DNA of 64,000 nt from Marinobacter sp. C7. GTDB taxonomy: Bacteria > Pseudomonadota > Gammaproteobacteria > Pseudomonadales > Oleiphilaceae. The translations under genes were made by a program, and so were the position numbers. Below the pieces are notes generated by a model. The model saw only the letters and a list, made by a program, of their open reading frames with translations, did no database searches and was not told where the DNA came from. The stretch covers positions 1-64,000 of the forward strand of contig NZ_JAKQZH010000003.1 in the NCBI RefSeq assembly GCF_022343555.1, given 5' to 3'. Positions 1 to 64,000 of the stretch are shown here, one piece after another. Numbering within the stretch: the stretch's first letter is position 1; each line of letters opens with the position of its first letter.

Positions 1-71
1 CTCAGAAGTGAAACAGACCAGCGCCGATGGTAGTGTGGCATGGCCCATGCGAGAGTAGGTCATCGTCAGGC
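1..71 (+). rRNA. rrf: 5S ribosomal RNA, 3' part (cut by window edge)
   Basis: The first 71 bases match the 3' two thirds of a gammaproteobacterial 5S rRNA: the segment GCGCCGATGGTAGTGTGG, then CCCATGCGAGAGTAGG and the closing GTCATCGTCAGGC that would pair with the missing 5' end. The 5' end lies outside the window, so a 16S-23S-5S operon should sit immediately to the left. A rho-independent terminator follows within 15 bases. Confidence 0.93.
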
Positions 72-84
72 TCCTAAATAAAAC

Positions 85-118
85 AGCCCCGACAGCGAAA
101 GCTGCCGGGGCTTTTTTA
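85..118 (+). terminator. Rho-independent terminator of the rRNA operon
   Basis: A 12-bp stem with one A/C mismatch (AGCCCCGACAGC and GCTGCCGGGGCT) closes on a GAAA tetraloop and is followed by TTTTTT. It lies 14 bases after the 5S 3' end, so it should end the rrn transcript. Confidence 0.9.
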
Positions 119-153
119 TTTTGGATACGATATTCTCGCTCACTAAAACGGCC

Positions 154-268
154 CCCATGCGACAAGGCGGCCAAAGGCTGCCGCAGGACTGCGGAGCGCA
201 GCGACGCTGGGCCCGAAGGGCCGAAGGCCGACAGGCCTGAGCAAAGTAGGTCATCGTCAGGCTCCTAA
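154..268 (+). repeat. Displaced second copy of the 5S 3' tail around a GC-rich insert
   Basis: Bases 154-162 repeat 5S positions 44-52 (CCCATGCGA) and 245-268 repeat positions 54-77 exactly (24 of 24, running past the 5S end). Between them lie about 82 bases absent from the real 5S tail, rich in short hairpins (CCGCAG-GA-CTGCGG, GGCCC-GAA-GGGCC). The rest of a 5S gene is missing, so this is a remnant or rearrangement scar, not a functional rRNA. No gene is seen between the first terminator and leuA. Confidence 0.75.
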
Positions 269-272
269 TACC

Positions 273-307
273 AAAACCCCCAGCGGCTTCGCCGTTGGGG
301 GTTTTTT
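273..307 (+). terminator. Second rho-independent terminator after the 5S-tail copy
   Basis: AAAACCCCCAGCGGC pairs with GCCGTTGGGGGTTTT around a TTC loop, followed by a T run. It follows the duplicated 5S tail just as the first terminator follows the real one, so the pair looks like a tail-plus-terminator unit present twice. Confidence 0.85.
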
Positions 308-326
308 ATTTCTGGTTTGAGAGAAG

Positions 327-335
327 TGATATACT
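327..335 (+). promoter_or_regulatory. Candidate leuA promoter (extended -10)
   Basis: TGATATACT is a TGn-extended -10 box 42 bases before the leuA start. There is no good -35 box at 17 bases. The terminator ending at 307 isolates this promoter from the rRNA operon. No leader peptide rich in Leu codons is apparent between the box and the start. Confidence 0.5.
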
Positions 336-376
336 GCTCCCAAACTACACCAAAGTTTCTGACGGGAGCCCTTCCA

Positions 377-1927
377 ATGGCCGCAACTGATCATCTGGTC
401 ATTTTCGATACTACCCTCCGTGACGGCGAACAAAGCCCGGGCGCGACCATGAACAAGGCGGAAAAGCTCCGCATTGCCAAGGCCCTGGAGAAACTGCGTG
501 TTGACGTAATAGAAGCGGGCTTTGCGATTGCCAGTCAGGGCGACTTCGATGCCGTAAAAACGATCGCAGAGACCATCACGGAGTCGACGGTATGTTCTCT
601 GGCGAGAGCGCTGGACAGCGATATCGATCGTGCCGCCGAGGCCATCCGGCCGGCGGAGCGTGGCCGGATCCATACGTTTATCGCCACGTCGCCGATTCAT
701 ATGAAGCATAAGCTCCAGATGGAACCCGATGAGGTGGTGGAACAGGCGGTCCGCGCCGTCAAGCGGGCCCGAAGCCATGTGGACGACGTGGAGTTCTCCT
801 GTGAGGATGCCGGGCGTTCCGAACTGGACTTCCTGTGCCGAATCATCGAGGCCGCCATTGACGCCGGTGCCAGCACGATCAATATTCCCGATACCGTGGG
901 TTACGCCATTCCGGAGCAGTTTGGTGAAACCATCCACCAGATCATGAACCGGGTACCCAACGCCGACAAGGCGATTTTCTCCGTGCACTGCCATAACGAT
1001 CTGGGCCTTGCCGTAGCGAATTCGCTGGCTGCAGTGACCCGGGGAGCCCGGCAGGTTGAATGTACCATCAATGGCCTGGGTGAAAGGGCAGGCAACGCCG
1101 CCCTGGAAGAGATGGTCATGGCGGTTCGCACCCGCCAGGACCTGTTCAATATCGATACCCGGATTGATACCCAGCACATTGTCCCGGCTTCCCGGCTGGT
1201 ATCGACCATTACCGGTTTTCCGGTTCAGCCGAACAAGGCCATCGTGGGTGCCAATGCCTTTGCCCATGAGTCCGGTATTCACCAGGATGGCGTGCTGAAG
1301 CACCGCGAGACCTATGAAATCATGCGGGCGCAGGACGTAGGCTGGCACACCAACAGTCTGGTACTGGGCAAACACTCCGGACGTAATGCGTTCCGCACGC
1401 GGCTGCTGGAGCTGGGCATCCAGTTCGAGACAGAAACCGAACTTAACGAGGCCTTTACCCGCTTCAAGGCTCTTGCCGACCTGAAGCACGAAATCTTTGA
1501 TGAAGATCTGCAGGCCATCGCCAGCGATACCCGTCAGAAGGAAGAGGAAGGGCCATTCGGTCTGGTCTGCATGCAGGTCTGTTCGGAAACAGGCGTGGTG
1601 CCGAAGGCGAGTCTTACGCTGACTGTAGAGGGCAAGGAGCACAAGGTGGAAGCGGAAGGCAGCGGGCCGGTCGATGCCACCTTCAAGGCGATCGAGTCCC
1701 TGGTGGACTCTGGTTGTAACCTGCAGCTGTATTCGGTCAATGCTATTACCAGTGGCACAGATGCACAGGGGGAAGTTACAGTCCGCCTGGAACGGGGTGG
1801 CCGGATCGTGAATGGCGTAGGCGCCGACACCGATATCATTATTGCTTCAGCCAAGGCCTACATTGAAGCGCTGAACCTGATCAGTCGGGGCGGTATCCGT
1901 CAGCATCCCCAAGTGGCAGATGTTTAA
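377..1927 (+). CDS. leuA: 2-isopropylmalate synthase LeuA
   Basis: First committed step of leucine synthesis: condenses acetyl-CoA with 2-oxoisovalerate. The protein has 516 residues. An HMG-CoA-lyase-like TIM barrel (about residues 5-275) carries DTTLRDGEQ at 11-19 and the metal-binding HCHND at 204-208. A C-terminal LeuA dimerisation and leucine-feedback domain follows from about residue 385. The ATG at 377 is chosen because GGGAG at 364-368 gives a proper ribosome site and [17 protein letters not shown] matches the family start; the frame is open further upstream. The gene stands alone, without leuBCD, as in pseudomonads. Confidence 0.96.
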
Positions 1928-1942
1928 CCTGCGGGCACGGTG

Positions 1943-2749
1943 ATGATCCAGACCGAAGCAGAGCGTCAGTTCTACCTGGGTGTTGCGGGGGTCCGGCTGT
2001 GGTATGCCCGTGCGCCCCTGCCCGGCGCGGCCCCAAGCCCGGAGTTCAGGTTTCCCGAACCGCCATTGGAGACCGCGGAGGGTGAGCCTCGGGTACCGCC
2101 GGAGCGGACTGCAGAGGTCGGTGCTGCAGTAACCGGAGCTTCTGCCGGTAAGAGTCCGAGCCCGTCCCGGGCGGTCAATCTGCAGTCGCTTATGGAGTCC
2201 GCGGCGCCAAAGCCACCCGGTGGAGAAGCGGCACCGCGATCCGTCCAATCCGAATCGGCGCCTGGATCCGAGGCGCCGGCGAGCATGTCCGACCGCTCGT
2301 CCGGTGGGTCCGAGGCGGTTCCGTTCCTGAAGAAGTTGAATCTCCGTCTGTGGCTCGGTGGACGGTTCGTCCTGGTATCGGATCTGTCCGGAGAGGCGAG
2401 CCTGCGACTTCAGGAGACCCTGGCCGAGAACATCCTGAAAAGCATGCGTGATCAGAACGCCCGGGAGCTGGGACCGGTGCTGTGGCCGGTATTCAATAAT
2501 CCGTTGCTTCCCGGGAATCGGTTGCCTGACCTGGTCGAGGTGCTCAAAGGAGTACTCGCTCCGCTGGACGATCAACAGGTGATACTGCTGGGTGTGGCCG
2601 GTTCCGGAGAAGAGGCGGCCGGCAAGCACTGGTTTGCCGACGTGCTTGGGAAGGAGCCTGATCTGGTTTTTCCTCATACCCTGGCAGAGCTCGCCGGAAA
2701 TCCGGAATTGAAGAAACAGCTTTGGCTCCGGCTCAAGCCGCTGATCTGA
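1943..2749 (+). CDS. HolD-like protein (putative DNA polymerase III psi subunit), enlarged
   Basis: The call rests on resemblance plus position. The N-terminal stretch (residues about 9-27, YLGVAGVRLWYARAPLPG) resembles the E. coli psi N-terminus, which binds the clamp loader. The C-terminal half (about 130-268) ends in a segment like the psi C-terminus (LAELAGNPELKKQLW versus LTDLRANPTARAALW, from memory). Between them lies a Pro/Ala/Ser/Glu-rich linker of about 90 residues, absent from E. coli psi (137 aa; this protein 268 aa). As in E. coli, the gene directly precedes rimI, here with an ATGA overlap. A GTG at 1940 is an alternative start. If correct, it links the clamp loader to chi and SSB. 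The assignment is an inference. Confidence 0.6.
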   Translation: MIQTEAERQFYLGVAGVRLWYARAPLPGAAPSPEFRFPEPPLETAEGEPRVPPERTAEVGAAVTGASAGKSPSPSRAVNLQSLMESAAPKPPGGEAAPRSVQSESAPGSEAPASMSDRSSGGSEAVPFLKKLNLRLWLGGRFVLVSDLSGEASLRLQETLAENILKSMRDQNARELGPVLWPVFNNPLLPGNRLPDLVEVLKGVLAPLDDQQVILLGVAGSGEEAAGKHWFADVLGKEPDLVFPHTLAELAGNPELKKQLWLRLKPLI

Positions 2750-3243
2750 TGCCCATGAATAACAGAGAAGCCTCCACCGAGTGCGGGGGCTATCAGCTCC
2801 CGGAAATTCGCCCTCTGGCCAGTTCAGACCTTCCGCGGGTGATGGATATCGAGCGCCAGGGCTATTCCCACCCCTGGAGCGAAGCTGTATTCCGAGACTG
2901 TTTCAAGGACAATTATCGCCTCTGGGCCTTGTTCAAAGAGGATTGCCTTATCGGCTACGCGGTGGTTGCGTATCTCGTGGACGAGGCCCATCTGCTGAAC
3001 CTGTGTGTGCACCCGGGCAGCCGGGGTTGTGGTGCCGGCCGGCACCTGCTCAAGTACCTGATGGGGCAAGCCAGGCAAGATGGCATGGTTCAGATGCTGC
3101 TTGAGGTACGGGAGAGCAATCATTCCGCCGAGCGGCTCTACACCAGCGCCGGTTTCGAGGAAATCGGGCGGCGCCCCGGGTATTATCCTGCAGCCGACGG
3201 TCGTGAAGATGCGAGAGTTATGACGGTGTCACTGGATAAGTGA
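2749..3243 (+). CDS. rimI: Ribosomal protein S18 alanine N-acetyltransferase RimI
   Basis: GNAT-fold enzyme of 164 residues that acetylates the N-terminal alanine of S18, and often other proteins. The acetyl-CoA loop is R-G-C-G-A-G at residues 92-97, preceded by the LLNLCVHPG strand and followed by the [26 protein letters not shown] segment in two parts, typical of RimI. The ATG at 2749 overlaps the TGA of the upstream gene (ATGA), which implies translational coupling; the ATG at 2755 is an alternative. The shared operon with the HolD-like gene and the nearby prfC repeat the E. coli arrangement. Confidence 0.93.
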
Positions 3244-3258
3244 TCACCACCGACGCTG

Positions 3259-3288
3259 TTCACGGGGCGGGTGCTTACGGCCTATAAT
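3259..3288 (+). promoter_or_regulatory. Probable prfC promoter
   Basis: A perfect TATAAT at 3283-3288 is preceded, 18 bases upstream, by TTCACG at 3259-3264. Transcription would start near 3295, giving a short leader before the prfC ATG at 3332. Confidence 0.6.
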
Positions 3289-3331
3289 ACCGCGTTTTCA
3301 AAATCCTCTGATTTCGAGCTCTTATCACATT

Positions 3332-4912
3332 ATGTCGACTCTTTCCCAGGAAGTGGCCAAGCGCCGTACTTTCGCCATTATCTCCCACCCGGATGCCGGT
3401 AAGACCACCATCACCGAGAAGGTTCTGCTCTTCGGGCAGGCACTCCAGAAGGCGGGGACCGTAAAGGGGAAGAAGTCCGGTCAGCACGCCAAGTCCGACT
3501 GGATGGAAATGGAGAAGGAGCGGGGAATCTCCGTAACCACCTCGGTAATGCAGTTTCCCTACGGTGGCAAACTGGTCAATCTGCTGGATACCCCGGGGCA
3601 CGAGGATTTCTCGGAGGATACCTACCGGACCCTGACCGCCGTGGACTCCTGCTTGATGGTGATCGACAGTGCGAAGGGTGTCGAGGAGCGCACCATCAAG
3701 CTCATGGAGGTCACACGGCTGCGGGATACGCCGATCCTGACCTTTATGAACAAACTGGACCGCGACACCCGGGATCCGGTAGAGCTGATGGATGAAGTCG
3801 AAGAGGTGCTCAAGATTGCCTGTGCTCCCGTTACCTGGCCGATCGGTATGGGCAAGAACTTCAAGGGGGTGTATCACCTTCTGCGGGATGAGGTGGTGCT
3901 CTACCAGTCGGGGCAGGGCCACACCATTCAGGAGAAACGCATCATCAAGGGGCTGGATAACCCGGAGCTGGATGAGGTACTCGGCGCTTATGCCGCTGAT
4001 CTGCGCGATGAGATCGAGCTGGTGAAGGGGGCGTCCCATGAGTTCGATCAGGAGGCTTTCCTGGCGGGTGAACTGACGCCGGTGTTCTTCGGCACGGCGT
4101 TGGGTAACTTTGGCGTCGATCACATGCTGGATGGTCTGGTGGAGTGGGCGCCCGAGCCCCAGCCGCGGGAGACTGACCAGCGCGTGGTCCAGCCCGCGGA
4201 AGAGGGCTTTTCCGGTTTCGTGTTCAAAATCCAGGCCAACATGGATCCCCTGCACCGTGACCGTATCGCTTTCCTGCGTATTGTCTCCGGCAAGTATTCC
4301 CAGGGGATGAAGGCCCGTCATGTCCGTATCGGCAAGGAAGTCCGGTTTGCCGACGCTCTGACCTTCATGGCCGGTGACCGTGAGCATGCCGACGAGGCCT
4401 TTGCCGGGGATATCATCGGCCTGCATAACCACGGCACCATCCAGCTGGGTGATACCTTCACCGCCGGCGAGGACATGAAGTTCACGGGAATTCCGAACTT
4501 CGCGCCGGAGCTGTTCCGCCGGATTCGTCTCAAAGACCCGCTCAAGGCAAAGCAGTTGCAGAAAGGTCTGATCCAGTTGTCGGAAGAGGGCGCTGTCCAG
4601 GTGTTCCGGCCGCTGAAAAACAACGATCTGATCGTGGGCGCGGTGGGTGTGCTCCAGTTTGACGTGGTGGTGGCTCGCCTGAAGAGCGAATACAAGGTGG
4701 ACGCCGTCTACGAGCCCATCAACGTGGCCACGGCACGCTGGGTCGGGTGCGACGATGAACGCAAGCTGGACGAGTTCGAGCGCAAGAACAATGATTACCT
4801 GGCCCTCGATGGCAGTGATCGTCTCGCTTACATTGCGCCGACCATGGTCAACCTGAACCTGGCCCAGGAGCGTTACCCGGATATCCGTTTCCAGAAGACC
4901 CGGGAACACTGA
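3332..4912 (+). CDS. prfC: Peptide chain release factor 3
   Basis: Translational GTPase that recycles RF1/RF2 from the ribosome after peptide release. It has 526 residues, as usual for RF3. GTP-binding motifs are HPDAGKTT (19-26), DTPGH (86-90) and NKLD (140-143), followed by the translation-factor beta-barrel and the RF3 C-terminal domain (ending KTREH). It has its own promoter at 3259-3288 and is followed within 25 bases by the TatD-family gene, so the two may be co-transcribed. Confidence 0.97.
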
Positions 4913-4935
4913 AGCGGTGCCGGGCGGAGGCAAGC

Positions 4936-5721
4936 ATGAGAATGATCGACGCCCATTGCCACTTTGATTTTCCCCGTTTTGACGGGGGGCGCGCGAAGGC
5001 GCTGGCCGATGCCCGGGCGCTCGGCGTTCTTGGGGCCGTTATCCCCGGGGTTCGCCGGCCAGACTGGTCCCGCGTTCGTCAGGTTGCCGATGCTCACCGG
5101 GAGCTCTGGTACTGCCTGGGTATTCATCCGTGGTTTGTAGGGGAACACAGGGACGAGGACCTCCAGGCATTGGAGGATCAGTTGTCAGCCCGGCCTGAGC
5201 GTTGTGTCGGTCTTGGCGAGTGCGGTTTGGATCGGCTTCATGGAACTCTGGATCAGCAGCAGCCCTGGTTCGAGCGCCAGGTGGCCATCGCCGCCCGGCT
5301 GAACCTGCCGTTGATCGTTCATTCAGTGAAAGCCCACGATGAGGTCCATGCGACGCTCCGGCGGGCGAACTGGTCGGGTCGGGCCCTGATCCATGGTTTC
5401 TCAGGCAGTTACCAGCAGGCTGCCAAACTGGTGGATCTGGGTTGCTATATCGGAATTGGCGGGGTGATCACCCATGACCGGGCCCGTAAGACCCGGGATA
5501 CCGTTGCGCGACTCCCGGTGGATTGTCTCGTGCTGGAGACGGACGCACCGGACATGGCACCAGCGGGTGTGGAACCCGGGCAGAATTCCCCGGTCTATCT
5601 GCCCCGAATACTGGATGACCTGGCGATGCTCCGGGGCGTGGATGCGTCGGCCATTGCACCGCAGTTGCTCGCCAATGTCTGTTCGCTCTATGGCTGGAGC
5701 GAGGACGATCTGCCAGAATAA
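4936..5721 (+). CDS. TatD-family metal-dependent nuclease (YjjV-like)
   Basis: A 261-residue amidohydrolase-fold hydrolase. Metal ligands are visible as the HxH pair H7/H9 (DAHCHFD), the E of GLGECGLD, two later His (LIVHSVKAH and LIHGFSG) and the Asp of LETDAPD. The family cleaves DNA ends or acts in quality control. Size and position next to prfC fit the YjjV branch better than TatD or YcfH, but the branch cannot be fixed without a tree. It starts 24 bases after prfC. Confidence 0.85.
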   Translation: MRMIDAHCHFDFPRFDGGRAKALADARALGVLGAVIPGVRRPDWSRVRQVADAHRELWYCLGIHPWFVGEHRDEDLQALEDQLSARPERCVGLGECGLDRLHGTLDQQQPWFERQVAIAARLNLPLIVHSVKAHDEVHATLRRANWSGRALIHGFSGSYQQAAKLVDLGCYIGIGGVITHDRARKTRDTVARLPVDCLVLETDAPDMAPAGVEPGQNSPVYLPRILDDLAMLRGVDASAIAPQLLANVCSLYGWSEDDLPE

Positions 5722-5749
5722 GGGAATAGCGAAACAGGGGCAGTCGGGG

Positions 5750-5778
5750 TTGGTTTTCCCTGTGGGTTCGAGTATACT
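5750..5778 (+). promoter_or_regulatory. Promoter of the rplM-rpsI operon with a long leader
   Basis: TTGGTT at 5750-5755, a 17-base spacer and TATACT at 5773-5778 predict a start near 5785. That leaves a leader of about 140 bases before rplM. E. coli rplM is autoregulated by L13 binding its own leader, and this leader is long enough for such a site, but I see no sequence match I could defend. Confidence 0.75.
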
Positions 5779-5925
5779 TCGCGCCCTGGCTTTTCAAGGC
5801 GATGTCACTATCTCAGCCCCGAATAGTGTCAATGCCAACATTACAGGTGTGAACCTCCTCCGGATGCCTTGCAGTTACCGGTGGTGGTTTTTAACGTTTC
5901 TTTTATAGCGTTCAAGGCGGAATCA

Positions 5926-6354
5926 ATGAAGACTCTGAGTGCGAAACCAGAAACAGTAAAACGTGACTGGTACGTTGTAGACGCAGCCGGCAAGACGCTG
6001 GGTCGTCTGTCAACCGAAATCGCCCGTCGTCTGCGGGGCAAGCATAAGCCTGAGTATACCCCTCACGTGGACACTGGCGACTACATCGTTGTAATCAATG
6101 CCAGCCAGGTGCAGGTTACCGGCAAGAAGGCATCTGCAAAGATGTACTACAGCCACACCGGCTTTCCGGGTGGAATCAAGTCCATCAATTTCGAGAAGCT
6201 GGTAGACAAGGCTCCCGAGCAAATCATCCAGAAGTCTGTCAAAGGCATGCTTCCGAAAGGCCCGCTCGGCCGCGCCATGTTCAAGAAGCTGAAAGTCTAC
6301 GCCGGCGCTGAGCATCCCCATGCAGCCCAGCAGCCCAAAGAACTCGACATTTAA
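5926..6354 (+). CDS. rplM: 50S ribosomal protein L13
   Basis: The 142-residue L13 starts [20 protein letters not shown] and carries the family pattern [20 protein letters not shown]. The ATG at 5926 is fixed by AAGGCGG at 5914-5920, although the frame is open upstream into the leader. L13 binds 23S rRNA early in large-subunit assembly. It is followed after 12 bases by rpsI, the usual two-gene operon. Confidence 0.98.
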
Positions 6355-6366
6355 CGGAAGGCGGAT

Positions 6367-6759
6367 ATGTCTGTAGCACAAAATTACGGTACTGGTCGCC
6401 GCAAGAACTCCACGGCTCGCGTCTTTATCAAGCCGGGTAGCGGTAACATCACTATCAACGGTCGCACCATCGAGCAGTTCTTCGGTCGTGAGACTCTGCG
6501 CATGATCGTTCGTCAGCCTCTGGTGGTTGCCGAGTCTACTGATCGTTTCGATATCAACATCACCGTCAAGGGTGGTGGTACCAGCGGCCAGGCCGGCGCT
6601 ATTCGCCACGGCCTGACCCGCGCCCTGATGGATTACGACGAGACTCTGCGTCCGGCGCTGCGCAAAGCGGGTTACGTTACCCGTGACGCGCGTGAAGTCG
6701 AGCGTAAGAAGGTTGGTCTGCGCAAGGCGCGTAAGCGTCCGCAGTTCTCCAAGCGTTAA
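6367..6759 (+). CDS. rpsI: 30S ribosomal protein S9
   Basis: A 130-residue S9 with the basic C-terminal tail ending [17 protein letters not shown], whose last residues reach the P-site tRNA. It contains the family signature [13 protein letters not shown] at the N-terminus. It is the second gene of the rplM operon and is followed by a strong terminator. Confidence 0.98.
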
Positions 6760-6777
6760 TTCTGCTTTGCAGAATGC

Positions 6778-6810
6778 AAAAAACCCGGTCCGTTCTGGCC
6801 GGGTTTTTTT
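6778..6810 (+). terminator. Terminator of the rplM-rpsI operon
   Basis: AAAAAACCCGG pairs with CCGGGTTTTTT around a short loop, and the T run continues. It separates the ribosomal operon from petABC. The 190 bases after it hold no gene and should contain the petA promoter, for which no convincing boxes were found. Confidence 0.9.
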
Positions 6811-7001
6811 GTGTCCGGGCGATTTGCTATCAAATTGATCTGGAACAGGGAAGCGCCGCGCGCAGCGCCTTTCCGACTTGTAAGCCCATGGCAATTTCAT
6901 TACCATTTGGGCGCTTATATTTTTGGGTTGTGAAGTCCTTTAAGATGCACATTGCCGGCTTTTGGGCGGGCTGTGACATCGCCTGATGGGAGAAAACCAT
7001 A

Positions 7002-7595
7002 ATGAGTAATGGCGACGTGAGCCAAGGCCGGCGCCGGTTCCTGATCGGCGCTACGTCCGTGGTGGGTGGAGTCGGCGTCGTCGGTGCAGCAGTTCCTTTC
7101 GTGGCATCCTGGAATCCCAGTGCCAAGGCGGAAGCAGCAGGTGCACCGGTAACCGTCAATATCAGCAAGATTGAACCAGGCCAGCAGATCACTGTTGAGT
7201 GGCGCGGTAAGCCTGTCTGGATCATCCGCCGCACTCCGGAAATGCTGGAAAACATCAAGAAGCTGAACGACGTGGTGAAAGACCCGCAGTCGGAAGCTCC
7301 CCAGCAGCCTCCGTATATCGAGGGCGCTCTCCGGGCAATCAAACCGGAGTTCGGTGTGTATGTCGGTCTGTGCACCCACCTGGGTTGTGTACCGTCCTAT
7401 CGCCCGGAAGTGGCACCAGCGGATCTCGGCGAGAACTGGCTCGGTGGCCTTTTCTGTCCGTGTCACGGCTCCCGCTACGACCTGGCCGGACGGGTTTACG
7501 AAGCGCAGCCTGCTCCTCTGAATCTCGAGGTGCCGCCGTATCGTTTTGATGACGATGTGACCCTTACCGTTGGTCTTGACCCGGAGGCAGCGTAA
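7002..7595 (+). CDS. petA: Ubiquinol-cytochrome c reductase, Rieske iron-sulfur subunit
   Basis: The Fe-S protein of the bc1 complex (197 aa) passes electrons from ubiquinol to cytochrome c1 at the periplasmic face. A twin-arginine motif (GRRRFLIG, residues 9-16) precedes the single membrane helix, so export should be by Tat. The [2Fe-2S] boxes are CTHLGC (124-129) and CPCHGS (152-157). GGGAG at 6988-6992 is the ribosome site. The stop overlaps the petB start by one base (TAATG). Confidence 0.97.
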   Translation: MSNGDVSQGRRRFLIGATSVVGGVGVVGAAVPFVASWNPSAKAEAAGAPVTVNISKIEPGQQITVEWRGKPVWIIRRTPEMLENIKKLNDVVKDPQSEAPQQPPYIEGALRAIKPEFGVYVGLCTHLGCVPSYRPEVAPADLGENWLGGLFCPCHGSRYDLAGRVYEAQPAPLNLEVPPYRFDDDVTLTVGLDPEAA

Positions 7596-8827
7596 TGCAA
7601 AAACTCATTCAGTGGGTAGACGACCGTCTCCCGATCGTTGACGCCTGGAACAAACACCTGGCGAAGTATTACGCGCCGAAGAACTTTAACGTGTGGTACT
7701 TCTTCGGCTCTCTGGCCATGCTCGTACTGGTCAACCAGCTGGTGACCGGTATCTGGCTGACCATGAGCTACAACCCCTCGGCCGAGGGCGCTTTTGCTTC
7801 CGTCGAGTACATCATGCGCGATGTGGAGTGGGGCTGGCTGCTCCGTTATCTGCACTCTACCGGTGCCTCCGCCTTCTTCGTGGTCGTCTACCTCCACATG
7901 TTCCGCGGGCTGATGTATGGCTCTTACCAGAAGCCCCGTGAGCTGATCTGGATCTTCGGCATGCTGATTTACCTGGTGCTGATGGCCGAAGCGTTCATGG
8001 GTTACCTTCTGCCGTGGGGTCAGATGTCCTACTGGGGTGCCCAGGTAATCGTTAACCTGTTTGGTGCCATCCCGGTTATCGGTGAAGACCTGTCACTGTG
8101 GATCCGTGGCGACTACCTGATTTCCGGTATCACGCTGAACCGTTTCTTTGCCCTGCACGTGGTTGCCCTGCCGATCGTCCTGTTGGGCCTGGTTGTGCTT
8201 CATATCCTGGCGTTGCACGAGGTTGGTTCCAACAACCCTGACGGCATTGATATCAAGAAGAACAAGGACGAAAACGGCATCCCGAAGGATGGCATTCCGT
8301 TCCATCCGTACTACACCGTTCACGACCTGCTGGGCGTGGCTGTGTTCTTCTTTATTTTCTTCATCGTGGTGTTCTTCTTCCCGGAAATGGGCGGTCTCTT
8401 CCTTGAGAAGCCGAACTTCGAGCCGGCGAATGCCCTGAAGACCCCCGCGCACATCGCGCCTGTCTGGTACTTCACGCCGTTTTACGCCATGTTGCGTGCG
8501 GTAACCGTGGATCTGTTTGGCCTGCCGGCGAAGTTCTGGGGTGTGGTTGTCATGGGTGGTGCGATTGCCATCCTGTTCGTCCTGCCCTGGCTCGACCGTA
8601 GTCCGGTTCGTTCCATTCGATACAAGGGCTGGTTGAGCAAGATTGCTCTTGTGATCTTTGCGGTTAGCTTTGTGATCCTGGGCTACCTCGGCCTGGTTCC
8701 GGCAACAGAGGGGCGTACCACCGTGGCCCAGATCCTGACGGTGCTGTACTTCCTGTACTTCATTCTGATGCCGTTCTACACGCGCATGGAGAAAACCAAG
8801 CCAGTACCAGAGAGGGTGACAGGATAA
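7595..8827 (+). CDS. petB: Ubiquinol-cytochrome c reductase, cytochrome b
   Basis: Membrane core of bc1 (410 aa) with eight or more hydrophobic helices and the Qo and Qi quinone sites. Haem-ligand helices are visible around HSTGASAFFVVVYLHMFRG and FALHVVALPIVLLGLVVLH. The PVWYFTPFYAMLRA segment is the bacterial equivalent of the PEWY Qo loop, here with VWY. It overlaps petA and petC by one base each, so the three subunits are translationally coupled. Confidence 0.97.
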   Translation: MQKLIQWVDDRLPIVDAWNKHLAKYYAPKNFNVWYFFGSLAMLVLVNQLVTGIWLTMSYNPSAEGAFASVEYIMRDVEWGWLLRYLHSTGASAFFVVVYLHMFRGLMYGSYQKPRELIWIFGMLIYLVLMAEAFMGYLLPWGQMSYWGAQVIVNLFGAIPVIGEDLSLWIRGDYLISGITLNRFFALHVVALPIVLLGLVVLHILALHEVGSNNPDGIDIKKNKDENGIPKDGIPFHPYYTVHDLLGVAVFFFIFFIVVFFFPEMGGLFLEKPNFEPANALKTPAHIAPVWYFTPFYAMLRAVTVDLFGLPAKFWGVVVMGGAIAILFVLPWLDRSPVRSIRYKGWLSKIALVIFAVSFVILGYLGLVPATEGRTTVAQILTVLYFLYFILMPFYTRMEKTKPVPERVTG

Positions 8828-9582
8828 TGAGGAAGCTGATTTTTGGTCTCGTTTTCGCAGTCCTGCCGGCCCTCGGGCTGGCAGCCGGCGGTGCGGTTCC
8901 GCTCGACCATATCGAGACGGACCACACCAACAAGGAATCCCTGCAGCGGGGTGTGGCCCTGTTCACCAACTACTGCATGGGCTGCCACTCCATGGAATAC
9001 GCCCGCTACAAGCGCGTGGCGGAAGATCTCGAGATTCCCGTGGAACTGTACGAGGAGAACCTGATCTTCACCGGCGCCAAGATTGGCGAGCTGATGAAGA
9101 ACTCCATGAGCAAGGATATGGCGGCAGGCTGGTTCGGTGCGCCGCCGCCCGATCTGACTCTGGAGACCCGTCTCCGTGGTGAGTCCTGGGTGTATTCTTA
9201 CCTGCGTGGCTTCTACAAGGATGAAACCCGCCCGCTGGGTGTGAATAACATCGTCTTCCCGAACGTGGGTATGCCGCATGTGTTGGTTGATCTTCAGGGC
9301 CTGTGTGCCGTAGAGCCGAAAGTGGGCGTCGAGGCCTCGGTTGAACCGCTCAGTGGCAACATCAATAACGGTGATCTGTGCCCGCAGTACGCAAGCGAGG
9401 GGTCCATGTCCGAGGCGGAGTTCAGCCAGGCCATGTACGACCTGACCAACTTCATGTCTTATATGGCTGATCCGGTCAGAGTGGAGCGTGAGCGCCTGGG
9501 TATCTTTGTACTGATCTTCGTGGCGATCTTCTTCATCTTTGCGTACCTGCTCAATCGTGAGTACTGGAAGGACGTACACTGA
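8827..9582 (+). CDS. petC: Ubiquinol-cytochrome c reductase, cytochrome c1
   Basis: A 251-residue c-type cytochrome. An N-terminal signal sequence ends near LGLAAGG, the haem is attached at C50-M-G-C53-H54, and the sixth-ligand region follows. A C-terminal anchor helix (LGIFVLIFVAIFFIFAYLL) ends in the cytoplasmic tail NREYWKDVH. It delivers electrons to soluble cytochrome c. It is the last gene of petABC; a terminator lies 30 bases downstream. Confidence 0.97.
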   Translation: MRKLIFGLVFAVLPALGLAAGGAVPLDHIETDHTNKESLQRGVALFTNYCMGCHSMEYARYKRVAEDLEIPVELYEENLIFTGAKIGELMKNSMSKDMAAGWFGAPPPDLTLETRLRGESWVYSYLRGFYKDETRPLGVNNIVFPNVGMPHVLVDLQGLCAVEPKVGVEASVEPLSGNINNGDLCPQYASEGSMSEAEFSQAMYDLTNFMSYMADPVRVERERLGIFVLIFVAIFFIFAYLLNREYWKDVH

Positions 9583-9611
9583 GAAATAGGGTATAATCCC
9601 GTTTCCTGAAT

Positions 9612-9644
9612 TCCAGCGGGCTCTTCTGGGCCCGCTGGATTTTT
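9612..9644 (+). terminator. Terminator after petABC
   Basis: TCCAGCGGGC pairs perfectly with GCCCGCTGGA around an 8-base loop, followed by TTTTT. A consensus-like TATAAT lies 15 bases upstream at 9592-9597, so the hairpin may instead act at the very start of a transcript heading for sspA. Confidence 0.9.
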
Positions 9645-9691
9645 GCGTTTCTTCAGGGTTATTTCGGTTTGTTTACTCGTGAGGTAGTTCT

Positions 9692-10321
9692 ATGGGCGTT
9701 GTGACCAAGCGGTCATCAATGACGTTTTTCTCTGATCCGGCCAGTCATTACAGTCACCGGGTGCGTATTGTCCTGGCAGAGAAGGGTGTTACCGTTGATA
9801 TTGTGGATGTGGATCCGGACAACCCGCCGGCGGAGTTGGCCGACCTGAATCCGTACAACGCCCTGCCGACGCTGGTCGATCGGGATCTGGTGCTCTATGA
9901 GCCCAACATCATGATGGAGTATCTGGACGAGCGCTTCCCGCATCCGCCCCTGCTACCGGTCTACCCTGTAGCCCGGGCCAACAGTCGCCTGATGATCCAC
10001 CGGATCCAGAAGGACTGGTGCGGCCTGGTTGACCAGATTCTCGCCCAGCCCAACGCCAAGGCTTCCGAGGCTGCCCGCAAGGAGCTGCGTGAGAGTCTGC
10101 TGGCAACGGCCCCGCTGTTTGGCGAAATGCCGTTTTTCCTCTCCGAGGAATTCACCATCGTCGATTGTTGTATTGCTCCGATCCTCTGGCGCCTGCCGGC
10201 GTTGGGCATCGAGCTGGATGAAAAGCAGGCGAAACCGATCCAGAAATACATGGAGAGCATCTTTGCTCGCGAGGGCTTCAAGGCGAGCCTGTCTGATCTG
10301 GAAGAAGACATTCGCAGCTGA
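9692..10321 (+). CDS. sspA: Stringent starvation protein A
   Basis: A 209-residue protein with a glutathione-S-transferase fold (thioredoxin-like N-terminal domain [23 protein letters not shown], helical C-terminal domain). It binds RNA polymerase and helps in stationary phase and acid stress; it is not an active GST. The PHPPLLP segment, part of the polymerase-contacting surface in E. coli SspA, is present. It sits directly before sspB. Confidence 0.95.
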
Positions 10322-10358
10322 TTTTCGGTTAACCCGGCTAACGGGGCAGGAGTAGGTA

Positions 10359-10793
10359 GTGCCTGACAACAAAATCGCCATGACGTCCAGTCGACCGTAC
10401 CTTGTGCGGGCCTTCAACGAGTGGATTCTGGATAATGACTGTACCCCATACATCGTCGTTGATGCCGGTGTTCAGGGGGTGCAGGTGCCCACGGAACATG
10501 TGGCCAATGGTCAGATCGTCCTGAACATCAGTCCGGGTGCTGTTCGTGGGCTTGTCGTTGGCAACGGCGCATTGGAATTCAGCGCCCGTTTCGGGGGCGT
10601 GCCGATGCAGGTCTTTATCCCGCTCCAGGCGGTGATGGCGATCTATGCCAAGGAGAACGGTGAAGGCATGGTGTTTGGTAGTGAGCCCGGAACCCCTGAT
10701 CCGGATGGTCCCGGTGATGGCGACGAAGGGCCTTCCCGGGGTGGGCCGGAGGATCGTCCTTCAGGCAGGCCAACCCTGAAAGTGGTGAAGTGA
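10359..10793 (+). CDS. sspB: ClpXP adaptor, stringent starvation protein B
   Basis: A 144-residue adaptor that delivers ssrA-tagged proteins to ClpXP. The folded domain (TSSRPYLVRAFNEWILDN to VFIPLQAVMAIYAKENGEGM) is followed by an acidic Gly/Pro/Asp-rich flexible tail. The tail ends RPTLKVVK, the ClpX-binding motif. The GTG at 10359 is preferred because AGGAG at 10348-10352 sits six bases before it; the usual Met (ATG at 10380) has no ribosome site. Confidence 0.94.
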   Translation: MPDNKIAMTSSRPYLVRAFNEWILDNDCTPYIVVDAGVQGVQVPTEHVANGQIVLNISPGAVRGLVVGNGALEFSARFGGVPMQVFIPLQAVMAIYAKENGEGMVFGSEPGTPDPDGPGDGDEGPSRGGPEDRPSGRPTLKVVK

Positions 10794-10817
10794 AGTCCTG
10801 TTTCTCGTTCTCTCCAG

Positions 10818-10843
10818 AAAGCCAGCGCCAGCTGGCTTTTTTT
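10818..10843 (+). terminator. Terminator of sspAB, touching the convergent gene
   Basis: AAAGCCAGC pairs with GCTGGCTTT around GCCA, followed by TTTT. The end of its T run is also the start of the reverse-strand stop codon at 10842-10844, so the terminator serves as the border of the convergent SIS gene. Confidence 0.9.
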
Positions 10844-11432
10844 ATCCGCCAAACAGCTTCCCGTCTACCAGGCGGCAAAGCGTGTTGATAATGAGCAGGA
10901 GCAGCGGGGTTGCATCGGCCGGGTCCAGATTGTTCAGGGCAATCTCATGGTCTTCGGGGTGAAGCAGTGAGGTGATGTCCGATTTTTCCCGCGCACTGAG
11001 AACCACCACCTGCATTTCCCGATCGTGAGCCGCCTGTATCGCCTGTATCAAATTGGCCTTGTGTCCATCATCCACCACGACGAAGAGCAGGTCTCCTGGC
11101 TTGCCGATCGCTCGAACCTGCCGCGAGAAGGTGTCATTGAACCGGTTGTCCCGACAAATCGCAGAGTAGGTGGTTGCATCTGCGCCGAGGTTGATCGCGG
11201 GCAGGGCGGGCCGATCCTGTTCGAGGCGGTTTAGCAGGGCGGTGCAGAAATACTGGGCCAGGATATTGGCGTTGCCATTGGCGCAGGTAATGAGCTTGCC
11301 GTCCTGAAGCAAGGTGTTCACAAACGCGTCAGCGGCGGGCTCAATCTGCGGCGCTACGGTTGTAGCCGCCTCTGCGGTATGTTCCATGTGCGTGGCGAAC
11401 CACTGGCTGATTTGCTGTTCGGTAGTGTCCAT
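10842..11432 (-). CDS. SIS-domain protein, DiaA/GmhA-like, catalytic motifs lost
   Basis: A 196-residue SIS-fold protein of the DiaA/phosphoheptose isomerase family. DiaA binds DnaA and promotes replication initiation; GmhA isomerises sedoheptulose 7-phosphate. Here the phosphosugar loop is CANGNANILAQYF instead of CGNGxSAxxAQHF. The second Ser/Thr loop is VVDDGHKAN, and the C-terminal catalytic HR..RIQE.H region is NLDPADATPLLLL. Isomerase activity is therefore unlikely and a DnaA-related or structural role more plausible (inference). ATG 11432 is chosen over an upstream start at 11471 that would overlap yraN. Eight bases separate it from yraN. Confidence 0.82.
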   Translation of the reverse strand: MDTTEQQISQWFATHMEHTAEAATTVAPQIEPAADAFVNTLLQDGKLITCANGNANILAQYFCTALLNRLEQDRPALPAINLGADATTYSAICRDNRFNDTFSRQVRAIGKPGDLLFVVVDDGHKANLIQAIQAAHDREMQVVVLSAREKSDITSLLHPEDHEIALNNLDPADATPLLLLIINTLCRLVDGKLFGG

Positions 11433-11440
11433 TGCGTGTC

Positions 11441-11806
11441 TTACTCTGCCTGGATGGCGTTCCTGATCCATTGTATCCGGTATTTGCTGGTGGTCCCCGG
11501 TATTATGCCTATTACATCAATCCTGCTACAGGCGTTCCAGAGGCCGTGTCGGTGCAGGTAAAAGGAAACGGCCCTGATCAGCTTGCGCTGTTTGCCGTAG
11601 GTGATCGATCCGGCCGGATCGGTCAGGCTGCCGCTTCCCCGGAAGCGGACTTCAAAGAACACCAGCGTATCCCCGTCCTTACCGATGAGGTCGATCTCTC
11701 CGCCCCGGTTGTAGACATTCCTCTCGATAATGGTGACACCACGGCTGCGCAGGTATCGGGCCGCGACACCTTCATAGTGGTTGCCGAGTTCTCGTTTGCC
11801 GTCCAT
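11441..11806 (-). CDS. yraN: UPF0102 family protein YraN
   Basis: A 121-residue protein with a restriction-endonuclease-like core: GGEIDLIGKDGDTLVFFEVRFR contains the E-x-D...E-x-R pattern of the family. The function is unsettled; the fold suggests a DNA-processing nuclease. It sits between lpoA and the SIS gene, as I remember for pseudomonads and enterobacteria. Confidence 0.92.
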   Translation of the reverse strand: MDGKRELGNHYEGVAARYLRSRGVTIIERNVYNRGGEIDLIGKDGDTLVFFEVRFRGSGSLTDPAGSITYGKQRKLIRAVSFYLHRHGLWNACSRIDVIGIIPGTTSKYRIQWIRNAIQAE

Positions 11807-11826
11807 GGCCAGGGTCTGCGTCTGGT

Positions 11827-13695
11827 TCAGATGGTGCCCGGTTGGCGCGCTTCGCCGGCCTCTTGTTCCTCGGGCGCAGGCTGTCTTTCAGGCAACAGTT
11901 CCGGCTTGCCGTTGACGAACTGGGCCCAGAGCTGGTTCCGGTGAATGCTGCCCTGGCGCGTCATGGTCAGGACGCCGGTCTGGCCCTCAATCGAGGCGGT
12001 ATCCAGTTGACGCAGCAGAGGCAGGCGCTTGCTCAGCTGCCAGGCGTCTGCGCCCATGGCAAACAGTCGTCCGAGCTGGCCCTGCGTGCCTTTCAGATGC
12101 TCCCTGGCCTGGGCCCGGAGTTCGTTGTTTTCACCCAGTACCCAGGGAATGTCCGTGAAGATGACGTCGTTCAGGTCGCGATCACGGGCCGGGTTGGGGC
12201 TGCCTCCATATACAATCGAGGGGGAATACACGGGCAGGTCGCCGCCGAAGTAAAAAGCGAACAGGGGCTTGAACTGGCGGGCGACAGTAGGCTCAGCCAC
12301 CAGGACGATTGCATCCGCATCCTGACGCCGACGCGCTTCGAACTCCACATCGATGCCAATGGTGCGCTCAACCTGGATGGCCCGGTTGCGGGAAACCGTG
12401 ATGCCGAGGAGGTCGGCGGTCACGGTGCGCAGATTGTCCTCCGGGAAAAAGCGCTCGATATCCAATGCCACCCCATTGCGCTCCTGCAGCCGCGACAACA
12501 GTGCACGTTCCACCCGGTCACCCCACTCGCCCTGGGGGATCAGGATCAGCACATGATCAAGCTTTTCAGCCACGAGGCGATCTGCAATCTGGCGAGCCTC
12601 GTCCTCCGCGGAGAGGCCATACTGGTACAGGCCGTCCGGTGGTGTTGCGCCTTCCGGCAAGTAATTCAGACCAAGCGCCGGAACAGGCAGGGTGGTCATG
12701 TCGGCGAGTTCGGTCAGTGATTCTTTCTCCAGGGGGCCGACGATAAGATCAAAGCCTCCGGATGAGAGTTCGTTGTACAGCTGGCCGAAATTCTCACCTG
12801 AAGTGTTGATCACCCGGATATCGGTCTTGCTGCGGTCGGCCGACTGATCCAGGTAATAGGCAGAGAGGAAGCCGTCCCTGATGGCCTTTCCGGCACTTGC
12901 AAACGGGCCCTCAAGGGGGAGTGCCAGGGCGATCTTCTCCGGACGGCTGGCTGCGAGTGTGGCAATCAGCTGCAACTCCGATGGCGGAACCTGAGCTGCG
13001 GGGTGTCCGGGCCAGTTGTTCTGCCAGCGACGCACGATGCGCCCCTGGTCATCGAGGCTGACACCCGGCTCACGGACCAGGGCGGCCAGCTCGAGCCATC
13101 CCTGGTTCTCATAACCGATGGCCTTCGCGCTCGCATCGGCCAACTCCTGATCCGAGAGACTGTTGAGAAGCTGCCAGATCCGATCGTGCAGTTGCTGGAC
13201 GTCAGCATCGGGATCAGTCTGGGCCAGCAGCATCAGGGTCATCGCCGCACCTACCCGGTCGCCCGCGAGTTCCTGGGTCCGGGTCTGGAGGTCTGCCGCG
13301 TTGGCCAGCTGTTCAGGCGAATAGTCAATGAATGCTTCGGAAGCGAGTCCGTCAGTTATGGCCCGGGCCCAGTCACTGTCCTTCAGGGCGGTGGCGCTTG
13401 TCATTGCCAGGAGGCGTTTTTCAAGTTCCAGCTCCGGGACCGGCTGGTCGAGCTGTGAGCTTTGGAGTATGGTGCGTGCGTCCTCGTGTCGGCCCTGGTC
13501 CTGGAAGCGGCTGGCGATTCTCAGCAGGTATTCTTGCGCCGTCGTCCGGTTATCTTCGCCTGCGGCAAGCTCAAGAGCTTCGTTCGGGGTCTGGGCTACG
13601 TGGGAGGCCAGGTTCACGCTGGCGCACCCGGACAGCAGCAGGAACGCAAACAGGAAACTGGCCAGGGCACACTGATTGATAGACTTCTTGATCAT
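11827..13695 (-). CDS. lpoA: Penicillin-binding protein activator LpoA (LppC family lipoprotein)
   Basis: A 622-residue outer-membrane lipoprotein. The signal peptide ends in a lipobox L-S-G-C (Cys24). An N-terminal helical TPR-like domain (about 30-245) is followed by a periplasmic binding-protein-like domain (IALALPLEGPFASAGKAIRDGFLSAYY onward). In E. coli LpoA it reaches through the periplasm to activate PBP1A. The C-terminal tail is Glu/Pro-rich (PERQPAPEEQEAGEARQ). It is divergent from rsmI and first gene of the lpoA-yraN-SIS operon. Confidence 0.9.
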   Translation of the reverse strand: MIKKSINQCALASFLFAFLLLSGCASVNLASHVAQTPNEALELAAGEDNRTTAQEYLLRIASRFQDQGRHEDARTILQSSQLDQPVPELELEKRLLAMTSATALKDSDWARAITDGLASEAFIDYSPEQLANAADLQTRTQELAGDRVGAAMTLMLLAQTDPDADVQQLHDRIWQLLNSLSDQELADASAKAIGYENQGWLELAALVREPGVSLDDQGRIVRRWQNNWPGHPAAQVPPSELQLIATLAASRPEKIALALPLEGPFASAGKAIRDGFLSAYYLDQSADRSKTDIRVINTSGENFGQLYNELSSGGFDLIVGPLEKESLTELADMTTLPVPALGLNYLPEGATPPDGLYQYGLSAEDEARQIADRLVAEKLDHVLILIPQGEWGDRVERALLSRLQERNGVALDIERFFPEDNLRTVTADLLGITVSRNRAIQVERTIGIDVEFEARRRQDADAIVLVAEPTVARQFKPLFAFYFGGDLPVYSPSIVYGGSPNPARDRDLNDVIFTDIPWVLGENNELRAQAREHLKGTQGQLGRLFAMGADAWQLSKRLPLLRQLDTASIEGQTGVLTMTRQGSIHRNQLWAQFVNGKPELLPERQPAPEEQEAGEARQPGTI

Positions 13696-13827
13696 GACAA
13701 GCTTGACTCACTCCGGATGATTGGGCTTGTGACGCCGCATTAACGGTGGCAAGTTTAACAGCTCCGGGGGCAATTCACATGACCGGGCTGTCATGGTCGG
13801 GGCCAAAACAGCTAAAGGGTGCACAGA

Positions 13828-14724
13828 TTGACTAAAGAAACGGCGGGTGTTGTCAGAGAGAGTGGGCAGGCAGGTGGTGGGCCGGGCACCCTGTACATCG
13901 TGGCGACGCCTATCGGCAACCTTGAGGATCTGTCCCCGCGGGCAGAGAAGGTGCTGTCTTCCGTGGCGGTGGTTGCAGCGGAAGATACCCGCCACAGTGG
14001 TCGGCTGCTGCAGCACCTGGGCCTTCGTAAGCCGATGATCGCACTGCATGAGCATAATGAGCGTGAGAGGGTCGAGCGCGTGCTCAACGAGTTGCAGGCG
14101 GGCAAGGATCTGGCCCTGATTTCCGATGCCGGTACACCGCTTATTTCCGATCCGGGGTACATTGTGGTTCGGGAGGCGAGGGCGCTCGGAATCCGGGTCA
14201 GCCCGATTCCCGGAGCCTGCGCCCTGGTGACTGCACTGAGTGCGGCCGGGTTGCCCACGGACCGTTTTCTCTTCGCGGGTTTTCTTCCTGCCAAGCGCAA
14301 CGGCAGAAAGGCGGCACTTGAATCCCTGAAGCGCGAGCAGGCGACGCTGGTGTTTTACGAATCGCCCCACCGGATCCTGGACACTCTGGCAGACATGGTG
14401 GAGGTGCTGGGTAGCGGGCGTGAGCTGGTCCTCGGTCGTGAGCTGACCAAAACCTTCGAGACGTTTTACAGTGGCCGGGCCGAGGCCGTGCTGGACGAAT
14501 TGCAGTCCGATCCCCACGGCACCCGGGGAGAATTTGTGGTGGTCGTGCGCGGCGCAGAGTCGTCTGGTGACGCCGCGGGCGAGTCCGGACTGGATGTGGA
14601 CAAGCTGTTGGCGCTGCTCCTGGCCGAGCTCCCGGTAAAGAAAGCGGCAAGGATTGTTGCCGAGCTCACCGGTGGATCCAAGAATGAATTGTATCAGCGG
14701 GCGCTCGGGCTCAAGGAGCGTTGA
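13828..14724 (+). CDS. rsmI: 16S rRNA (cytidine1402-2'-O)-methyltransferase
   Basis: Tetrapyrrole-methylase-fold enzyme that methylates C1402 in the decoding centre; RsmH, encoded about 1.2 kb downstream, methylates the same base on N4. Motifs include GTLYIVATPIGNLEDLS, AEDTRHSGRLL, SDAGTPLISDPGY and GACALVTALSAAGLP. TTG 13828 is chosen because AAAGGG at 13814-13819 lies eight bases before it; a GTG at 13819 in the same frame lacks a ribosome site. The protein has 298 residues. Confidence 0.93.
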   Translation: MTKETAGVVRESGQAGGGPGTLYIVATPIGNLEDLSPRAEKVLSSVAVVAAEDTRHSGRLLQHLGLRKPMIALHEHNERERVERVLNELQAGKDLALISDAGTPLISDPGYIVVREARALGIRVSPIPGACALVTALSAAGLPTDRFLFAGFLPAKRNGRKAALESLKREQATLVFYESPHRILDTLADMVEVLGSGRELVLGRELTKTFETFYSGRAEAVLDELQSDPHGTRGEFVVVVRGAESSGDAAGESGLDVDKLLALLLAELPVKKAARIVAELTGGSKNELYQRALGLKER

Positions 14725-14743
14725 CCGGTCGGAGAGGTTTTCC

Positions 14744-14772
14744 TTGCAAGCCGGAAGGTGCCGGAGTATTGT
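14744..14772 (+). promoter_or_regulatory. Promoter of RNase P RNA
   Basis: TTGCAA at 14744-14749, a 17-base spacer and TATTGT at 14767-14772 place the start at about 14779-14780. That is exactly where the base-paired 5' end of the RNA begins. Confidence 0.8.
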
Positions 14773-14779
14773 CACGCCC

Positions 14780-15126
14780 GAGCTCGCCAGACAGTCGCCG
14801 CCGGTCCGCCGGGGGAGGAAAGTCCGGGCTCCGCAGGGCAAGGTGCCAGGTAACGCCTGGGCGGCGCGAGCCGACGGAAAGTGCAACAGAAAGTATACCG
14901 CCTAAGCGCCTTCGGGCGCCGGTAAGGGTGAAATGGTGCGGTAAGAGCGCACCGCGTGGCTGGCAACAGTCCACGGCGATGGTAAACCCCACCTGGAGCA
15001 AGACCAAATAGGAATCCAATGGCGTGGCCCGCGCTGGATTCGGGTAGGTTGCTTGAGGCCTGTGGTGACGCAGGCCCTAGATGAATGACTGTCCACGACA
15101 GAACCCGGCTTATCGGCGAGCTCTCC
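14780..15126 (+). ncRNA. rnpB: RNase P RNA, bacterial class A
   Basis: Catalytic RNA that trims tRNA 5' leaders. The 5' GAGCTCGCC pairs with 3' GGCGAGCTC (15115-15123) as helix P1. Conserved blocks appear in the right order: CCAGACAGTCGCCGC, GAGGAAAGTCCGGGCTCC, GGTGCCAGGTAACGCC, GTGCAACAGAAAG, GGTAAGGGTGAAA, AAGAGCGCACCG, GAGCAAGACCAAATAGG and TGACTGTCCACGACAGAACC. The size of about 347 bases is normal. It sits between rsmI and mraZ, as in pseudomonads. The 3' end is approximate. Confidence 0.97.
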
Positions 15127-15188
15127 TTTCCTTTCTGTGAAGTGTGCAATTCTCAAATCTGGTTCTTTATAGCCAAAAAATCTTAGAC

Positions 15189-15272
15189 CTAACTTGCCAT
15201 CTTCAGAACTTTCCGCAGGTGTTTGATTTCCTTTTGTTTCTTTTCCGTAATCTCGCCTTTCAGCCAAGCCAT
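15189..15272 (-). CDS. Possible 27-residue lysine-rich small protein
   Basis: In the AT-richer stretch between rnpB and mraZ, the reverse strand has an ATG at 15272 preceded by AAGAGG about nine bases upstream, and a TAG at 15189-15191. The product is MAWLKGEITEKKQKEIKHLR followed by KVLKMAS: basic, helix-forming and without a membrane segment. I recognise no family. Apart from this, bases 15127-15330 hold nothing I can name. It could be a chance frame. Confidence 0.3.
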   Translation of the reverse strand: MAWLKGEITEKKQKEIKHLRKVLKMAS

Positions 15273-15330
15273 CGCTCGTAACCTCTTGTCATAAAAGGAA
15301 CTTTTGCACGACCGACGCTATTTGCGGCGC

Positions 15331-15359
15331 TTGCATTGTGTAATGCGTGTTTCTATAGT
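15331..15359 (+). promoter_or_regulatory. Main promoter of the division and cell-wall cluster (Pmra)
   Basis: TTGCAT at 15331-15336, a 17-base spacer and TATAGT at 15354-15359 predict a start near 15366, immediately ahead of the MraZ boxes and 62 bases before mraZ. No terminator is seen until after ftsZ, so this promoter may serve up to 17 kb of genes. Confidence 0.85.
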
Positions 15360-15367
15360 GTGCAGAA

Positions 15368-15403
15368 GTGGGAAAAAGTGGTTTCTAGTGGTTTTTTGTG
15401 GTT
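15368..15403 (+). promoter_or_regulatory. MraZ operator: four TGGNN boxes with 10-bp period
   Basis: GTGGGA at 15368 and GTGGTT at 15378, 15388 and 15398 form four direct repeats exactly 10 bases apart, all on one helix face. MraZ is known to bind TGGGN repeats separated by five bases upstream of its own gene. Here they begin at the predicted transcription start, so bound MraZ would block initiation or promoter escape. This supports autorepression of the whole cluster. Confidence 0.85.
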
Positions 15404-15427
15404 TTCAGCTATCCCGAGACAGTGTGA

Positions 15428-15880
15428 ATGAGCAATTTTCTGGGCAGTCATGCCATCAACATGGATGCGAAGGGTCGCCTGGCGATCCCCGCCAAGGTCC
15501 GCGAGGAACTCTCGCAGATCTGTGGTGGTCGCATCGTGGTGACGGCTAATGCCGACGAGGAGCGCTGTCTTCTGGTGTATCCGGAGCCGGAGTGGGAAAA
15601 CCTGCGTCCTCAGATCGAAGCCCTGCCCAACATGAACAAGGCCGCCAGGCGGCTGCAGCGGTTGTTGCTTGGTAACGCCGCGCCTATGGAGCTGGATTCC
15701 GCGGGTCGTATCCTGATCCCGCCCACACTTCGAAGCTACGCCCATCTGGAGAAGAAGCTCATGCTCATCGGGCAGGGCAAAAAACTGGAGCTGTGGAGCG
15801 AAGAGCGCTGGTTCGCATGGCTCGATGAGTCTTCAGGCGACGACGATATGCCGCCGGAAATGGAGGCGTTGTCACTATGA
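15428..15880 (+). CDS. mraZ: Transcriptional regulator MraZ
   Basis: A 150-residue DNA-binding protein built from two SpoVT-AbrB-type half-domains ([23 protein letters not shown] near the N-terminus and [23 protein letters not shown] in the second half). It forms a ring-shaped oligomer that binds the repeat array just upstream (15368-15403) and represses the cluster. It overlaps rsmH by four bases (ATGA). Confidence 0.97.
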
Positions 15881-16860
15881 CTTCCGAACGCAACCAGAAG
15901 GACGGAGCAGGCTACGCCCACCGCTCGGTTCTTCTGGATTCGGCGGTCGATTACCTCGTTGTTGACCCCGATGGCAAATACGTGGACGGCACTTTCGGCC
16001 GCGGTGGCCACAGCCGGCTGATCCTTGAGCGCCTGGGTCCCGGCGGGCATCTGCTGGGTTTCGACAAGGACCCCGAGGCAATCCGGGCCGCCGAATCCCT
16101 GGCGGCCGAAGATCCTCGCTTTTCCTGGTTTCACGGCTCCTTCGCCGAACTGGCTCTCGCCATGGCGAGGCGCGACTGGGATGAAATTGATGGTCTCCTG
16201 CTGGATCTCGGTGTGTCTTCTCCGCAACTTGATGATCCGTCGCGGGGCTTCAGCTTCATGCGCGACGGGCCCCTGGATATGCGAATGAATCCACATCAGT
16301 CGCCCAGTGCGGCTGAGTGGCTGGCCAGGGCGGAAGAGCAGGAAATCGCAAATGTTATCTGGCGATACGGCGAGGAGAGATTTTCCCGCCGTATCGCCCG
16401 TCTCGTTGTGGAGCGCCGTCAGGAGGCTCCGATCGAGACCACGCGGCAGTTGGCCGAACTGGTCAGCGAGGCCGTGCCAAAGAAGGAAAAGCACAAGCAC
16501 CCGGCGACCCGCACTTTTCAGGCAATCCGCATCTTTATCAACAGGGAGCTGGAGGATCTGGAGCTTTGTTTGCAGGCGGCGGCGGAGCGGCTGGCCCCCG
16601 GCGGCAGGCTGGTGGTGATCAGTTTCCATTCCCTGGAAGACCGGTTGGTGAAGCGGTTCATGCGGGATCTGGCGCGGGGGCCGAAGTTGCCAAGAGGAAT
16701 ACCGGTTACCGCCGACCAGGAGCAGTCAGCCTTTCGTCTGGTGGGCAAGGCCAGTAAGGCCGGTGCCGAGGAAATCAGCGACAACGTCAGGGCCCGCAGT
16801 GCAGTAATGCGGGTACTCGAGAGAATAAACAGAACCGATAAAACGCAGGGGAGCGCGTGA
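15877..16860 (+). CDS. rsmH: 16S rRNA (cytosine1402-N4)-methyltransferase
   Basis: A 327-residue SAM-dependent methyltransferase. The SAM loop is [10 protein letters not shown] at 36-45. The family segments [20 protein letters not shown] and [15 protein letters not shown] are present. It modifies the same decoding-centre base as RsmI. It overlaps mraZ by four bases. Confidence 0.97.
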
Positions 16861-16862
16861 CC

Positions 16863-17267
16863 ATGGGCGCGGTAGCCATAGAACAACCGGCCAAGACGGC
16901 CAGGCTCAATAAGCAGAAGGTTCGCGATGGCGTCGCCACCGCGGTGCGCATTTCACAACAGGTTTTCGACGCTACCCGCCAGAAGCGGGTGTTGGTTTCT
17001 CTTGGGTTGATGGCGGTGCTGGTTGCATCCTCCATTGGTGTGGTGGTCAGCGCCCATGAGAACAGGGAACTGTTCAATACCCTGTCGCAATTGCAGGCGC
17101 AGCGTGACCAGTACCAGCGAGAGTGGAGTCAGTTGCTGCTCGAGCAGAGTGCGCTCAGTGCCCACGGGCGGGTGGAAGGTCTGGCATCGGAACGCCTCGG
17201 GATGGTTGTGCCAGGCCGTGAAGATATTGTGCTGGTACCGCTGATGTCTCCGGTATCGGACCGGTAA
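16863..17267 (+). CDS. ftsL: Cell division protein FtsL
   Basis: A small bitopic division protein (134 aa). A basic cytoplasmic N-terminus of about 45 residues is followed by one membrane helix (LVSLGLMAVLVASSIGVVVSA) and a periplasmic coiled coil (NRELFNTLSQLQAQRDQYQREWSQLLLEQSAL). FtsL forms a complex with FtsB and FtsQ and helps activate FtsWI. ATG 16863 fits AGGGGAG at 16847-16853 better than the GTG at 16857, which overlaps the rsmH stop. Confidence 0.93.
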   Translation: MGAVAIEQPAKTARLNKQKVRDGVATAVRISQQVFDATRQKRVLVSLGLMAVLVASSIGVVVSAHENRELFNTLSQLQAQRDQYQREWSQLLLEQSALSAHGRVEGLASERLGMVVPGREDIVLVPLMSPVSDR

Positions 17268-17298
17268 TCCGATAACAACAACATTCAAAAACGTCAGG

Positions 17299-19047
17299 GT
17301 GATCGATTTGTCCGGACAGGGAACACAGACAACATGGGGCCAACGCGTGGCTGCCGGGCTGAAAGCCTGGCGGTTCGGCACCGTGCTGGGTGTGTTTCTG
17401 CTGGTGGTGGCTGCCCTGGCGTGGCGCTTGGTGGATCTGCATGTAGTGGATAATGAGTTCCTGCGCAAGCAGGGGGATGTCCGCACTATCCGGGTCGAGA
17501 CTATCGACGCCCATCGTGGTGTGATCAGTGACCGCCACGGTGAGCCCCTGGCGGTCAGCACTCCGGTCCAGACCATCTGGGCCAATCCGTCCGAAGCCGA
17601 TCCGGATGAGCCACGGCTGACCAACCTGGCCCGCATGCTCGACATCAGCGAAGGTCGGCTGCGCGAGCGTCTCCGGGATTACGCCGGTCGGGAATTCATC
17701 TATCTGCGGCGCAAGGTTCAGCCCGCCCTTGCCCGGGAAGCCATGGCACTTGATATCAATGGCATCTACAGCCGCCAGGAGTACCGTCGTTACTATCCTG
17801 CTGGCGAGGTGACCGCCCATGTCGTCGGTTTTACCAACATTGACGAGCAGGGGCAGGAAGGAATTGAGCTTGCCTACAACGATTGGCTCTCAGGGGAGCC
17901 GGGGCGTAAGCGGGTACTCAAGGACAATCGTGGGCGGGTCATCAAGGATCTCACCCTGATCCGGGATGCCCAGCCGGGGCACCAGCTCGAGCTGAGCCTG
18001 GACCTGCGCCTGCAATACCTGGCCTACCGTGAGCTGAAGGCTGTAGTCACTGCCCATGAGGCTCGCGGGGGTACCCTGGTCATGCTGGACGTGGATACCG
18101 GTGAAATTCTGGCGATGGTCAATCAGGGGTCCTACAACCCCAATGATCGAAGCCAGCTGGCGGCGGAAAATCTGCGCAACAAGGCCATCACCGATCTGTT
18201 CGAGCCCGGTTCCACCATGAAGCCAATCACCGTGGCGGCGGCGCTGGAATCCGGCCTGTACTCAGCTGACGATACCGTTGACACCTCGCCCGGCTTTCGC
18301 CGCTTTGGGCGTTTTACCATCCGTGACCATCGCAATTACGGCGTGCTGGACCTGACGGGCATAATTGTGAAATCCAGTAACGTGGGCATAAGCAAGATTG
18401 CTTCGGAAATTGGTGGTGATGTGATTCGTGATCTCTACAGCCGTCTGGGGCTCGGCCAGCCGACCGGGGTCGGTTTCCCGGGTGAGGCGGTCGGTGTGTT
18501 GCCGGCCCCGCCCAAGTGGCGTCCCGTTGAAGAAGCCACGCTCTCTTATGGCTACGGCATGAGCGTGAATGCCCTGCAACTGGCTCAGGCATACATGGTT
18601 CTGGCCAATGGCGGCATCCGGTATCCATTGAGCCTGTTGAAAGCCGATGAGCCGCCGCGGGGTCAGCGAGTTCTGTCTGAGGGCGTCGCGCACGAGGTTC
18701 GGCAAATGCTGGGGCAGGTGGTTGAGAAGGGCACCGGTACCCGCGCCCAGCCCGGCTTTTATACTGCGGGCGGCAAGACAGGAACTGTTCACCTGGTTGG
18801 CGCTCAAGGCTATGAGGACAGCCAATACAAGGCGATTTTTGCCGGTATGGCACCGATTGACAATCCGAGAATCGTTACCGTTGTGGCCGTTGATGCGCCG
18901 CAGTCCGGAGAATATTACGGCGGTGAAGTAGCCGCCCCGGTATTCGCCCGTGTGATGAGTGACGCACTGCGACTGCTGAATGTGAAGCCTGAACTGGAAG
19001 TCAGCGGCTCGCCTGGCGAGTCCCGGACGACCGGGAAGCGAGGTTAG
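17299..19047 (+). CDS. ftsI: Septal peptidoglycan transpeptidase FtsI (PBP3)
   Basis: Class B penicillin-binding protein (582 aa from the GTG at 17299; a TTG at 17308 has the better ribosome site, AGGGTG). A short cytoplasmic part and one membrane helix (VLGVFLLVVAALAWRLVDL) precede the pedestal domain. The transpeptidase domain carries S305-T-M-K, S359-S-N and K493-T-G. It cross-links septal peptidoglycan as the partner of FtsW, which is encoded in the same cluster. Confidence 0.97.
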   Translation: MIDLSGQGTQTTWGQRVAAGLKAWRFGTVLGVFLLVVAALAWRLVDLHVVDNEFLRKQGDVRTIRVETIDAHRGVISDRHGEPLAVSTPVQTIWANPSEADPDEPRLTNLARMLDISEGRLRERLRDYAGREFIYLRRKVQPALAREAMALDINGIYSRQEYRRYYPAGEVTAHVVGFTNIDEQGQEGIELAYNDWLSGEPGRKRVLKDNRGRVIKDLTLIRDAQPGHQLELSLDLRLQYLAYRELKAVVTAHEARGGTLVMLDVDTGEILAMVNQGSYNPNDRSQLAAENLRNKAITDLFEPGSTMKPITVAAALESGLYSADDTVDTSPGFRRFGRFTIRDHRNYGVLDLTGIIVKSSNVGISKIASEIGGDVIRDLYSRLGLGQPTGVGFPGEAVGVLPAPPKWRPVEEATLSYGYGMSVNALQLAQAYMVLANGGIRYPLSLLKADEPPRGQRVLSEGVAHEVRQMLGQVVEKGTGTRAQPGFYTAGGKTGTVHLVGAQGYEDSQYKAIFAGMAPIDNPRIVTVVAVDAPQSGEYYGGEVAAPVFARVMSDALRLLNVKPELEVSGSPGESRTTGKRG

Positions 19048-19051
19048 ACCT

Positions 19052-20536
19052 ATGTGCATCGCATCTCTCAGCACCCTGTTGCATGGCATTGTTGAGGTGC
19101 CATCGGTATTCGATGTCACCATTCACGGACTGAAGACTGACAGCCGGGAGGTCAAATCCGGTGACGCCTTCATTGCTCTGGCCGGGGCGCAAACGCCGGC
19201 AGATTTTTACGTTGACAAGGCCATCGCGGCCGGGGCGACTGTGGTTTTGCTGGAGTCGGCTGCGGCGGGCGAATGTGCCGAACATCATGGCGCACTGATC
19301 GTTCCGGTGGTCGGGTTGCGGGAGCAGCTCGGTCGCCTGGCTGACCGGTTTTTCGAGCATCCGTCGCAACGATTACGGCTGGTCGGCGTCACGGGTACCA
19401 ATGGCAAGACCTCGGTCTCCCAATACATTGCGCGCCTGTTGAAAGATACCGGAACGCCTTGTGGCGTCATCGGTACCCTGGGCTATGGCATGCCGGATGC
19501 GCTTCAGCCGGCGACGCACACCACGCCGGACGTTGTGCAGGTCAACCGCGTGCTCTACCGGGTCCTTGCCCAGGGAGCGCGGGCTGCTGCCATGGAAGTC
19601 TCCTCACATGCGCTTGATCAGGGCCGGGTGGACAATCTCACCATGACCGGTGCCGTGTTCACCAACCTGACCCGGGATCACCTGGATTATCACGGGTCGA
19701 TGGAAGCCTACGGAGAAGCAAAGGCAAAGCTGTTTGAACGCGAGGAGCTGCACTTTGCCGTGATCAATTTTGACGATCCGTTCGGGCGTCAGCTGTATGG
19801 CCAGCTTGAGGGCAAGTGTGATCGGGTCCGGTATAGCCTGCACGAGGCCCAGACCGAACTCTGGCTGAAGGAGTTCAGTCCGACGGATGAGGGCTTTGAA
19901 GCGTCGATCGATGGGCAATGGGGCGGTTTTGACATCCGGGTTCCACTGATGGGCAGCTTTAACGCCAGCAATGTCCTGGCGGCAATGGCGACGGTACTGA
20001 CGCTCGGCGTCCCGGTAGACCGGGTTCGCGAGGCTGTTGCCCGCCTGATACCGCCACCGGGAAGGTTGGAGCGGTTCACTGGCTCCCGGGGTGTCCGAGT
20101 GGTGGTGGATTACGCCCATACGCCGGATGCCCTGGCCAATGCCTTGTCGGCCCTGCGCCCCCATGTGTCTGGACGGCTGATCTGTCTGTTTGGTTGTGGC
20201 GGTGACCGGGATTCCGGAAAGCGCCCGGAGATGGCGCGGGAAGCCGAGCAACTGGCGGATGTTGTGATTGTGACGGACGACAATCCCCGTAGCGAGAGTC
20301 CGAAAGCAATCGTTCAGGACATCATGGCCGGGTTTGTTCATCCCGATCGGGTGACCGTGATTCATGATCGGGCCGAGGCCATTCAGAGTGCGATTGCCGG
20401 GGCAACGCCAGACGATCTGGTGCTGGTTGCAGGCAAGGGCCACGAAGCCTATCAGGAAGTCGCAGGCCAGAAACTGCCCTTCAGCGATACCGAGCAGGTC
20501 AAGCATTGCCTGAACCTCAATGGAGGTGTGGCATGA
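19052..20536 (+). CDS. murE: UDP-MurNAc-L-Ala-D-Glu:meso-diaminopimelate ligase
   Basis: Mur ligase (494 aa) that adds the third stem-peptide residue. The ATP site is GTNGKT at 115-120. The D-N-P-R motif at 410-413 selects meso-diaminopimelate over lysine, so the cell wall is of the DAP type. The ATG at 19052 lies four bases after ftsI. Its TGA overlaps the murF ATG. Confidence 0.97.
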   Translation: MCIASLSTLLHGIVEVPSVFDVTIHGLKTDSREVKSGDAFIALAGAQTPADFYVDKAIAAGATVVLLESAAAGECAEHHGALIVPVVGLREQLGRLADRFFEHPSQRLRLVGVTGTNGKTSVSQYIARLLKDTGTPCGVIGTLGYGMPDALQPATHTTPDVVQVNRVLYRVLAQGARAAAMEVSSHALDQGRVDNLTMTGAVFTNLTRDHLDYHGSMEAYGEAKAKLFEREELHFAVINFDDPFGRQLYGQLEGKCDRVRYSLHEAQTELWLKEFSPTDEGFEASIDGQWGGFDIRVPLMGSFNASNVLAAMATVLTLGVPVDRVREAVARLIPPPGRLERFTGSRGVRVVVDYAHTPDALANALSALRPHVSGRLICLFGCGGDRDSGKRPEMAREAEQLADVVIVTDDNPRSESPKAIVQDIMAGFVHPDRVTVIHDRAEAIQSAIAGATPDDLVLVAGKGHEAYQEVAGQKLPFSDTEQVKHCLNLNGGVA

Positions 20537-21909
20537 TGCGCGCCTTTTCGCTGGCCGAGGCCCGGGACTGGACCGGAGCCGGGTGCGCCGGGCAGGCTCT
20601 GGAGTCTGTCCGGTTCAGCGGGGTCTCTACCGACACGCGAACGCTGGCGAAAGGCGATCTGTTTGTCGCCCTGCGCGGCGAGAATTTTGACGGTCACCGT
20701 TTCCTGGCTGTGGCGCAGGAGGCCGGTGCGGTGGCCGTTGTGGTGGACACCGAGGATGGCAGTATCTCCATCCCGCAACTGGTCGTGAAAGACACGGTGC
20801 AGGCATTGGCTCGTCTCGCCGAGGGCAACCGGAAGGAGAGCCCGGTGCAGCTGGTTGCGGTCACCGGCAGCAGTGGCAAGACCACGGTTCGGGAAATGAC
20901 TGCCGCGGTGCTTTCACGCATGGGGCCAACTCTGGCCACCGAGGGGAATCTGAACAATCACATAGGTGTGCCGCTTACCTTGTTCCGTCTGGCCCCGGAA
21001 CATCGCTTTGCGGCGATTGAGCTGGGCGCCAGTGGTCTGGGTGAGATCGCCCATACGGTGGCGGTAGCCCGGCCCCGGGTGGTGATCCTGACCAACGCCG
21101 GTCAGGCCCATCTGGAAGGTTTCGGGAGTTACGAGAATATCGTCCGGGCCAAGGGTGAAATTATTGATGGGGTCGCCGAGGGTGGCCTGGTGGTTCTGAA
21201 CCGCGACGATCCTGCCTTCGATCAATGGCTGGCGCGGGCCGGTGAACGCCGGGTTGTCAGTGTAAGCCGCCTGGGTCACCCGGGTGCGGATTACCAGATC
21301 AAGAAGGCCTCAGTGGCCGGCGCAGGGCAGCGGCTAACGGTGACTGGCCCCGACGGCTGGTCCTGCACGCTGAGCCTTTCTTTTCCGGGGGAGCATAACC
21401 GGAGCAATGCGCTGATGGCGATTGCAGCAACCCGGGAGTTGGGCGCCACCGATCAGCAGCTGGAGGAGGGCCTCGCCGGGCTCAGTTCAGTCAAGGGACG
21501 CCTGCAGGTACTTCAGCTGGATCGGGGGTTGACCCTGATTGACGACAGTTACAACGCCAATCCGGCGTCTATGAAAGCCGCAGTGGCTGTACTCGCCGAA
21601 CGGGCCGGGCAGCGGCTGGCGGTCTTTGGCGCCATGGCCGAGCTGGGGCCGGCGGCCCGTGCCCTGCATGCCGAGGTGGGTGCCGCCGCAAAGGAAAGGG
21701 GTATCGAGCGCCTGTTGGTAGTCGGGCCCGGTTGTGAGGGTTATGTAGATGGATTCGGCCCGGAAACCGAACAGTTTCCGAGCCACGAGGAGGCAGTAAA
21801 CGCCATCGTCAGTAACCTGGATTCTGACACCACCGTTCTGGTGAAGGGTTCTCGCAGTTCCGCCATGGATCGCGTGGTGGAGGGAATTAAAAAGAAGGTG
21901 AATAACTAA
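20533..21909 (+). CDS. murF: UDP-MurNAc-tripeptide:D-Ala-D-Ala ligase
   Basis: Adds the D-Ala-D-Ala dipeptide to complete the UDP-MurNAc-pentapeptide. It has 458 residues, with the ATP loop GSSGKTT at 112-118, the Mur central-domain signature [13 protein letters not shown] and the C-terminal domain starting near [17 protein letters not shown] 20533 overlaps the murE stop (ATGA) and follows GGAGG at 20522-20526. Its stop overlaps mraY by one base. Confidence 0.97.
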
Positions 21910-22994
21910 TGCTGCTCTGGCTGACAGAGGTTCTATCACAATATTTTTCCGAACTGACGGTGTTTCAGTACCTGACGCTGCGCGCGATTCTGGGGATTCT
22001 GACTGCACTGCTGATCTCCCTGATTATCGGTCCGATGATGATCCGCAAACTCAGCCAGTACCAGATCGGTCAGGCGGTGCGGGATGACGGCCCCCAGACT
22101 CACCTCAGCAAGGCCGGCACTCCGACTATGGGCGGTGCGCTCATACTGGTGGCAATTGCCATCAGTACCTTGCTGTGGGCGGACCTGACCAACCGTTACG
22201 TGTGGATCACGCTGCTGGTTACCATGCTGTTTGGTGCCATCGGCTGGGTGGATGACTATCGCAAGGTGGTGGAGCGTAATCCGCGGGGACTGCCGGCGAA
22301 ATGGAAATACTTCTGGCAGTCGGTGATCGGTGCCGGTGCGGCGATATTCCTGTATTTCAGCTCTGCGCTGCCCCAGGAAACCTCGTTGTACCTGCCGTTC
22401 GTGAAGAACGTATCGCTGACCCTCGGGCCGGTGTTGTTCATTCTGCTCAGCTATTTCGTGATCGTGGGCAGCAGTAACGCGGTGAACCTGACCGACGGCC
22501 TCGATGGCCTGGCCATCATGCCGACGGTCATGGTAGCCGGTGCCCTGGCGGTTTTCGCCTATGTCTCAGGGCATGCGCAGTTTGCCAATTACCTGCTGAT
22601 CCCCCATCTGCCGGGCACCGGCGAACTGATCATCTTCTGCGGTTCCCTGGTGGGGGCCGGTCTGGGATTCCTGTGGTTCAACACCTATCCGGCGCAGGTT
22701 TTCATGGGCGACGTGGGGGCACTGGCCCTGGGCGCTGCCCTCGGCGTGGTGGCGGTCATCGTGCGCCAGGAAATCGTGCTGTTCATTATGGGCGGAGTCT
22801 TCGTGATGGAGACAGTTTCGGTGATTCTGCAGGTAGCCTCGTTCCGCCTGACAGGGCGCCGGATCTTCCGGATGGCGCCGCTGCATCATCATTTTGAACT
22901 GAAAGGCTGGCCGGAACCCCGCGTAATCGTGCGGTTCTGGGTGGTTACTGTGGTACTGGTCCTGATTGGCCTGGCCAGTCTGAAGATACGATAA
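21909..22994 (+). CDS. mraY: Phospho-MurNAc-pentapeptide transferase MraY
   Basis: A polytopic membrane enzyme (361 aa, about ten helices) that transfers phospho-MurNAc-pentapeptide to undecaprenyl phosphate, making lipid I. Diagnostic segments are [61 protein letters not shown] and the [15 protein letters not shown] loop. It overlaps murF by one base. Confidence 0.97.
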
Positions 22995-23010
22995 GGGTAT
23001 TGCTACGGCT

Positions 23011-24351
23011 ATGAGTGTCATTGTTTCGGATCGTCGCACATTGGTGGTAGGGCTCGGCAAGACCGGGCTTTCCTGCGTGCGTTATCTGTCCGAACAGGGC
23101 CGGGAGGTCGCAGTGGCGGATAGCCGCATGGTGCCGCCCGGTCTGGACGAATTGCGCTCGAACTGGCCCGAGGTTCCGGTTCACCTTGGAGGCTTCGATG
23201 CCGGATTGTTCGCCGGATTCAATGAGTTGGTGGTCAGTCCGGGTATCAGTATCGCGGAACCGGCCATAGCCGCTGCGGCCGAGCAGGGAGCCCGGATCCG
23301 GGGCGACATTGACCTGTTTGCGGAGGCTGCCGATGCGCCGATCATCGCCATTACAGGATCGAACGGCAAAACCACCGTCACTACCCTGGTGGCCGAGATG
23401 GCCCGGGCTGCCGGCCGCAAGGTGGAGGTCGGAGGCAATATCGGGACTCCGGCCCTGGATCTGCTGGGACGTGGCGCCGATCTCTATGTGCTGGAGCTGT
23501 CCAGTTTCCAGTTGGAGACCACGGACGAGCTGAATGCCCTGGCTGCGACGGTGCTGAATGTCAGCGATGACCACATGGATCGTTATCCGAACAAGATGGC
23601 CTATTTCCAGGCCAAACAGCGGATTTTCCGGGGCGCGAAGAACGCCATCGTCAACCTGGACGATGCCCTGAGCACGCCGATGGCCCGCGATACGCTGCGG
23701 TTCCTGTGTTTCGGCTTTCATCGGGTAAATCCGGATACCTTCAGCACCAGGGATGACGATCAGGGCACCTGGATCACGTTCGGATTCGACAACCTGATTT
23801 TGACCAGTGAACTCCGGCTTCTCGGCCGTCACAACGTCAGCAATGTCATGGCGGCGCTGGCACTTGGACACGCCGCGGGCTTCCCGATGGATGTGATGCT
23901 CGAGGTGGCCCGGGAGTTTCGCGGCCTGCCGCACCGCTGCGAATTCGTCCGCACCCTGGAGGGCGTCGATTACATCAACGACTCCAAGGGCACCAACGTG
24001 GGCGCTACCGTGGCAGCTATCGAAAGCCTCGCCCCGGAGCAAGGAAAAGTGGTGCTGATCGCCGGTGGGGATGGCAAGGGCGCCGATTTTTCGCCCCTTG
24101 AGGCGCCCGCTACCCTGTATTGCCGGGCGGTCGTGCTGATCGGCACCGATGCGGACCGGATTGCCGAGGCCGTTGGCAGCGGAATTCAGACCGTTCGTGC
24201 CGGCTCGCTGGCCGAAGCCGTCGCGGTTGCCCGGGAAGCTGCCTTGCCGGGGGACCGGGTGCTGCTGTCACCCGCATGCGCCAGCTTTGACATGTTCCGC
24301 GATTATCAGGATCGCGGCGACCAGTTTCGCGATCTGGTGGAGGCCCTGTGA
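23011..24351 (+). CDS. murD: UDP-MurNAc-L-Ala:D-glutamate ligase
   Basis: Adds D-Glu, the second stem-peptide residue. It has 446 residues with the N-terminal UDP-binding domain (LVVGLGKTGLSCVRYLSEQG), the ATP loop GSNGKTT at 116-122 and the family segment NDSKGTNVGATVAA. It lies 16 bases after mraY. The stop overlaps the ftsW start region. Confidence 0.97.
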   Translation: MSVIVSDRRTLVVGLGKTGLSCVRYLSEQGREVAVADSRMVPPGLDELRSNWPEVPVHLGGFDAGLFAGFNELVVSPGISIAEPAIAAAAEQGARIRGDIDLFAEAADAPIIAITGSNGKTTVTTLVAEMARAAGRKVEVGGNIGTPALDLLGRGADLYVLELSSFQLETTDELNALAATVLNVSDDHMDRYPNKMAYFQAKQRIFRGAKNAIVNLDDALSTPMARDTLRFLCFGFHRVNPDTFSTRDDDQGTWITFGFDNLILTSELRLLGRHNVSNVMAALALGHAAGFPMDVMLEVAREFRGLPHRCEFVRTLEGVDYINDSKGTNVGATVAAIESLAPEQGKVVLIAGGDGKGADFSPLEAPATLYCRAVVLIGTDADRIAEAVGSGIQTVRAGSLAEAVAVAREAALPGDRVLLSPACASFDMFRDYQDRGDQFRDLVEAL

Positions 24352-25550
24352 TGTCAGCCGGAATCAGCCTCCCGAACCGTAGCCACTGGCTGGCCGAGAT
24401 CCAGCCTCTGCCGGTGCTGGTGCTTTGTGCGGCGTCGTTGATGGTAATCGGCGTGGTGATGATCTCCTCTGCGTCCATGGACATGGCAGCGGAAACCGCA
24501 GGCAGCAGTTACCACTATGTGATTCGCCAGTTGCTGTTCGCAGCCATGGGGTGTGTTCTGGCATTGGTGTCGGTCAACGTGCCGGTAGCCTGGTGGGAAC
24601 GCAGTGGCTGGTTGCTGCTGGGGATCGGACTGTTGGTGCTGGTCCTGGTACTGACCCCTCTGGGACGCACTGTTAACGGTTCCACCCGCTGGATCCCCTT
24701 CGGACTGTTTAACGTGCAGGTGTCCGAGGTGGCAAAGCTGTGTCTGATTGCCTATCTCGCCGGTTATGTGGTGCGCCGCCGGGATGAACTGCTCAACACC
24801 TGGCCCGGGTTTCTGAAACCACTGGTGGTGTTGGGGGTAGCGTCGGTGCTGCTGGTTATCCAGCCGGATTTCGGCGCCACGGTGGTCCTGGTTTCCGCTG
24901 CGGCGGGCATGATCTTTCTCAGTGGCGTCCGGTTGACCCGGTTCCTGCCGCTGATCGTGATACTTGTGGCGCTGGGCACCGTGCTGGTACTCACCCAGCC
25001 CTACAGGCTCAAGCGGGTAGTGAGTTATCTGGACCCATGGAAAGACCAGTTTGATACCGGCTACCAGCTGACCCAGTCGCTGATTGCCTTTGGTCGAGGC
25101 GAGTGGGCGGGCGTTGGCCTTGGCAACTCGATCCAGAAGCTGTTCTACCTGCCGGAGGCCCATACCGACTTCATTTTCGCCATCATTGCGGAAGAATTCG
25201 GGTTGATGGGGTCATTGCTGGTACTGGCACTGTTCACGGTCCTGGTTGTTTCCGGCTTCGTGATCGCCCGGCGGGCCGAGAAAGCCGGAATGCCGTTCGG
25301 TGCCTGTTTTGCCTATGGCCTGACCCTTCTGATCGGGCTTCAGGCGGGAATAAACATGGCAGTCAGCACGGGGCTGCTGCCCACCAAGGGGCTGACCCTG
25401 CCGCTGGTGAGTTATGGTGGCTCAAGCCTGATGATTACCTGTGTCAGCCTCGGCGTGCTTGCGCGGATTGAAATGGAACGGCTGGATAAGGTACGCGTGG
25501 CCGGTGAGAAGAACCGATCAAAGAACCGGGGAGGGGCGGTTTATGACTGA
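24351..25550 (+). CDS. ftsW: Septal glycosyltransferase FtsW (SEDS family)
   Basis: SEDS-family peptidoglycan polymerase (399 aa, ten predicted membrane helices) that works with FtsI at the septum. Typical segments are GRTVNGSTRWIPFGLFNVQVSE, YQLTQSLIAFGRGEW and LPLVSYGGSSLMITC. ATG 24351 overlaps the murD TGA by one base; a GTG at 24348 is an alternative. It overlaps murG by eight bases. Confidence 0.96.
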   Translation: MSAGISLPNRSHWLAEIQPLPVLVLCAASLMVIGVVMISSASMDMAAETAGSSYHYVIRQLLFAAMGCVLALVSVNVPVAWWERSGWLLLGIGLLVLVLVLTPLGRTVNGSTRWIPFGLFNVQVSEVAKLCLIAYLAGYVVRRRDELLNTWPGFLKPLVVLGVASVLLVIQPDFGATVVLVSAAAGMIFLSGVRLTRFLPLIVILVALGTVLVLTQPYRLKRVVSYLDPWKDQFDTGYQLTQSLIAFGRGEWAGVGLGNSIQKLFYLPEAHTDFIFAIIAEEFGLMGSLLVLALFTVLVVSGFVIARRAEKAGMPFGACFAYGLTLLIGLQAGINMAVSTGLLPTKGLTLPLVSYGGSSLMITCVSLGVLARIEMERLDKVRVAGEKNRSKNRGGAVYD

Positions 25551-26620
25551 ATCCCGTCGTTTCCTGATGATGGCTGGCGGTACCGGGGGGCATGTTTTCC
25601 CGGCGCTGGCCACGGCCCGGGCCCTTGAGGCCGAGGGTCATGAAGTGTACTGGCTGGGTGCCAGCGGTGGTATGGAGCAGAGACTGGTCGGCGACACCGA
25701 TATTCCTCTGTCACTGATCCACATTTCCGGTCTCCGGGGCAAGGGGAAACTGGCCCTGTTGTTGGCGCCTTTCCGCCTGATGCGGGCCCTGGGGGAGGCG
25801 TTCACCGTTATGCGGCGGGTTCGTCCGGACTGTGTCGTCGGCATGGGTGGGTTTGTAACCGGGCCGGGCGGAGTCGCCGCCTGGCTGACCCGCACCCCCC
25901 TGGTGATTCACGAGCAGAACGCGATTGCCGGGATGACCAACCGGATTCTGGTGCGCTTCGCCAAGACCGTGCTCGAGGCGTTTCCCGGCAGTTTCGGGGC
26001 TGGCGTGGTGACCCGGTGCACCGGCAACCCTGTGCGTCAGGATCTGGCCAGCCTCACTGAACCGGAAAACAGAATGGCCGGTCGCACTGGCCAGCTGAAG
26101 GTGCTGGTGGTTGGTGGCAGCCTGGGAGCCCGGGTATTTAACCAGCAGTTGCCGGAAGCACTGGCCCTCATTCCCGAGGCTGATCGGCCGCAGGTACGCC
26201 ATCAGTGTGGGGAAAAAAATCTGGACGAGGCGAGAGCCGCTTACGAGGCGCAGGGCGTGTCGGCCAGTATCGAACCGTTTATCAGGGATATGGCCGAAGC
26301 CTACAGCTGGGCGGATGTCGTTATCTGTCGCTCGGGCGCACTGACGGTGTCCGAGCTTTGTGCGGCGGGAATCGGAGCGATCCTGGTGCCGTTCCCCCAT
26401 GCCGTGGATGACCATCAGACGGCCAATGCCCGTCAGATGGTGGATGCAAAGGCGGCGGTGCTGATTCCGCAGCCAAAGCTGACTCCGTCAGTCCTGGCTG
26501 AAACCCTGCAAGACCTGGCAAAGGACCGGACCAGGGTCATGAATATGGCGAAGGCTGCAAGAACGCTGGCCCGCCCGGATGCAACGGAGAGAGTCGTGAA
26601 TTACTGTCTGGAGGCCGCCA

Positions 26621-26628
<8 letters not shown>
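25543..26628 (+). CDS. murG: UDP-GlcNAc:lipid I N-acetylglucosaminyltransferase MurG
   Basis: Peripheral membrane GT-B glycosyltransferase (361 aa) that makes lipid II. GGTGGH is at residues 12-17, followed by the acceptor-side segments [16 protein letters not shown] and [12 protein letters not shown] and the UDP-GlcNAc pocket [18 protein letters not shown] 25543 lies inside the ftsW end and follows GGAGGGG at 25529-25535. It overlaps murC by eight bases. Confidence 0.97.
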
Positions 26629-29871
<3,243 letters not shown>

Positions 29872-29906
29872 CAATTTAACGACAGACCAACGGTTTGGTG
29901 GAATAC

Positions 29907-31142
29907 ATGTCATCGGTTGAAACGGAAAACATGATTGTTGGCCTCGATATCGGAACCTCGAAGGTGGTTGCGATCGTCGGCAAGCGCAAAATGGACGGCA
30001 CCATCGAGGTGGTGGGCATTGGCTCCCATCCGTCACGGGGCCTCAAGCGCGGTGTGGTGGTCAATATCGAGACCACCGTGCAGGCAATCCAGCGCGCCGT
30101 TGAGGAGGCGGAGCTCATGGCCGGCTGCCGGATCCACTCGGTCTATGCGGGTATTGCCGGCAGCCACATCAAGAGCCTGAACTCCCATGGCATCGTGGCC
30201 ATCCGTGACCGGGAAGTGACCCAGGCCGATATCGACCGGGTCATCGACGCTGCGCAGGCGGTGGCCATTCCGGCAGACCAGAAGATCCTGCACATCCTTC
30301 CCCAGGAGTTCGTGATCGACAGCCAGGAGGGCATCAAGGAGCCGATGGGCATGTCCGGCGTTCGCCTGGAAGCCAAGGTGCATCTGGTTACCTGTGCGGT
30401 GAATGCTGCCCAGAACATTGAAAAGTGCGTGAAACGCTGCGGCCTGGAAGTGGATGACATCATCCTGGAACAGCTGGCGTCCAGTCACGCCATCCTGACC
30501 GAAGACGAGAAGGAACTGGGAGTCTGTGTTGTGGATATCGGTGGCGGGACCACTGATATTGCGGTGTTTACCGGCGGGGCCATCCGGCATACGGCGGTCA
30601 TTCCCATTGCCGGAGACCAGGTCACCAATGACATCGCCATGGCGTTGCGGACTCCGACCCAAAACGCCGAAGAGATCAAGATCAAGTACGCCTGCGCGCT
30701 GACCCAGCTCGCAGGCGCCGATGAAACCATCAAGGTGCCGAGCGTCGGCGACCGCGCTCCGCGGGATCTCTCGCGGCAGGCGCTGGCAGAGGTGGTCGAA
30801 CCTCGATATGAGGAGCTGTTCACCCTGGTGCAATCGGAATTGCGCCGGTCCGGGTTCGAGGACCTGATCCCGGCGGGCATCGTGATTACCGGCGGTTCCT
30901 CCACCATGGAAGGTGTGGTGGAGCTGGCCGAGGAGATCTTCCACATGCCGGTACGCCTGGCTTCTCCGCAGGCGGTATCCGGTATGACGGAAGTGGTCAA
31001 CAACCCCATCTACGCCACGGGCGTGGGGTTGCTGATCCATGGCTTCCGCCAGATGGATCTTGGGCGGGCGCCCGTGCTCAAGGGGGAAGAGGCCCCCTCG
31101 CTGTTTGAGCGCATGAAAGCCTGGTTTACCGGTCATTTCTGA
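29907..31142 (+). CDS. ftsA: Cell division protein FtsA
   Basis: Actin-like ATPase (411 aa) that tethers FtsZ to the membrane. The phosphate-1 loop is GLDIGTSKVVAIVG and the phosphate-2 loop is VVDIGGGTTDIAVF. A C-terminal amphipathic membrane-targeting helix is seen in LFERMKAWFTGHF. ATG 29907 is chosen with GGTGGA just upstream; the frame is open to a TTG at 29895. Confidence 0.96.
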   Translation: MSSVETENMIVGLDIGTSKVVAIVGKRKMDGTIEVVGIGSHPSRGLKRGVVVNIETTVQAIQRAVEEAELMAGCRIHSVYAGIAGSHIKSLNSHGIVAIRDREVTQADIDRVIDAAQAVAIPADQKILHILPQEFVIDSQEGIKEPMGMSGVRLEAKVHLVTCAVNAAQNIEKCVKRCGLEVDDIILEQLASSHAILTEDEKELGVCVVDIGGGTTDIAVFTGGAIRHTAVIPIAGDQVTNDIAMALRTPTQNAEEIKIKYACALTQLAGADETIKVPSVGDRAPRDLSRQALAEVVEPRYEELFTLVQSELRRSGFEDLIPAGIVITGGSSTMEGVVELAEEIFHMPVRLASPQAVSGMTEVVNNPIYATGVGLLIHGFRQMDLGRAPVLKGEEAPSLFERMKAWFTGHF

Positions 31143-31238
31143 CGGGCCAGGACGAGCAGTACACGAAGGTATCTCGAAAACACAAATCTCGAAAAAACAG
31201 CCTGGATAGGCTGTCTACAGCACGAAGGAGTAGGGGAA
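31143..31238 (+). other. ftsA-ftsZ spacer with direct repeat and hairpin
   Basis: ATCTCGAAAA occurs at 31171-31180 and again at 31186-31195 (15-base period). A 6-bp hairpin, ACAGCC/GGCTGT at 31197-31202 and 31209-31214, follows, then the ribosome site GAAGGAGTAGGGG before ftsZ. No protein gene is present. The structure may adjust ftsZ translation or mRNA processing, but this is inference. Confidence 0.45.
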
Positions 31239-32396
31239 ATGTTCGAACTCGTCGATAATGTCCAGCAAAATGCTGTCATTAAAGTCGTCGGTGTTGGCGG
31301 TGGCGGTGGTAATGCCGTACGTCACATGCTTAACAGCGACGTTGAAGGCGTGGAGTTTATCTGCGCCAATACCGATGCCCAGGCACTGACCGACCTGGAT
31401 GCGCGGCAGGTGATCCAGCTTGGTGGCAACATCACCAAGGGCCTGGGTGCCGGGGCCAATCCGGAAGTGGGGCGTCAGTCTGCCCTGGAGGACCGTGACC
31501 GCATCGCCGAAGCCCTGCAAGGCGCCGACATGGTGTTCATCACCGCGGGCATGGGTGGTGGTACCGGTACCGGAGCCGCCCCGATCGTTGCCGAGGTGGC
31601 CCGGGAACTGGGTATCCTGACCGTGGCTGTGGTCACCAAGCCCTTCATGTTCGAGGGTGGCAAGCGTATGAGTGTCGCCGAAGAGGGACTGAAGGAGCTC
31701 GAAGAGAGCGTTGACTCCCTGATCACCATCCCCAATGAGAAGCTGCTGGCGGTCATGGGCAAGAAGACCAGCCTGCTGGATGCCTTTGCCTCAGCCAACG
31801 ATGTGCTGCTTGGCGCGGTTCAGGGCATTGCCGATCTGATCACCCGCAATGGCATGATCAACGTCGACTTCGCGGATGTGAAGACTGTCATGTCCGAGAT
31901 GGGTATGGCCATGATGGGTACCGCCCGCGCCACCGGTGAAAACCGTGCCCGCGAAGCTGCTGAAGCCGCGGTACGCAGTCCGCTGCTCGAGGACATCAAT
32001 CTCCAGGGCGCCAAGGGCATTCTGGTCAATATCACTGCCGGTATGGACCTCAACCTGGGTGAATTCTCCGAGGTTGGCGACATTGTGCGTGAATTCGCGT
32101 CGGATTCCGCGACGGTCGTGGTGGGTACCGTGATCGATCCGGAAATGACCGACGAGCTGAAGGTGACCGTTGTCGCCACAGGTCTTGGTGGTGACCGTGA
32201 AAAGCCGACGAAAGTTGTCGACAACACCCGTACCCTGGACGGCACGACCGACTATAACCAGCTGGACCGCCCGGCGGTTCTGCGTCGTCGTGCGGTATCC
32301 AGCGGGAACGTGGCTATCGATCAGAACAAGGAGAGCGAAGAGCAGGGTGTCGACTATCTCGACATTCCCGCATTCCTTCGTCGCCAGGCTGATTGA
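31239..32396 (+). CDS. ftsZ: Cell division GTPase FtsZ
   Basis: Tubulin homologue (385 aa) that forms the Z ring. The nucleotide loop is G-M-G-G-G-T-G-T-G at 104-112, and VVGVGGGGGNAVRHM is the N-terminal Gly loop. After a flexible linker it ends with the conserved peptide DYLDIPAFLRRQAD, the binding site for FtsA and ZipA. It is the last division gene of the cluster. Confidence 0.98.
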   Translation: MFELVDNVQQNAVIKVVGVGGGGGNAVRHMLNSDVEGVEFICANTDAQALTDLDARQVIQLGGNITKGLGAGANPEVGRQSALEDRDRIAEALQGADMVFITAGMGGGTGTGAAPIVAEVARELGILTVAVVTKPFMFEGGKRMSVAEEGLKELEESVDSLITIPNEKLLAVMGKKTSLLDAFASANDVLLGAVQGIADLITRNGMINVDFADVKTVMSEMGMAMMGTARATGENRAREAAEAAVRSPLLEDINLQGAKGILVNITAGMDLNLGEFSEVGDIVREFASDSATVVVGTVIDPEMTDELKVTVVATGLGGDREKPTKVVDNTRTLDGTTDYNQLDRPAVLRRRAVSSGNVAIDQNKESEEQGVDYLDIPAFLRRQAD

Positions 32397-32565
32397 TAAT
32401 CTGTCGCAACTTTGAGCCGGTACTGCGTACAGGAATCCATCTCGGCTTTTTTGCCGAATAAGGGAACCTGACAGCCGGAAATCGCGTGCGTTGAGTGCCG
32501 AATGTTGGCTTTGTGTAAATTTAAGGCAAAGCCCACTTGGTCAAATGGTACTCAGGCTTAATTTC

Positions 32566-32574
32566 TGATATTCT
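32566..32574 (+). promoter_or_regulatory. Candidate lpxC promoter (extended -10)
   Basis: TGATATTCT is a TGn-extended -10 box, with a weak TGGTAC at 32546-32551 as a -35 box. It would start transcription near 32581, about 47 bases before lpxC. Upstream, after ftsZ, AGCCG and CGGCTTTTTT (32415-32419, 32443-32452) may form a weak terminator around an inner GTAC-TGC-GTAC hairpin. Confidence 0.5.
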
Positions 32575-32627
32575 CCGGGCAGTTTTTTGCCCAGAATATC
32601 GCCATTTTGTGACGGAATGATGAACCG

Positions 32628-33545
32628 ATGATCAGACAACGGACACTCAAAAACACCATCCGTGCGACCGGTGTTGGCCTGCACTCAGGGGAGAAGGTTT
32701 ACCTGACGCTGAAGCCGGCCCCGGAAGACTCGGGTATCATCTTCCGCCGGACGGACCTTGACCCGATGGTCGAGATTCGCGCCTGTGCGGAAAATGTGGG
32801 TGAGACCATGCTGTCCACGACGCTGGTAAAAGACGGTGTCCGTGTGGCAACAGTAGAGCACCTGCTGTCGGCCATGGCTGGTCTCGGTATTGATAACTGC
32901 TTCGTGGAACTCAGTGCGGCCGAAGTGCCCATCATGGACGGCTCCGCCGGACCGTTTGTGTTCCTGCTGCAGTCTGCGGGCATTGCCGAGCAGGACGCAG
33001 CCAAGCGCTTTATCCGCATCAAGCGCGAAGTTACCGTGGAAGAGGGCGACAAGAAAGCGACCTTCCTGCCCTTCGAGGGTTTCAAGGTCTCCTTCGGTAT
33101 CGACTTTGACCATCCGGTCTTCAAGGGCCGTGCCCAGACTGCGACCGTGGACTTCTCCAGCACCTCTTTCGTCAAGGAAGTTTCCCGCGCCCGGACGTTC
33201 GGGTTCATGCGGGATATCGAGAAGCTACGGGCAATGAATCTGGCATTGGGTGGCTCTGTCGATAACGCCATCGTGGTTGACGACTACAAGATTCTGAACG
33301 AAGACGGTCTTCGTTACGACGACGAGTTCGTCAAGCACAAGGTGCTGGATGCCATTGGCGACCTGTACCTGCTCGGTAACAGCCTGATCGGTGAGTTCCG
33401 CGGTGTAAAATCCGGTCACGACCTGAACAACAAACTGCTCCGTAAGCTTCGGGCCGAAGAGGATGCATGGGAAGTGGTTACCTTTGATGACGAGGCAACG
33501 GCTCCTATCTCCTACATGAAGCCTGTGCTGGCGGCTCAGGGTTAA
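32628..33545 (+). CDS. lpxC: UDP-3-O-acyl-N-acetylglucosamine deacetylase LpxC
   Basis: Zinc deacetylase (305 aa) for the committed step of lipid A synthesis. The first Zn ligand is H78 in TVEHLLSAM; the others are in the [20 protein letters not shown] segment, and the catalytic region also includes the late His of [10 protein letters not shown]. Levels are usually set by FtsH proteolysis through the C-terminus, here ending [11 protein letters not shown]. It follows ftsZ, as in most gammaproteobacteria. Confidence 0.97.
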
Positions 33546-33556
33546 GGCGGGAAGCC

Positions 33557-34003
33557 TTAATCGCGGGCGTGGCTTGCGAGTTTTTCGAGAACCTCGCGTA
33601 AAGCTTTATCCTTCGTGTGCCCGGCCTCCTCTTCGAGGAGCCGGGCATTTTCTTTACTCAAGGGTTGCTTTTCAACGCGCCTTTTTTCTCTGAAGCGCGG
33701 CGGCGCTACCTTCACTTTCAGTTTCCATACGTACCGGAACAGTTCGTGCTCCCTGACGCTGGCCATAATCTCGTGCTGGCGGAACCGGATCTGGCTGGCC
33801 CGTGTGGCGTTGGCGGCCGACAGTATCAGTTCACCGTCATGGCAGCTGAGAAAGCGAACACCACCGACCAGTTCTTCCGGAAGCGCGCCCAGGACCTGCT
33901 CTTCAGCCTGCCGGTGCAGTTCGGCCTTGGACATGAGCTCCCGTAGGGCGGGGTTTCCGCCGACCTTGTCGAAGCTCATTTTTTGTTCACGTTTCCGGCT
34001 CAT
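33557..34003 (-). CDS. dciA: DciA (DUF721), replicative helicase operator
   Basis: A 148-residue protein with the DUF721 domain (PALRELMSKAELHRQAEEQV to LILSAANATRASQIRFRQHEI, resembling the KH-like fold reported for the family). DciA is the ancestral helper for loading DnaB where DnaC or DnaI is absent. The C-terminal third is basic and probably disordered. It occupies the place of P. aeruginosa PA4405. ATG 34003 is preferred to one at 34030. It converges on lpxC with 11 bases between stops; both stop codons lie inside the palindrome TTAAGGC/GCCTTAA (33542-33560). Confidence 0.87.
   Translation of the reverse strand: MSRKREQKMSFDKVGGNPALRELMSKAELHRQAEEQVLGALPEELVGGVRFLSCHDGELILSAANATRASQIRFRQHEIMASVREHELFRYVWKLKVKVAPPRFREKRRVEKQPLSKENARLLEEEAGHTKDKALREVLEKLASHARD
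33618..33655 (+). terminator. Possible lpxC terminator lying inside dciA
   Basis: On the plus strand, TGCCCGGC plus TCCTC pairs with GAGGA plus GCCGGGCA (one bulged C, UUC loop), followed by TTTTCTTT. This has terminator form and lies 73 bases after the lpxC stop. It falls within the coding part of the convergent dciA gene, so the lpxC mRNA would be antisense to the dciA 3' end. Confidence 0.5.
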
Positions 34004-34234
34004 TGATGCGTTTTTACTCGACGGTTCCATTTACGATTGGTTACACTTCGGCACGGTTTGAGGGTAGTGCCCGCTTCAGACTCGTTTTACATTGTCACAA
34101 ATACCTATGTCCAGCGGGCGCTGCGATTATTCAGTACGTAGTTGTTGCCAGGGAAAGGCTAACCCATTCGGACATCCCGGGCCGCAACACGACAGGATCA
34201 GGCTTGCGGCTCCCCGATGAAACCAGAAGACGAT

Positions 34235-35170
34235 ATGAACATTATCCTCGTAGGCAAACACCACGGGAAGTCCCGCGTTGTCGCGCTGAATGGCAAGTTC
34301 CTGGCCGCTATGCTGGTTCTGGGGCTCGCTCTGATCAGTGCGGCAGTATGGAGCGGCTACCAGGTGGCCATCAGCAAGGCCAAAGCACAAGAGCCAACGC
34401 CGTCAGAACTGGTGGCGCACTGGAAAAGCAAGCTGGAAGCACAGCAACAGGAACTGGCCGCCGTTGAAGAACAGGTTGGTGAACAGATCGATGCCCTGAC
34501 CCTGCGCCTCGGCGAGCTCCAGGGGCGCATGTTGCGCCTGGATGCCCTGGGGCAGCGCTTTGTTGATTCCGGGCTGGTTGCCAGCGAAGAATTCAACTTC
34601 GATGAGCCGCCAGCCGTCGGTGGTCCGGAGGGGCCGGAAACCCGGGAATCCTTCTCGGCACCCGCATTGACGGACATGATCGAACGTATGGAAGCGCAGC
34701 TGGCAGATCGTGAACAGCAACTGCGCCTTCTGGACAAGCTGGCTTCGCGCCAGAAGCTTGAAGAAGAAATGTATGTTGAGGGCCGGCCGATCACCTGGGG
34801 CTGGTTGTCGTCAAAGTACGGTTACCGGTCCGATCCGTTCTCGGGCAAGCGGACCTGGCACGACGGGGTCGACCTCGCGGGTAAGGACGGTAGCGATATC
34901 ATTGCCGTTGCCGGAGGCGTCGTTACCTGGGCCGGCGAGCGTTACGGCTATGGCAACCTCGTGGAAATTGACCACGGTGATGGTCTGGTGACCCGGTATG
35001 GGCATTGCAAGACCGTCAAGGTAAAGACCGGGGACGTAGTCCAGAAGGGGCAGGTTGTTGCGCTGATGGGCAGTACCGGTCGGTCTACGGGCCCTCATGT
35101 GCATTTTGAGGTCCTGCAGAATGGTCGCTCCAAGGATCCTGTGAAATACATTGCCCGAGCCAACCGTTAA
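34235..35170 (+). CDS. M23 (LytM-type) peptidase, membrane-anchored
   Basis: A 311-residue protein. A short cytoplasmic N-terminus (MNIILVGKHHGKSRV), one membrane helix (FLAAMLVLGLALISAAVWSGY) and a coiled coil (KLEAQQQELAAVEEQVGEQI and onward) precede a C-terminal LytM domain. The Zn sites are intact: W-H-D-G-V-D-L (HxxxD) and H-V-H-F-E. It probably cuts peptidoglycan cross-links or activates an amidase during division or growth. ATG 34235 is chosen with AGAAGA upstream; an ATG at 34217 is in frame. It lies between dciA and secA, as PA4404 does. Confidence 0.87.
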   Translation: MNIILVGKHHGKSRVVALNGKFLAAMLVLGLALISAAVWSGYQVAISKAKAQEPTPSELVAHWKSKLEAQQQELAAVEEQVGEQIDALTLRLGELQGRMLRLDALGQRFVDSGLVASEEFNFDEPPAVGGPEGPETRESFSAPALTDMIERMEAQLADREQQLRLLDKLASRQKLEEEMYVEGRPITWGWLSSKYGYRSDPFSGKRTWHDGVDLAGKDGSDIIAVAGGVVTWAGERYGYGNLVEIDHGDGLVTRYGHCKTVKVKTGDVVQKGQVVALMGSTGRSTGPHVHFEVLQNGRSKDPVKYIARANR

Positions 35171-35299
35171 GTCCTGGCCTGGCCTCTCCGCGGTTTTCCC
35201 GGTTCCTCTCTCATTCCCTCCGGGTGTGCATTGTGCGCTCCGGAGGGCAAGTTGTTGGCATTCCGGCACTTTCAATCCTGCACTTGTGAGGTGCGCCTT

Positions 35300-35327
35300 T
35301 TGTCCTGTTGGAAAATAAGGTTAGAAT
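35300..35327 (+). promoter_or_regulatory. Probable secA promoter
   Basis: TTGTCC at 35300-35305, a 16-base spacer and TAGAAT at 35322-35327 predict a start about 30 bases before secA. There is no room for a secM-type arrest gene between the promoter and secA. Confidence 0.55.
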
Positions 35328-35364
35328 GCCGGCTTCCCTCGTTTAATTAAAGAAGCAGTGGTCT

Positions 35365-38106
35365 ATGTTCACAAAGCTTGCAACCAAGATGTTCGGCAGC
35401 AAAAATGCCAGAGAAATCAAGCGGATGCGAAAAGTTGTCGCACGCATCAATGAACTTGAAGAGCAGTTTGGCAATTTTTCCGACACCGAGTTGCAGGGCA
35501 AGACCGCTGAGTTCCGTCGCCGCGTCGAAGAGGGCGAAAGCCTTGACGCCCTGTTGCCTGAAGCCTTTGCCACCGTCCGTGAAGCCAGCCGTCGGGTCAT
35601 GGGCATGCGTCATTACGACGTCCAGTTGATTGGTGGTATTACCCTGCACGAAGGCCGGATCGCGGAAATGAAAACCGGTGAGGGCAAGACCCTGGTGGCG
35701 ACCGCTGCGGTCTACCTCAATGCCCTCTCCGGCAAGGGCGTGCATGTGGTCACGGTCAACGACTATCTGGCTCGCCGGGATGCGGACTGGATGGGCAAGC
35801 TCTATCGCTTCCTCGGTATGCAAGTGGGCGTGGTCGTTGCCGGCCAGGCGCCCGAAGAGAAGAAAGCAGCCTACCAGGCGGACATCACGTACGGTACCAA
35901 CAACGAGTTCGGGTTCGATTATCTCCGCGATAACATGGCGTTCAGCACCGAGGACAAGGTCCAGCGCGGGCTGAATTTCGCGATCGTCGACGAGGTGGAC
36001 TCCATTCTTATCGACGAGGCCCGCACCCCGCTGATTATCTCCGGTGCGGCCGAAGACAGCTCCAAGCTCTATCAGGCCATCAATGCCCTCGTGCCGAGCC
36101 TTGAACAGGGTGAGGTGTCCGAAGAGGGCGATCCCTCCGGCGACTTCACCATCGATGAGAAATCCAGGCAGGTGGAGTTGACCGAAGCCGGTCACGAGAA
36201 GGTCGAAGAGCTGCTGTTGAGCCGTGGCCTGCTGAACGAGGGTGAGAGCCTGTATTCTGCTTCGAACCTGAGCCTGCTGCACCACGTGCACTCCGCATTG
36301 CGGGCCCATCACCTGTTCCAGAAGGATGTCGATTACATAGTCCAGGGTGGCCAGGTGGTCATTGTTGACGAGCATACTGGCCGGACCATGCCCGGACGTC
36401 GCTGGAGCGAGGGTCTGCACCAGGCCATCGAGGCGAAGGAAGGGGTCAAGATCCAGGCGGAGAGTCAGACCCTGGCCTCCACCACGTTCCAGAACTACTT
36501 CCGCCTTTATGAAAAGCTTGCCGGCATGACCGGTACAGCCGATACCGAAGCCTTCGAATTCCGGCAGATCTACGGCCTGGACGTGGTGGTGATCCCGCCC
36601 AACAAGCCGATCCAGCGTATCGACTATAACGACCTGGTGTACCTCACCCAGGAAGAGAAATTCCACGCCATTATTGACGAGATCAAGGATGTCACCGCTG
36701 AGGGTCGTCCGATTCTCGTTGGTACCGCCTCCATCGAGGCCTCCGAGTTGCTCTCGATGCTGCTGAAGAAAGCGCGGATCGACCACAAGATCCTGAACGC
36801 CAAACAGCATGAGTCCGAAGCCCTGATCGTAGCCCAGGCCGGCCGGCCGGGTGCGGTAACCATTGCCACCAACATGGCCGGTCGGGGAACCGACATTGTT
36901 CTCGGTGGTAACTGGGAATACGAGGTGGCGGCGATGGAAAACCCCACCGAGGAAGAGATTGCCAAGCGCAAGGCCGAGTGGACCGAACGCCACAATCAGG
37001 TCCTGGAAGCCGGCGGCCTGCATATCATCGGCACCGAGCGCCACGAGTCGCGCCGGATTGACAACCAGCTGCGTGGTCGTGCCGGTCGTCAGGGTGACCC
37101 CGGTTCATCCCGCTTCTTCCTGTCACTGGAAGACAACCTGATGCGGATCTTCGCTCCGGATCGTGTGAAGAGTCTGATGCAGGCCATGGGCATGAAGAAA
37201 GGCGAGGCCATCGAACACCGTATGGTGACCAACGCCATCGAGAAATCCCAGCGCAAGGTGGAGGGCCGCAACTTCGACATGCGGAAGACCCTGCTGGAAT
37301 ACGATGACGTGGCCAATGACCAGCGTACCGTGATCTACGACCAGCGCAACGAGGTCATGTCCTCCGAGGATATCTCGGACATGGTCAAGACCATCCGTGA
37401 GGATGTGGTCAGCGAGTTGATCAACGAGTACATTCCGCCCCAGAGCATGCCGGAACAGTGGGATGTGGCGGGTCTGGAATCCCAGTTGCAGTCCGAAATG
37501 GCCATCGAGCTGCCGATCCAGCAGTGGCTTCAGGAAGACAGCAAGCTCTACGAGGAAAGTCTGCGGGAGAAGATCCTCGATGAGATCGTGTCGGCCTATG
37601 AAGCCAAGGAGTCGATCGCCGGTTCCGAAGCCATGCGCAAGTTCGAGAAGCAGGTGTTCCTGCAGGTGCTGGATACCCTCTGGAAAGAGCATCTGTCCAA
37701 CATGGATCACTTGCGTCGGGGTATCCACCTGCGTGGTTACGCCCAGAAGAACCCGAAACAGGAATACAAGCGCGAGGCGTTCAACCTGTTTGAAGACATG
37801 CTGGAGACCATGAAGCGGGATATCACCCGTATCCTGTGCCATGTCAGGGTGCAGACGCCCGAGGAAATGGAAGAAGTGGAGCGTCGTCGCAAGGCCGAAC
37901 TCGAACGGGAGTTGGCCCGTGCCCGCATGCGGCATGATGAGACCAGTGCCACCGCCCAGAGCCAGGCGGAAGGTGAGGGCGAGGGTGCGGGGCAATCCGC
38001 GACGCCGGAAACCTTTGTTCGCAATGAGCGCAAGGTGGGGCGAAACGAGCCGTGTCCTTGCGGGTCCGGCAAGAAGTACAAGCAGTGCTGCGGCAAGGTC
38101 AGCTGA
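35365..38106 (+). CDS. secA: Protein translocase ATPase SecA
   Basis: A motor protein of 913 residues that pushes preproteins through SecYEG. The N-terminal ATPase half has [12 protein letters not shown] and [17 protein letters not shown]; the second half contains [13 protein letters not shown] and the [20 protein letters not shown] arginine-finger region. The C-terminal zinc-binding tail has Cys897, Cys899, Cys908 and Cys909 ([13 protein letters not shown]), which contacts SecB. The linker before it is Gln/Ala/Gly-rich. E. coli-type secM is absent upstream. Confidence 0.98.
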
Positions 38107-38132
38107 CCACGGGGCGCTGAGACCGGTCAAAG

Positions 38133-38167
38133 ACCCGCAACCTGACGAGTGCAGGCTGCGGGTTTTT
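38133..38167 (+). terminator. Terminator after secA
   Basis: ACCCGCA-A-CCTG pairs with CAGG-C-TGCGGGT around a 7-base loop, followed by TTTT. It ends 45 bases before argJ, so argJ should have its own promoter. Confidence 0.85.
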
Positions 38168-38212
38168 GCGTTTTGAAAGTTTGTATCTGGATTGAGTGAG
38201 AGGAGAGGCAGG

Positions 38213-39430
38213 ATGGCGGTAGGTCCAGGCACCTTACCCGAGTTTTTCCCGGTAGCTGGCGTCAAGTTGGGTATAGCCAGTGCCGGCATCAAGAAACCCG
38301 GCCGGAAGGATGTGGTGGTGTTCGAGCTCGCCCCCGGCAGTCGTGTGGCGGGCATTTTCACCCAAAACCAGTTCTGTGCCGCACCGGTCACCGTAAGCCG
38401 CCAACACCTGGCCCGTACTGCGCCCCGGTATTTGCTGGTCAACACCGGCAATGCCAATGCCGGCACCGGCGAGCAGGGTATGAAGGACGCCGTCGCCTGC
38501 TGTGAGGCGCTGGCGGACAATGCCGGTGTCCATGCCGACGAGGTGCTGCCGTTTTCCACCGGCGTGATTGGTGAACCTCTGCCGGTCGGCAAGATTATCG
38601 GGGCCCTGTCCGAGGCCCTCTCCGGTACTTCGGAGAATCGCTGGGCCGAGGCGGCCAGCGGAATCATGACCACCGATACCCGGCCCAAGGGGGCATCCCG
38701 CCAGGTTGACCTTGGTGGCCATACCGTGACGATTTCCGGAATCAGCAAGGGCGCCGGCATGATCCGCCCGAACATGGCTACCATGCTCGGTTTCATCGCC
38801 ACGGATGCGCGGATTGCTCCCGATGTCCTGCAGACACTGGCCTCGGAGCTGGGCGAGAAATCCTTCAACCGGATCACCATCGATGGCGACACCTCCACCA
38901 ACGACGCATGCATGCTGATGGCTTCCGGCCATTACAGTGGCCCGGAAATTACCGCCGACTGCCCTGAGCTGGCGCCGTTGCGCGAAGCGTTGCAGCAGGT
39001 CTATCTGGATCTGGCCCATGCCATTGTCCGCGATGGCGAGGGTGCCACCAAGTTTGTCACCATCGATGTCAGCGGTGCGGCTACCCAGCAGGAAGCCCTC
39101 GATGTGGCCTACACCGTGGCTCATTCGCCGCTGGTGAAGACTGCGTTGTTTGCCTCCGATCCGAACTGGGGTCGAATCCTGGCGGCGGTAGGTCGGGCCG
39201 GGGTTCCCGATCTCGATCTCCAGGCTCTGGAAATCTTCCTGGGCGATGTCTGCCTGGTGCGCCAGGGCGGCCGCGCCGATGATTACTCCGAGGAGCGAGG
39301 GCAGGCGGTGATGGACCAGGAGGAAATCACCATCGCCATCGACCTCAAACGCGGCGACATCCGGGAGACCGTCTGGACCTGTGACTTCTCCCACGATTAC
39401 GTGACCATCAATGCGGAGTACCGGACCTGA
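38213..39430 (+). CDS. argJ: Bifunctional ornithine acetyltransferase / N-acetylglutamate synthase ArgJ
   Basis: Arginine pathway enzyme (405 aa) that transfers acetyl from N-acetylornithine to glutamate. The self-cleavage site is intact: Thr190 in NMATMLGF becomes the N-terminal nucleophile of the beta chain. GNANAGTGEQG and DPNWGRILAAVGRAG are family segments. ATG 38213 follows the strong ribosome site GAGAGGAGAGG. Whether it makes acetylglutamate from acetyl-CoA as well cannot be read from sequence alone. Confidence 0.96.
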   Translation: MAVGPGTLPEFFPVAGVKLGIASAGIKKPGRKDVVVFELAPGSRVAGIFTQNQFCAAPVTVSRQHLARTAPRYLLVNTGNANAGTGEQGMKDAVACCEALADNAGVHADEVLPFSTGVIGEPLPVGKIIGALSEALSGTSENRWAEAASGIMTTDTRPKGASRQVDLGGHTVTISGISKGAGMIRPNMATMLGFIATDARIAPDVLQTLASELGEKSFNRITIDGDTSTNDACMLMASGHYSGPEITADCPELAPLREALQQVYLDLAHAIVRDGEGATKFVTIDVSGAATQQEALDVAYTVAHSPLVKTALFASDPNWGRILAAVGRAGVPDLDLQALEIFLGDVCLVRQGGRADDYSEERGQAVMDQEEITIAIDLKRGDIRETVWTCDFSHDYVTINAEYRT

Positions 39431-39432
39431 TC

Positions 39433-40416
39433 ATGGCCGTGACACAAAGCCCGGTGCGTGAGATTCATGTTGCGGTCGGTGTGATTGTCCGTGAGGGGCG
39501 CGTGCTGATTGCCCGCCGCCCGGACCACGTGCATCAGGGTGGGCTGCTGGAGTTTCCGGGAGGTAAGGTTGAACCGGGGGAAACGGTCCAGCAGGCGCTG
39601 GTCCGGGAGATTGCGGAAGAGACCGGTCTGAGCCTCCCCGAGGCGTCCCTCGAGCCGGTGATCGGTATTCGCCATGACTACGGTGACAAGCGGGTTTTCC
39701 TCGACGTCTGGCGTACTACGGAAGCCTCGGGAGAGCCTGAGGGCAAGGAGGGCCAGCCGGTGGACTGGCTGGAACCGGATCAGCTCCGGGATCAGGATTT
39801 TCCGGTAGCTAACCGCCCGGTCATTCGTGCCCTCCGGCTGCCCGGTGTCATGGCCATTACCGGCAATATGGACGCTCCGGGCCAGGAGCTGTGCAGGCTC
39901 AAGTCCGGACTGGAACAGTTGAAGGCAAGCGGAGCCACCTGTGTGGTTCTGCGTGCCCCCGGGTTGGCATCGGAAGATTACATAGCCCGCGCACGGGAGG
40001 CCGTGGTCTTTTGCGCAGGCCAGGGCCTGACCCCGATCCTGCACGGTGCCCCCGGGGTGTTCGAGGCGGTTCCGGATGCTGGCGGGCTGCACCTGCCGTG
40101 GCGGGAGGCAGAGGCTCTGACCGCCCGTCCGGTTCCAGAGTCGGTCTGGCTCGGTGTGTCCTGCCACGATGCCGACCAGCTGGCCCACGCGGCCTCCATT
40201 GGCGCCGATTATGCCACTCTGGGCCCGGTGCAACCGACCCAAAGCCATCCCGGGCGCCCGGCCATGGGCTGGGAGCGTTTCGAATCCCTGGCGTCTCGAG
40301 CGGTCCTTCCCGTTTATGCCCTTGGAGGCGTGGGCCCGACAGAACAGGTCCGGGCGCGCCGGTCGGGTGGCCAGGGCGTTGCCGGCATCCGTTTCTGGTG
40401 GCCCTCAGCCGGTTAG
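39433..40416 (+). CDS. Nudix hydrolase (MutT-like) fused to a ThiE/TenI-like domain
   Basis: The N-terminal half (residues about 9-135) is a Nudix hydrolase with a complete Nudix box from G44 to L66 (GX5EX7REUXEEXGU satisfied), most like MutT, which removes 8-oxo-dGTP. The C-terminal half (about 145-327) resembles a thiamine-phosphate-synthase-type barrel: VSCHDADQLAHAASIGADYATLGPV and LPVYALGGVG. The same fusion is found in pseudomonads (PA4400) near argJ. The role of the second domain is unknown. The gene starts two bases after argJ, so the two are probably co-transcribed. Confidence 0.88.
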   Translation: MAVTQSPVREIHVAVGVIVREGRVLIARRPDHVHQGGLLEFPGGKVEPGETVQQALVREIAEETGLSLPEASLEPVIGIRHDYGDKRVFLDVWRTTEASGEPEGKEGQPVDWLEPDQLRDQDFPVANRPVIRALRLPGVMAITGNMDAPGQELCRLKSGLEQLKASGATCVVLRAPGLASEDYIARAREAVVFCAGQGLTPILHGAPGVFEAVPDAGGLHLPWREAEALTARPVPESVWLGVSCHDADQLAHAASIGADYATLGPVQPTQSHPGRPAMGWERFESLASRAVLPVYALGGVGPTEQVRARRSGGQGVAGIRFWWPSAG

Positions 40417-40497
40417 ATATCAAGGCTGCCCTGCACTCCGTCTGGTATGCTGGCAGCTTCAGTGCAATCCATTTCCAAACGTGTCTCTGGAGCAACT

Positions 40498-40980
40498 GTG
40501 AGCAAACTGACTCATCTGGACGACAAGGGCGAAGCCCGCATGGTCGATGTCACCGATAAGGACGTGACCGAACGCGAAGCCCGTGCCGAGGCTACCATTC
40601 GTATGGCCCCGGAAACCCTGAACATGATCATCGAAGGCGAGCACCCCAAGGGTGATGTGCTGGCAGTCGCCCGGGTGGCGGGTATTATGGCGGCGAAAAA
40701 GACCCATGAACTGATTCCCCTTTGCCACAGCCTGAACCTGACGTCCGTGAAGGTGGAGCTGAAGCCGGGAGAGGATGGTGCCTCCGTTCATATCCTGACC
40801 CGCTGCAAACTGTCCGGCCAGACCGGAGTCGAGATGGAGGCGCTGACGGCGGCCAGCGTTGCCGCCCTGACCTTGTACGACATGTGCAAGGCGGTGGATC
40901 GTGGCATGGTGGTAGACAATGTGCGGCTGCTCGAGAAAAAGGGCGGGCGCAGTGGCCACTGGGTTGCCGGCCAGGCCTGA
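40498..40980 (+). CDS. moaC: Cyclic pyranopterin monophosphate synthase MoaC
   Basis: Molybdenum cofactor enzyme (160 aa) that completes the MoaA-started rearrangement of GTP to cyclic pyranopterin phosphate. Family motifs are [29 protein letters not shown] and [23 protein letters not shown] 40498 is chosen because TGGAG at 40488-40492 precedes it and [18 protein letters not shown] matches the family start. No other moa gene is in the window, and the neighbours are unrelated. Confidence 0.95.
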
Positions 40981-41069
40981 TCCGGCCCCGGGAAGGGAGC
41001 GTAGTGTCCGGTGTCGTCCCGGGGCGGGAAAGCCCGCTGTGTCGGGACTACGCCAAGCAGGCGGCCACG

Positions 41070-41078
41070 TGATAGAAT
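41070..41078 (+). promoter_or_regulatory. Candidate ribA promoter (extended -10)
   Basis: TGATAGAAT is a TGn-extended -10 box 35 bases before ribA. Upstream, the moaC-ribA spacer holds a 9-bp inverted repeat, GCCCCGGGA/TCCCGGGGC (40985-40993, 41017-41025), without a T run. I see none of the conserved FMN-riboswitch (RFN) blocks in the 130-base spacer. Confidence 0.5.
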
Positions 41079-41113
41079 GCGCGCCCCGATTGATTGAACC
41101 ACGAGGAAACACT

Positions 41114-41725
41114 GTGGCTGTTCGTTACATCCAGACCTGCCGGTTGCCAACCCCGTTCGGGGTGTTTGACATGCACGGTTTCGAAGAGCCGGATACCGGA
41201 AAGGAGCACATTGCCCTGACTCTGGGAGATCTGGACAGTGACGAGCCAATGCTGGCCCGCACCCACTCTGAGTGCCTAACCGGTGACGCCCTGTACAGCA
41301 TGCGGTGTGACTGTGGCTACCAGCTTGAAGAAGCGTTGCGCAGCATCGCCCGTGAGGGGCGCGGGATCCTGATGTACCTTCGCCAGGAGGGCCGGGGCAT
41401 CGGGTTGCTGAACAAGATCCGTGCCTACCATCTCCAGGACCAGGGCGCCGATACCGTGGAGGCGAATGAGCAGCTGGGCTTTGCCGCCGACCTGCGGGAT
41501 TACAGCATGTGCAAGGACATGTTGGAGCACCTCGGAATTCGCAGTCTGCGACTGATGACCAACAATCCTCGCAAGGTCAAGGCGCTGGCCTCCTATGGCA
41601 TCGATATCGCCGAGCGGGTCCCGCTGCATGTTGGCCGCAATCCCCATAACGAGAGCTATCTCAACACCAAGCAGAGCAAACTGGGCCACTGGCTGGAGAC
41701 GCACCAGGACGACGATCCGGAGTAA
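41114..41725 (+). CDS. ribA: GTP cyclohydrolase II
   Basis: First enzyme of riboflavin synthesis (203 aa). Zinc ligands are C54, C65 and C67 ([16 protein letters not shown]), and the catalytic segment is [15 protein letters not shown]. It ends with the RibA-type tail [13 protein letters not shown]. It is stand-alone RibA, not fused to RibB. GTG 41114 follows GAGGA at 41103-41107. It converges on dxs across a shared terminator. Confidence 0.96.
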
Positions 41726-41748
41726 CCTGTCCGGCATCTTCAGTCATA

Positions 41749-41784
41749 CGAAAAAGCCCGCGTCCGGAAGCGCGGGCTTTTTCG
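41749..41784. terminator. Bidirectional terminator between ribA and dxs
   Basis: A perfect 14-bp stem, CGAAAAAGCCCGCG with CGCGGGCTTTTTCG, encloses an 8-base loop. T runs are present on both strands, so it should stop transcripts from both convergent genes. Confidence 0.93.
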
Positions 41785-41797
41785 TTGGTATCAGTGG

Positions 41798-43729
41798 TTA
41801 CTTTACCGCTTTCAGGCTGGAGCGCTGGAGCCGATCGAGACGTTCGGCGATGGCCGACCGGATGCCTTCGGCGTCCAGGCCGCAGTCACTGAGCAGTTCT
41901 CCGTGTTTGCCATGATCGATGAAGGTGTCGGGCAGCCCCAGTTGCAGGACTGGCTGGACGACTTCATGGCGGTTAAGGAATTCCGTAACCGCGCTGCCAG
42001 CACCACCGGCCACCACGTTCTCTTCCAGAGTCACCAGCAGATCGTGCTGCTCGGCCAATTCGAGGACCAGTTCCTCGTCCAGCGGCTTGACGAAACGCAT
42101 GTCGGCAACCGTGGCGCCCAGTGCCTCGGCTGCTTCCAGCGCAGGTGCGAGTAACGTGCCGAAGTTCAGAATGGCAACACCGTTGCCTTCCCGGAGACGA
42201 CGGCCCTTGCCGAGTTCCAGCGGTTTGAGCTCAGGTTCGATCTTCGCACCCGGCCCGGTGCCGCGGGGATAGCGAACTGCGGCAGGGCCGTTGAACAGCA
42301 TGCCGGTGTGGAGCATCTGCCGGGTCTCGTTCTCGTCCGATGGGGTCATCACGATCATGTTCGGGATGCAGCGCAGGTAGCTGATGTCGAATGCGCCGGC
42401 ATGGGTCGGCCCGTCTTCGCCCACCAGGCCGGCCCGGTCGATGGCAAAGAGCACGTCCAGATTCTGGATGGCAACGTCATGAACCAGCTGGTCGTAGCCC
42501 CGCTGCAGGAAGGTCGAGTAAATCGCCACGACCGGCTTGGCGCCATCACAGGCCAGCCCGGCAGCCAGGGTGACGGCGTGCTGCTCGGCAATGGCAACAT
42601 CGAAGTAGCGGTCCGGAAAGCGCTGGGAGAACGCCAGCAGGTCCGAACCTTCACACATGGCCGGGGTGATTCCCACCACGCGTTCGTCCTGCTCGGCGGC
42701 ATCGCACAGCCACTGGCCGAAGACGTTGGCGTACTTCGGTTTGGCCGGTTTGGGCACGACCGGCTCCGGTTTGCTCGGTGGCACCGGTTCAATCTTGTTG
42801 ATGGCGTGATAGCCGATCGGATCGGCTTCGGCCGGGGCGAAACCTTTGCCCTTGGTGGTCACCACGTGGAGGAACTGCGGGCCGTCCAGCTCGCGGATGT
42901 TCTCCAGGGTCTCTACCAGCAGCGGCAGGTCGTGGCCATCAATGGGGCCGATGTAGTTGAACCCGAGTTCCTCGAACAGGGTGCCCGGCGCAATCATGCC
43001 CTTGAAGTGTTCCTCGGTTTTCTTGGCGAGAGCCATCAGGTGCGGCGCGCCCTGCAACACTTTCTTGCTGCTGTCCCGGACCTGGTTGTAAGTGCGGCTG
43101 GAGAGCAGTTTGGCGAAATAGTTGGAGAGGCCCCCAACGTTACGCGAGATCGACATGTCGTTGTCGTTCAGGATCACCAGCATGTTGGCATGCAGGTGGC
43201 CGGCGTGGTTCAGCGCTTCGAAGGCCATGCCCGCGGTCATGGCGCCATCGCCAATCACGGCAATGCTCTTGCGTCCGGTTTTTTGCATACGGGCGGCAAT
43301 GGCCATGCCCAGGGCGGCGCTGATGGAGGTACTGGAGTGCCCCACGCCAAAGGTGTCGTATTCGCTTTCGGCGCGCTTGGGGAAGCCGGCCAGCCCGCCC
43401 TTGCGGCGAATACTGCCCATCTGCTCCCGGCGGCCGGTGAGAATCTTGTGAGGGTAGGCCTGATGGCCCACGTCCCAGACCAGACGGTCCTCCGGAGTGT
43501 TGAAGACATAGTGAAGGGCAACGGTCAGCTCCAGGACGCCCAGTCCGGCCCCGAAATGCCCCCCGGTCTGGCCGACGGACCACAGCAGGAACGCCCGCAG
43601 TTCCCGGGCCAGCTGCGTCAGCTGTTCCGCCGGCAGCTCACGGAGCTGGGCCGGCACATCAATCCGGTCCAGTAGCGGGGTATTCGGCCGCTGTGACGGG
43701 ATTTCCTTGAAAGTGTAAGTATCCTGCAT
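41798..43729 (-). CDS. dxs: 1-deoxy-D-xylulose-5-phosphate synthase
   Basis: Thiamine-diphosphate enzyme (643 aa), the entry step of the MEP isoprenoid pathway. The ThDP motif is [18 protein letters not shown] with NDND soon after. [25 protein letters not shown] is the N-terminal signature, and the pyrimidine-domain segment is [18 protein letters not shown]. Start ATG 43729 ([13 protein letters not shown]) fits the family better than an ATG at 43765. Last gene of the xseB-ispA-dxs group. Confidence 0.97.
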
Positions 43730-43805
43730 CTGCTCGGGTCTTTTGGGATGATCCAGTGATTTCAAAATAAGTTACGACAAGTGTGCGCCTTTGGGGCAGG
43801 GTGGT

Positions 43806-44702
43806 TCAATGGGTTCGTGCCACCACGTAATCCGCCATCGCCCGCAGTGGATCTGCTTCCGGTCCGAATCTCTCCAGGCTCGATTTGGCCGTCTCCAGTA
43901 ACTCGGCCAGATGCTCCCGGGCACCTTCCAGCCCCAGCAACGCCGGGTAGGTGGGCTTCGAGCGGGCCGCATCGGAGCCCTGGGGCTTGCCGATAACGTC
44001 GGTACTGCCCTCGATATCCAGCAGGTCGTCCTGCACCTGGAAGGCCAGGCCCAATACCCGCGCATAGGTTGTCAGCGCCTCAAGCGCTTCGACCTCCACT
44101 CGCCCGGCACTCAATGCTCCCATCCGGACACTCGCCTCGATCAGGGCACCGGTCTTGTGCCGGTGCATGGTTTCCAGCTGAGCCAGGTTCAGGGTCTTGC
44201 CGACCGACTCCAGATCAATGGCCTGACCGCCAACCATGCCTTGATGGCCGGCGGCGCGGGCCAGTTCCTGAACCATGGCCAGGCGCGCCTCGCTGTCCAG
44301 TCCGGAGCCGTTGGCAAGCAGCCCGAAGGCCAGTGCCTGGAGCGCGTCTCCGGCCAGAATGGCTGTGGCCTCATCGAAAGCGATGTGAGTGGTGGGCCGT
44401 CCTCGGCGCAGCTCATCGTCGTCCATCGCCGGCAGGTCATCGTGAATCAGTGAATAGGCATGAATCAGCTCAACAGCGCAGGCGGGTGCCAGGGTGCCGT
44501 CACCGTTCTGGCCCAGTGATCTTGCTGCTGCCAGGCACAGGGCAGGCCGGATGCGTTTGCCGCCACCCAGCACGCTGTAGCGCATGGCTTCCTGGAGGCG
44601 ATCGGAAGCGGCACTCTGATCAATACAGCGGTCCAGCTCGGCGTCGACGAGAGCGCGGCAGGACTCCAGAAAATCCATTGCCGCTTTGTTCGGTACGGTC
44701 AT
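43806..44702 (-). CDS. ispA: (2E,6E)-farnesyl diphosphate synthase IspA
   Basis: Short-chain prenyl transferase (298 aa) that makes farnesyl diphosphate. The first aspartate-rich motif is DDLPAMDDD at 88-96, with two residues between the DD pairs as in bacterial type-II enzymes; the second is DDLLD. The GGGKRIRP substrate loop is at 47-54. Its ATG overlaps the xseB stop by one base (TGATG). Confidence 0.96.
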   Translation of the reverse strand: MTVPNKAAMDFLESCRALVDAELDRCIDQSAASDRLQEAMRYSVLGGGKRIRPALCLAAARSLGQNGDGTLAPACAVELIHAYSLIHDDLPAMDDDELRRGRPTTHIAFDEATAILAGDALQALAFGLLANGSGLDSEARLAMVQELARAAGHQGMVGGQAIDLESVGKTLNLAQLETMHRHKTGALIEASVRMGALSAGRVEVEALEALTTYARVLGLAFQVQDDLLDIEGSTDVIGKPQGSDAARSKPTYPALLGLEGAREHLAELLETAKSSLERFGPEADPLRAMADYVVARTH

Positions 44703-44956
44703 CAGTCGGCGTCATCCGGCGAGAATGGTCGGGTTTCCAGGCTGCCATCGCTGTTCTGCACCAGCTGTTCGACCCGCTGCTCGGCACCCTTGAGTGCCTG
44801 CTGGCATTCCCGGGTCAGCTTCACGCCACGCTCGAATGCACTCAGGGACTGTTCCAGCGACAGCTCGCCCTGTTCCAGCTCGCGAACCAGCTTTTCAAGC
44901 TCATCCAGCGACTTTTCAAAGTCGGCTATGGATGTGGTGTCTTTTTCACCGGCCAT
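44702..44956 (-). CDS. xseB: Exodeoxyribonuclease VII small subunit
   Basis: A small helical subunit (84 aa) with the family core [33 protein letters not shown] (positions about 12-45). It partners XseA, which is not in this window. ATG 44956 is chosen because GGAGGG (complement of 44961-44966) lies just before it; an upstream ATG at 44977 adds seven residues. First gene of xseB-ispA-dxs. Confidence 0.95.
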
Positions 44957-45009
44957 CGGGCCCTCCGGTCGGGTCACAGAATTTCGCGGATTATATCAGA
45001 GCCGGCGGG

Positions 45010-45783
45010 CTATCGCTGCCAGTGAAAGTGACGGCAATCGCCTTTTGAGGCCATTGGGCCCCAGCTCTGTTCAGTTACGTGGATTTGGCCGCTGCCGGTG
45101 ACAGTCACCACCGTGGTGGCCCGGGTGCCGTAGCTGTCCCCCACGATAAAGGGAGATGACAGGAATCGTTCTGTCGTCAGGCCCACGCCGGTGTCCGGTA
45201 GCAGGTGATCCGGCGCCGGCGTCGGGTCCTGGAGGAGTGTGATGAGCTGCTGGTGCAGAGTGTCGGCATCGGCCCCGGCAAGCTCGACCGCCTTGCCGAC
45301 CGACTCCCGCAAACGGAGCAGCTTCGGCCAGGGAGTCTGTAGCAAATGGTTGCTGAGGCCATACACGCCCCGGTGAACACTCCGGCCCGGATGGGCGTCC
45401 CGGTTGCTGTAATACCAGCCACCAGGGGTTCCGAGCCGAATCAGATTGAAGCCGGCATAACGATCCGGATCGTCGCTGAGAGCACGGAACAGTTCTGCTT
45501 CCGGTTCGGCCAGGGCCCGCAACGGCAATTCGCCACGGGTCGTCCGGCCAGCTTCGGTGGAGCCCTCGCGAACATTGGTCACTGCGCTGACGCGGCCATC
45601 CGCGGTCACCGCCAGCCATGTGCCACCGGACTGCAGGTCGCGGCCGGCCAGCACCTTCTCGCCTGACTCGGTGGACCACCAGTCCATCGGTGCAGTGGGG
45701 CGTCGGAAAAACTCGTCCCGGTTGGCGGCCACCACCAGTGGGAAATGGCGATTCTGGCCAAGGGCAAAGGCAATCAGGCACAT
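45010..45783 (-). CDS. NRDE-family protein (TANGO2-like)
   Basis: A 257-residue protein that starts MCLIAFAL and contains AANRDEFFRRPT, the NRDE motif that names the family. Cys2 resembles an N-terminal-nucleophile hydrolase residue. Other family segments are GRDLQSGGTWLAV and GVYGLSNHLL. Its function is not established; eukaryotic TANGO2 has been linked to haem and lipid handling. ATG 45783 is the family start, although the frame is open upstream. It is divergent from the TauE-like gene. Confidence 0.85.
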   Translation of the reverse strand: MCLIAFALGQNRHFPLVVAANRDEFFRRPTAPMDWWSTESGEKVLAGRDLQSGGTWLAVTADGRVSAVTNVREGSTEAGRTTRGELPLRALAEPEAELFRALSDDPDRYAGFNLIRLGTPGGWYYSNRDAHPGRSVHRGVYGLSNHLLQTPWPKLLRLRESVGKAVELAGADADTLHQQLITLLQDPTPAPDHLLPDTGVGLTTERFLSSPFIVGDSYGTRATTVVTVTGSGQIHVTEQSWGPMASKGDCRHFHWQR

Positions 45784-45881
45784 GGTCGGTCGTGGGTCTC
45801 CGGACGGTGAATTAGGAGCCGTGATCTTGGTCCGTGCGGTGTGTATCATACCAGCCTTGTTTCTCAAGGGCGTGAGCAGCT

Positions 45882-46679
45882 ATGACCCTGGTAACCGTAT
45901 TTGCATCTTATCTGGCACTTGGCGCGCTGGCTGGGACCATGGCGGGCCTGTTTGGTATCGGGGGTGGCCTGGTCATCGTTCCGGTACTCATCTTCAGCTT
46001 CGAAATCCAGGGTATCAGCCCGGACATCAGCGCTCACCTGGCGGTGGGGACTTCCCTGGCCACCATCGTCTTCACCTCCATCTCCTCCATCCGGTCCCAC
46101 CACAAGCACCGGGCCGTGCGCTGGGACATTTTCCGTCCGATGACGGTGGGGATTGTGGGCGGTGCCGTTCTCGGGGCCTGGACGGCCGCCTTTATGAGCG
46201 GCGATCTGCTCCAGCTGGTGATCGGGGTGTTCGTGATACTGGTTGCCCTGAAGATGTTGCTTGAGGTAAATCCGAAACCCGGCCGTGATATCCCCGGGCC
46301 GATTGGCCTTGGTGCCGTGGGCGGCGGTGTCGGCTGGGCGTCGGCCATCTTCGGGATTGGCGGGGGCACACTGACCGTGCCTTATCTGAGCTGGTGTAAT
46401 GTCCGCATGCAGAACACCGTTGCCACGTCGGCCGCCTGTGGGCTGCCCATTGCCGTTGCCGGCGCCCTGGGCAACATCTGGACTGGATGGCAGCATCCAC
46501 AACTGCCGGCATACAGTCTTGGTTTCATCTATGTGCCGGCACTCCTGGGGATTATCCTGACCAGCGTGTTCTTTGCCCGGTTCGGCGCCAACCTGGCCCA
46601 CAAACTGAATGCCAAGGTCCTGAAACGTATCTTCGCGATGGTGCTCCTGGTGGTGGGGCTCCGTTTTCTTCTGAGTTGA
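45882..46679 (+). CDS. Sulfite exporter TauE/SafE-family permease
   Basis: A 265-residue polytopic membrane protein with two repeated halves, each starting with a Gly-rich turn (GLFGIGGGLVIVPVL near residue 22 and AIFGIGGGTLTVPYL near residue 155). About eight helices are predicted. The family moves sulfite, sulfoacetate or other organosulfur anions; the substrate here cannot be told. It lies 10 bases upstream of lgt and is probably in the same operon. Confidence 0.88.
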   Translation: MTLVTVFASYLALGALAGTMAGLFGIGGGLVIVPVLIFSFEIQGISPDISAHLAVGTSLATIVFTSISSIRSHHKHRAVRWDIFRPMTVGIVGGAVLGAWTAAFMSGDLLQLVIGVFVILVALKMLLEVNPKPGRDIPGPIGLGAVGGGVGWASAIFGIGGGTLTVPYLSWCNVRMQNTVATSAACGLPIAVAGALGNIWTGWQHPQLPAYSLGFIYVPALLGIILTSVFFARFGANLAHKLNAKVLKRIFAMVLLVVGLRFLLS

Positions 46680-46689
46680 GAGGTAACCG

Positions 46690-47478
46690 ATGCTGCAGCA
46701 CCCCCAGTTTGACCCGGTGGCCATTTCCCTGGGCCCCGTCAAGATTCACTGGTACGGCCTGACCTACCTGGTCGGTTTCGTTGCCGGATGGTGGCTCGGC
46801 CGACTGCGGACCCGCAAACCCTGGTCCCCGGTCACCGAAGAGCAGATGGGCGACCTGCTGTTCTACCTTGCCCTGGGCGTCATTCTCGGTGGCCGGTTCG
46901 GTTACGTACTGTTCTATAACTTCGATACCTTCCTGGCCGATCCCCTGTGGCTGCTGCGGGTCTGGGAGGGTGGTATGTCCTTCCACGGTGGCCTGCTGGG
47001 CGTGATATTCGCCATGTGGTGGTATGGCCGCAAGGTCGGGTCCGGCTTCTGGCGCCTGGCGGACTTCGTGGCACCCCTGGTGCCGGTCGGTCTGGGGGCA
47101 GGCCGGATCGGCAACTTCATCAACGGCGAACTCTGGGGCAAGCCCACGGATGTATCCTGGGGCATGGTATTCCCGCAGGCCCCCGACAGCCTGGCCAGAC
47201 ACCCGTCCCAGCTGTACCAGTTCGCCCTCGAGGGCGTTGCCCTGTTCGTGATCCTGTGGTGGTTCTCTGCCAATCCCCGCCCGCGCATGGCCGTCTCCGG
47301 CCTGTTCCTGGTGTGCTATGGAATTTTCCGGTTCCTGGTGGAATTCGTGCGCCAGCCGGATCCGCAACTCGGCTACCTGGCCTTTGACTGGCTGACCATG
47401 GGGCAGGTCCTGTCCACGCCCATGATTCTTGCGGGCGCAGCCCTGATGTTTATCGCTTACCGGAGAAATGCCGAATGA
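46690..47478 (+). CDS. lgt: Prolipoprotein diacylglyceryl transferase
   Basis: First enzyme of lipoprotein maturation (262 aa, seven helices). It transfers diacylglycerol to the lipobox cysteine. The catalytic region includes H99 (MSFHGG) and R139 in the Lgt signature [19 protein letters not shown]. It overlaps thyA by four bases (ATGA), the same coupling found in many proteobacteria. Confidence 0.97.
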
Positions 47479-48314
47479 AAGCCTACCTCGATCTGATGCA
47501 AGACGTCGTCGACAACGGATTCGACAAGGGCGACCGCACCGGCGTCGGCACCCGCTCGGTATTCGGACGCCAATTGCGGTTCAACCTGCAGGAAGGCTTT
47601 CCTCTGGTGACCACCAAGAAAGTCCACCTGCGCAGTATCATCTACGAATTGCTGTGGTTCCTGCGCGGTTCCACCGACAACAATTGGCTGAAAGAGCGCA
47701 AGGTTTCCATCTGGAATGAATGGGCCCTGGAAGACGGCGATCTCGGCCCGATTTACGGCAAACAATGGCGCAGCTGGCAGTGCCCGGACGGTCGCGTGGT
47801 GGACCAGATCAGCGAGGTCATCGACCAGATCCGTAACAAGCCGAACTCCCGGCGCCTGATCGTCTCCGCCTGGAACCCGGCGGAGCTGCCGGACGAGTCC
47901 ATCAGCCCCCAGGACAACGTCCGCGAGGGTCGCATGGCGCTGGCTCCGTGCCACTGCCTGTTCCAGTTCTACGTGGCCGACGGCAAGCTCTCCTGCCAGC
48001 TGTATCAGCGCAGCGCGGACCTGTTCCTGGGTGTGCCGTTCAATATCGCCTCCTACGCCTTGCTGACACACATGATCGCCCAGCAGTGTGACCTGGATGT
48101 GGGTGAGTTCGTGCATACGTTCGGTGACTGTCACCTGTACCAGAACCACCTGACCGACGAGATCGTATTCGAGCAGTTGAAGCGGGAGCCTCGCTCTTTG
48201 CCCAGGCTGGTGATCAAGCGGAAGCCTGAGAGTATCTTCGAGTATGAGCTCGAAGACTTCGAGTTTGAGGGATATGAACCTTATCCTGTGATCAAGGCGC
48301 CTATTGCTATTTGA
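47475..48314 (+). CDS. thyA: Thymidylate synthase ThyA
   Basis: Makes dTMP from dUMP with methylene-tetrahydrofolate (279 aa). The catalytic Cys is in [12 protein letters not shown]; substrate residues lie in [19 protein letters not shown] and GDCHLYQNH. Compared with E. coli ThyA (264 aa, from memory) there is an insertion of about 15 residues, [15 protein letters not shown], just before the catalytic loop. It produces dihydrofolate, which FolA, 450 bases downstream, reduces. Confidence 0.96.
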
Positions 48315-48356
48315 CCTCGAGTCTGGGATCGCGGTCCTCTTGTTTTGGAGTCGGCA

Positions 48357-48461
48357 GGGCAGCGGGTGGGGCGTTCCGAAAAACGCTGTGAATACGTCCG
48401 TGTACGCTTGGCTCCGCCATCCATGGCTCCGCACATTTTCGGAACGCCCCACCCGCTACCC
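48357..48461 (-). repeat. Stem-loop repeat, copy A (long perfect inverted repeat with conserved loop)
   Basis: Arms at 48361-48382 and 48436-48457 are perfect 22-bp complements; three more pairs follow after one mismatch. The 53-base loop read on the minus strand begins with 26 bases (48410-48435) identical to the loop start of copy B. The arms of the two copies are different sequences, yet each is self-complementary. The element lies 43 bases after thyA and has no T run, so it is not a standard terminator. Confidence 0.85.
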
Positions 48462-48516
48462 TTCGTTCAGGCCAAAGAGATCGAAGATCAAAAGGGCCGG
48501 GCCAATTCGCCACAAC

Positions 48517-48552
48517 TCATACTGCCCTGAATTTTCATACTGTCCTGACTTT
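48517..48552 (+). repeat. 18-base tandem repeat between the two stem-loops
   Basis: Bases 48517-48534 and 48535-48552 are adjacent copies, 16 of 18 identical (TCATACTGCCCTGAATTT and TCATACTGTCCTGACTTT). Nothing else recognisable lies between copies A and B of the stem-loop element, and no protein gene is supported in 48315-48768. Confidence 0.7.
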
Positions 48553-48602
48553 TTAGGCGGACCGGGTTTTAATTCAGGATAAGCTGACTGAGTGCTCGGA
48601 TC

Positions 48603-48714
48603 GCCATCGGGCGGGGATGCCTCTCCAAAAATGTGCGGAGCCATGGATGGCGGAGCCCAAGCCGCGCAGGGACGCCTTGAGGCGTTTTTTGGAGAGGCAT
48701 CCCCGCCCGATGGC
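48603..48714 (+). repeat. Stem-loop repeat, copy B (opposite orientation)
   Basis: Arms at 48603-48631 and 48686-48714 are perfect 29-bp complements enclosing a 54-base loop. The loop opens with the same 26 bases as copy A (48632-48657) and holds a small inner hairpin, ACGCCT-TG-AGGCGT. The region is open in the folA reading frame and the loop reads MCGAMDGGA, which could mislead start calls. It ends 54 bases before folA. Confidence 0.85.
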
Positions 48715-48768
48715 AGCCCCCAAGGCCCAGAGCTCAGGAACCAGAACTCCCAAGTGCGAGGAGGAGAA

Positions 48769-49281
48769 ATGAGAAAAGCTTTGATAGTAGCCATGTCCCG
48801 AAACCGGGTCATCGGCCGGAACAACAAGCTGCCGTGGTACCTCCCGGGAGACCTGCGTTACTTCAAGCAGGCGACCATGGGTAAGCCCATTATCATGGGG
48901 CGGAAAACCTGGGATTCCATTGGCCGGCCGCTGCCGGGCAGGATGAACGTGGTAATTTCCCGGAATGAAAGCTGGGAAGCCCCGGCCGGCACGGTCGCCG
49001 CAAGGTCACTCAATGATGCCCTGGTGAAGGCAGCAGCCCAGGCTGAACTGGAAGGCGGTGAAGAGGTAATGATTATCGGTGGCGGTCAGATTTACGCCGA
49101 GGCATTGCCGATGGTGGATCGCATGTACATCACCCAGGTGCACGCCGAAGTGGAAGGGGATGCGTTCTTTCCGGAAGTGAACTGGGACGAGTGGGAAGAA
49201 ATCGGACGGGAGGATTTCTCCGCGTCCGATAACAATCCCTACGACTACAGCTTCGTGGTCTACCAGCGCCGCGCCGATTAA
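48769..49281 (+). CDS. folA: Dihydrofolate reductase FolA
   Basis: Reduces dihydrofolate to tetrahydrofolate (170 aa). The active-site acid is D28 in LPWYLPGDLRYFK; NADPH-binding segments are IMGRKTWDSIGRPLPGR and MIIGGGQIYAEAL. ATG 48769 is fixed by GGAGGAG at 48760-48766; the frame stays open upstream through the repeat. Its stop codon shares bases with the stop of the convergent helicase gene (TTAA). Confidence 0.96.
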   Translation: MRKALIVAMSRNRVIGRNNKLPWYLPGDLRYFKQATMGKPIIMGRKTWDSIGRPLPGRMNVVISRNESWEAPAGTVAARSLNDALVKAAAQAELEGGEEVMIIGGGQIYAEALPMVDRMYITQVHAEVEGDAFFPEVNWDEWEEIGREDFSASDNNPYDYSFVVYQRRAD

Positions 49282-50789
49282 CGGGCGGGGCGCTTGCTCG
49301 GCGGTTTGCCGCCCTTGCCGGCGGGCTTGCCCTTCGGGCCACCTTTGCGGTGGCCGGGCTTGCCGTCCTTCTTGAAGCCCTTACCAGGGCCTTTGCGGAA
49401 GTTCTTCTTGCCGGGAGGAGGCCCCTTTCGATCACGACGGGGCGCGGCCGAGATTTCCGGCAGGGCTTCCGGCGCTTCCAGCGGCAGGGCGCCCGGCTGG
49501 GCCATTTCCATCCAGCACGCCATGGCCCCGGCAACCATTGCCATGTCCATATCATTGCGCTCGGCAATCTCATCCAGCAGCGCCATCGCCTTGGGCAGTT
49601 TGCCGTCTTCGGCGAACGCCAGCAGCTGGGTTTCGAACTGCTGAACCCGCATCTTCTGAAGATCCGCCGGCGACGGCAGCTGATAGGATTCCATGGGCGA
49701 GTTGGTGGCCCGCTCCAGGGTCCTCAGCCAGCTGCGCTCGCGCGGCGTCACCAGCAGGATCGCCTTGCCGGTGCGGCCAGCTCGGCCGGTCCGGCCGACC
49801 CGGTGGATGTACGCCTCGGTATCGTAGGGCACATCGTAGTTGATCACGTGGGTGATCCGGGGCACGTCCAGGCCGCGGGCGGCCACGTCGGTGGCAATGA
49901 TGATGTCCTTCTTGCCCCGCTTCAGGTCCTCAACGGTCTGCTCCCGCTGACGCTGGTTCAGGTCACCGTTCAGGGGGGCAACCGCGTGGCCCCGGGCGGA
50001 GAGCTTCTCGGCCAGCAGGGTGGTTTCGGCCTTGGTGCGCACGAAGATGATCGAGGCGTCGAAGGGCTCTACTTCCAGAATGCGGGTGAGGGCATCCAGC
50101 TTGCGCTCGGCATAGACCGGCAGCACGAACTGGGCGATGCGCTCAACTGTGCGGGTTTCGCTCTCGATCCGGACCTCGGTCGCGTCCTGCAGGTAAGTCT
50201 GGGCGACCTTCTTGATCTGCGGCGGCATGGTGGCCGAGAACAGGGCACGCTGGCAGGTGTCCGGTGTCTTTGCCAGGATGGCCTCAACGTCGTCAATGAA
50301 GCCCATGCGCAGCATCTCGTCGGCTTCATCCAGCACCAGGGCCTTCAGGTTGTCCAGCTTCAGGGTCCCTTTGCGCAGGTGATCGAGCATACGGCCGGGT
50401 GTGCCGACAATGACCTGGGCACCGCGACGCAGGCCGCGGATCTGCGGGCCGAAGTCCTGGCCACCGTAGATCGGCAGTACGTGGAAGTTGCGGAACTTGC
50501 TGGCGTAGGTGGTGAACGCCTCGGCGACCTGGATGGCCAGCTCCCGGGTCGGGGCAAGCACCAGAATCTGCGGCTCGGCCGTGCTGGCGTCAATGCGGCT
50601 CAGCAGCGGTAGCGCAAATGCGGCGGTCTTGCCGGTACCGGTTTGGGCGACACCCAGCAGGTGATGGCCGGCCAGCAGTGCCGGGATGGATTTTGCCTGG
50701 ATCGGCGAGGGCGTTTCGTAGCCAACGGCGCTGACAGCTTCAAGTACGGCTGCATCCAGCCCCAGGTCGGCAAAGGACATTTCTGACAT
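49278..50789 (-). CDS. DEAD-box RNA helicase (DeaD/RhlE-like) with basic tail
   Basis: A 503-residue helicase: Q motif (YETPSPIQ), AQTGTGKT at 48-55, DEAD at 154-157, SAT at 185-187, then the second RecA domain with HRVGRTGRAGRTGKA. After about residue 430 there is no DbpA-type RNA-binding domain; it ends in a tail of about 60 residues rich in Lys, Gly and Pro. That is shorter than CsdA/DeaD. ATG 50789 is used; an ATG at 50780 is possible. It overlaps the folA end by four bases. Confidence 0.9.
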   Translation of the reverse strand: MSEMSFADLGLDAAVLEAVSAVGYETPSPIQAKSIPALLAGHHLLGVAQTGTGKTAAFALPLLSRIDASTAEPQILVLAPTRELAIQVAEAFTTYASKFRNFHVLPIYGGQDFGPQIRGLRRGAQVIVGTPGRMLDHLRKGTLKLDNLKALVLDEADEMLRMGFIDDVEAILAKTPDTCQRALFSATMPPQIKKVAQTYLQDATEVRIESETRTVERIAQFVLPVYAERKLDALTRILEVEPFDASIIFVRTKAETTLLAEKLSARGHAVAPLNGDLNQRQREQTVEDLKRGKKDIIIATDVAARGLDVPRITHVINYDVPYDTEAYIHRVGRTGRAGRTGKAILLVTPRERSWLRTLERATNSPMESYQLPSPADLQKMRVQQFETQLLAFAEDGKLPKAMALLDEIAERNDMDMAMVAGAMACWMEMAQPGALPLEAPEALPEISAAPRRDRKGPPPGKKNFRKGPGKGFKKDGKPGHRKGGPKGKPAGKGGKPPSKRPAR

Positions 50790-50929
50790 TGATTTACTCG
50801 GAATTCGGAGGGAGGGCATTGCCGGGCAATGCATGATTGACCGGCATTATAGTCGGTTTGCGCGGGCTTTGATACGCGCAATGCCCTCTCACTCGTATGC
50901 ATTTCCCCTGACCCGCTCAGCCGGCACCA

Positions 50930-51400
50930 TCATGCCACCGGCAGGGTCAGGGTGTTCTTGATCTCCCGCAGGGCAAAGTTGGAGTTGACCTGAGCGATGC
51001 CCTTGAGGGTAAAGATCTTCTCGTTCAGGAACCGGTCATAGCTGGCCATGTCTGCCACCACGACCCGCAACACGAAATCGGCGTTACCGGTGACGGCAAA
51101 GCACTGCAGGACTTCCGGGTAGCTGCTGACTTCGCGCTCGATCTCGGCGGTGCTGTCTATGGTGTGGCGCTGCAGGGACAGGTTGACCAGCACGCACAGG
51201 CCCTGGCCCATGGCTTCCGGGTCCAGTTTGGCAGTATAGCCGGTAATCACGCCGGCCTCCTCGAGGGCCCGGACCCGGCGCCAGCAGGCCGCCGGCGAGA
51301 GCCCGACCTGCTCGGCCAGCATCTGGTTGCTGATGCGGCCATCCTGCTGGAGGGCATCGAGGATGCGGCGGTCCAGTTTGTCGAGCTCGACCTGTTTCAT
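50930..51400 (-). CDS. Lrp/AsnC-family transcriptional regulator
   Basis: A 156-residue regulator with an N-terminal helix-turn-helix (LDRRILDALQQDGRISNQMLAEQVGLSPAACWRRV in sequence order, about residues 9-43) and a C-terminal RAM ligand-binding domain. Such proteins sense amino acids. It is divergent from the aryl-pyruvate oxidoreductase operon, and two near-identical 17-base repeats lie between them, so autoregulation and control of that operon are likely (inference). ATG 51400 is the family start; an ATG at 51466 is in frame but would cover the operator. Confidence 0.93.
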   Translation of the reverse strand: MKQVELDKLDRRILDALQQDGRISNQMLAEQVGLSPAACWRRVRALEEAGVITGYTAKLDPEAMGQGLCVLVNLSLQRHTIDSTAEIEREVSSYPEVLQCFAVTGNADFVLRVVVADMASYDRFLNEKIFTLKGIAQVNSNFALREIKNTLTLPVA

Positions 51401-51415
51401 TTGGTAACACCTGAT

Positions 51416-51462
51416 ATTTATCAAAGGATATTTCAGTATTTTGTCATTTATCAAAGAATATT
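51416..51462. promoter_or_regulatory. Candidate operator for the Lrp-type regulator
   Basis: ATTTATCAAAGGATATT at 51416-51432 and ATTTATCAAAGAATATT at 51446-51462 match in 16 of 17 positions and start exactly 30 bases apart, near three helical turns. The block is AT-rich and begins 16 bases upstream of the regulator start. Lrp-family octamers commonly bind phased repeats of this kind. Confidence 0.65.
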
Positions 51463-51558
51463 GCATTACGGCGTCAGTCGGCTAATCAAAAAGCAAGCAC
51501 CTTTTGCGTCTATCCCTCTAGAATTTTGGTCATAAAATCAACAACCGGAGGGGCGACC

Positions 51559-54500
51559 ATGACCGCCGATACACCTCAACTCGACAACTACAAACTCGAG
51601 GATCGCTACCTGCGCGAATCCGGCCGGGTGTTCCTGACCGGAACCCAGGCGCTGGTGCGAATCCCCCTGATGCAGGCAGCCCTGGACCGCAAGCACGGGC
51701 TGAATACCGCCGGTATGGTCAGTGGCTACCGGGGGTCTCCGCTGGGCGCCTACGACCAGGCGCTGTGGCAGGCCAAGGACCTGCTCGACCAGAATCGCAT
51801 CGATTTTGTTCCTGCAATCAACGAGGACCTCGCCGCCACCATCATGCTGGGCACCCAGCAGGTGGAAACCGATGAAGAGCGCCAGGTCGATGGTGTGTTC
51901 GGTCTCTGGTATGGCAAGGGCCCCGGCGTGGACCGCGCCGGCGATGCCCTCAAGCACGGCACCACCTATGGCAGCTCCCCCAACGGTGGTGTGCTGGTGG
52001 TGGCCGGTGACGACCACGGCTGTGTGTCGTCCTCCATGCCACACCAGTCCGATGTGGCGTTCATGAGCTTCTTTATGCCCACCATCAACCCGGCCAACAT
52101 CGCCGAGTACCTGGAATTCGGCCTCTGGGGTTACGCCCTGTCACGCTACAGCGGCTGCTGGGTCGGCTTCAAAGCCATTTCCGAGACCGTGGAAAGTGCC
52201 GCTTCGGTTGAGCTGCCGCCGCTACCCGAGTTCAAGACCCCGGAGGATTTCACCCCGCCGGCGGATGGTCTTCACTATCGCTGGCCGGACCTGCCCGGAC
52301 CGCAGCTGGAAACACGAATCGAGCACAAGCTGGCAGCCGTGCAGGCCTTTGCCCGCGCCAATCCCATCGACCGCTGCCTGTACAACAACACCCGGGCCCG
52401 CTTCGGTATCGTGACGACCGGCAAGGGCTACCTGGATCTGCTCGAAGCCCTTGAACTGCTGGGCATCGATGAAACCCGCGCCGCCGAGCTGGGCCTGGAC
52501 ATCTACAAGGTGGGCATGGTCTGGCCCCTGGAGCGTCGCGGCATCCTGAACTTTGTTCATGGCAAGCAGGAAGTGCTGGTGATCGAGGAGAAGCGGGGCA
52601 TCATCGAGAGCCAGATCAAGGAGTACATGTCCGAGCCGGACCGTCCCGGCGAGGTGCTGATCACCGGCAAGCAGGACGAGTCCGGCAAGCCGCTGATGCC
52701 CTATGTCGGTGAACTCAGCCCGAAGCTGGTGGCCGGCTATCTGGCGGCACGCCTGTCCCGTTTCTTCGACGTGGATTTCAGCGAACAGCTCCGGGCCATC
52801 AACGAGATGACGAGCGCGAAGGACCCGGGCGGGGTCCGCCGCCTGCCGTATTTCTGTTCCGGCTGCCCCCATAACACGTCCACCAAGGTGCCGGAGGGCA
52901 GCAAGGCCCTGGCCGGTATCGGCTGTCATTTCATGGCGTCCTGGATGGGGCGTAACACCGAATCCCTGATCCAGATGGGGGGTGAAGGGGTCAACTGGAT
53001 TGGCAAGAGCCGTTATACCGGTAACCCCCATGTGTTCCAGAATCTGGGGGAGGGTACCTACTTCCATTCCGGTTCCATGGCCATTCGCCAGGCCGTGGCT
53101 GCCGGTATCAACATCACCTACAAGATCCTGTTCAACGACGCGGTGGCCATGACCGGTGGCCAGCCGGTGGACGGGCAGATCACCGTGCCCATGATTGCCC
53201 AGCAGGTCGCCGCCGAAGGCGTCAAACGGGTGGTGGTGCTCAGTGACGAACCCGAGAAGTACAAGGGCCACGAAGGGCTGTTCCCGAATGATGTGACCTT
53301 CCACGACCGCTCCGAGCTGGATCAGGTCCAGCGCGAGCTGCGGGACATTCCCGGCTGTACCGTTTTGATCTATGACCAGACCTGTGCCGCGGAGAAGCGC
53401 CGCCGTCGCAAGCGGGGCCAGTTCCCGGATCCGGCCAAGCGGGCCTACATCAACCACCATGTCTGCGAAGGCTGCGGTGACTGCTCGGTGCAGTCCAACT
53501 GCCTGTCGGTGGTGCCGCGCCAGACCGAACTGGGCCGCAAGCGCAAGATCGACCAGTCCTCCTGTAACAAGGACTTTTCCTGCGTAACCGGTTTCTGTCC
53601 GAGCTTTGTCACCATCGAGGGTGGCCAGCTGCGCAAGTCCCGGGGCGTGGATACCGGCTCGGTTCTGGGCAAACAGCTGCAAAGCCTGCCGCAGCCCTCC
53701 CTGCCAGGCCTGGACGGTTCGTTCGACCTGCTGGTGGGCGGTGTCGGTGGCACCGGTGTGGTGACCGTCGGCCAGCTGATCACCATGGCGGCCCACCTGG
53801 AGTCCCGGGGCGCTTCGGTGCTCGATTTCATGGGCTTCGCCCAGAAGGGCGGCACGGTCCTCAGTTATGTACGCATGGCGCCGTCCCCGGACAAGCTGCA
53901 CCAGGTGAGAATCAGCAATGGCCAGGCCGACGCGGTCATTGCCTGTGACATGGTGGTGGCGTCCTCCCAGAAGGCCCTGAGCGTGCTGCGTCCGGATCAC
54001 ACCCGGGTGGTGGCCAACCGGGCCGAACTGCCGACCGCCGATTACGTCCTGTACCGGGATGCCGACATGCAGGCAGACAAGCGTCTAGATCTGATTCGCG
54101 ATGCCGTGGGTGATGACCGGTTTGATGCCCTGGATGCCAACGGCATTGCCGAGAAGCTGATGGGCGATACCGTGTTCTCCAACGTGATGATGCTCGGTTT
54201 TGCCTGGCAGCAGGGCCTGCTGCCCTTGTCCGAGGCGGCCCTGATGCGGGCGATCGAGCTCAATGGTGTGGCGATCGAGCGCAACAAGGAGGCCTTCGGC
54301 TGGGGCCGGGTGGCGGCGGTCGACCCGAAAGTGATTGACGACTTGTTGAACCCGGTCAGTGAGCCGGTGGAAGTGCGGCCGGAGCCGACCCTGGAACAGC
54401 TGATCGAGACCCGTCACAAGCATCTGGTGAGTTACCAGAACCTTCGCTGGGCTGACAGCTACCGCGAGTTGGTGGAGCGGGTACGCCAGGCCGAGCAGGG

Positions 54501-55077
54501 AACAGGTCTGCAGGGCCTGCTGCTGACCCGCACGGTCGCCGAGCAGCTGTACCGGTTCATGGCCTACAAGGACGAGTACGAAGTGGCCCGCCTGTTTGCC
54601 GAGACCGATTTCATGAAGGAGGTGGAGAAAACCTTCGAGGGCGACTTCAAGGTGCATTTCCACCTGGCGCCGCCGATCCTCAATCGCGGCACCGATGCCC
54701 GTGGCCGGCCGCAGAAACGCCAATTCGGCCCCTGGATGTTCCGGGCCTTCAAGCTGCTGGCAAAACTGCGTGGACTGCGCGGTACCGCGCTGGATCCGTT
54801 CCGTCACTCCGCGGACCGGAAGCTGGACCGTGCCCTGCTGGCGGACTATCGCCAGCTGGCTGAGCGCATCAGCCGGGAGTTGAGTGCGGACAACCATGAG
54901 ACTTTCCTGCAACTGGCGGAGCTGCCGGCGGACATTCGCGGCTTCGGCCCGGTCCGGGAGCAGGCGGTGGAGGCGATCCGCGAGCGCCAGCAGCAATTGC
55001 TCAAGGCGCTGGAAACCGGCCGTCCGACCCTGATTCGTACCAAACCGGCAGGCGAGAAGGAGGAATCCCATGTTTGA
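51559..55077 (+). CDS. Indolepyruvate ferredoxin oxidoreductase, fused alpha-beta form
   Basis: A 1172-residue enzyme that oxidatively decarboxylates aryl-pyruvates (indole-, phenyl- or hydroxyphenylpyruvate) to aryl-acetyl-CoA, reducing ferredoxin. Order: pyruvate-oxidoreductase-like N-terminal part (MVSGYRGSPLGAYDQAL), TPP-binding part (GIGCHFMASWMGRN), ferredoxin-like Cys cluster (CEGCGDCSVQSNC, then SCNKDFSCVTGFCPS), gamma domain (LLVGGVGGTGVVTVGQLI) and a C-terminal domain. The ATG at 51559 follows GGAGGGG at 51547-51553. Archaea use two genes (iorA and iorB); here they are fused. Such enzymes are often oxygen-sensitive. It overlaps the aminotransferase by eight bases. Confidence 0.92.
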   Translation: MTADTPQLDNYKLEDRYLRESGRVFLTGTQALVRIPLMQAALDRKHGLNTAGMVSGYRGSPLGAYDQALWQAKDLLDQNRIDFVPAINEDLAATIMLGTQQVETDEERQVDGVFGLWYGKGPGVDRAGDALKHGTTYGSSPNGGVLVVAGDDHGCVSSSMPHQSDVAFMSFFMPTINPANIAEYLEFGLWGYALSRYSGCWVGFKAISETVESAASVELPPLPEFKTPEDFTPPADGLHYRWPDLPGPQLETRIEHKLAAVQAFARANPIDRCLYNNTRARFGIVTTGKGYLDLLEALELLGIDETRAAELGLDIYKVGMVWPLERRGILNFVHGKQEVLVIEEKRGIIESQIKEYMSEPDRPGEVLITGKQDESGKPLMPYVGELSPKLVAGYLAARLSRFFDVDFSEQLRAINEMTSAKDPGGVRRLPYFCSGCPHNTSTKVPEGSKALAGIGCHFMASWMGRNTESLIQMGGEGVNWIGKSRYTGNPHVFQNLGEGTYFHSGSMAIRQAVAAGINITYKILFNDAVAMTGGQPVDGQITVPMIAQQVAAEGVKRVVVLSDEPEKYKGHEGLFPNDVTFHDRSELDQVQRELRDIPGCTVLIYDQTCAAEKRRRRKRGQFPDPAKRAYINHHVCEGCGDCSVQSNCLSVVPRQTELGRKRKIDQSSCNKDFSCVTGFCPSFVTIEGGQLRKSRGVDTGSVLGKQLQSLPQPSLPGLDGSFDLLVGGVGGTGVVTVGQLITMAAHLESRGASVLDFMGFAQKGGTVLSYVRMAPSPDKLHQVRISNGQADAVIACDMVVASSQKALSVLRPDHTRVVANRAELPTADYVLYRDADMQADKRLDLIRDAVGDDRFDALDANGIAEKLMGDTVFSNVMMLGFAWQQGLLPLSEAALMRAIELNGVAIERNKEAFGWGRVAAVDPKVIDDLLNPVSEPVEVRPEPTLEQLIETRHKHLVSYQNLRWADSYRELVERVRQAEQGTGLQGLLLTRTVAEQLYRFMAYKDEYEVARLFAETDFMKEVEKTFEGDFKVHFHLAPPILNRGTDARGRPQKRQFGPWMFRAFKLLAKLRGLRGTALDPFRHSADRKLDRALLADYRQLAERISRELSADNHETFLQLAELPADIRGFGPVREQAVEAIRERQQQLLKALETGRPTLIRTKPAGEKEESHV

Positions 55078-56251
55078 AGGCCTGAAACCGCTACCACAGG
55101 ACCCGATTCTCCAGCTGATGCAGACCTTCCGCGAGGACCCGCGGGAACACAAGATTGATCTGGGCATCGGTGTCTACAAGGACGATGCCGGCAACACGCC
55201 GATCATGACCGCAGTGCATCAGGCGGAACGCCGCCTGCTGGAGAGTGAGTCCACCAAGAGCTATGTCGGCCCGGCGGGCTCTCCCGGTTTCGGTCGGGCC
55301 ATGGTCGACCTGGTGCTGGGGGCGGGGAGTCCCCTGGTGCGGGACGGCCGGGTGGCCGCAGTCCAGACCCCGGGCGGTTGCGGAGCCCTGCGGATGGCGG
55401 CCGAATTCCTGCGCCTTTGCCGGGAAGACGCCACCGTCTGGGTCAGCACACCTACCTGGGGCAATCATCTTCCCCTCCTGGGTGGGGCCGGCCTGAACAT
55501 TCGGGAATATCCCTACCTCGATCCGGCAACTCTGCAGGTAGACTTCGCCGCCATGATGGAGAGCCTGGCGCAGGCAGAGGCCGGCGACGTAGTGCTGCTG
55601 CATGGCTGCTGCCATAACCCGACCGGGGCGGACCTGACCTTTGAGCAGTGGCAGCAGGTGACCGACCTGATGCTGAAGAAAGGACTGCTGCCCTTCGTGG
55701 ACATGGCCTACCAGGGCCTTGGTGATGGCCTTGACGCCGATGCCGCGGGGCTGCGCCACATCGCCGCCAGGGTACCGGAAATGATCGTGGCAGCCTCCTG
55801 CTCCAAGAACTTTGGCCTTTACCGGGAGCGGACCGGCGCCCTGATGCTCATGGGGGCGTCCCGGAGTGTCGCCGCGGCGGCCAACAGTCAGCTGCTCAGC
55901 GTTATTCGCTCTCATTACTCCATGCCTCCGGCCCATGGTGCCGCGATTGTGGAGACCATTCTCGGGGATGATGCGCTGCGTGCTGACTGGCAGGAAGAGC
56001 TGACTGCCATGTGTGACCGCATCCTGGGTTTGCGTCGCGATTTTGCCCGGGCGCTGGCGCCCGCCGGAGACTTCGGGTTCATTGCCCGGCAGCGTGGCAT
56101 GTTCTCGTTTCTGGGGATCAATCCCGAACAGGTGCGCCGGCTCCGGGAGGAGTATGGCATCTACATGCTGGAGTCGAGTCGGGTCAACGTGGCCGGCCTG
56201 AACGACCGCACGTTGCCGGTCGTTGCCGAGGCAATCCGCGCCATTCTCTGA
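55070..56251 (+). CDS. Aromatic amino acid aminotransferase (class I, TyrB/PhhC-like)
   Basis: PLP enzyme (393 aa) of the aspartate/aromatic aminotransferase subfamily. The PLP lysine is K246 in SCSKNFGLYRER. Further landmarks are VQTPGGCGALRMAAEFL, HGCCHNPTGADLT and the C-terminal Arg in LESSRVNVAGL. Its overlap with the oxidoreductase points to aryl-pyruvates as the products passed on. An aspartate-specific role cannot be excluded from sequence. Confidence 0.92.
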   Translation: MFEGLKPLPQDPILQLMQTFREDPREHKIDLGIGVYKDDAGNTPIMTAVHQAERRLLESESTKSYVGPAGSPGFGRAMVDLVLGAGSPLVRDGRVAAVQTPGGCGALRMAAEFLRLCREDATVWVSTPTWGNHLPLLGGAGLNIREYPYLDPATLQVDFAAMMESLAQAEAGDVVLLHGCCHNPTGADLTFEQWQQVTDLMLKKGLLPFVDMAYQGLGDGLDADAAGLRHIAARVPEMIVAASCSKNFGLYRERTGALMLMGASRSVAAAANSQLLSVIRSHYSMPPAHGAAIVETILGDDALRADWQEELTAMCDRILGLRRDFARALAPAGDFGFIARQRGMFSFLGINPEQVRRLREEYGIYMLESSRVNVAGLNDRTLPVVAEAIRAIL

Positions 56252-56299
56252 TTCTGTTCGCCCGTGTTTCCGACAAAAACAACTATTTCGGAGAAGTAC

Positions 56300-57682
56300 A
56301 TGACTAATCAAACACAACCGCACCAGCTGGCTTCAAACCTCTGGTCTTCGCGTCTTGCGTTTATCCTGGCTGCCGCCGGCTCTGCCGTGGGGCTGGGTAA
56401 TATCTGGAAGTTTCCCTACATCACCGGTGAGCACGGTGGCGGTGCATTTGTGCTGGTGTACCTGGTGTGCATCGCCATCATCGGCGTGCCTGTGCTGATC
56501 GCCGAAACCATGATCGGTCGTCGTGGTGGCCAGAGCCCGGTGGCCACCATGCGGTCCCTGACCGAGAGTGAAGGCACCGCCCGGGGCTGGCGGGCGATCG
56601 GATGGAACGGCGTGATTGCCTCTTTCCTGGTACTGTCCTTCTACTCGGTCATCGGTGGCTGGTCTCTGGTCTATATCGGCAAAGCTGCCGCGGGGCTGTT
56701 CACCGGTGCCGATGCCGAAACCATCGGGACACAGTTCGGCAGCCTGCTGTCGAATCCCTGGGAACTGCTGCTCTGGCACAGTGTGTTCATGGCCATTGTG
56801 GTGCTCATCGTCGGCCGGGGTATTCGTTCGGGGCTGGAGCGGGCCGTCAACACCCTGATGCCGCTGTTGTTCATCCTGCTGGTGGTCATGGTGTTCTATG
56901 CGATGAACTCCGGCAGTTTCGGCCGGGCGGTGGACTTCATGTTTGCCCCGGACTTCAGCAAGCTCACCACCAAGGGCGTGCTGGTGGCGCTGGGTCATGC
57001 AGCCTTTACCCTGAGTATCGGTATTGGTGTACTGATGGCTTACGGCTCCTATCTCCCGAAACGGATCAACATTGCCCGTACTGCCATGACCATCGCGGTG
57101 CTGGATACCAGTGTTGCACTTCTGGCGGGCCTGGCGATCTTCCCGCTGGTGTTTGCCAACGGCCTGGAACCAGGCACCGGGCCGGGGCTGATCTTTGTCA
57201 CCCTGCCGCTGGCCTTCGGCAAGATGACCGGTGGTGTGCTGTTCGGGGTGATTTTCTTCACATTGCTGCTGGTGGCAGCGGTGACCTCGGCCATTTCCAT
57301 GCTGGAGCCGGTCGTGGAGTGGCTTGAAGAGCACAAGGGCATCAACCGTTTCAAGAGTGCTCTGACCGGCGGTCTGGCGATCTGGTTCGTGGGGATCGGC
57401 ACGGTGTTGTCGTTCAACGTGTGGTCCGATGTTCATCCGCTGGGCTTCCTGGCCTTCTTCGAGGGCAAGACGGTGTTCGATCTGCTGGACTTCCTTGTGT
57501 CGAACCTGATGATGCCCCTGGGTGGCCTGGCGATTGCCCTGTTTGCCGGCTGGGCCATGCGCCGTGAAGGTCTGGGTGAGGATATCGGCCTGCAGGGCGG
57601 CGCCTATCGAGGGTTCATGGCGGTGTTGCGTTACCTGACGCCGGCCGGGATCCTGGTGGTGTTTCTCTACAATCTGGTCTAG
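56300..57682 (+). CDS. Sodium-dependent amino-acid transporter (NSS/SNF family)
   Basis: A 460-residue LeuT-fold importer with about eleven helices. The first helix carries the family signature SRLAFILAAAGSAVGLGNIWKFP in two overlapping parts, with the unwound GxxxGLGN segment that binds substrate and sodium. The bacterial members known to me carry Tyr, Trp, Leu or Ala. It comes 48 bases after the aminotransferase, so an aromatic amino acid is the likely cargo (inference). ATG 56300 follows GGAGAAG. Confidence 0.92.
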   Translation: MTNQTQPHQLASNLWSSRLAFILAAAGSAVGLGNIWKFPYITGEHGGGAFVLVYLVCIAIIGVPVLIAETMIGRRGGQSPVATMRSLTESEGTARGWRAIGWNGVIASFLVLSFYSVIGGWSLVYIGKAAAGLFTGADAETIGTQFGSLLSNPWELLLWHSVFMAIVVLIVGRGIRSGLERAVNTLMPLLFILLVVMVFYAMNSGSFGRAVDFMFAPDFSKLTTKGVLVALGHAAFTLSIGIGVLMAYGSYLPKRINIARTAMTIAVLDTSVALLAGLAIFPLVFANGLEPGTGPGLIFVTLPLAFGKMTGGVLFGVIFFTLLLVAAVTSAISMLEPVVEWLEEHKGINRFKSALTGGLAIWFVGIGTVLSFNVWSDVHPLGFLAFFEGKTVFDLLDFLVSNLMMPLGGLAIALFAGWAMRREGLGEDIGLQGGAYRGFMAVLRYLTPAGILVVFLYNLV

Positions 57683-57689
57683 TCCCCAT

Positions 57690-57721
57690 GGGCCCGGGCA
57701 CCATCCTGGCGCCCCCGGCCC
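57690..57721 (-). terminator. Weak convergent hairpin between transporter and paaX-like gene
   Basis: GGGCC...GGCACC can pair with GGCGCC...GGCCC; with a G-U pair allowed, the minus-strand RNA forms the better hairpin. There is no T run, so it may act as an RNA 3' end protector more than a terminator. Confidence 0.35.
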
Positions 57722-57731
57722 GTCGAAGGGC

Positions 57732-58706
57732 TCATATCGGTTCGCTGACCGTTGTGGGCCTTTCTTCGTATTCGTCGCTGGTGTCCTGCAGGCCTCCGAA
57801 CCGGCGGTAGAATTTCTCGTTGGGTCCGGGTAGGGGACCGGAGGCATTTTCGAGGTTTTCGTCCAGCCACTTTTCAGCCCGGGCGTAGATGTGACGGTAC
57901 AGGTTCCGGCACAGCTGCTTGGCACTTCGGCCTTCCCAGTCCCCCGGCAGTAACTCCTCGGGCAGCAGGGGATCCCGCAACAGGATCTTCCGGTACTCAT
58001 GAATCAGCAGGATGCGCAGGGTGAGGCACTCGGCCGGTGTCAGGTCATCCTCGTTCTGCAGCTCCCGCCAGACCGGGCGGAACTGTGCCAGGAATCGCCG
58101 GTAGCGTCCGCCCAGCTCGTCCAGATTCCAGCTCTCGCGCACCTGCAGTCTCAGGGCCCTGGACGCCTTCTGCTCCATCGGCACGGTTTCCATCACGATG
58201 GTGTCTTCGAGGGCCCCCCATTCCTGCAACAGGGGCAGCAGTTCATTGCGGGTAAAGCGGGGATGTTCCATCACGCCCGGCGCCATGCTGCCAAAACTGA
58301 GCCATTTCAGTTCTTCACGAACTTTCTGCTTCAGGTCCGGGGGCAACTGGTTGAGATAGACCAGGCACCAGCTGCCGCTCCATTCGCGGGTCGACAGGCT
58401 GTAGACGTGCTGGAATGCCTGTTCGAACCGGCGCAGACCGGGGCCGGTCAGGCTGTAGTAACTGCAACGGCCGACCTTCTCTGTTTGAAGCCAGGATTCC
58501 TGCACCAGCCGGTATACCGAGGTGCGAACCAGCCGCTGACTGATACCCATGGGTTCCACCAGCTTCATCAGGCTGCCCAGCCATACGGTCCCTCCCCGGG
58601 GAACGATGGCATCACCGTAGATGGTGATAATCAGAGAGCCGGCGCGAAGCGGTCGTTTCTTCTGGAAGTTGATGACGAGCTGCTCAAGCTGGTTTTTTGC
58701 AGACAT
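57732..58706 (-). CDS. PaaX-family transcriptional repressor
   Basis: A 324-residue regulator resembling PaaX, the phenylacetyl-CoA-responsive repressor of the phenylacetate pathway. The N-terminal winged helix contains RAGSLIITIYGDAIVPRGG and SLMKLVEPMGISQRLVRTSVYRLVQ in sequence order. The PaaX central and C-terminal domains follow, with the segment ECLTLRILLIHEYRKILLRDPLLPEELLPGDW near the end. It is divergent from the ABC importer genes. It links the module to aryl-acetyl-CoA as the signal. ATG 58706 is used; an ATG at 58727 is in frame. Confidence 0.9.
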   Translation of the reverse strand: MSAKNQLEQLVINFQKKRPLRAGSLIITIYGDAIVPRGGTVWLGSLMKLVEPMGISQRLVRTSVYRLVQESWLQTEKVGRCSYYSLTGPGLRRFEQAFQHVYSLSTREWSGSWCLVYLNQLPPDLKQKVREELKWLSFGSMAPGVMEHPRFTRNELLPLLQEWGALEDTIVMETVPMEQKASRALRLQVRESWNLDELGGRYRRFLAQFRPVWRELQNEDDLTPAECLTLRILLIHEYRKILLRDPLLPEELLPGDWEGRSAKQLCRNLYRHIYARAEKWLDENLENASGPLPGPNEKFYRRFGGLQDTSDEYEERPTTVSEPI

Positions 58707-58867
58707 AGGATTCTTGTCGGTTATCAATTATCGAGAATGACAGATCTGATACGTATTATGCGGTTCCTGTGTGTCACGTAAAGCATTCAATGCCGTATCG
58801 ACCGACTAGCGCCTTGGACCATGGTCGGCTTTACTGAGAGAACCTGTCAGGTTGTCACCCAAATCGG

Positions 58868-58896
58868 TTGACATGGATATTATGATACAATAATGT
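58868..58896 (+). promoter_or_regulatory. Promoter of the ABC importer operon
   Basis: A perfect TTGACA at 58868-58873, a 17-base spacer and TAATGT at 58891-58896 predict a start near 58903. The leader to livJ is then about 207 bases, unusually long. The 403-base gap between the PaaX-like gene and livJ holds this promoter, the dyad, a possible leader peptide and a small hairpin. Confidence 0.75.
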
Positions 58897-58900
58897 CCAT
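58873..58900. promoter_or_regulatory. 28-bp near-perfect dyad over the importer promoter
   Basis: ATGGATATTAT (58873-58883), a GATACA centre, and ATAATGTCCAT (58890-58900) are complementary in 10 of 11 positions. It starts on the last base of the -35 box and covers the -10 box. Outer GTTGAC/GTCAAC (58867-58872, 58909-58914) and GATAC/GTATC (58884-58888, 58916-58920) add further symmetry. ATACGTAT at 58749-58756, close to the PaaX-like start, is another small palindrome. The likely binder is the divergent PaaX-type protein (inference). Confidence 0.65.
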
Positions 58901-59010
58901 TGATATTCGTCAACGGTATCGAATTTTATTGTTGATGAAGATCAGGGAGCTGACAGATCAGGGATGAAACCACAAATATAAAGCTGACAACGGGTCGAAG
59001 GGTGACTGAA

Positions 59011-59058
59011 ATGACACAGAAGTCAGAGCCAGGCTCTCGATCGTTGTTTTACTTCTGA
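59011..59058 (+). CDS. Possible 15-residue leader peptide ending Leu-Phe-Tyr-Phe
   Basis: ATG 59011 lies eight bases after AAGGG (58998-59002) and reads MTQKSEPGSRSLFYF, then TGA. The last codons are Leu-Phe-Tyr-Phe, which would stall when aromatic aminoacyl-tRNAs are scarce. Eleven bases later GGGGC-AAGTAA-GCCCC (59070-59085) can form a hairpin just upstream of the livJ ribosome site. It may be a translation-sensing leader or a chance frame. Confidence 0.3.
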   Translation: MTQKSEPGSRSLFYF

Positions 59059-59109
59059 GCAATGGATGGGGGGCAAGTAAGCCCCACACAATTCGGGAGA
59101 ACAAAAACA

Positions 59110-60264
59110 ATGCTTAAGACAATTCTGCGTCGCACGGGACAAGTTGCGGCCATCGCCGCCGCAGGCCTGGTTATGAGTGCCCAGGCTGCAGAGCCGATCA
59201 AGATCGGTTCTTTCCTGTCAGTTACCGGCCCAGCCTCTTTCCTCGGGGATCCGGAACTGAAAACTCTGGAAATGTACGTTGAGAAAATCAACGAGGATGG
59301 TGGGGTTCTCGGCCGTCCGCTCGAGCTTATTCACTACGATGACGTGGGTAATGCCTCCAACGCCCGTAACTTTGCCAGCCGGCTGATCCGTTCCGATCGT
59401 GTCGATATCATCGTCGGTGGTAGTACCACCGGTGCTACCATGGCCGCTGTGCCCCTGGTGGAGCAGGCCAAGGTTCCTTTCATTTCCCTGGCGGGTGCCG
59501 TGGTAATTACCAACCCGGTGAAGAAGTGGGTATTCAAAACGCCGCAAACTGACCGCATGGCGGCAGAGCGCATCCTGACCGACATGAAAGACCGTGGTAT
59601 TACCCGCTTCGGCCTGATTTCCGGTACCGGTGGTTTCGGCAGTTCCGGTCGCACCCAGACTCTGGATGTGGTTGAGCAGATGGGCATGGAAGTCGTGGCC
59701 GATGTGACCTACAGCGGCTCCGATACCGACATGACGGCCCAGCTTACCAACATCCGTAATACCGATGGTGTCGAGGCGGTGCTGAACTTCGGCTTCGGCC
59801 AGGGCCCGGCCATCGTGACCCGCAACTATGCCCAGCTGGGCATGGAGCTTCCCTTCTACCAGTCCCACGGTGTGGCGTCTGACAGCTTCCTGGAGCTGGC
59901 GGGTGATGCTGCCGAAGGCGTGCGCCTGCCGGCTTCCCCGCTGCTGGTCCCGGACTCCCTGCCGGATGACGACCCCCAGAAGCAGGTCGTGCAGGATTAC
60001 AAGGCCGAGTACGAAGCCCGTTGGGATTCCAAGGTGTCCACCTTCGGTGCCTATGCCTACGACGGCCTGATGCTGGCAGTCCAGGCCATCGAAGCCGCCG
60101 GCTCCACCGACAAGGAAGCCGTACGTGAAGCTCTGGAAAATATCCAGGGTTATGTGGGCGTAACCGGTGTGTTCAACATGTCACCGGAAGACCACAACGG
60201 CCTCGAAGCCGACTCCTTCCGCATCCTGGAAGTCCAGAACGGCGAGTGGAAGCTCATTAACTGA
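59110..60264 (+). CDS. ABC transporter periplasmic binding protein, branched-chain type (LivJ-like)
   Basis: Type I periplasmic binding protein (384 aa). A signal peptide ends at about A26 (VMSAQA|AEPIKIG). Two alpha/beta lobes follow (FLSVTGPASFLGDPELKTLEM near the start, in sequence order with later VEQAKVPFISLAGA). The family binds branched-chain amino acids but also aromatic acids and amides; the ligand cannot be read directly, and the context suggests an aromatic compound. ATG 59110 follows GGGAGA at 59095-59100. Confidence 0.9.
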   Translation: MLKTILRRTGQVAAIAAAGLVMSAQAAEPIKIGSFLSVTGPASFLGDPELKTLEMYVEKINEDGGVLGRPLELIHYDDVGNASNARNFASRLIRSDRVDIIVGGSTTGATMAAVPLVEQAKVPFISLAGAVVITNPVKKWVFKTPQTDRMAAERILTDMKDRGITRFGLISGTGGFGSSGRTQTLDVVEQMGMEVVADVTYSGSDTDMTAQLTNIRNTDGVEAVLNFGFGQGPAIVTRNYAQLGMELPFYQSHGVASDSFLELAGDAAEGVRLPASPLLVPDSLPDDDPQKQVVQDYKAEYEARWDSKVSTFGAYAYDGLMLAVQAIEAAGSTDKEAVREALENIQGYVGVTGVFNMSPEDHNGLEADSFRILEVQNGEWKLIN

Positions 60265-60286
60265 TCTGTCCATCAAGCAGTAAACC

Positions 60287-60317
60287 GTCTGCCCGTCCCG
60301 GTTCGGGGCGGGCAGAC
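60287..60317 (+). other. Stable hairpin between livJ-like and livH-like genes
   Basis: GTCTGCCCGTCCCG pairs over 14 positions (one T-G pair) with the following CGGGGCGGGCAGAC around a 3-base loop. There is no T run. Such hairpins after binding-protein genes typically protect the upstream mRNA, giving more binding protein than permease. Confidence 0.7.
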
Positions 60318-60340
60318 GCTGTCCGACCGGAACCACGGCT

Positions 60341-61216
60341 ATGTTTGCAGAATTCCTCCAGTATCTCTTCACCGGGATCACTATCGGTGCTACTTATGCT
60401 CTGATAGCCCTCGGGTTTACTCTCATTTATAACGCCAGCCACGTCATCAACTTTGCCCAGGGCGAATTCCTGATGATTGGCGGCATGGCGACCGTTTCTC
60501 TCACGGCGATGGGCGTGCCCATGGTACTTGCCATCATCCTGGCCGTGTTGCTTGCCGGTGTTCTCGGTATCCTGCTGCAGCGCTTTGCTATTGCGCCTGC
60601 GAAACAGGCCGATGTGGTGACGCTGATCATCATCACCATCGGTGCCTCCATTTTCATCCGTGGTCTTGCCCAGCTGGTCTGGGGCAAGGAATACCACGTC
60701 ATGCAGAATTTCAGCAGCGACGAGCCGATCCGGATCTTCGGTGCTGTCCTCAACAGCCAGAGCCTCTGGGTTCTGGGTATCGGTGCGATCCTTGTGGTCG
60801 GACTGGTACTGTTCTTTACCCGCACACTGATCGGTAAGGCGATTCTCGCCACCTCCATGAACAAGGAAGCCGCGCGTCTGGTGGGTATCCGTACCCAGCT
60901 GGTTCTGATGCTGGCGTTCCTGGTGTCGGCGGTGCTGGGGTCGGTTGCCGGTGTCGTGGTTGCGCCGATTACCTTCACCTCCTACGACATCGGCATCATG
61001 CTCGGCCTCAAAGGCTTTGTCGCCGCCGCCATCGGCGGGTTGGGCAGCGGTATCGGTGCCGTTGTCGGTGGCCTGTTGCTGGGCGTGGTCGAGGCCATGG
61101 CTGCGGGCTACATCTCCTCTGACTACAAGGACGCCGTGGCGTTCTCCATGATTCTCGTCGTGCTGTTCTTCATGCCGCGCGGTCTGTTTGGCGCCAAGGT
61201 CGTGGAGAGGGTGTAA
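60341..61216 (+). CDS. ABC transporter permease, LivH-like
   Basis: A membrane subunit (291 aa, about eight helices) of a branched-chain-type importer. It begins LQYLFTGITIGATYALIALGF, the LivH start signature, and has the ATPase-contacting loop NKEAARLVGIRTQLVLMLAF. A glycine-rich helix (AAAIGGLGSGIGAVVGGLLLG) follows. It lies two bases upstream of the livM-like gene. Confidence 0.92.
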   Translation: MFAEFLQYLFTGITIGATYALIALGFTLIYNASHVINFAQGEFLMIGGMATVSLTAMGVPMVLAIILAVLLAGVLGILLQRFAIAPAKQADVVTLIIITIGASIFIRGLAQLVWGKEYHVMQNFSSDEPIRIFGAVLNSQSLWVLGIGAILVVGLVLFFTRTLIGKAILATSMNKEAARLVGIRTQLVLMLAFLVSAVLGSVAGVVVAPITFTSYDIGIMLGLKGFVAAAIGGLGSGIGAVVGGLLLGVVEAMAAGYISSDYKDAVAFSMILVVLFFMPRGLFGAKVVERV

Positions 61217-61218
61217 CC

Positions 61219-62226
61219 ATGTTGAATAGATTCATGCAAATGCGGCTTCGGGACCTGATCATTCTGGCGATCATCCTGTTTGCCCTGCCGTTGTTCCTGA
61301 ACAACCCGTTTCACTATGACCTGGCCACCCAGATGGCGATTATCGCGGCCACGGTGGTAGGCCTGAACCTGCTGGTCGGGTTTGCCGGCCAGATCAGTCT
61401 GGGACATGCCGGTTTCTTCGGTCTCGGCGCCTATTTCACCGGCATCATGACCAGCAGTTACGGCTGGTCCTCGGTGCCCGCACTGGTCGTTGGCGCGATC
61501 GCGGTGGGTATCATCGCCTGGATTGTCGGTCGTCCCATCCTGCGCCTGAAGGGGCACTATCTGTCCATGGCGACCCTGGCCGTCGGTTTTATCATCGCAA
61601 TCATCCTCAACAACGAACGGGCGTTGACCGGCGGGCCGGATGGTATGCCGGTGCCGGCCTTTACCGTATTCGGCTGGGAGCTGAGCCCGTTTGGCAGCTA
61701 TAACCTGCTCGGCATGGAGCTCAATGGCAGTGAGGCCTGGTACCTGTTTGCAGCACTGGTATTGCTGGTTGCGGTCTGGCTCGCCCAGAACCTGATCGAC
61801 TCGCCCATCGGCCGGGCGCTGCGTTCGGTGCACGGTTCAGAAGTGGCTGCGCGGGTGGTTGGTGTCGATACGGCCCGATACAAGAGCCTGGTGTTCGTGG
61901 TTTCAGCGATTTATGCCAGTGCCATGGGCAGTCTGTACGCCCATTTCCAGGGCTTCATTACGCCGGCTGTGGCCGGGTTCGATTTCTCCATCCTGTTTAT
62001 CACCATGGTGGTTCTCGGCGGTATGGGTTCCACTATGGGCGTCATCCTGGGTGCCGTGGTGCTCAAGCTCCTGCCCCAGGTGCTGGCGGATTTCCAGGAG
62101 CTGGAAACCGTCATGTTCGGTGCAATCCTGATGCTCACCATGATCTTCATGCCCAAGGGCCTGCTGCCCACTATCCAGATGGCTGTCGGTAAGCGGATGA
62201 AGAAAAAGGCGGGAGGTCAGGCATGA
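61219..62226 (+). CDS. ABC transporter permease, LivM-like
   Basis: Second permease subunit (335 aa, about nine helices). LLVGFAGQISLGHAGFFGLGAY is the LivM signature, and RALRSVHGSEVAARVVGVDTARYK is the coupling loop that contacts the ATPases. The stop overlaps the livG-like start by four bases (ATGA). Confidence 0.92.
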   Translation: MLNRFMQMRLRDLIILAIILFALPLFLNNPFHYDLATQMAIIAATVVGLNLLVGFAGQISLGHAGFFGLGAYFTGIMTSSYGWSSVPALVVGAIAVGIIAWIVGRPILRLKGHYLSMATLAVGFIIAIILNNERALTGGPDGMPVPAFTVFGWELSPFGSYNLLGMELNGSEAWYLFAALVLLVAVWLAQNLIDSPIGRALRSVHGSEVAARVVGVDTARYKSLVFVVSAIYASAMGSLYAHFQGFITPAVAGFDFSILFITMVVLGGMGSTMGVILGAVVLKLLPQVLADFQELETVMFGAILMLTMIFMPKGLLPTIQMAVGKRMKKKAGGQA

Positions 62227-62981
62227 GCGCACTGATTGAAGTAAAAGGCCTGGACAAGGCTTTCGGTGGCGTCCATGCAGTGGAAGGCGTGTCCTTCTCG
62301 GTGGAAGCCGGCCAGGTGTATTCGGTGATCGGCCCCAACGGGGCAGGCAAGACGACCCTGTTTAACCTGATTTCAGGTATCTACACCCCGACCAAGGGCG
62401 AAATCAGCCTGAAAGGGGAGAGCACTGCCAGGCTGGAACCGAACCAGCTGGCGGAGCGGGGCATGTGCCGCACGTTCCAGCAGATGCAGATCTGCATGAA
62501 CATGTCCGCCATCGAAAACGTGATGCTGGGGCGCCATCTCAAGCTCCGGAGCAATCTGTTCACCACGCTGTTCCGGTTGCCGTCCCTGCTTCGGGACGAG
62601 AAATCCTGCCGGGAGCGGGCAGCGGAACTGATGGAGTTCGTCGGTTGCGGCGATTACCTGGATACCGAGGCGTCGGCCATGTCCTATGGCGCCCTGAAGC
62701 GGCTGGAAATCGCCCGGGCGCTGGCGGCAGAGCCCAAGGTCATCCTGCTGGATGAGCCGGCCGCCGGTCTGAACGCCGTGGAAACCGCGGCTCTGGAGAA
62801 GCTGATCCGGAAGATTGCCGATCAGGGCACCACCGTCATGCTGGTTGAGCACGACATGAAGCTGGTCATGGGTATTTCCGACCGCCTGCTGGTGCTCAAC
62901 TACGGGCGCGTGCTGGCGGAAGGTACGCCGGAAGAAATCCGCAACAACCCGGACGTCATTGCTGCCTACCTGGGCGGCTGA
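62223..62981 (+). CDS. ABC transporter ATPase, LivG-like
   Basis: ATPase subunit (252 aa): Walker A GPNGAGKTT (37-45), Walker B VILLDEPAAGLN and H-loop LVEHDMKLVM. The signature loop reads MSYGALKRLEIARAL instead of the usual LSYGQQRRLEIARAL, a mild variation. It is followed after 17 bases by the hemerythrin-LivF fusion gene. Confidence 0.94.
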   Translation: MSALIEVKGLDKAFGGVHAVEGVSFSVEAGQVYSVIGPNGAGKTTLFNLISGIYTPTKGEISLKGESTARLEPNQLAERGMCRTFQQMQICMNMSAIENVMLGRHLKLRSNLFTTLFRLPSLLRDEKSCRERAAELMEFVGCGDYLDTEASAMSYGALKRLEIARALAAEPKVILLDEPAAGLNAVETAALEKLIRKIADQGTTVMLVEHDMKLVMGISDRLLVLNYGRVLAEGTPEEIRNNPDVIAAYLGG

Positions 62982-62998
62982 GCAAGGAGACATTTCAT

Positions 62999-64000
62999 AT
63001 GAGCGAGCAACAGACCGAAATGGCGCCTGCCCAGTCCCGCAGCGAGCAGGCAGTACGCATTATTGTTCACGAGCATCAGGCGCTGTGGCGCATACTGGAC
63101 CTGCTGGACCAGCTGCTGAGCGACATGAACATCAACGAGCAACAGCCGGATGAGCGGTTGTTCACCAAGATCTTCGATTACATCGAACACTTTTCCGAGC
63201 GGGTACACTCGACACCAACGGACATCGAGCTGTACAAGCGCCTGGGAGCCAAGCACCCGGAGTCGCTGCCACTGCTGGAGAAGCTTTCCAAGGGCTACCT
63301 CGTCGGCCATGAGAAGCTGATGGAGCTTCGCCAGCTGCTGACCGCCTGCATGGAAAACTGGCCGGAGGGTCGGGAAGAATTCAGTCACGCTCTGGCCCGG
63401 TTCACCGAAGCCCTGCGCAAGCACATCCGCAAGGAAGAAGGGGTGGTGATTCCCCGTGCCCGCAAGGTGCTCTCCGATGAGGACTGGGAGCAGATTATCG
63501 AAGCGCGGGACATCGAGAACGATCCCCTGTTTGGCGAGCGGGTCCGGGAGGAATTCCGGGAGCTGCGCCACGAGATCATCAGCTATACCCCGGAGCGCTT
63601 CGGTGGTCTTGGCCTCAAGCATGCGGAGCAGGTCACTGCACCCCACGCCCGGGAGGAAATGCTGGCAATCAAAGGCCTTGCAACCTCCTATGGCCAGATC
63701 GAAGTGCTGCATGACATCGACATCAGCATCAACAGCGGCGAAATCGTGTCACTGGTGGGCGCCAACGGTGCCGGCAAGTCCACCCTGCTGATGAGCATCT
63801 CCGGCCTCCAGCCGATGGATCGCGGCAGCATGGTGTACCAGGGCAAGGACCTTGCGAAGGTCTCTGCCGACCAGCGGGTCGGCGACGGTATTGTCCAGGT
63901 GCCGGAAGGTCGTCAGGTGTTCAAGGATCTGTCGGTCCATGACAACCTGTTGCTGGGAGCCTACACCCGCGGGCGCAGCCAGGAAGTGGAAGATGATCTG
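62999..64000 (+). CDS. Hemerythrin-like (HHE) domain fused to a LivF-type ABC ATPase (3' end outside window)
   Basis: The first 334 residues are visible. Residues about 15-205 form a hemerythrin-like four-helix domain: RIIVHEHQALWRILDLLDQ (H24, H26), YIEHFSERVHS (H64, H70), VGHEKLMELR (H104), KHIRKEEGVVIPRA (H142, E146), ending EDWEQIIEARDIENDPLFG. From M221 it is a normal LivF ATPase: MLAIKGLATSYGQIEVLHD, Walker A GANGAGKST at 254-262, Q-loop region VQVPEGRQVF. The usual helix-2 H-x3-E is altered (T74, D75), so the metal site may be modified. GGAGG at 63652-63656 lies two bases before the M221 codon, so an internal start giving plain LivF is conceivable. It should be the second importer ATPase. 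Confidence 0.9.
   Translation, partial: MSEQQTEMAPAQSRSEQAVRIIVHEHQALWRILDLLDQLLSDMNINEQQPDERLFTKIFDYIEHFSERVHSTPTDIELYKRLGAKHPESLPLLEKLSKGYLVGHEKLMELRQLLTACMENWPEGREEFSHALARFTEALRKHIRKEEGVVIPRARKVLSDEDWEQIIEARDIENDPLFGERVREEFRELRHEIISYTPERFGGLGLKHAEQVTAPHAREEMLAIKGLATSYGQIEVLHDIDISINSGEIVSLVGANGAGKSTLLMSISGLQPMDRGSMVYQGKDLAKVSADQRVGDGIVQVPEGRQVFKDLSVHDNLLLGAYTRGRSQEVEDDL

Follow-up and report, generated by a model that had tools for sequence, protein, structure and literature searches.

A dispersed family of TwoAYGGAY-type stem-loops with site-private stems and predicted CsrA-binding loops in Marinobacter

The closest known family to the elements described here is TwoAYGGAY (Rfam RF01731, clan CL00106), which is listed, in the available text of one source, as probably an RNA and probably not cis-regulatory, with gammaproteobacteria among its taxa (PMC2864571). 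As far as the accessible part of another source goes, it has already been proposed to bind CsrA and contains tandem G-A pairs in one stem (PMC4333381). TwoAYGGAY and the present family are alike in that two small hairpins with GGA loops, A-Y-GGA-Y in TwoAYGGAY, lie inside an outer stem; however, the external stem of TwoAYGGAY is described, in the portions of the sources at hand, as not well conserved, whereas the stems of the present family are nearly perfect and private to their sites. In these portions there is no mention of dispersal in tens of copies, of perfect stems private to a site, of tail-out pairs or of the swapping of loops, and an experimentally examined function of TwoAYGGAY RNAs was not found in the literature searched, as far as its accessible text extends. 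Hairpin loops with A(N)GGA for CsrA are likewise displayed by CsrB/CsrC and RsmX/Y/Z, as in the present family; these RNAs carry many sites each and occur in few copies, whereas the elements described here carry two sites and occur in many copies. Dispersed intergenic palindromes, often in opposed pairs and mostly between tandem or convergent genes, are known as REP/BIME elements and CGTC-tagged REPs, with stems of 5-13 bp and loops of 2-20 nt according to the available text (PMC3733652). The present family resembles REP/BIME in consisting of dispersed intergenic palindromes in opposed pairs, but it differs in its longer, site-private stems and in having no requirement for a Y1 transposase.

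The window analysed here is a stretch of 64,000 nucleotides from Marinobacter sp. C7, for which the initial annotation had described two opposed stem-loops between thyA and folA with an identical loop core and differing arms. Coordinates and arms bear this out (Table 1), as does the 26-mer TGTGCGGAGCCATGGATGGCGGAGCC common to both loops, which is found on the - strand in copy A and on the + strand in copy B, and the two copies occupy the 454 bp that separate thyA from folA. The arms of copy A comprise 27 nt with a perfect inner 22 bp and, as the single departure from Watson-Crick pairing, a wobble that reads U.G on the core strand, and those of copy B form 29 perfect bp; the loops measure 53 nt in copy A and 54 nt in copy B, with 20 nt and 22 nt, respectively, between the two GGAs. 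Two instances of the 23-base core are present in the window (at most 3 mismatches), compared to a mean of 0.00 and a maximum of 0 in 100 shuffles, and folding as RNA gives copy A z-scores of -8.7 (- strand) and -8.5 (+ strand), and copy B z-scores of -10.0 (+ strand) and -11.2 (- strand).

Table 1. Features of the thyA-folA region, in positions of the window; the start of folA was placed at the ATG following a GAGGAG motif.
Feature	Position	Strand	Basis
thyA, thymidylate synthase, upstream neighbour	47475-48314	+	Pfam PF00303
Copy A	48356-48462	core on -	inverted repeat and fold
Copy A, 3' arm of long stem	48356-48382	-	inverted repeat
Copy A, hairpin P3 TACACGGACGTA, loop ACGGA, predicted CsrA site 2	48393-48404	-	sequence
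Copy A, hairpin P2 GCCATGGATGGC, loop ATGGA, predicted CsrA site 1	48416-48427	-	sequence
Copy A, 5' arm of long stem	48436-48462	-	inverted repeat, fold
Spacer of 140 bp joining the 5' ends of the opposed copies	48463-48602	no strand	
Copy B	48603-48714	core on +	inverted repeat and fold
Copy B, 5' arm of long stem	48603-48631	+	inverted repeat, fold
Copy B, hairpin P2 GCCATGGATGGC, loop ATGGA, predicted CsrA site 1	48640-48651	+	sequence
Copy B, hairpin P3 GCGCAGGGACGC, loop AGGGA, predicted CsrA site 2	48664-48675	+	sequence
Copy B, 3' arm of long stem	48686-48714	+	inverted repeat
folA, dihydrofolate reductase (DHFR), downstream neighbour	48769-49281	+	Pfam PF00186

In both copies an external stem encloses the two hairpins. 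The terminal loops of copy A (AUGGAU and ACGGAC) fit AYGGAY; those of copy B are AUGGAU and AGGGAC, the latter without a Y at its second position. Measured against the RF01731 gathering score of 43 bits, copy B reached 30.7 bits (E 0.47) and copy A was unlisted up to E 5. MicroRNA hairpin models outscored RF01731 on copy B and on L190, all of them far under their own cut-offs, as may happen with any long hairpin. The best RF01731 match in the genome of strain C7 scored 42.6 bits, and all matches at E<=0.001 (9/9) coincided with matches to the covariance model of the present family; among 23 relatives, 15 had matches at E<=0.001 and 8 above the cut-off. One copy in L242 reached 49.1 bits. Copies A and B are thus outside the formal TwoAYGGAY family by cut-off and, judging from their predicted architecture, of the same kind, and the matching small RNA that the initial annotation had proposed to look for exists in the form of this Rfam family. 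New here are the high-copy dispersal, the private stems, the swaps and flips of loops and the close tail-out pairs; the literature searched yielded no account of such a scattered form whose stems are private.

Compared with Rfam at gathering thresholds, the window yielded only RNase P RNA (bacterial, RF00010; 14779-15128, + strand, 336.7 bits) and no match of the CsrB/RsmZ type. CsrB was found in 0/14 genomes; RsmZ had no match above the cut-off in 14 genomes and one below it in 1/14, a 36.6-bit match in the C7 genome that was rejected because it resembles a terminator hairpin and lacks GGA on the strand read. RsmY was found above the cut-off in 0/12 genomes and at E<=0.001 in 7/12, with several of these matches being 29 nt long or less.

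Several other known classes were considered and fit less well. CGTC-tagged REPs came into question because many relatives start with CGTC before P2, but their rules for stem, loop and tail do not fit the whole element. Constant terminal inverted repeats as in a MITE were not found, the arms being private and the flanks carrying a weak signal only, and neither was the T-run of an intrinsic terminator, the first ten positions past the outer arm being C- and A-rich with 4-35% T. The partnership with a REP-type transposase raised by the initial annotation did not hold up either, as the Y1 transposase PF01797 is present in 35/61 genomes of the genus and absent in 26, including copy-rich ones such as G001, G005, G008 and G024, which have 27-59 core copies and no PF01797 match. 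As a separate observation, the strongest matches to IS200-type Y1 transposases (22 and 3) occurred in G004 and G012, which are among the genomes poorest in elements, yet G015 also has strong Y1 matches along with 68 model matches.

Copies A and B belong to a dispersed repeat family with dozens of copies per genome. The core pattern had 39 matches in the C7 genome (at most 3 mismatches) as opposed to 1 for the reversed control pattern, and with at most 2 mismatches it was found in 25/25 genomes of the genus compared to 1/13 genomes of other genera. A scan of GTDB contigs with the core returned at least 116 stretches, and among the matches listed (80) all were Marinobacter records, in agreement with the recurrence that the initial annotation had described. 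The scan of the genome and its relatives with a covariance model, which it had also suggested, revealed an abundance of further copies: the model, made from 100 aligned copies, gave 64 matches in the C7 genome and 3 to 113 per genome in 23/23 genomes of the genus, with 58 to 113 copies in 17 of these and 3-12 in five, all counts being lower bounds, since 14 to 150 candidates were scored per genome and copies near the model were favoured. Beyond Marinobacter, the model matched in 3/11 genomes from other genera of the order and in 45/274 genomes of a class-wide sample that included C7, 44 of these 45 being from other genera. The same plan was seen in 25 of 29 loci viewed from the class-wide genomes (stem 23 to 51 bp, loop 51-54 nt); in the remaining four no stem was located by the stem finder, which covered the middle of the locus only. 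Across the family, stem lengths mostly fall within 23-37 bp, with a maximum of 51, and the constant loop is about 51-58 nt long.

The arms are private to their sites. At the 57 loci of the C7 genome whose arm was read, 57 different 27-base arms were found; the closest two agree in 23/27 bases, with mostly the inner end held in common, and within the outer 15 bases the agreement between copies of this genome is at most 11. Over 160 copies, each of the inner 20 pairs is nevertheless Watson-Crick in 95-100%, against an expectation of 30-79% at pairs 8-19 for independent arms. In the 100-copy alignment, standard pairs make up 99.1% of 3700 pair cells, double-changed cells number 958 compared to a shuffled mean of 246, and the covariation score is 0.702 compared to 0.163 in shuffled and at most 0.131 in slid alignments; pairs changed on both sides amounted to 27 compared to 23.5 in shuffles, and further pair types in this alignment were no higher than in shuffles (88 compared to 85.9; 145/500). 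Among 45 ortholog pairs that have the same orientation and similar arms, compared with a register shift of up to two bases allowed, 85 positions had changed on both sides from Watson-Crick to Watson-Crick, 27 had changed on one side, and two had changed on both sides with one imperfect state. The long stem is hence nearly free of mismatches, more so than closing the loop requires, and the arms covary around a constant loop, as the initial annotation had anticipated; its alternative of identical arms is at variance with the different arms at every locus read.

It also appears that one particular strand is the one that folds. On the core strand, pairs 9-23 of 154 copies include 82 G.U and 12 A.C, counted at fixed positions after 4/163 copies had been set aside and repeats of one stem merged; as ortholog copies are not independent, the C7 genome alone (19 vs 4) provides a count free of that problem. 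The excess recurs in other families (35 vs 11) and, at 36:8, among copies that run antisense to the genes on either side, is lowest in sense copies between tandem genes (19:9), and G.U is almost missing among the inner 20 pairs. Since transitions in a single arm lead to G.U on one strand and to A.C on the other, the G.U excess indicates folding of the core strand and argues against both a symmetric DNA structure and a strand-blind correction of the arms. It is therefore well supported that the selected object is the single strand bearing the core, be it RNA or single-stranded DNA, and the selection on such a structure put forward by the initial annotation finds support in both the wobble counts and the covariation.

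The loop contains two short hairpins, P2 and P3, each with A(N)GGA. P3 is CANGGANG in 100/100 aligned copies and its stem covaries, and the P2 stems differ in other genera while the P2 loop stays the same; the Marinobacter core copies were retrieved by a P2 pattern, so that the invariance of P2 there is by construction, whereas P3 lies outside this pattern. Counted directly on loops of up to 66 nt, A(N)GGA is found at both places in 201/205 distinct short loops and the distance from GGA to GGA is 20-22 nt in 197/205. The second position of the motif is N family-wide (A-N-GGA); exceptions to the motif are a copy of the C7 genome (L240) with P3 lacking GGA, and L255 as well as one copy of L204 with P2 lacking the A. 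All 23 genomes searched contain csrA (PF02599). According to the available part of one source, CANGGANG, and CATGGATG itself, is an Rsm site in P. putida (PMC6849547), and the accessible text of another gives for CsrA family proteins an ANGGAN hexaloop, the SELEX sequence RUACARGGAUGU, and bridging by a CsrA dimer of sites 10-63 nt apart with an optimum above 18 nt (PMC7652899). By motif and spacing, the loop looks like a CsrA/RsmA site in a predicted dual-site arrangement.

With regard to genomic placement, the ratio of convergent to divergent gaps is 65:32 for those with copies and 64:96 in the background (p 3.5e-5), which was made up of gaps in Marinobacter loci with a length of at least 120 bp, some of which may contain copies as well; the genes were called with a custom-built ORF scorer and the placement counts refer to deduplicated copies. 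Of the copies lying between tandem genes, 62 have the core strand in sense and 60 in antisense orientation. The bias towards gene 3' ends considered in the initial annotation consequently exists as a preference for convergent over divergent gaps, but not as a strand preference between tandem genes. Antisense copies keep their stems, with a mean of 1.03 imperfect pairs of 23 compared to 0.76 in sense copies (p 0.21), and since they also keep the G.U excess, read-through from neighbouring genes is not a general source of the RNA. A promoter signal was not found in the 5' flank (toward vs away, p 0.12) and none was significant in the spacers of pairs; scores in the direction of the element tended, if at all, to be higher on the 3' side.

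Among close pairs under 400 bp, orthologs included, 23/24 are arranged tail-out (left -, right +), the remaining one is - -, and the +,- arrangement does not occur among these 24. The same holds for 10/10 close pairs of the C7 genome (contigs C25, C36 and C47) and for the pair in the window. The spacers of such pairs measure 35-196 bp and are unrelated in sequence. A mobile dimer with a fixed spacer was ruled out, as the 24 spacers share one ortholog pair and one local repeat only. Within the spacer of one pair (L104, 7430-7615) lies a further inverted repeat of ~35 bp, seemingly an intergenic repeat of another kind.

Arms and loops can evolve separately. L026 and L039 have nearly identical arms around loops of 139 and 58 nt, and several further ortholog pairs exchange loops of 54, 57/58 and 135-139 nt. 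Long forms with loops of 133-139 nt and extra hairpins were seen in L011, L017, L026, L029, L073, L074, L092, L104, L127 and L143, with the second GGA hairpin being altered in those that were read, and another long form (L123) has an insert inside P2. A second hairpin class, with perfect stems of 21-36 bp, a mostly G-rich 5' arm and loops of only 18-22 nt without two GGA hairpins, was noticed in L107, L037, L132, L073 and L123. Inversion was seen in 43 of the 153 ortholog pairs; 8 of the 43 have left arms that agree at 19/24 bases or more, compared to 42/3000 random pairs, and the inverted pair L015/L074 has 23/24 left-arm bases in common. Judged by these sequences, flips in place do occur, and the majority of inverted ortholog pairs look like separate events or long drift. 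In same-orientation ortholog pairs with a third-position divergence of 0.2-0.3, the arm divergence is at most 0.15 in 11/14, with paired changes in place, and a single site (L024, L054, L134) accounts for the 3/14 pairs above 0.30. At a third-position divergence of 0.4-0.5, 68 pairs show all degrees of arm divergence (at most 0.15 in 10, 0.15-0.30 in 21, above 0.30 in 37), so that gradual paired drift and block replacement are not separated. At one site with well-kept flanks, L047 carries a different, flipped palindrome compared to L091 and L126. Orthologous sites without a core made up 35/386 rows; at least two of the eight viewed are not really empty (L123, a long form, and L035, with its own arm), and the others viewed have no homologous intergenic sequence for comparing the origin of the arms at insertion. 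As for carriage, blastn gave no match for copy B in phages and plasmids or for one relative in plasmids. An IMG/VR contig of 16.7 kb (L277) contains an exact match to the 27-base P3-plus-tail pattern and could be either a piece of host DNA or a true carrier.

From our point of view, the preferred reading as a CsrA-binding RNA has to be weighed against three others. One could imagine a mobile element whose hairpin, formed by single-stranded DNA, is the recognition site of a transposase or recombinase, as in REP/RAYT, IS200/IS605 or integron attC; the strand-specific fold would then serve mobility, and gene orientation would for this reason be random. The random orientation between tandem genes (62:60), the occupation of the same intergenic sites either way round (43/153 ortholog pairs inverted) and the mostly different arms of inverted pairs (8/43 alike at 19/24 or more) would all suit such an element, and G.T is the best-tolerated mismatch in DNA as well. 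However, Y1_Tnp is present in only 35/61 genomes and missing in copy-rich ones, the ends are not strongly conserved and the spacer not at all, mobility alone needs neither the retention of arms in 11/14 close ortholog pairs nor their paired changes, and an exact CsrA loop with the appropriate spacing would be a coincidence. We hence regard this explanation as unlikely.

Less probable still is an element of gene ends, acting as a transcription terminator or a stabiliser of mRNA 3' ends for convergent genes without any role of CsrA: a stem that is very stable on both strands and the enrichment in convergent and depletion in divergent gaps (65:32 vs 64:96) fit well with it, but no T-run follows the outer arm, the A/T run that Marinobacter copies have at the inner stem end is absent in many copies of other genera, a two-way terminator has no need of a G.U asymmetry favouring one strand, and A(N)GGA is left unexplained. 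Covariation could, in principle, also arise without selection if template switching during replication copied one arm onto the other, and such a neutral quasi-palindrome would account for inner 20 pairs almost free of G.U and for more double than single changes in the 45 ortholog pairs (85 vs 27, 2 mixed). Strand-blind correction, however, predicts equal numbers of A.C and G.T, where 82 vs 12 were observed, and in 11/14 close ortholog pairs the arms are conserved to a level of divergence well below that of third positions, so that this already disfavoured explanation appears very improbable.

Given their motif and spacing, the binding of CsrA by an RNA is the best reading of these loops, and we assign a probability of about 0.6 to the copies being TwoAYGGAY-type structured RNA elements that act as dispersed CsrA binding sites. 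As such, transcription of the core strand would allow the private stem of 25-30 bp to close and to display the two small A(N)GGA hairpins 20-22 nt apart, which one CsrA/RsmA dimer could bridge; together, the copies would constitute a dispersed set of CsrA sites that serve as a sponge or as local CsrA anchors at gene ends, with the long stem insulating or stabilising the RNA or permitting excision of the element by RNase III. The main weakness of this CsrA-binding reading is the random orientation relative to tandem genes, which, together with the missing promoter signal, leaves room for a role of single-stranded DNA in mobility, alone or in addition. Further points against it are a long stem freer of mismatches than the closing of a loop calls for, the RF01731 results for copies A and B under the gathering score, with a microRNA hairpin model ranking higher on copy B, and the number of further pair types, which did not exceed that in shuffles.

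One could further speculate, if only tentatively, that the copies constitute a genome-scattered CsrA buffer in which each copy is a self-contained two-site trap with a private stem and a loop refreshed by exchange or inversion. The idea of a CsrA sponge is directly testable in this genus, since many of its species have around a hundred copies and 5/23 genomes have 3-12. Overall, the family connects one class of intergenic repeats with a likely function as protein-binding RNA, and it illustrates cleanly how stems that are private to their sites can be under structural selection. If the CsrA buffer is real, it would replace or supplement the usual few RNAs of the CsrB/RsmZ type, with similar sets in other gammaproteobacteria, and a repetitive element would be kept by selection as a regulatory RNA.
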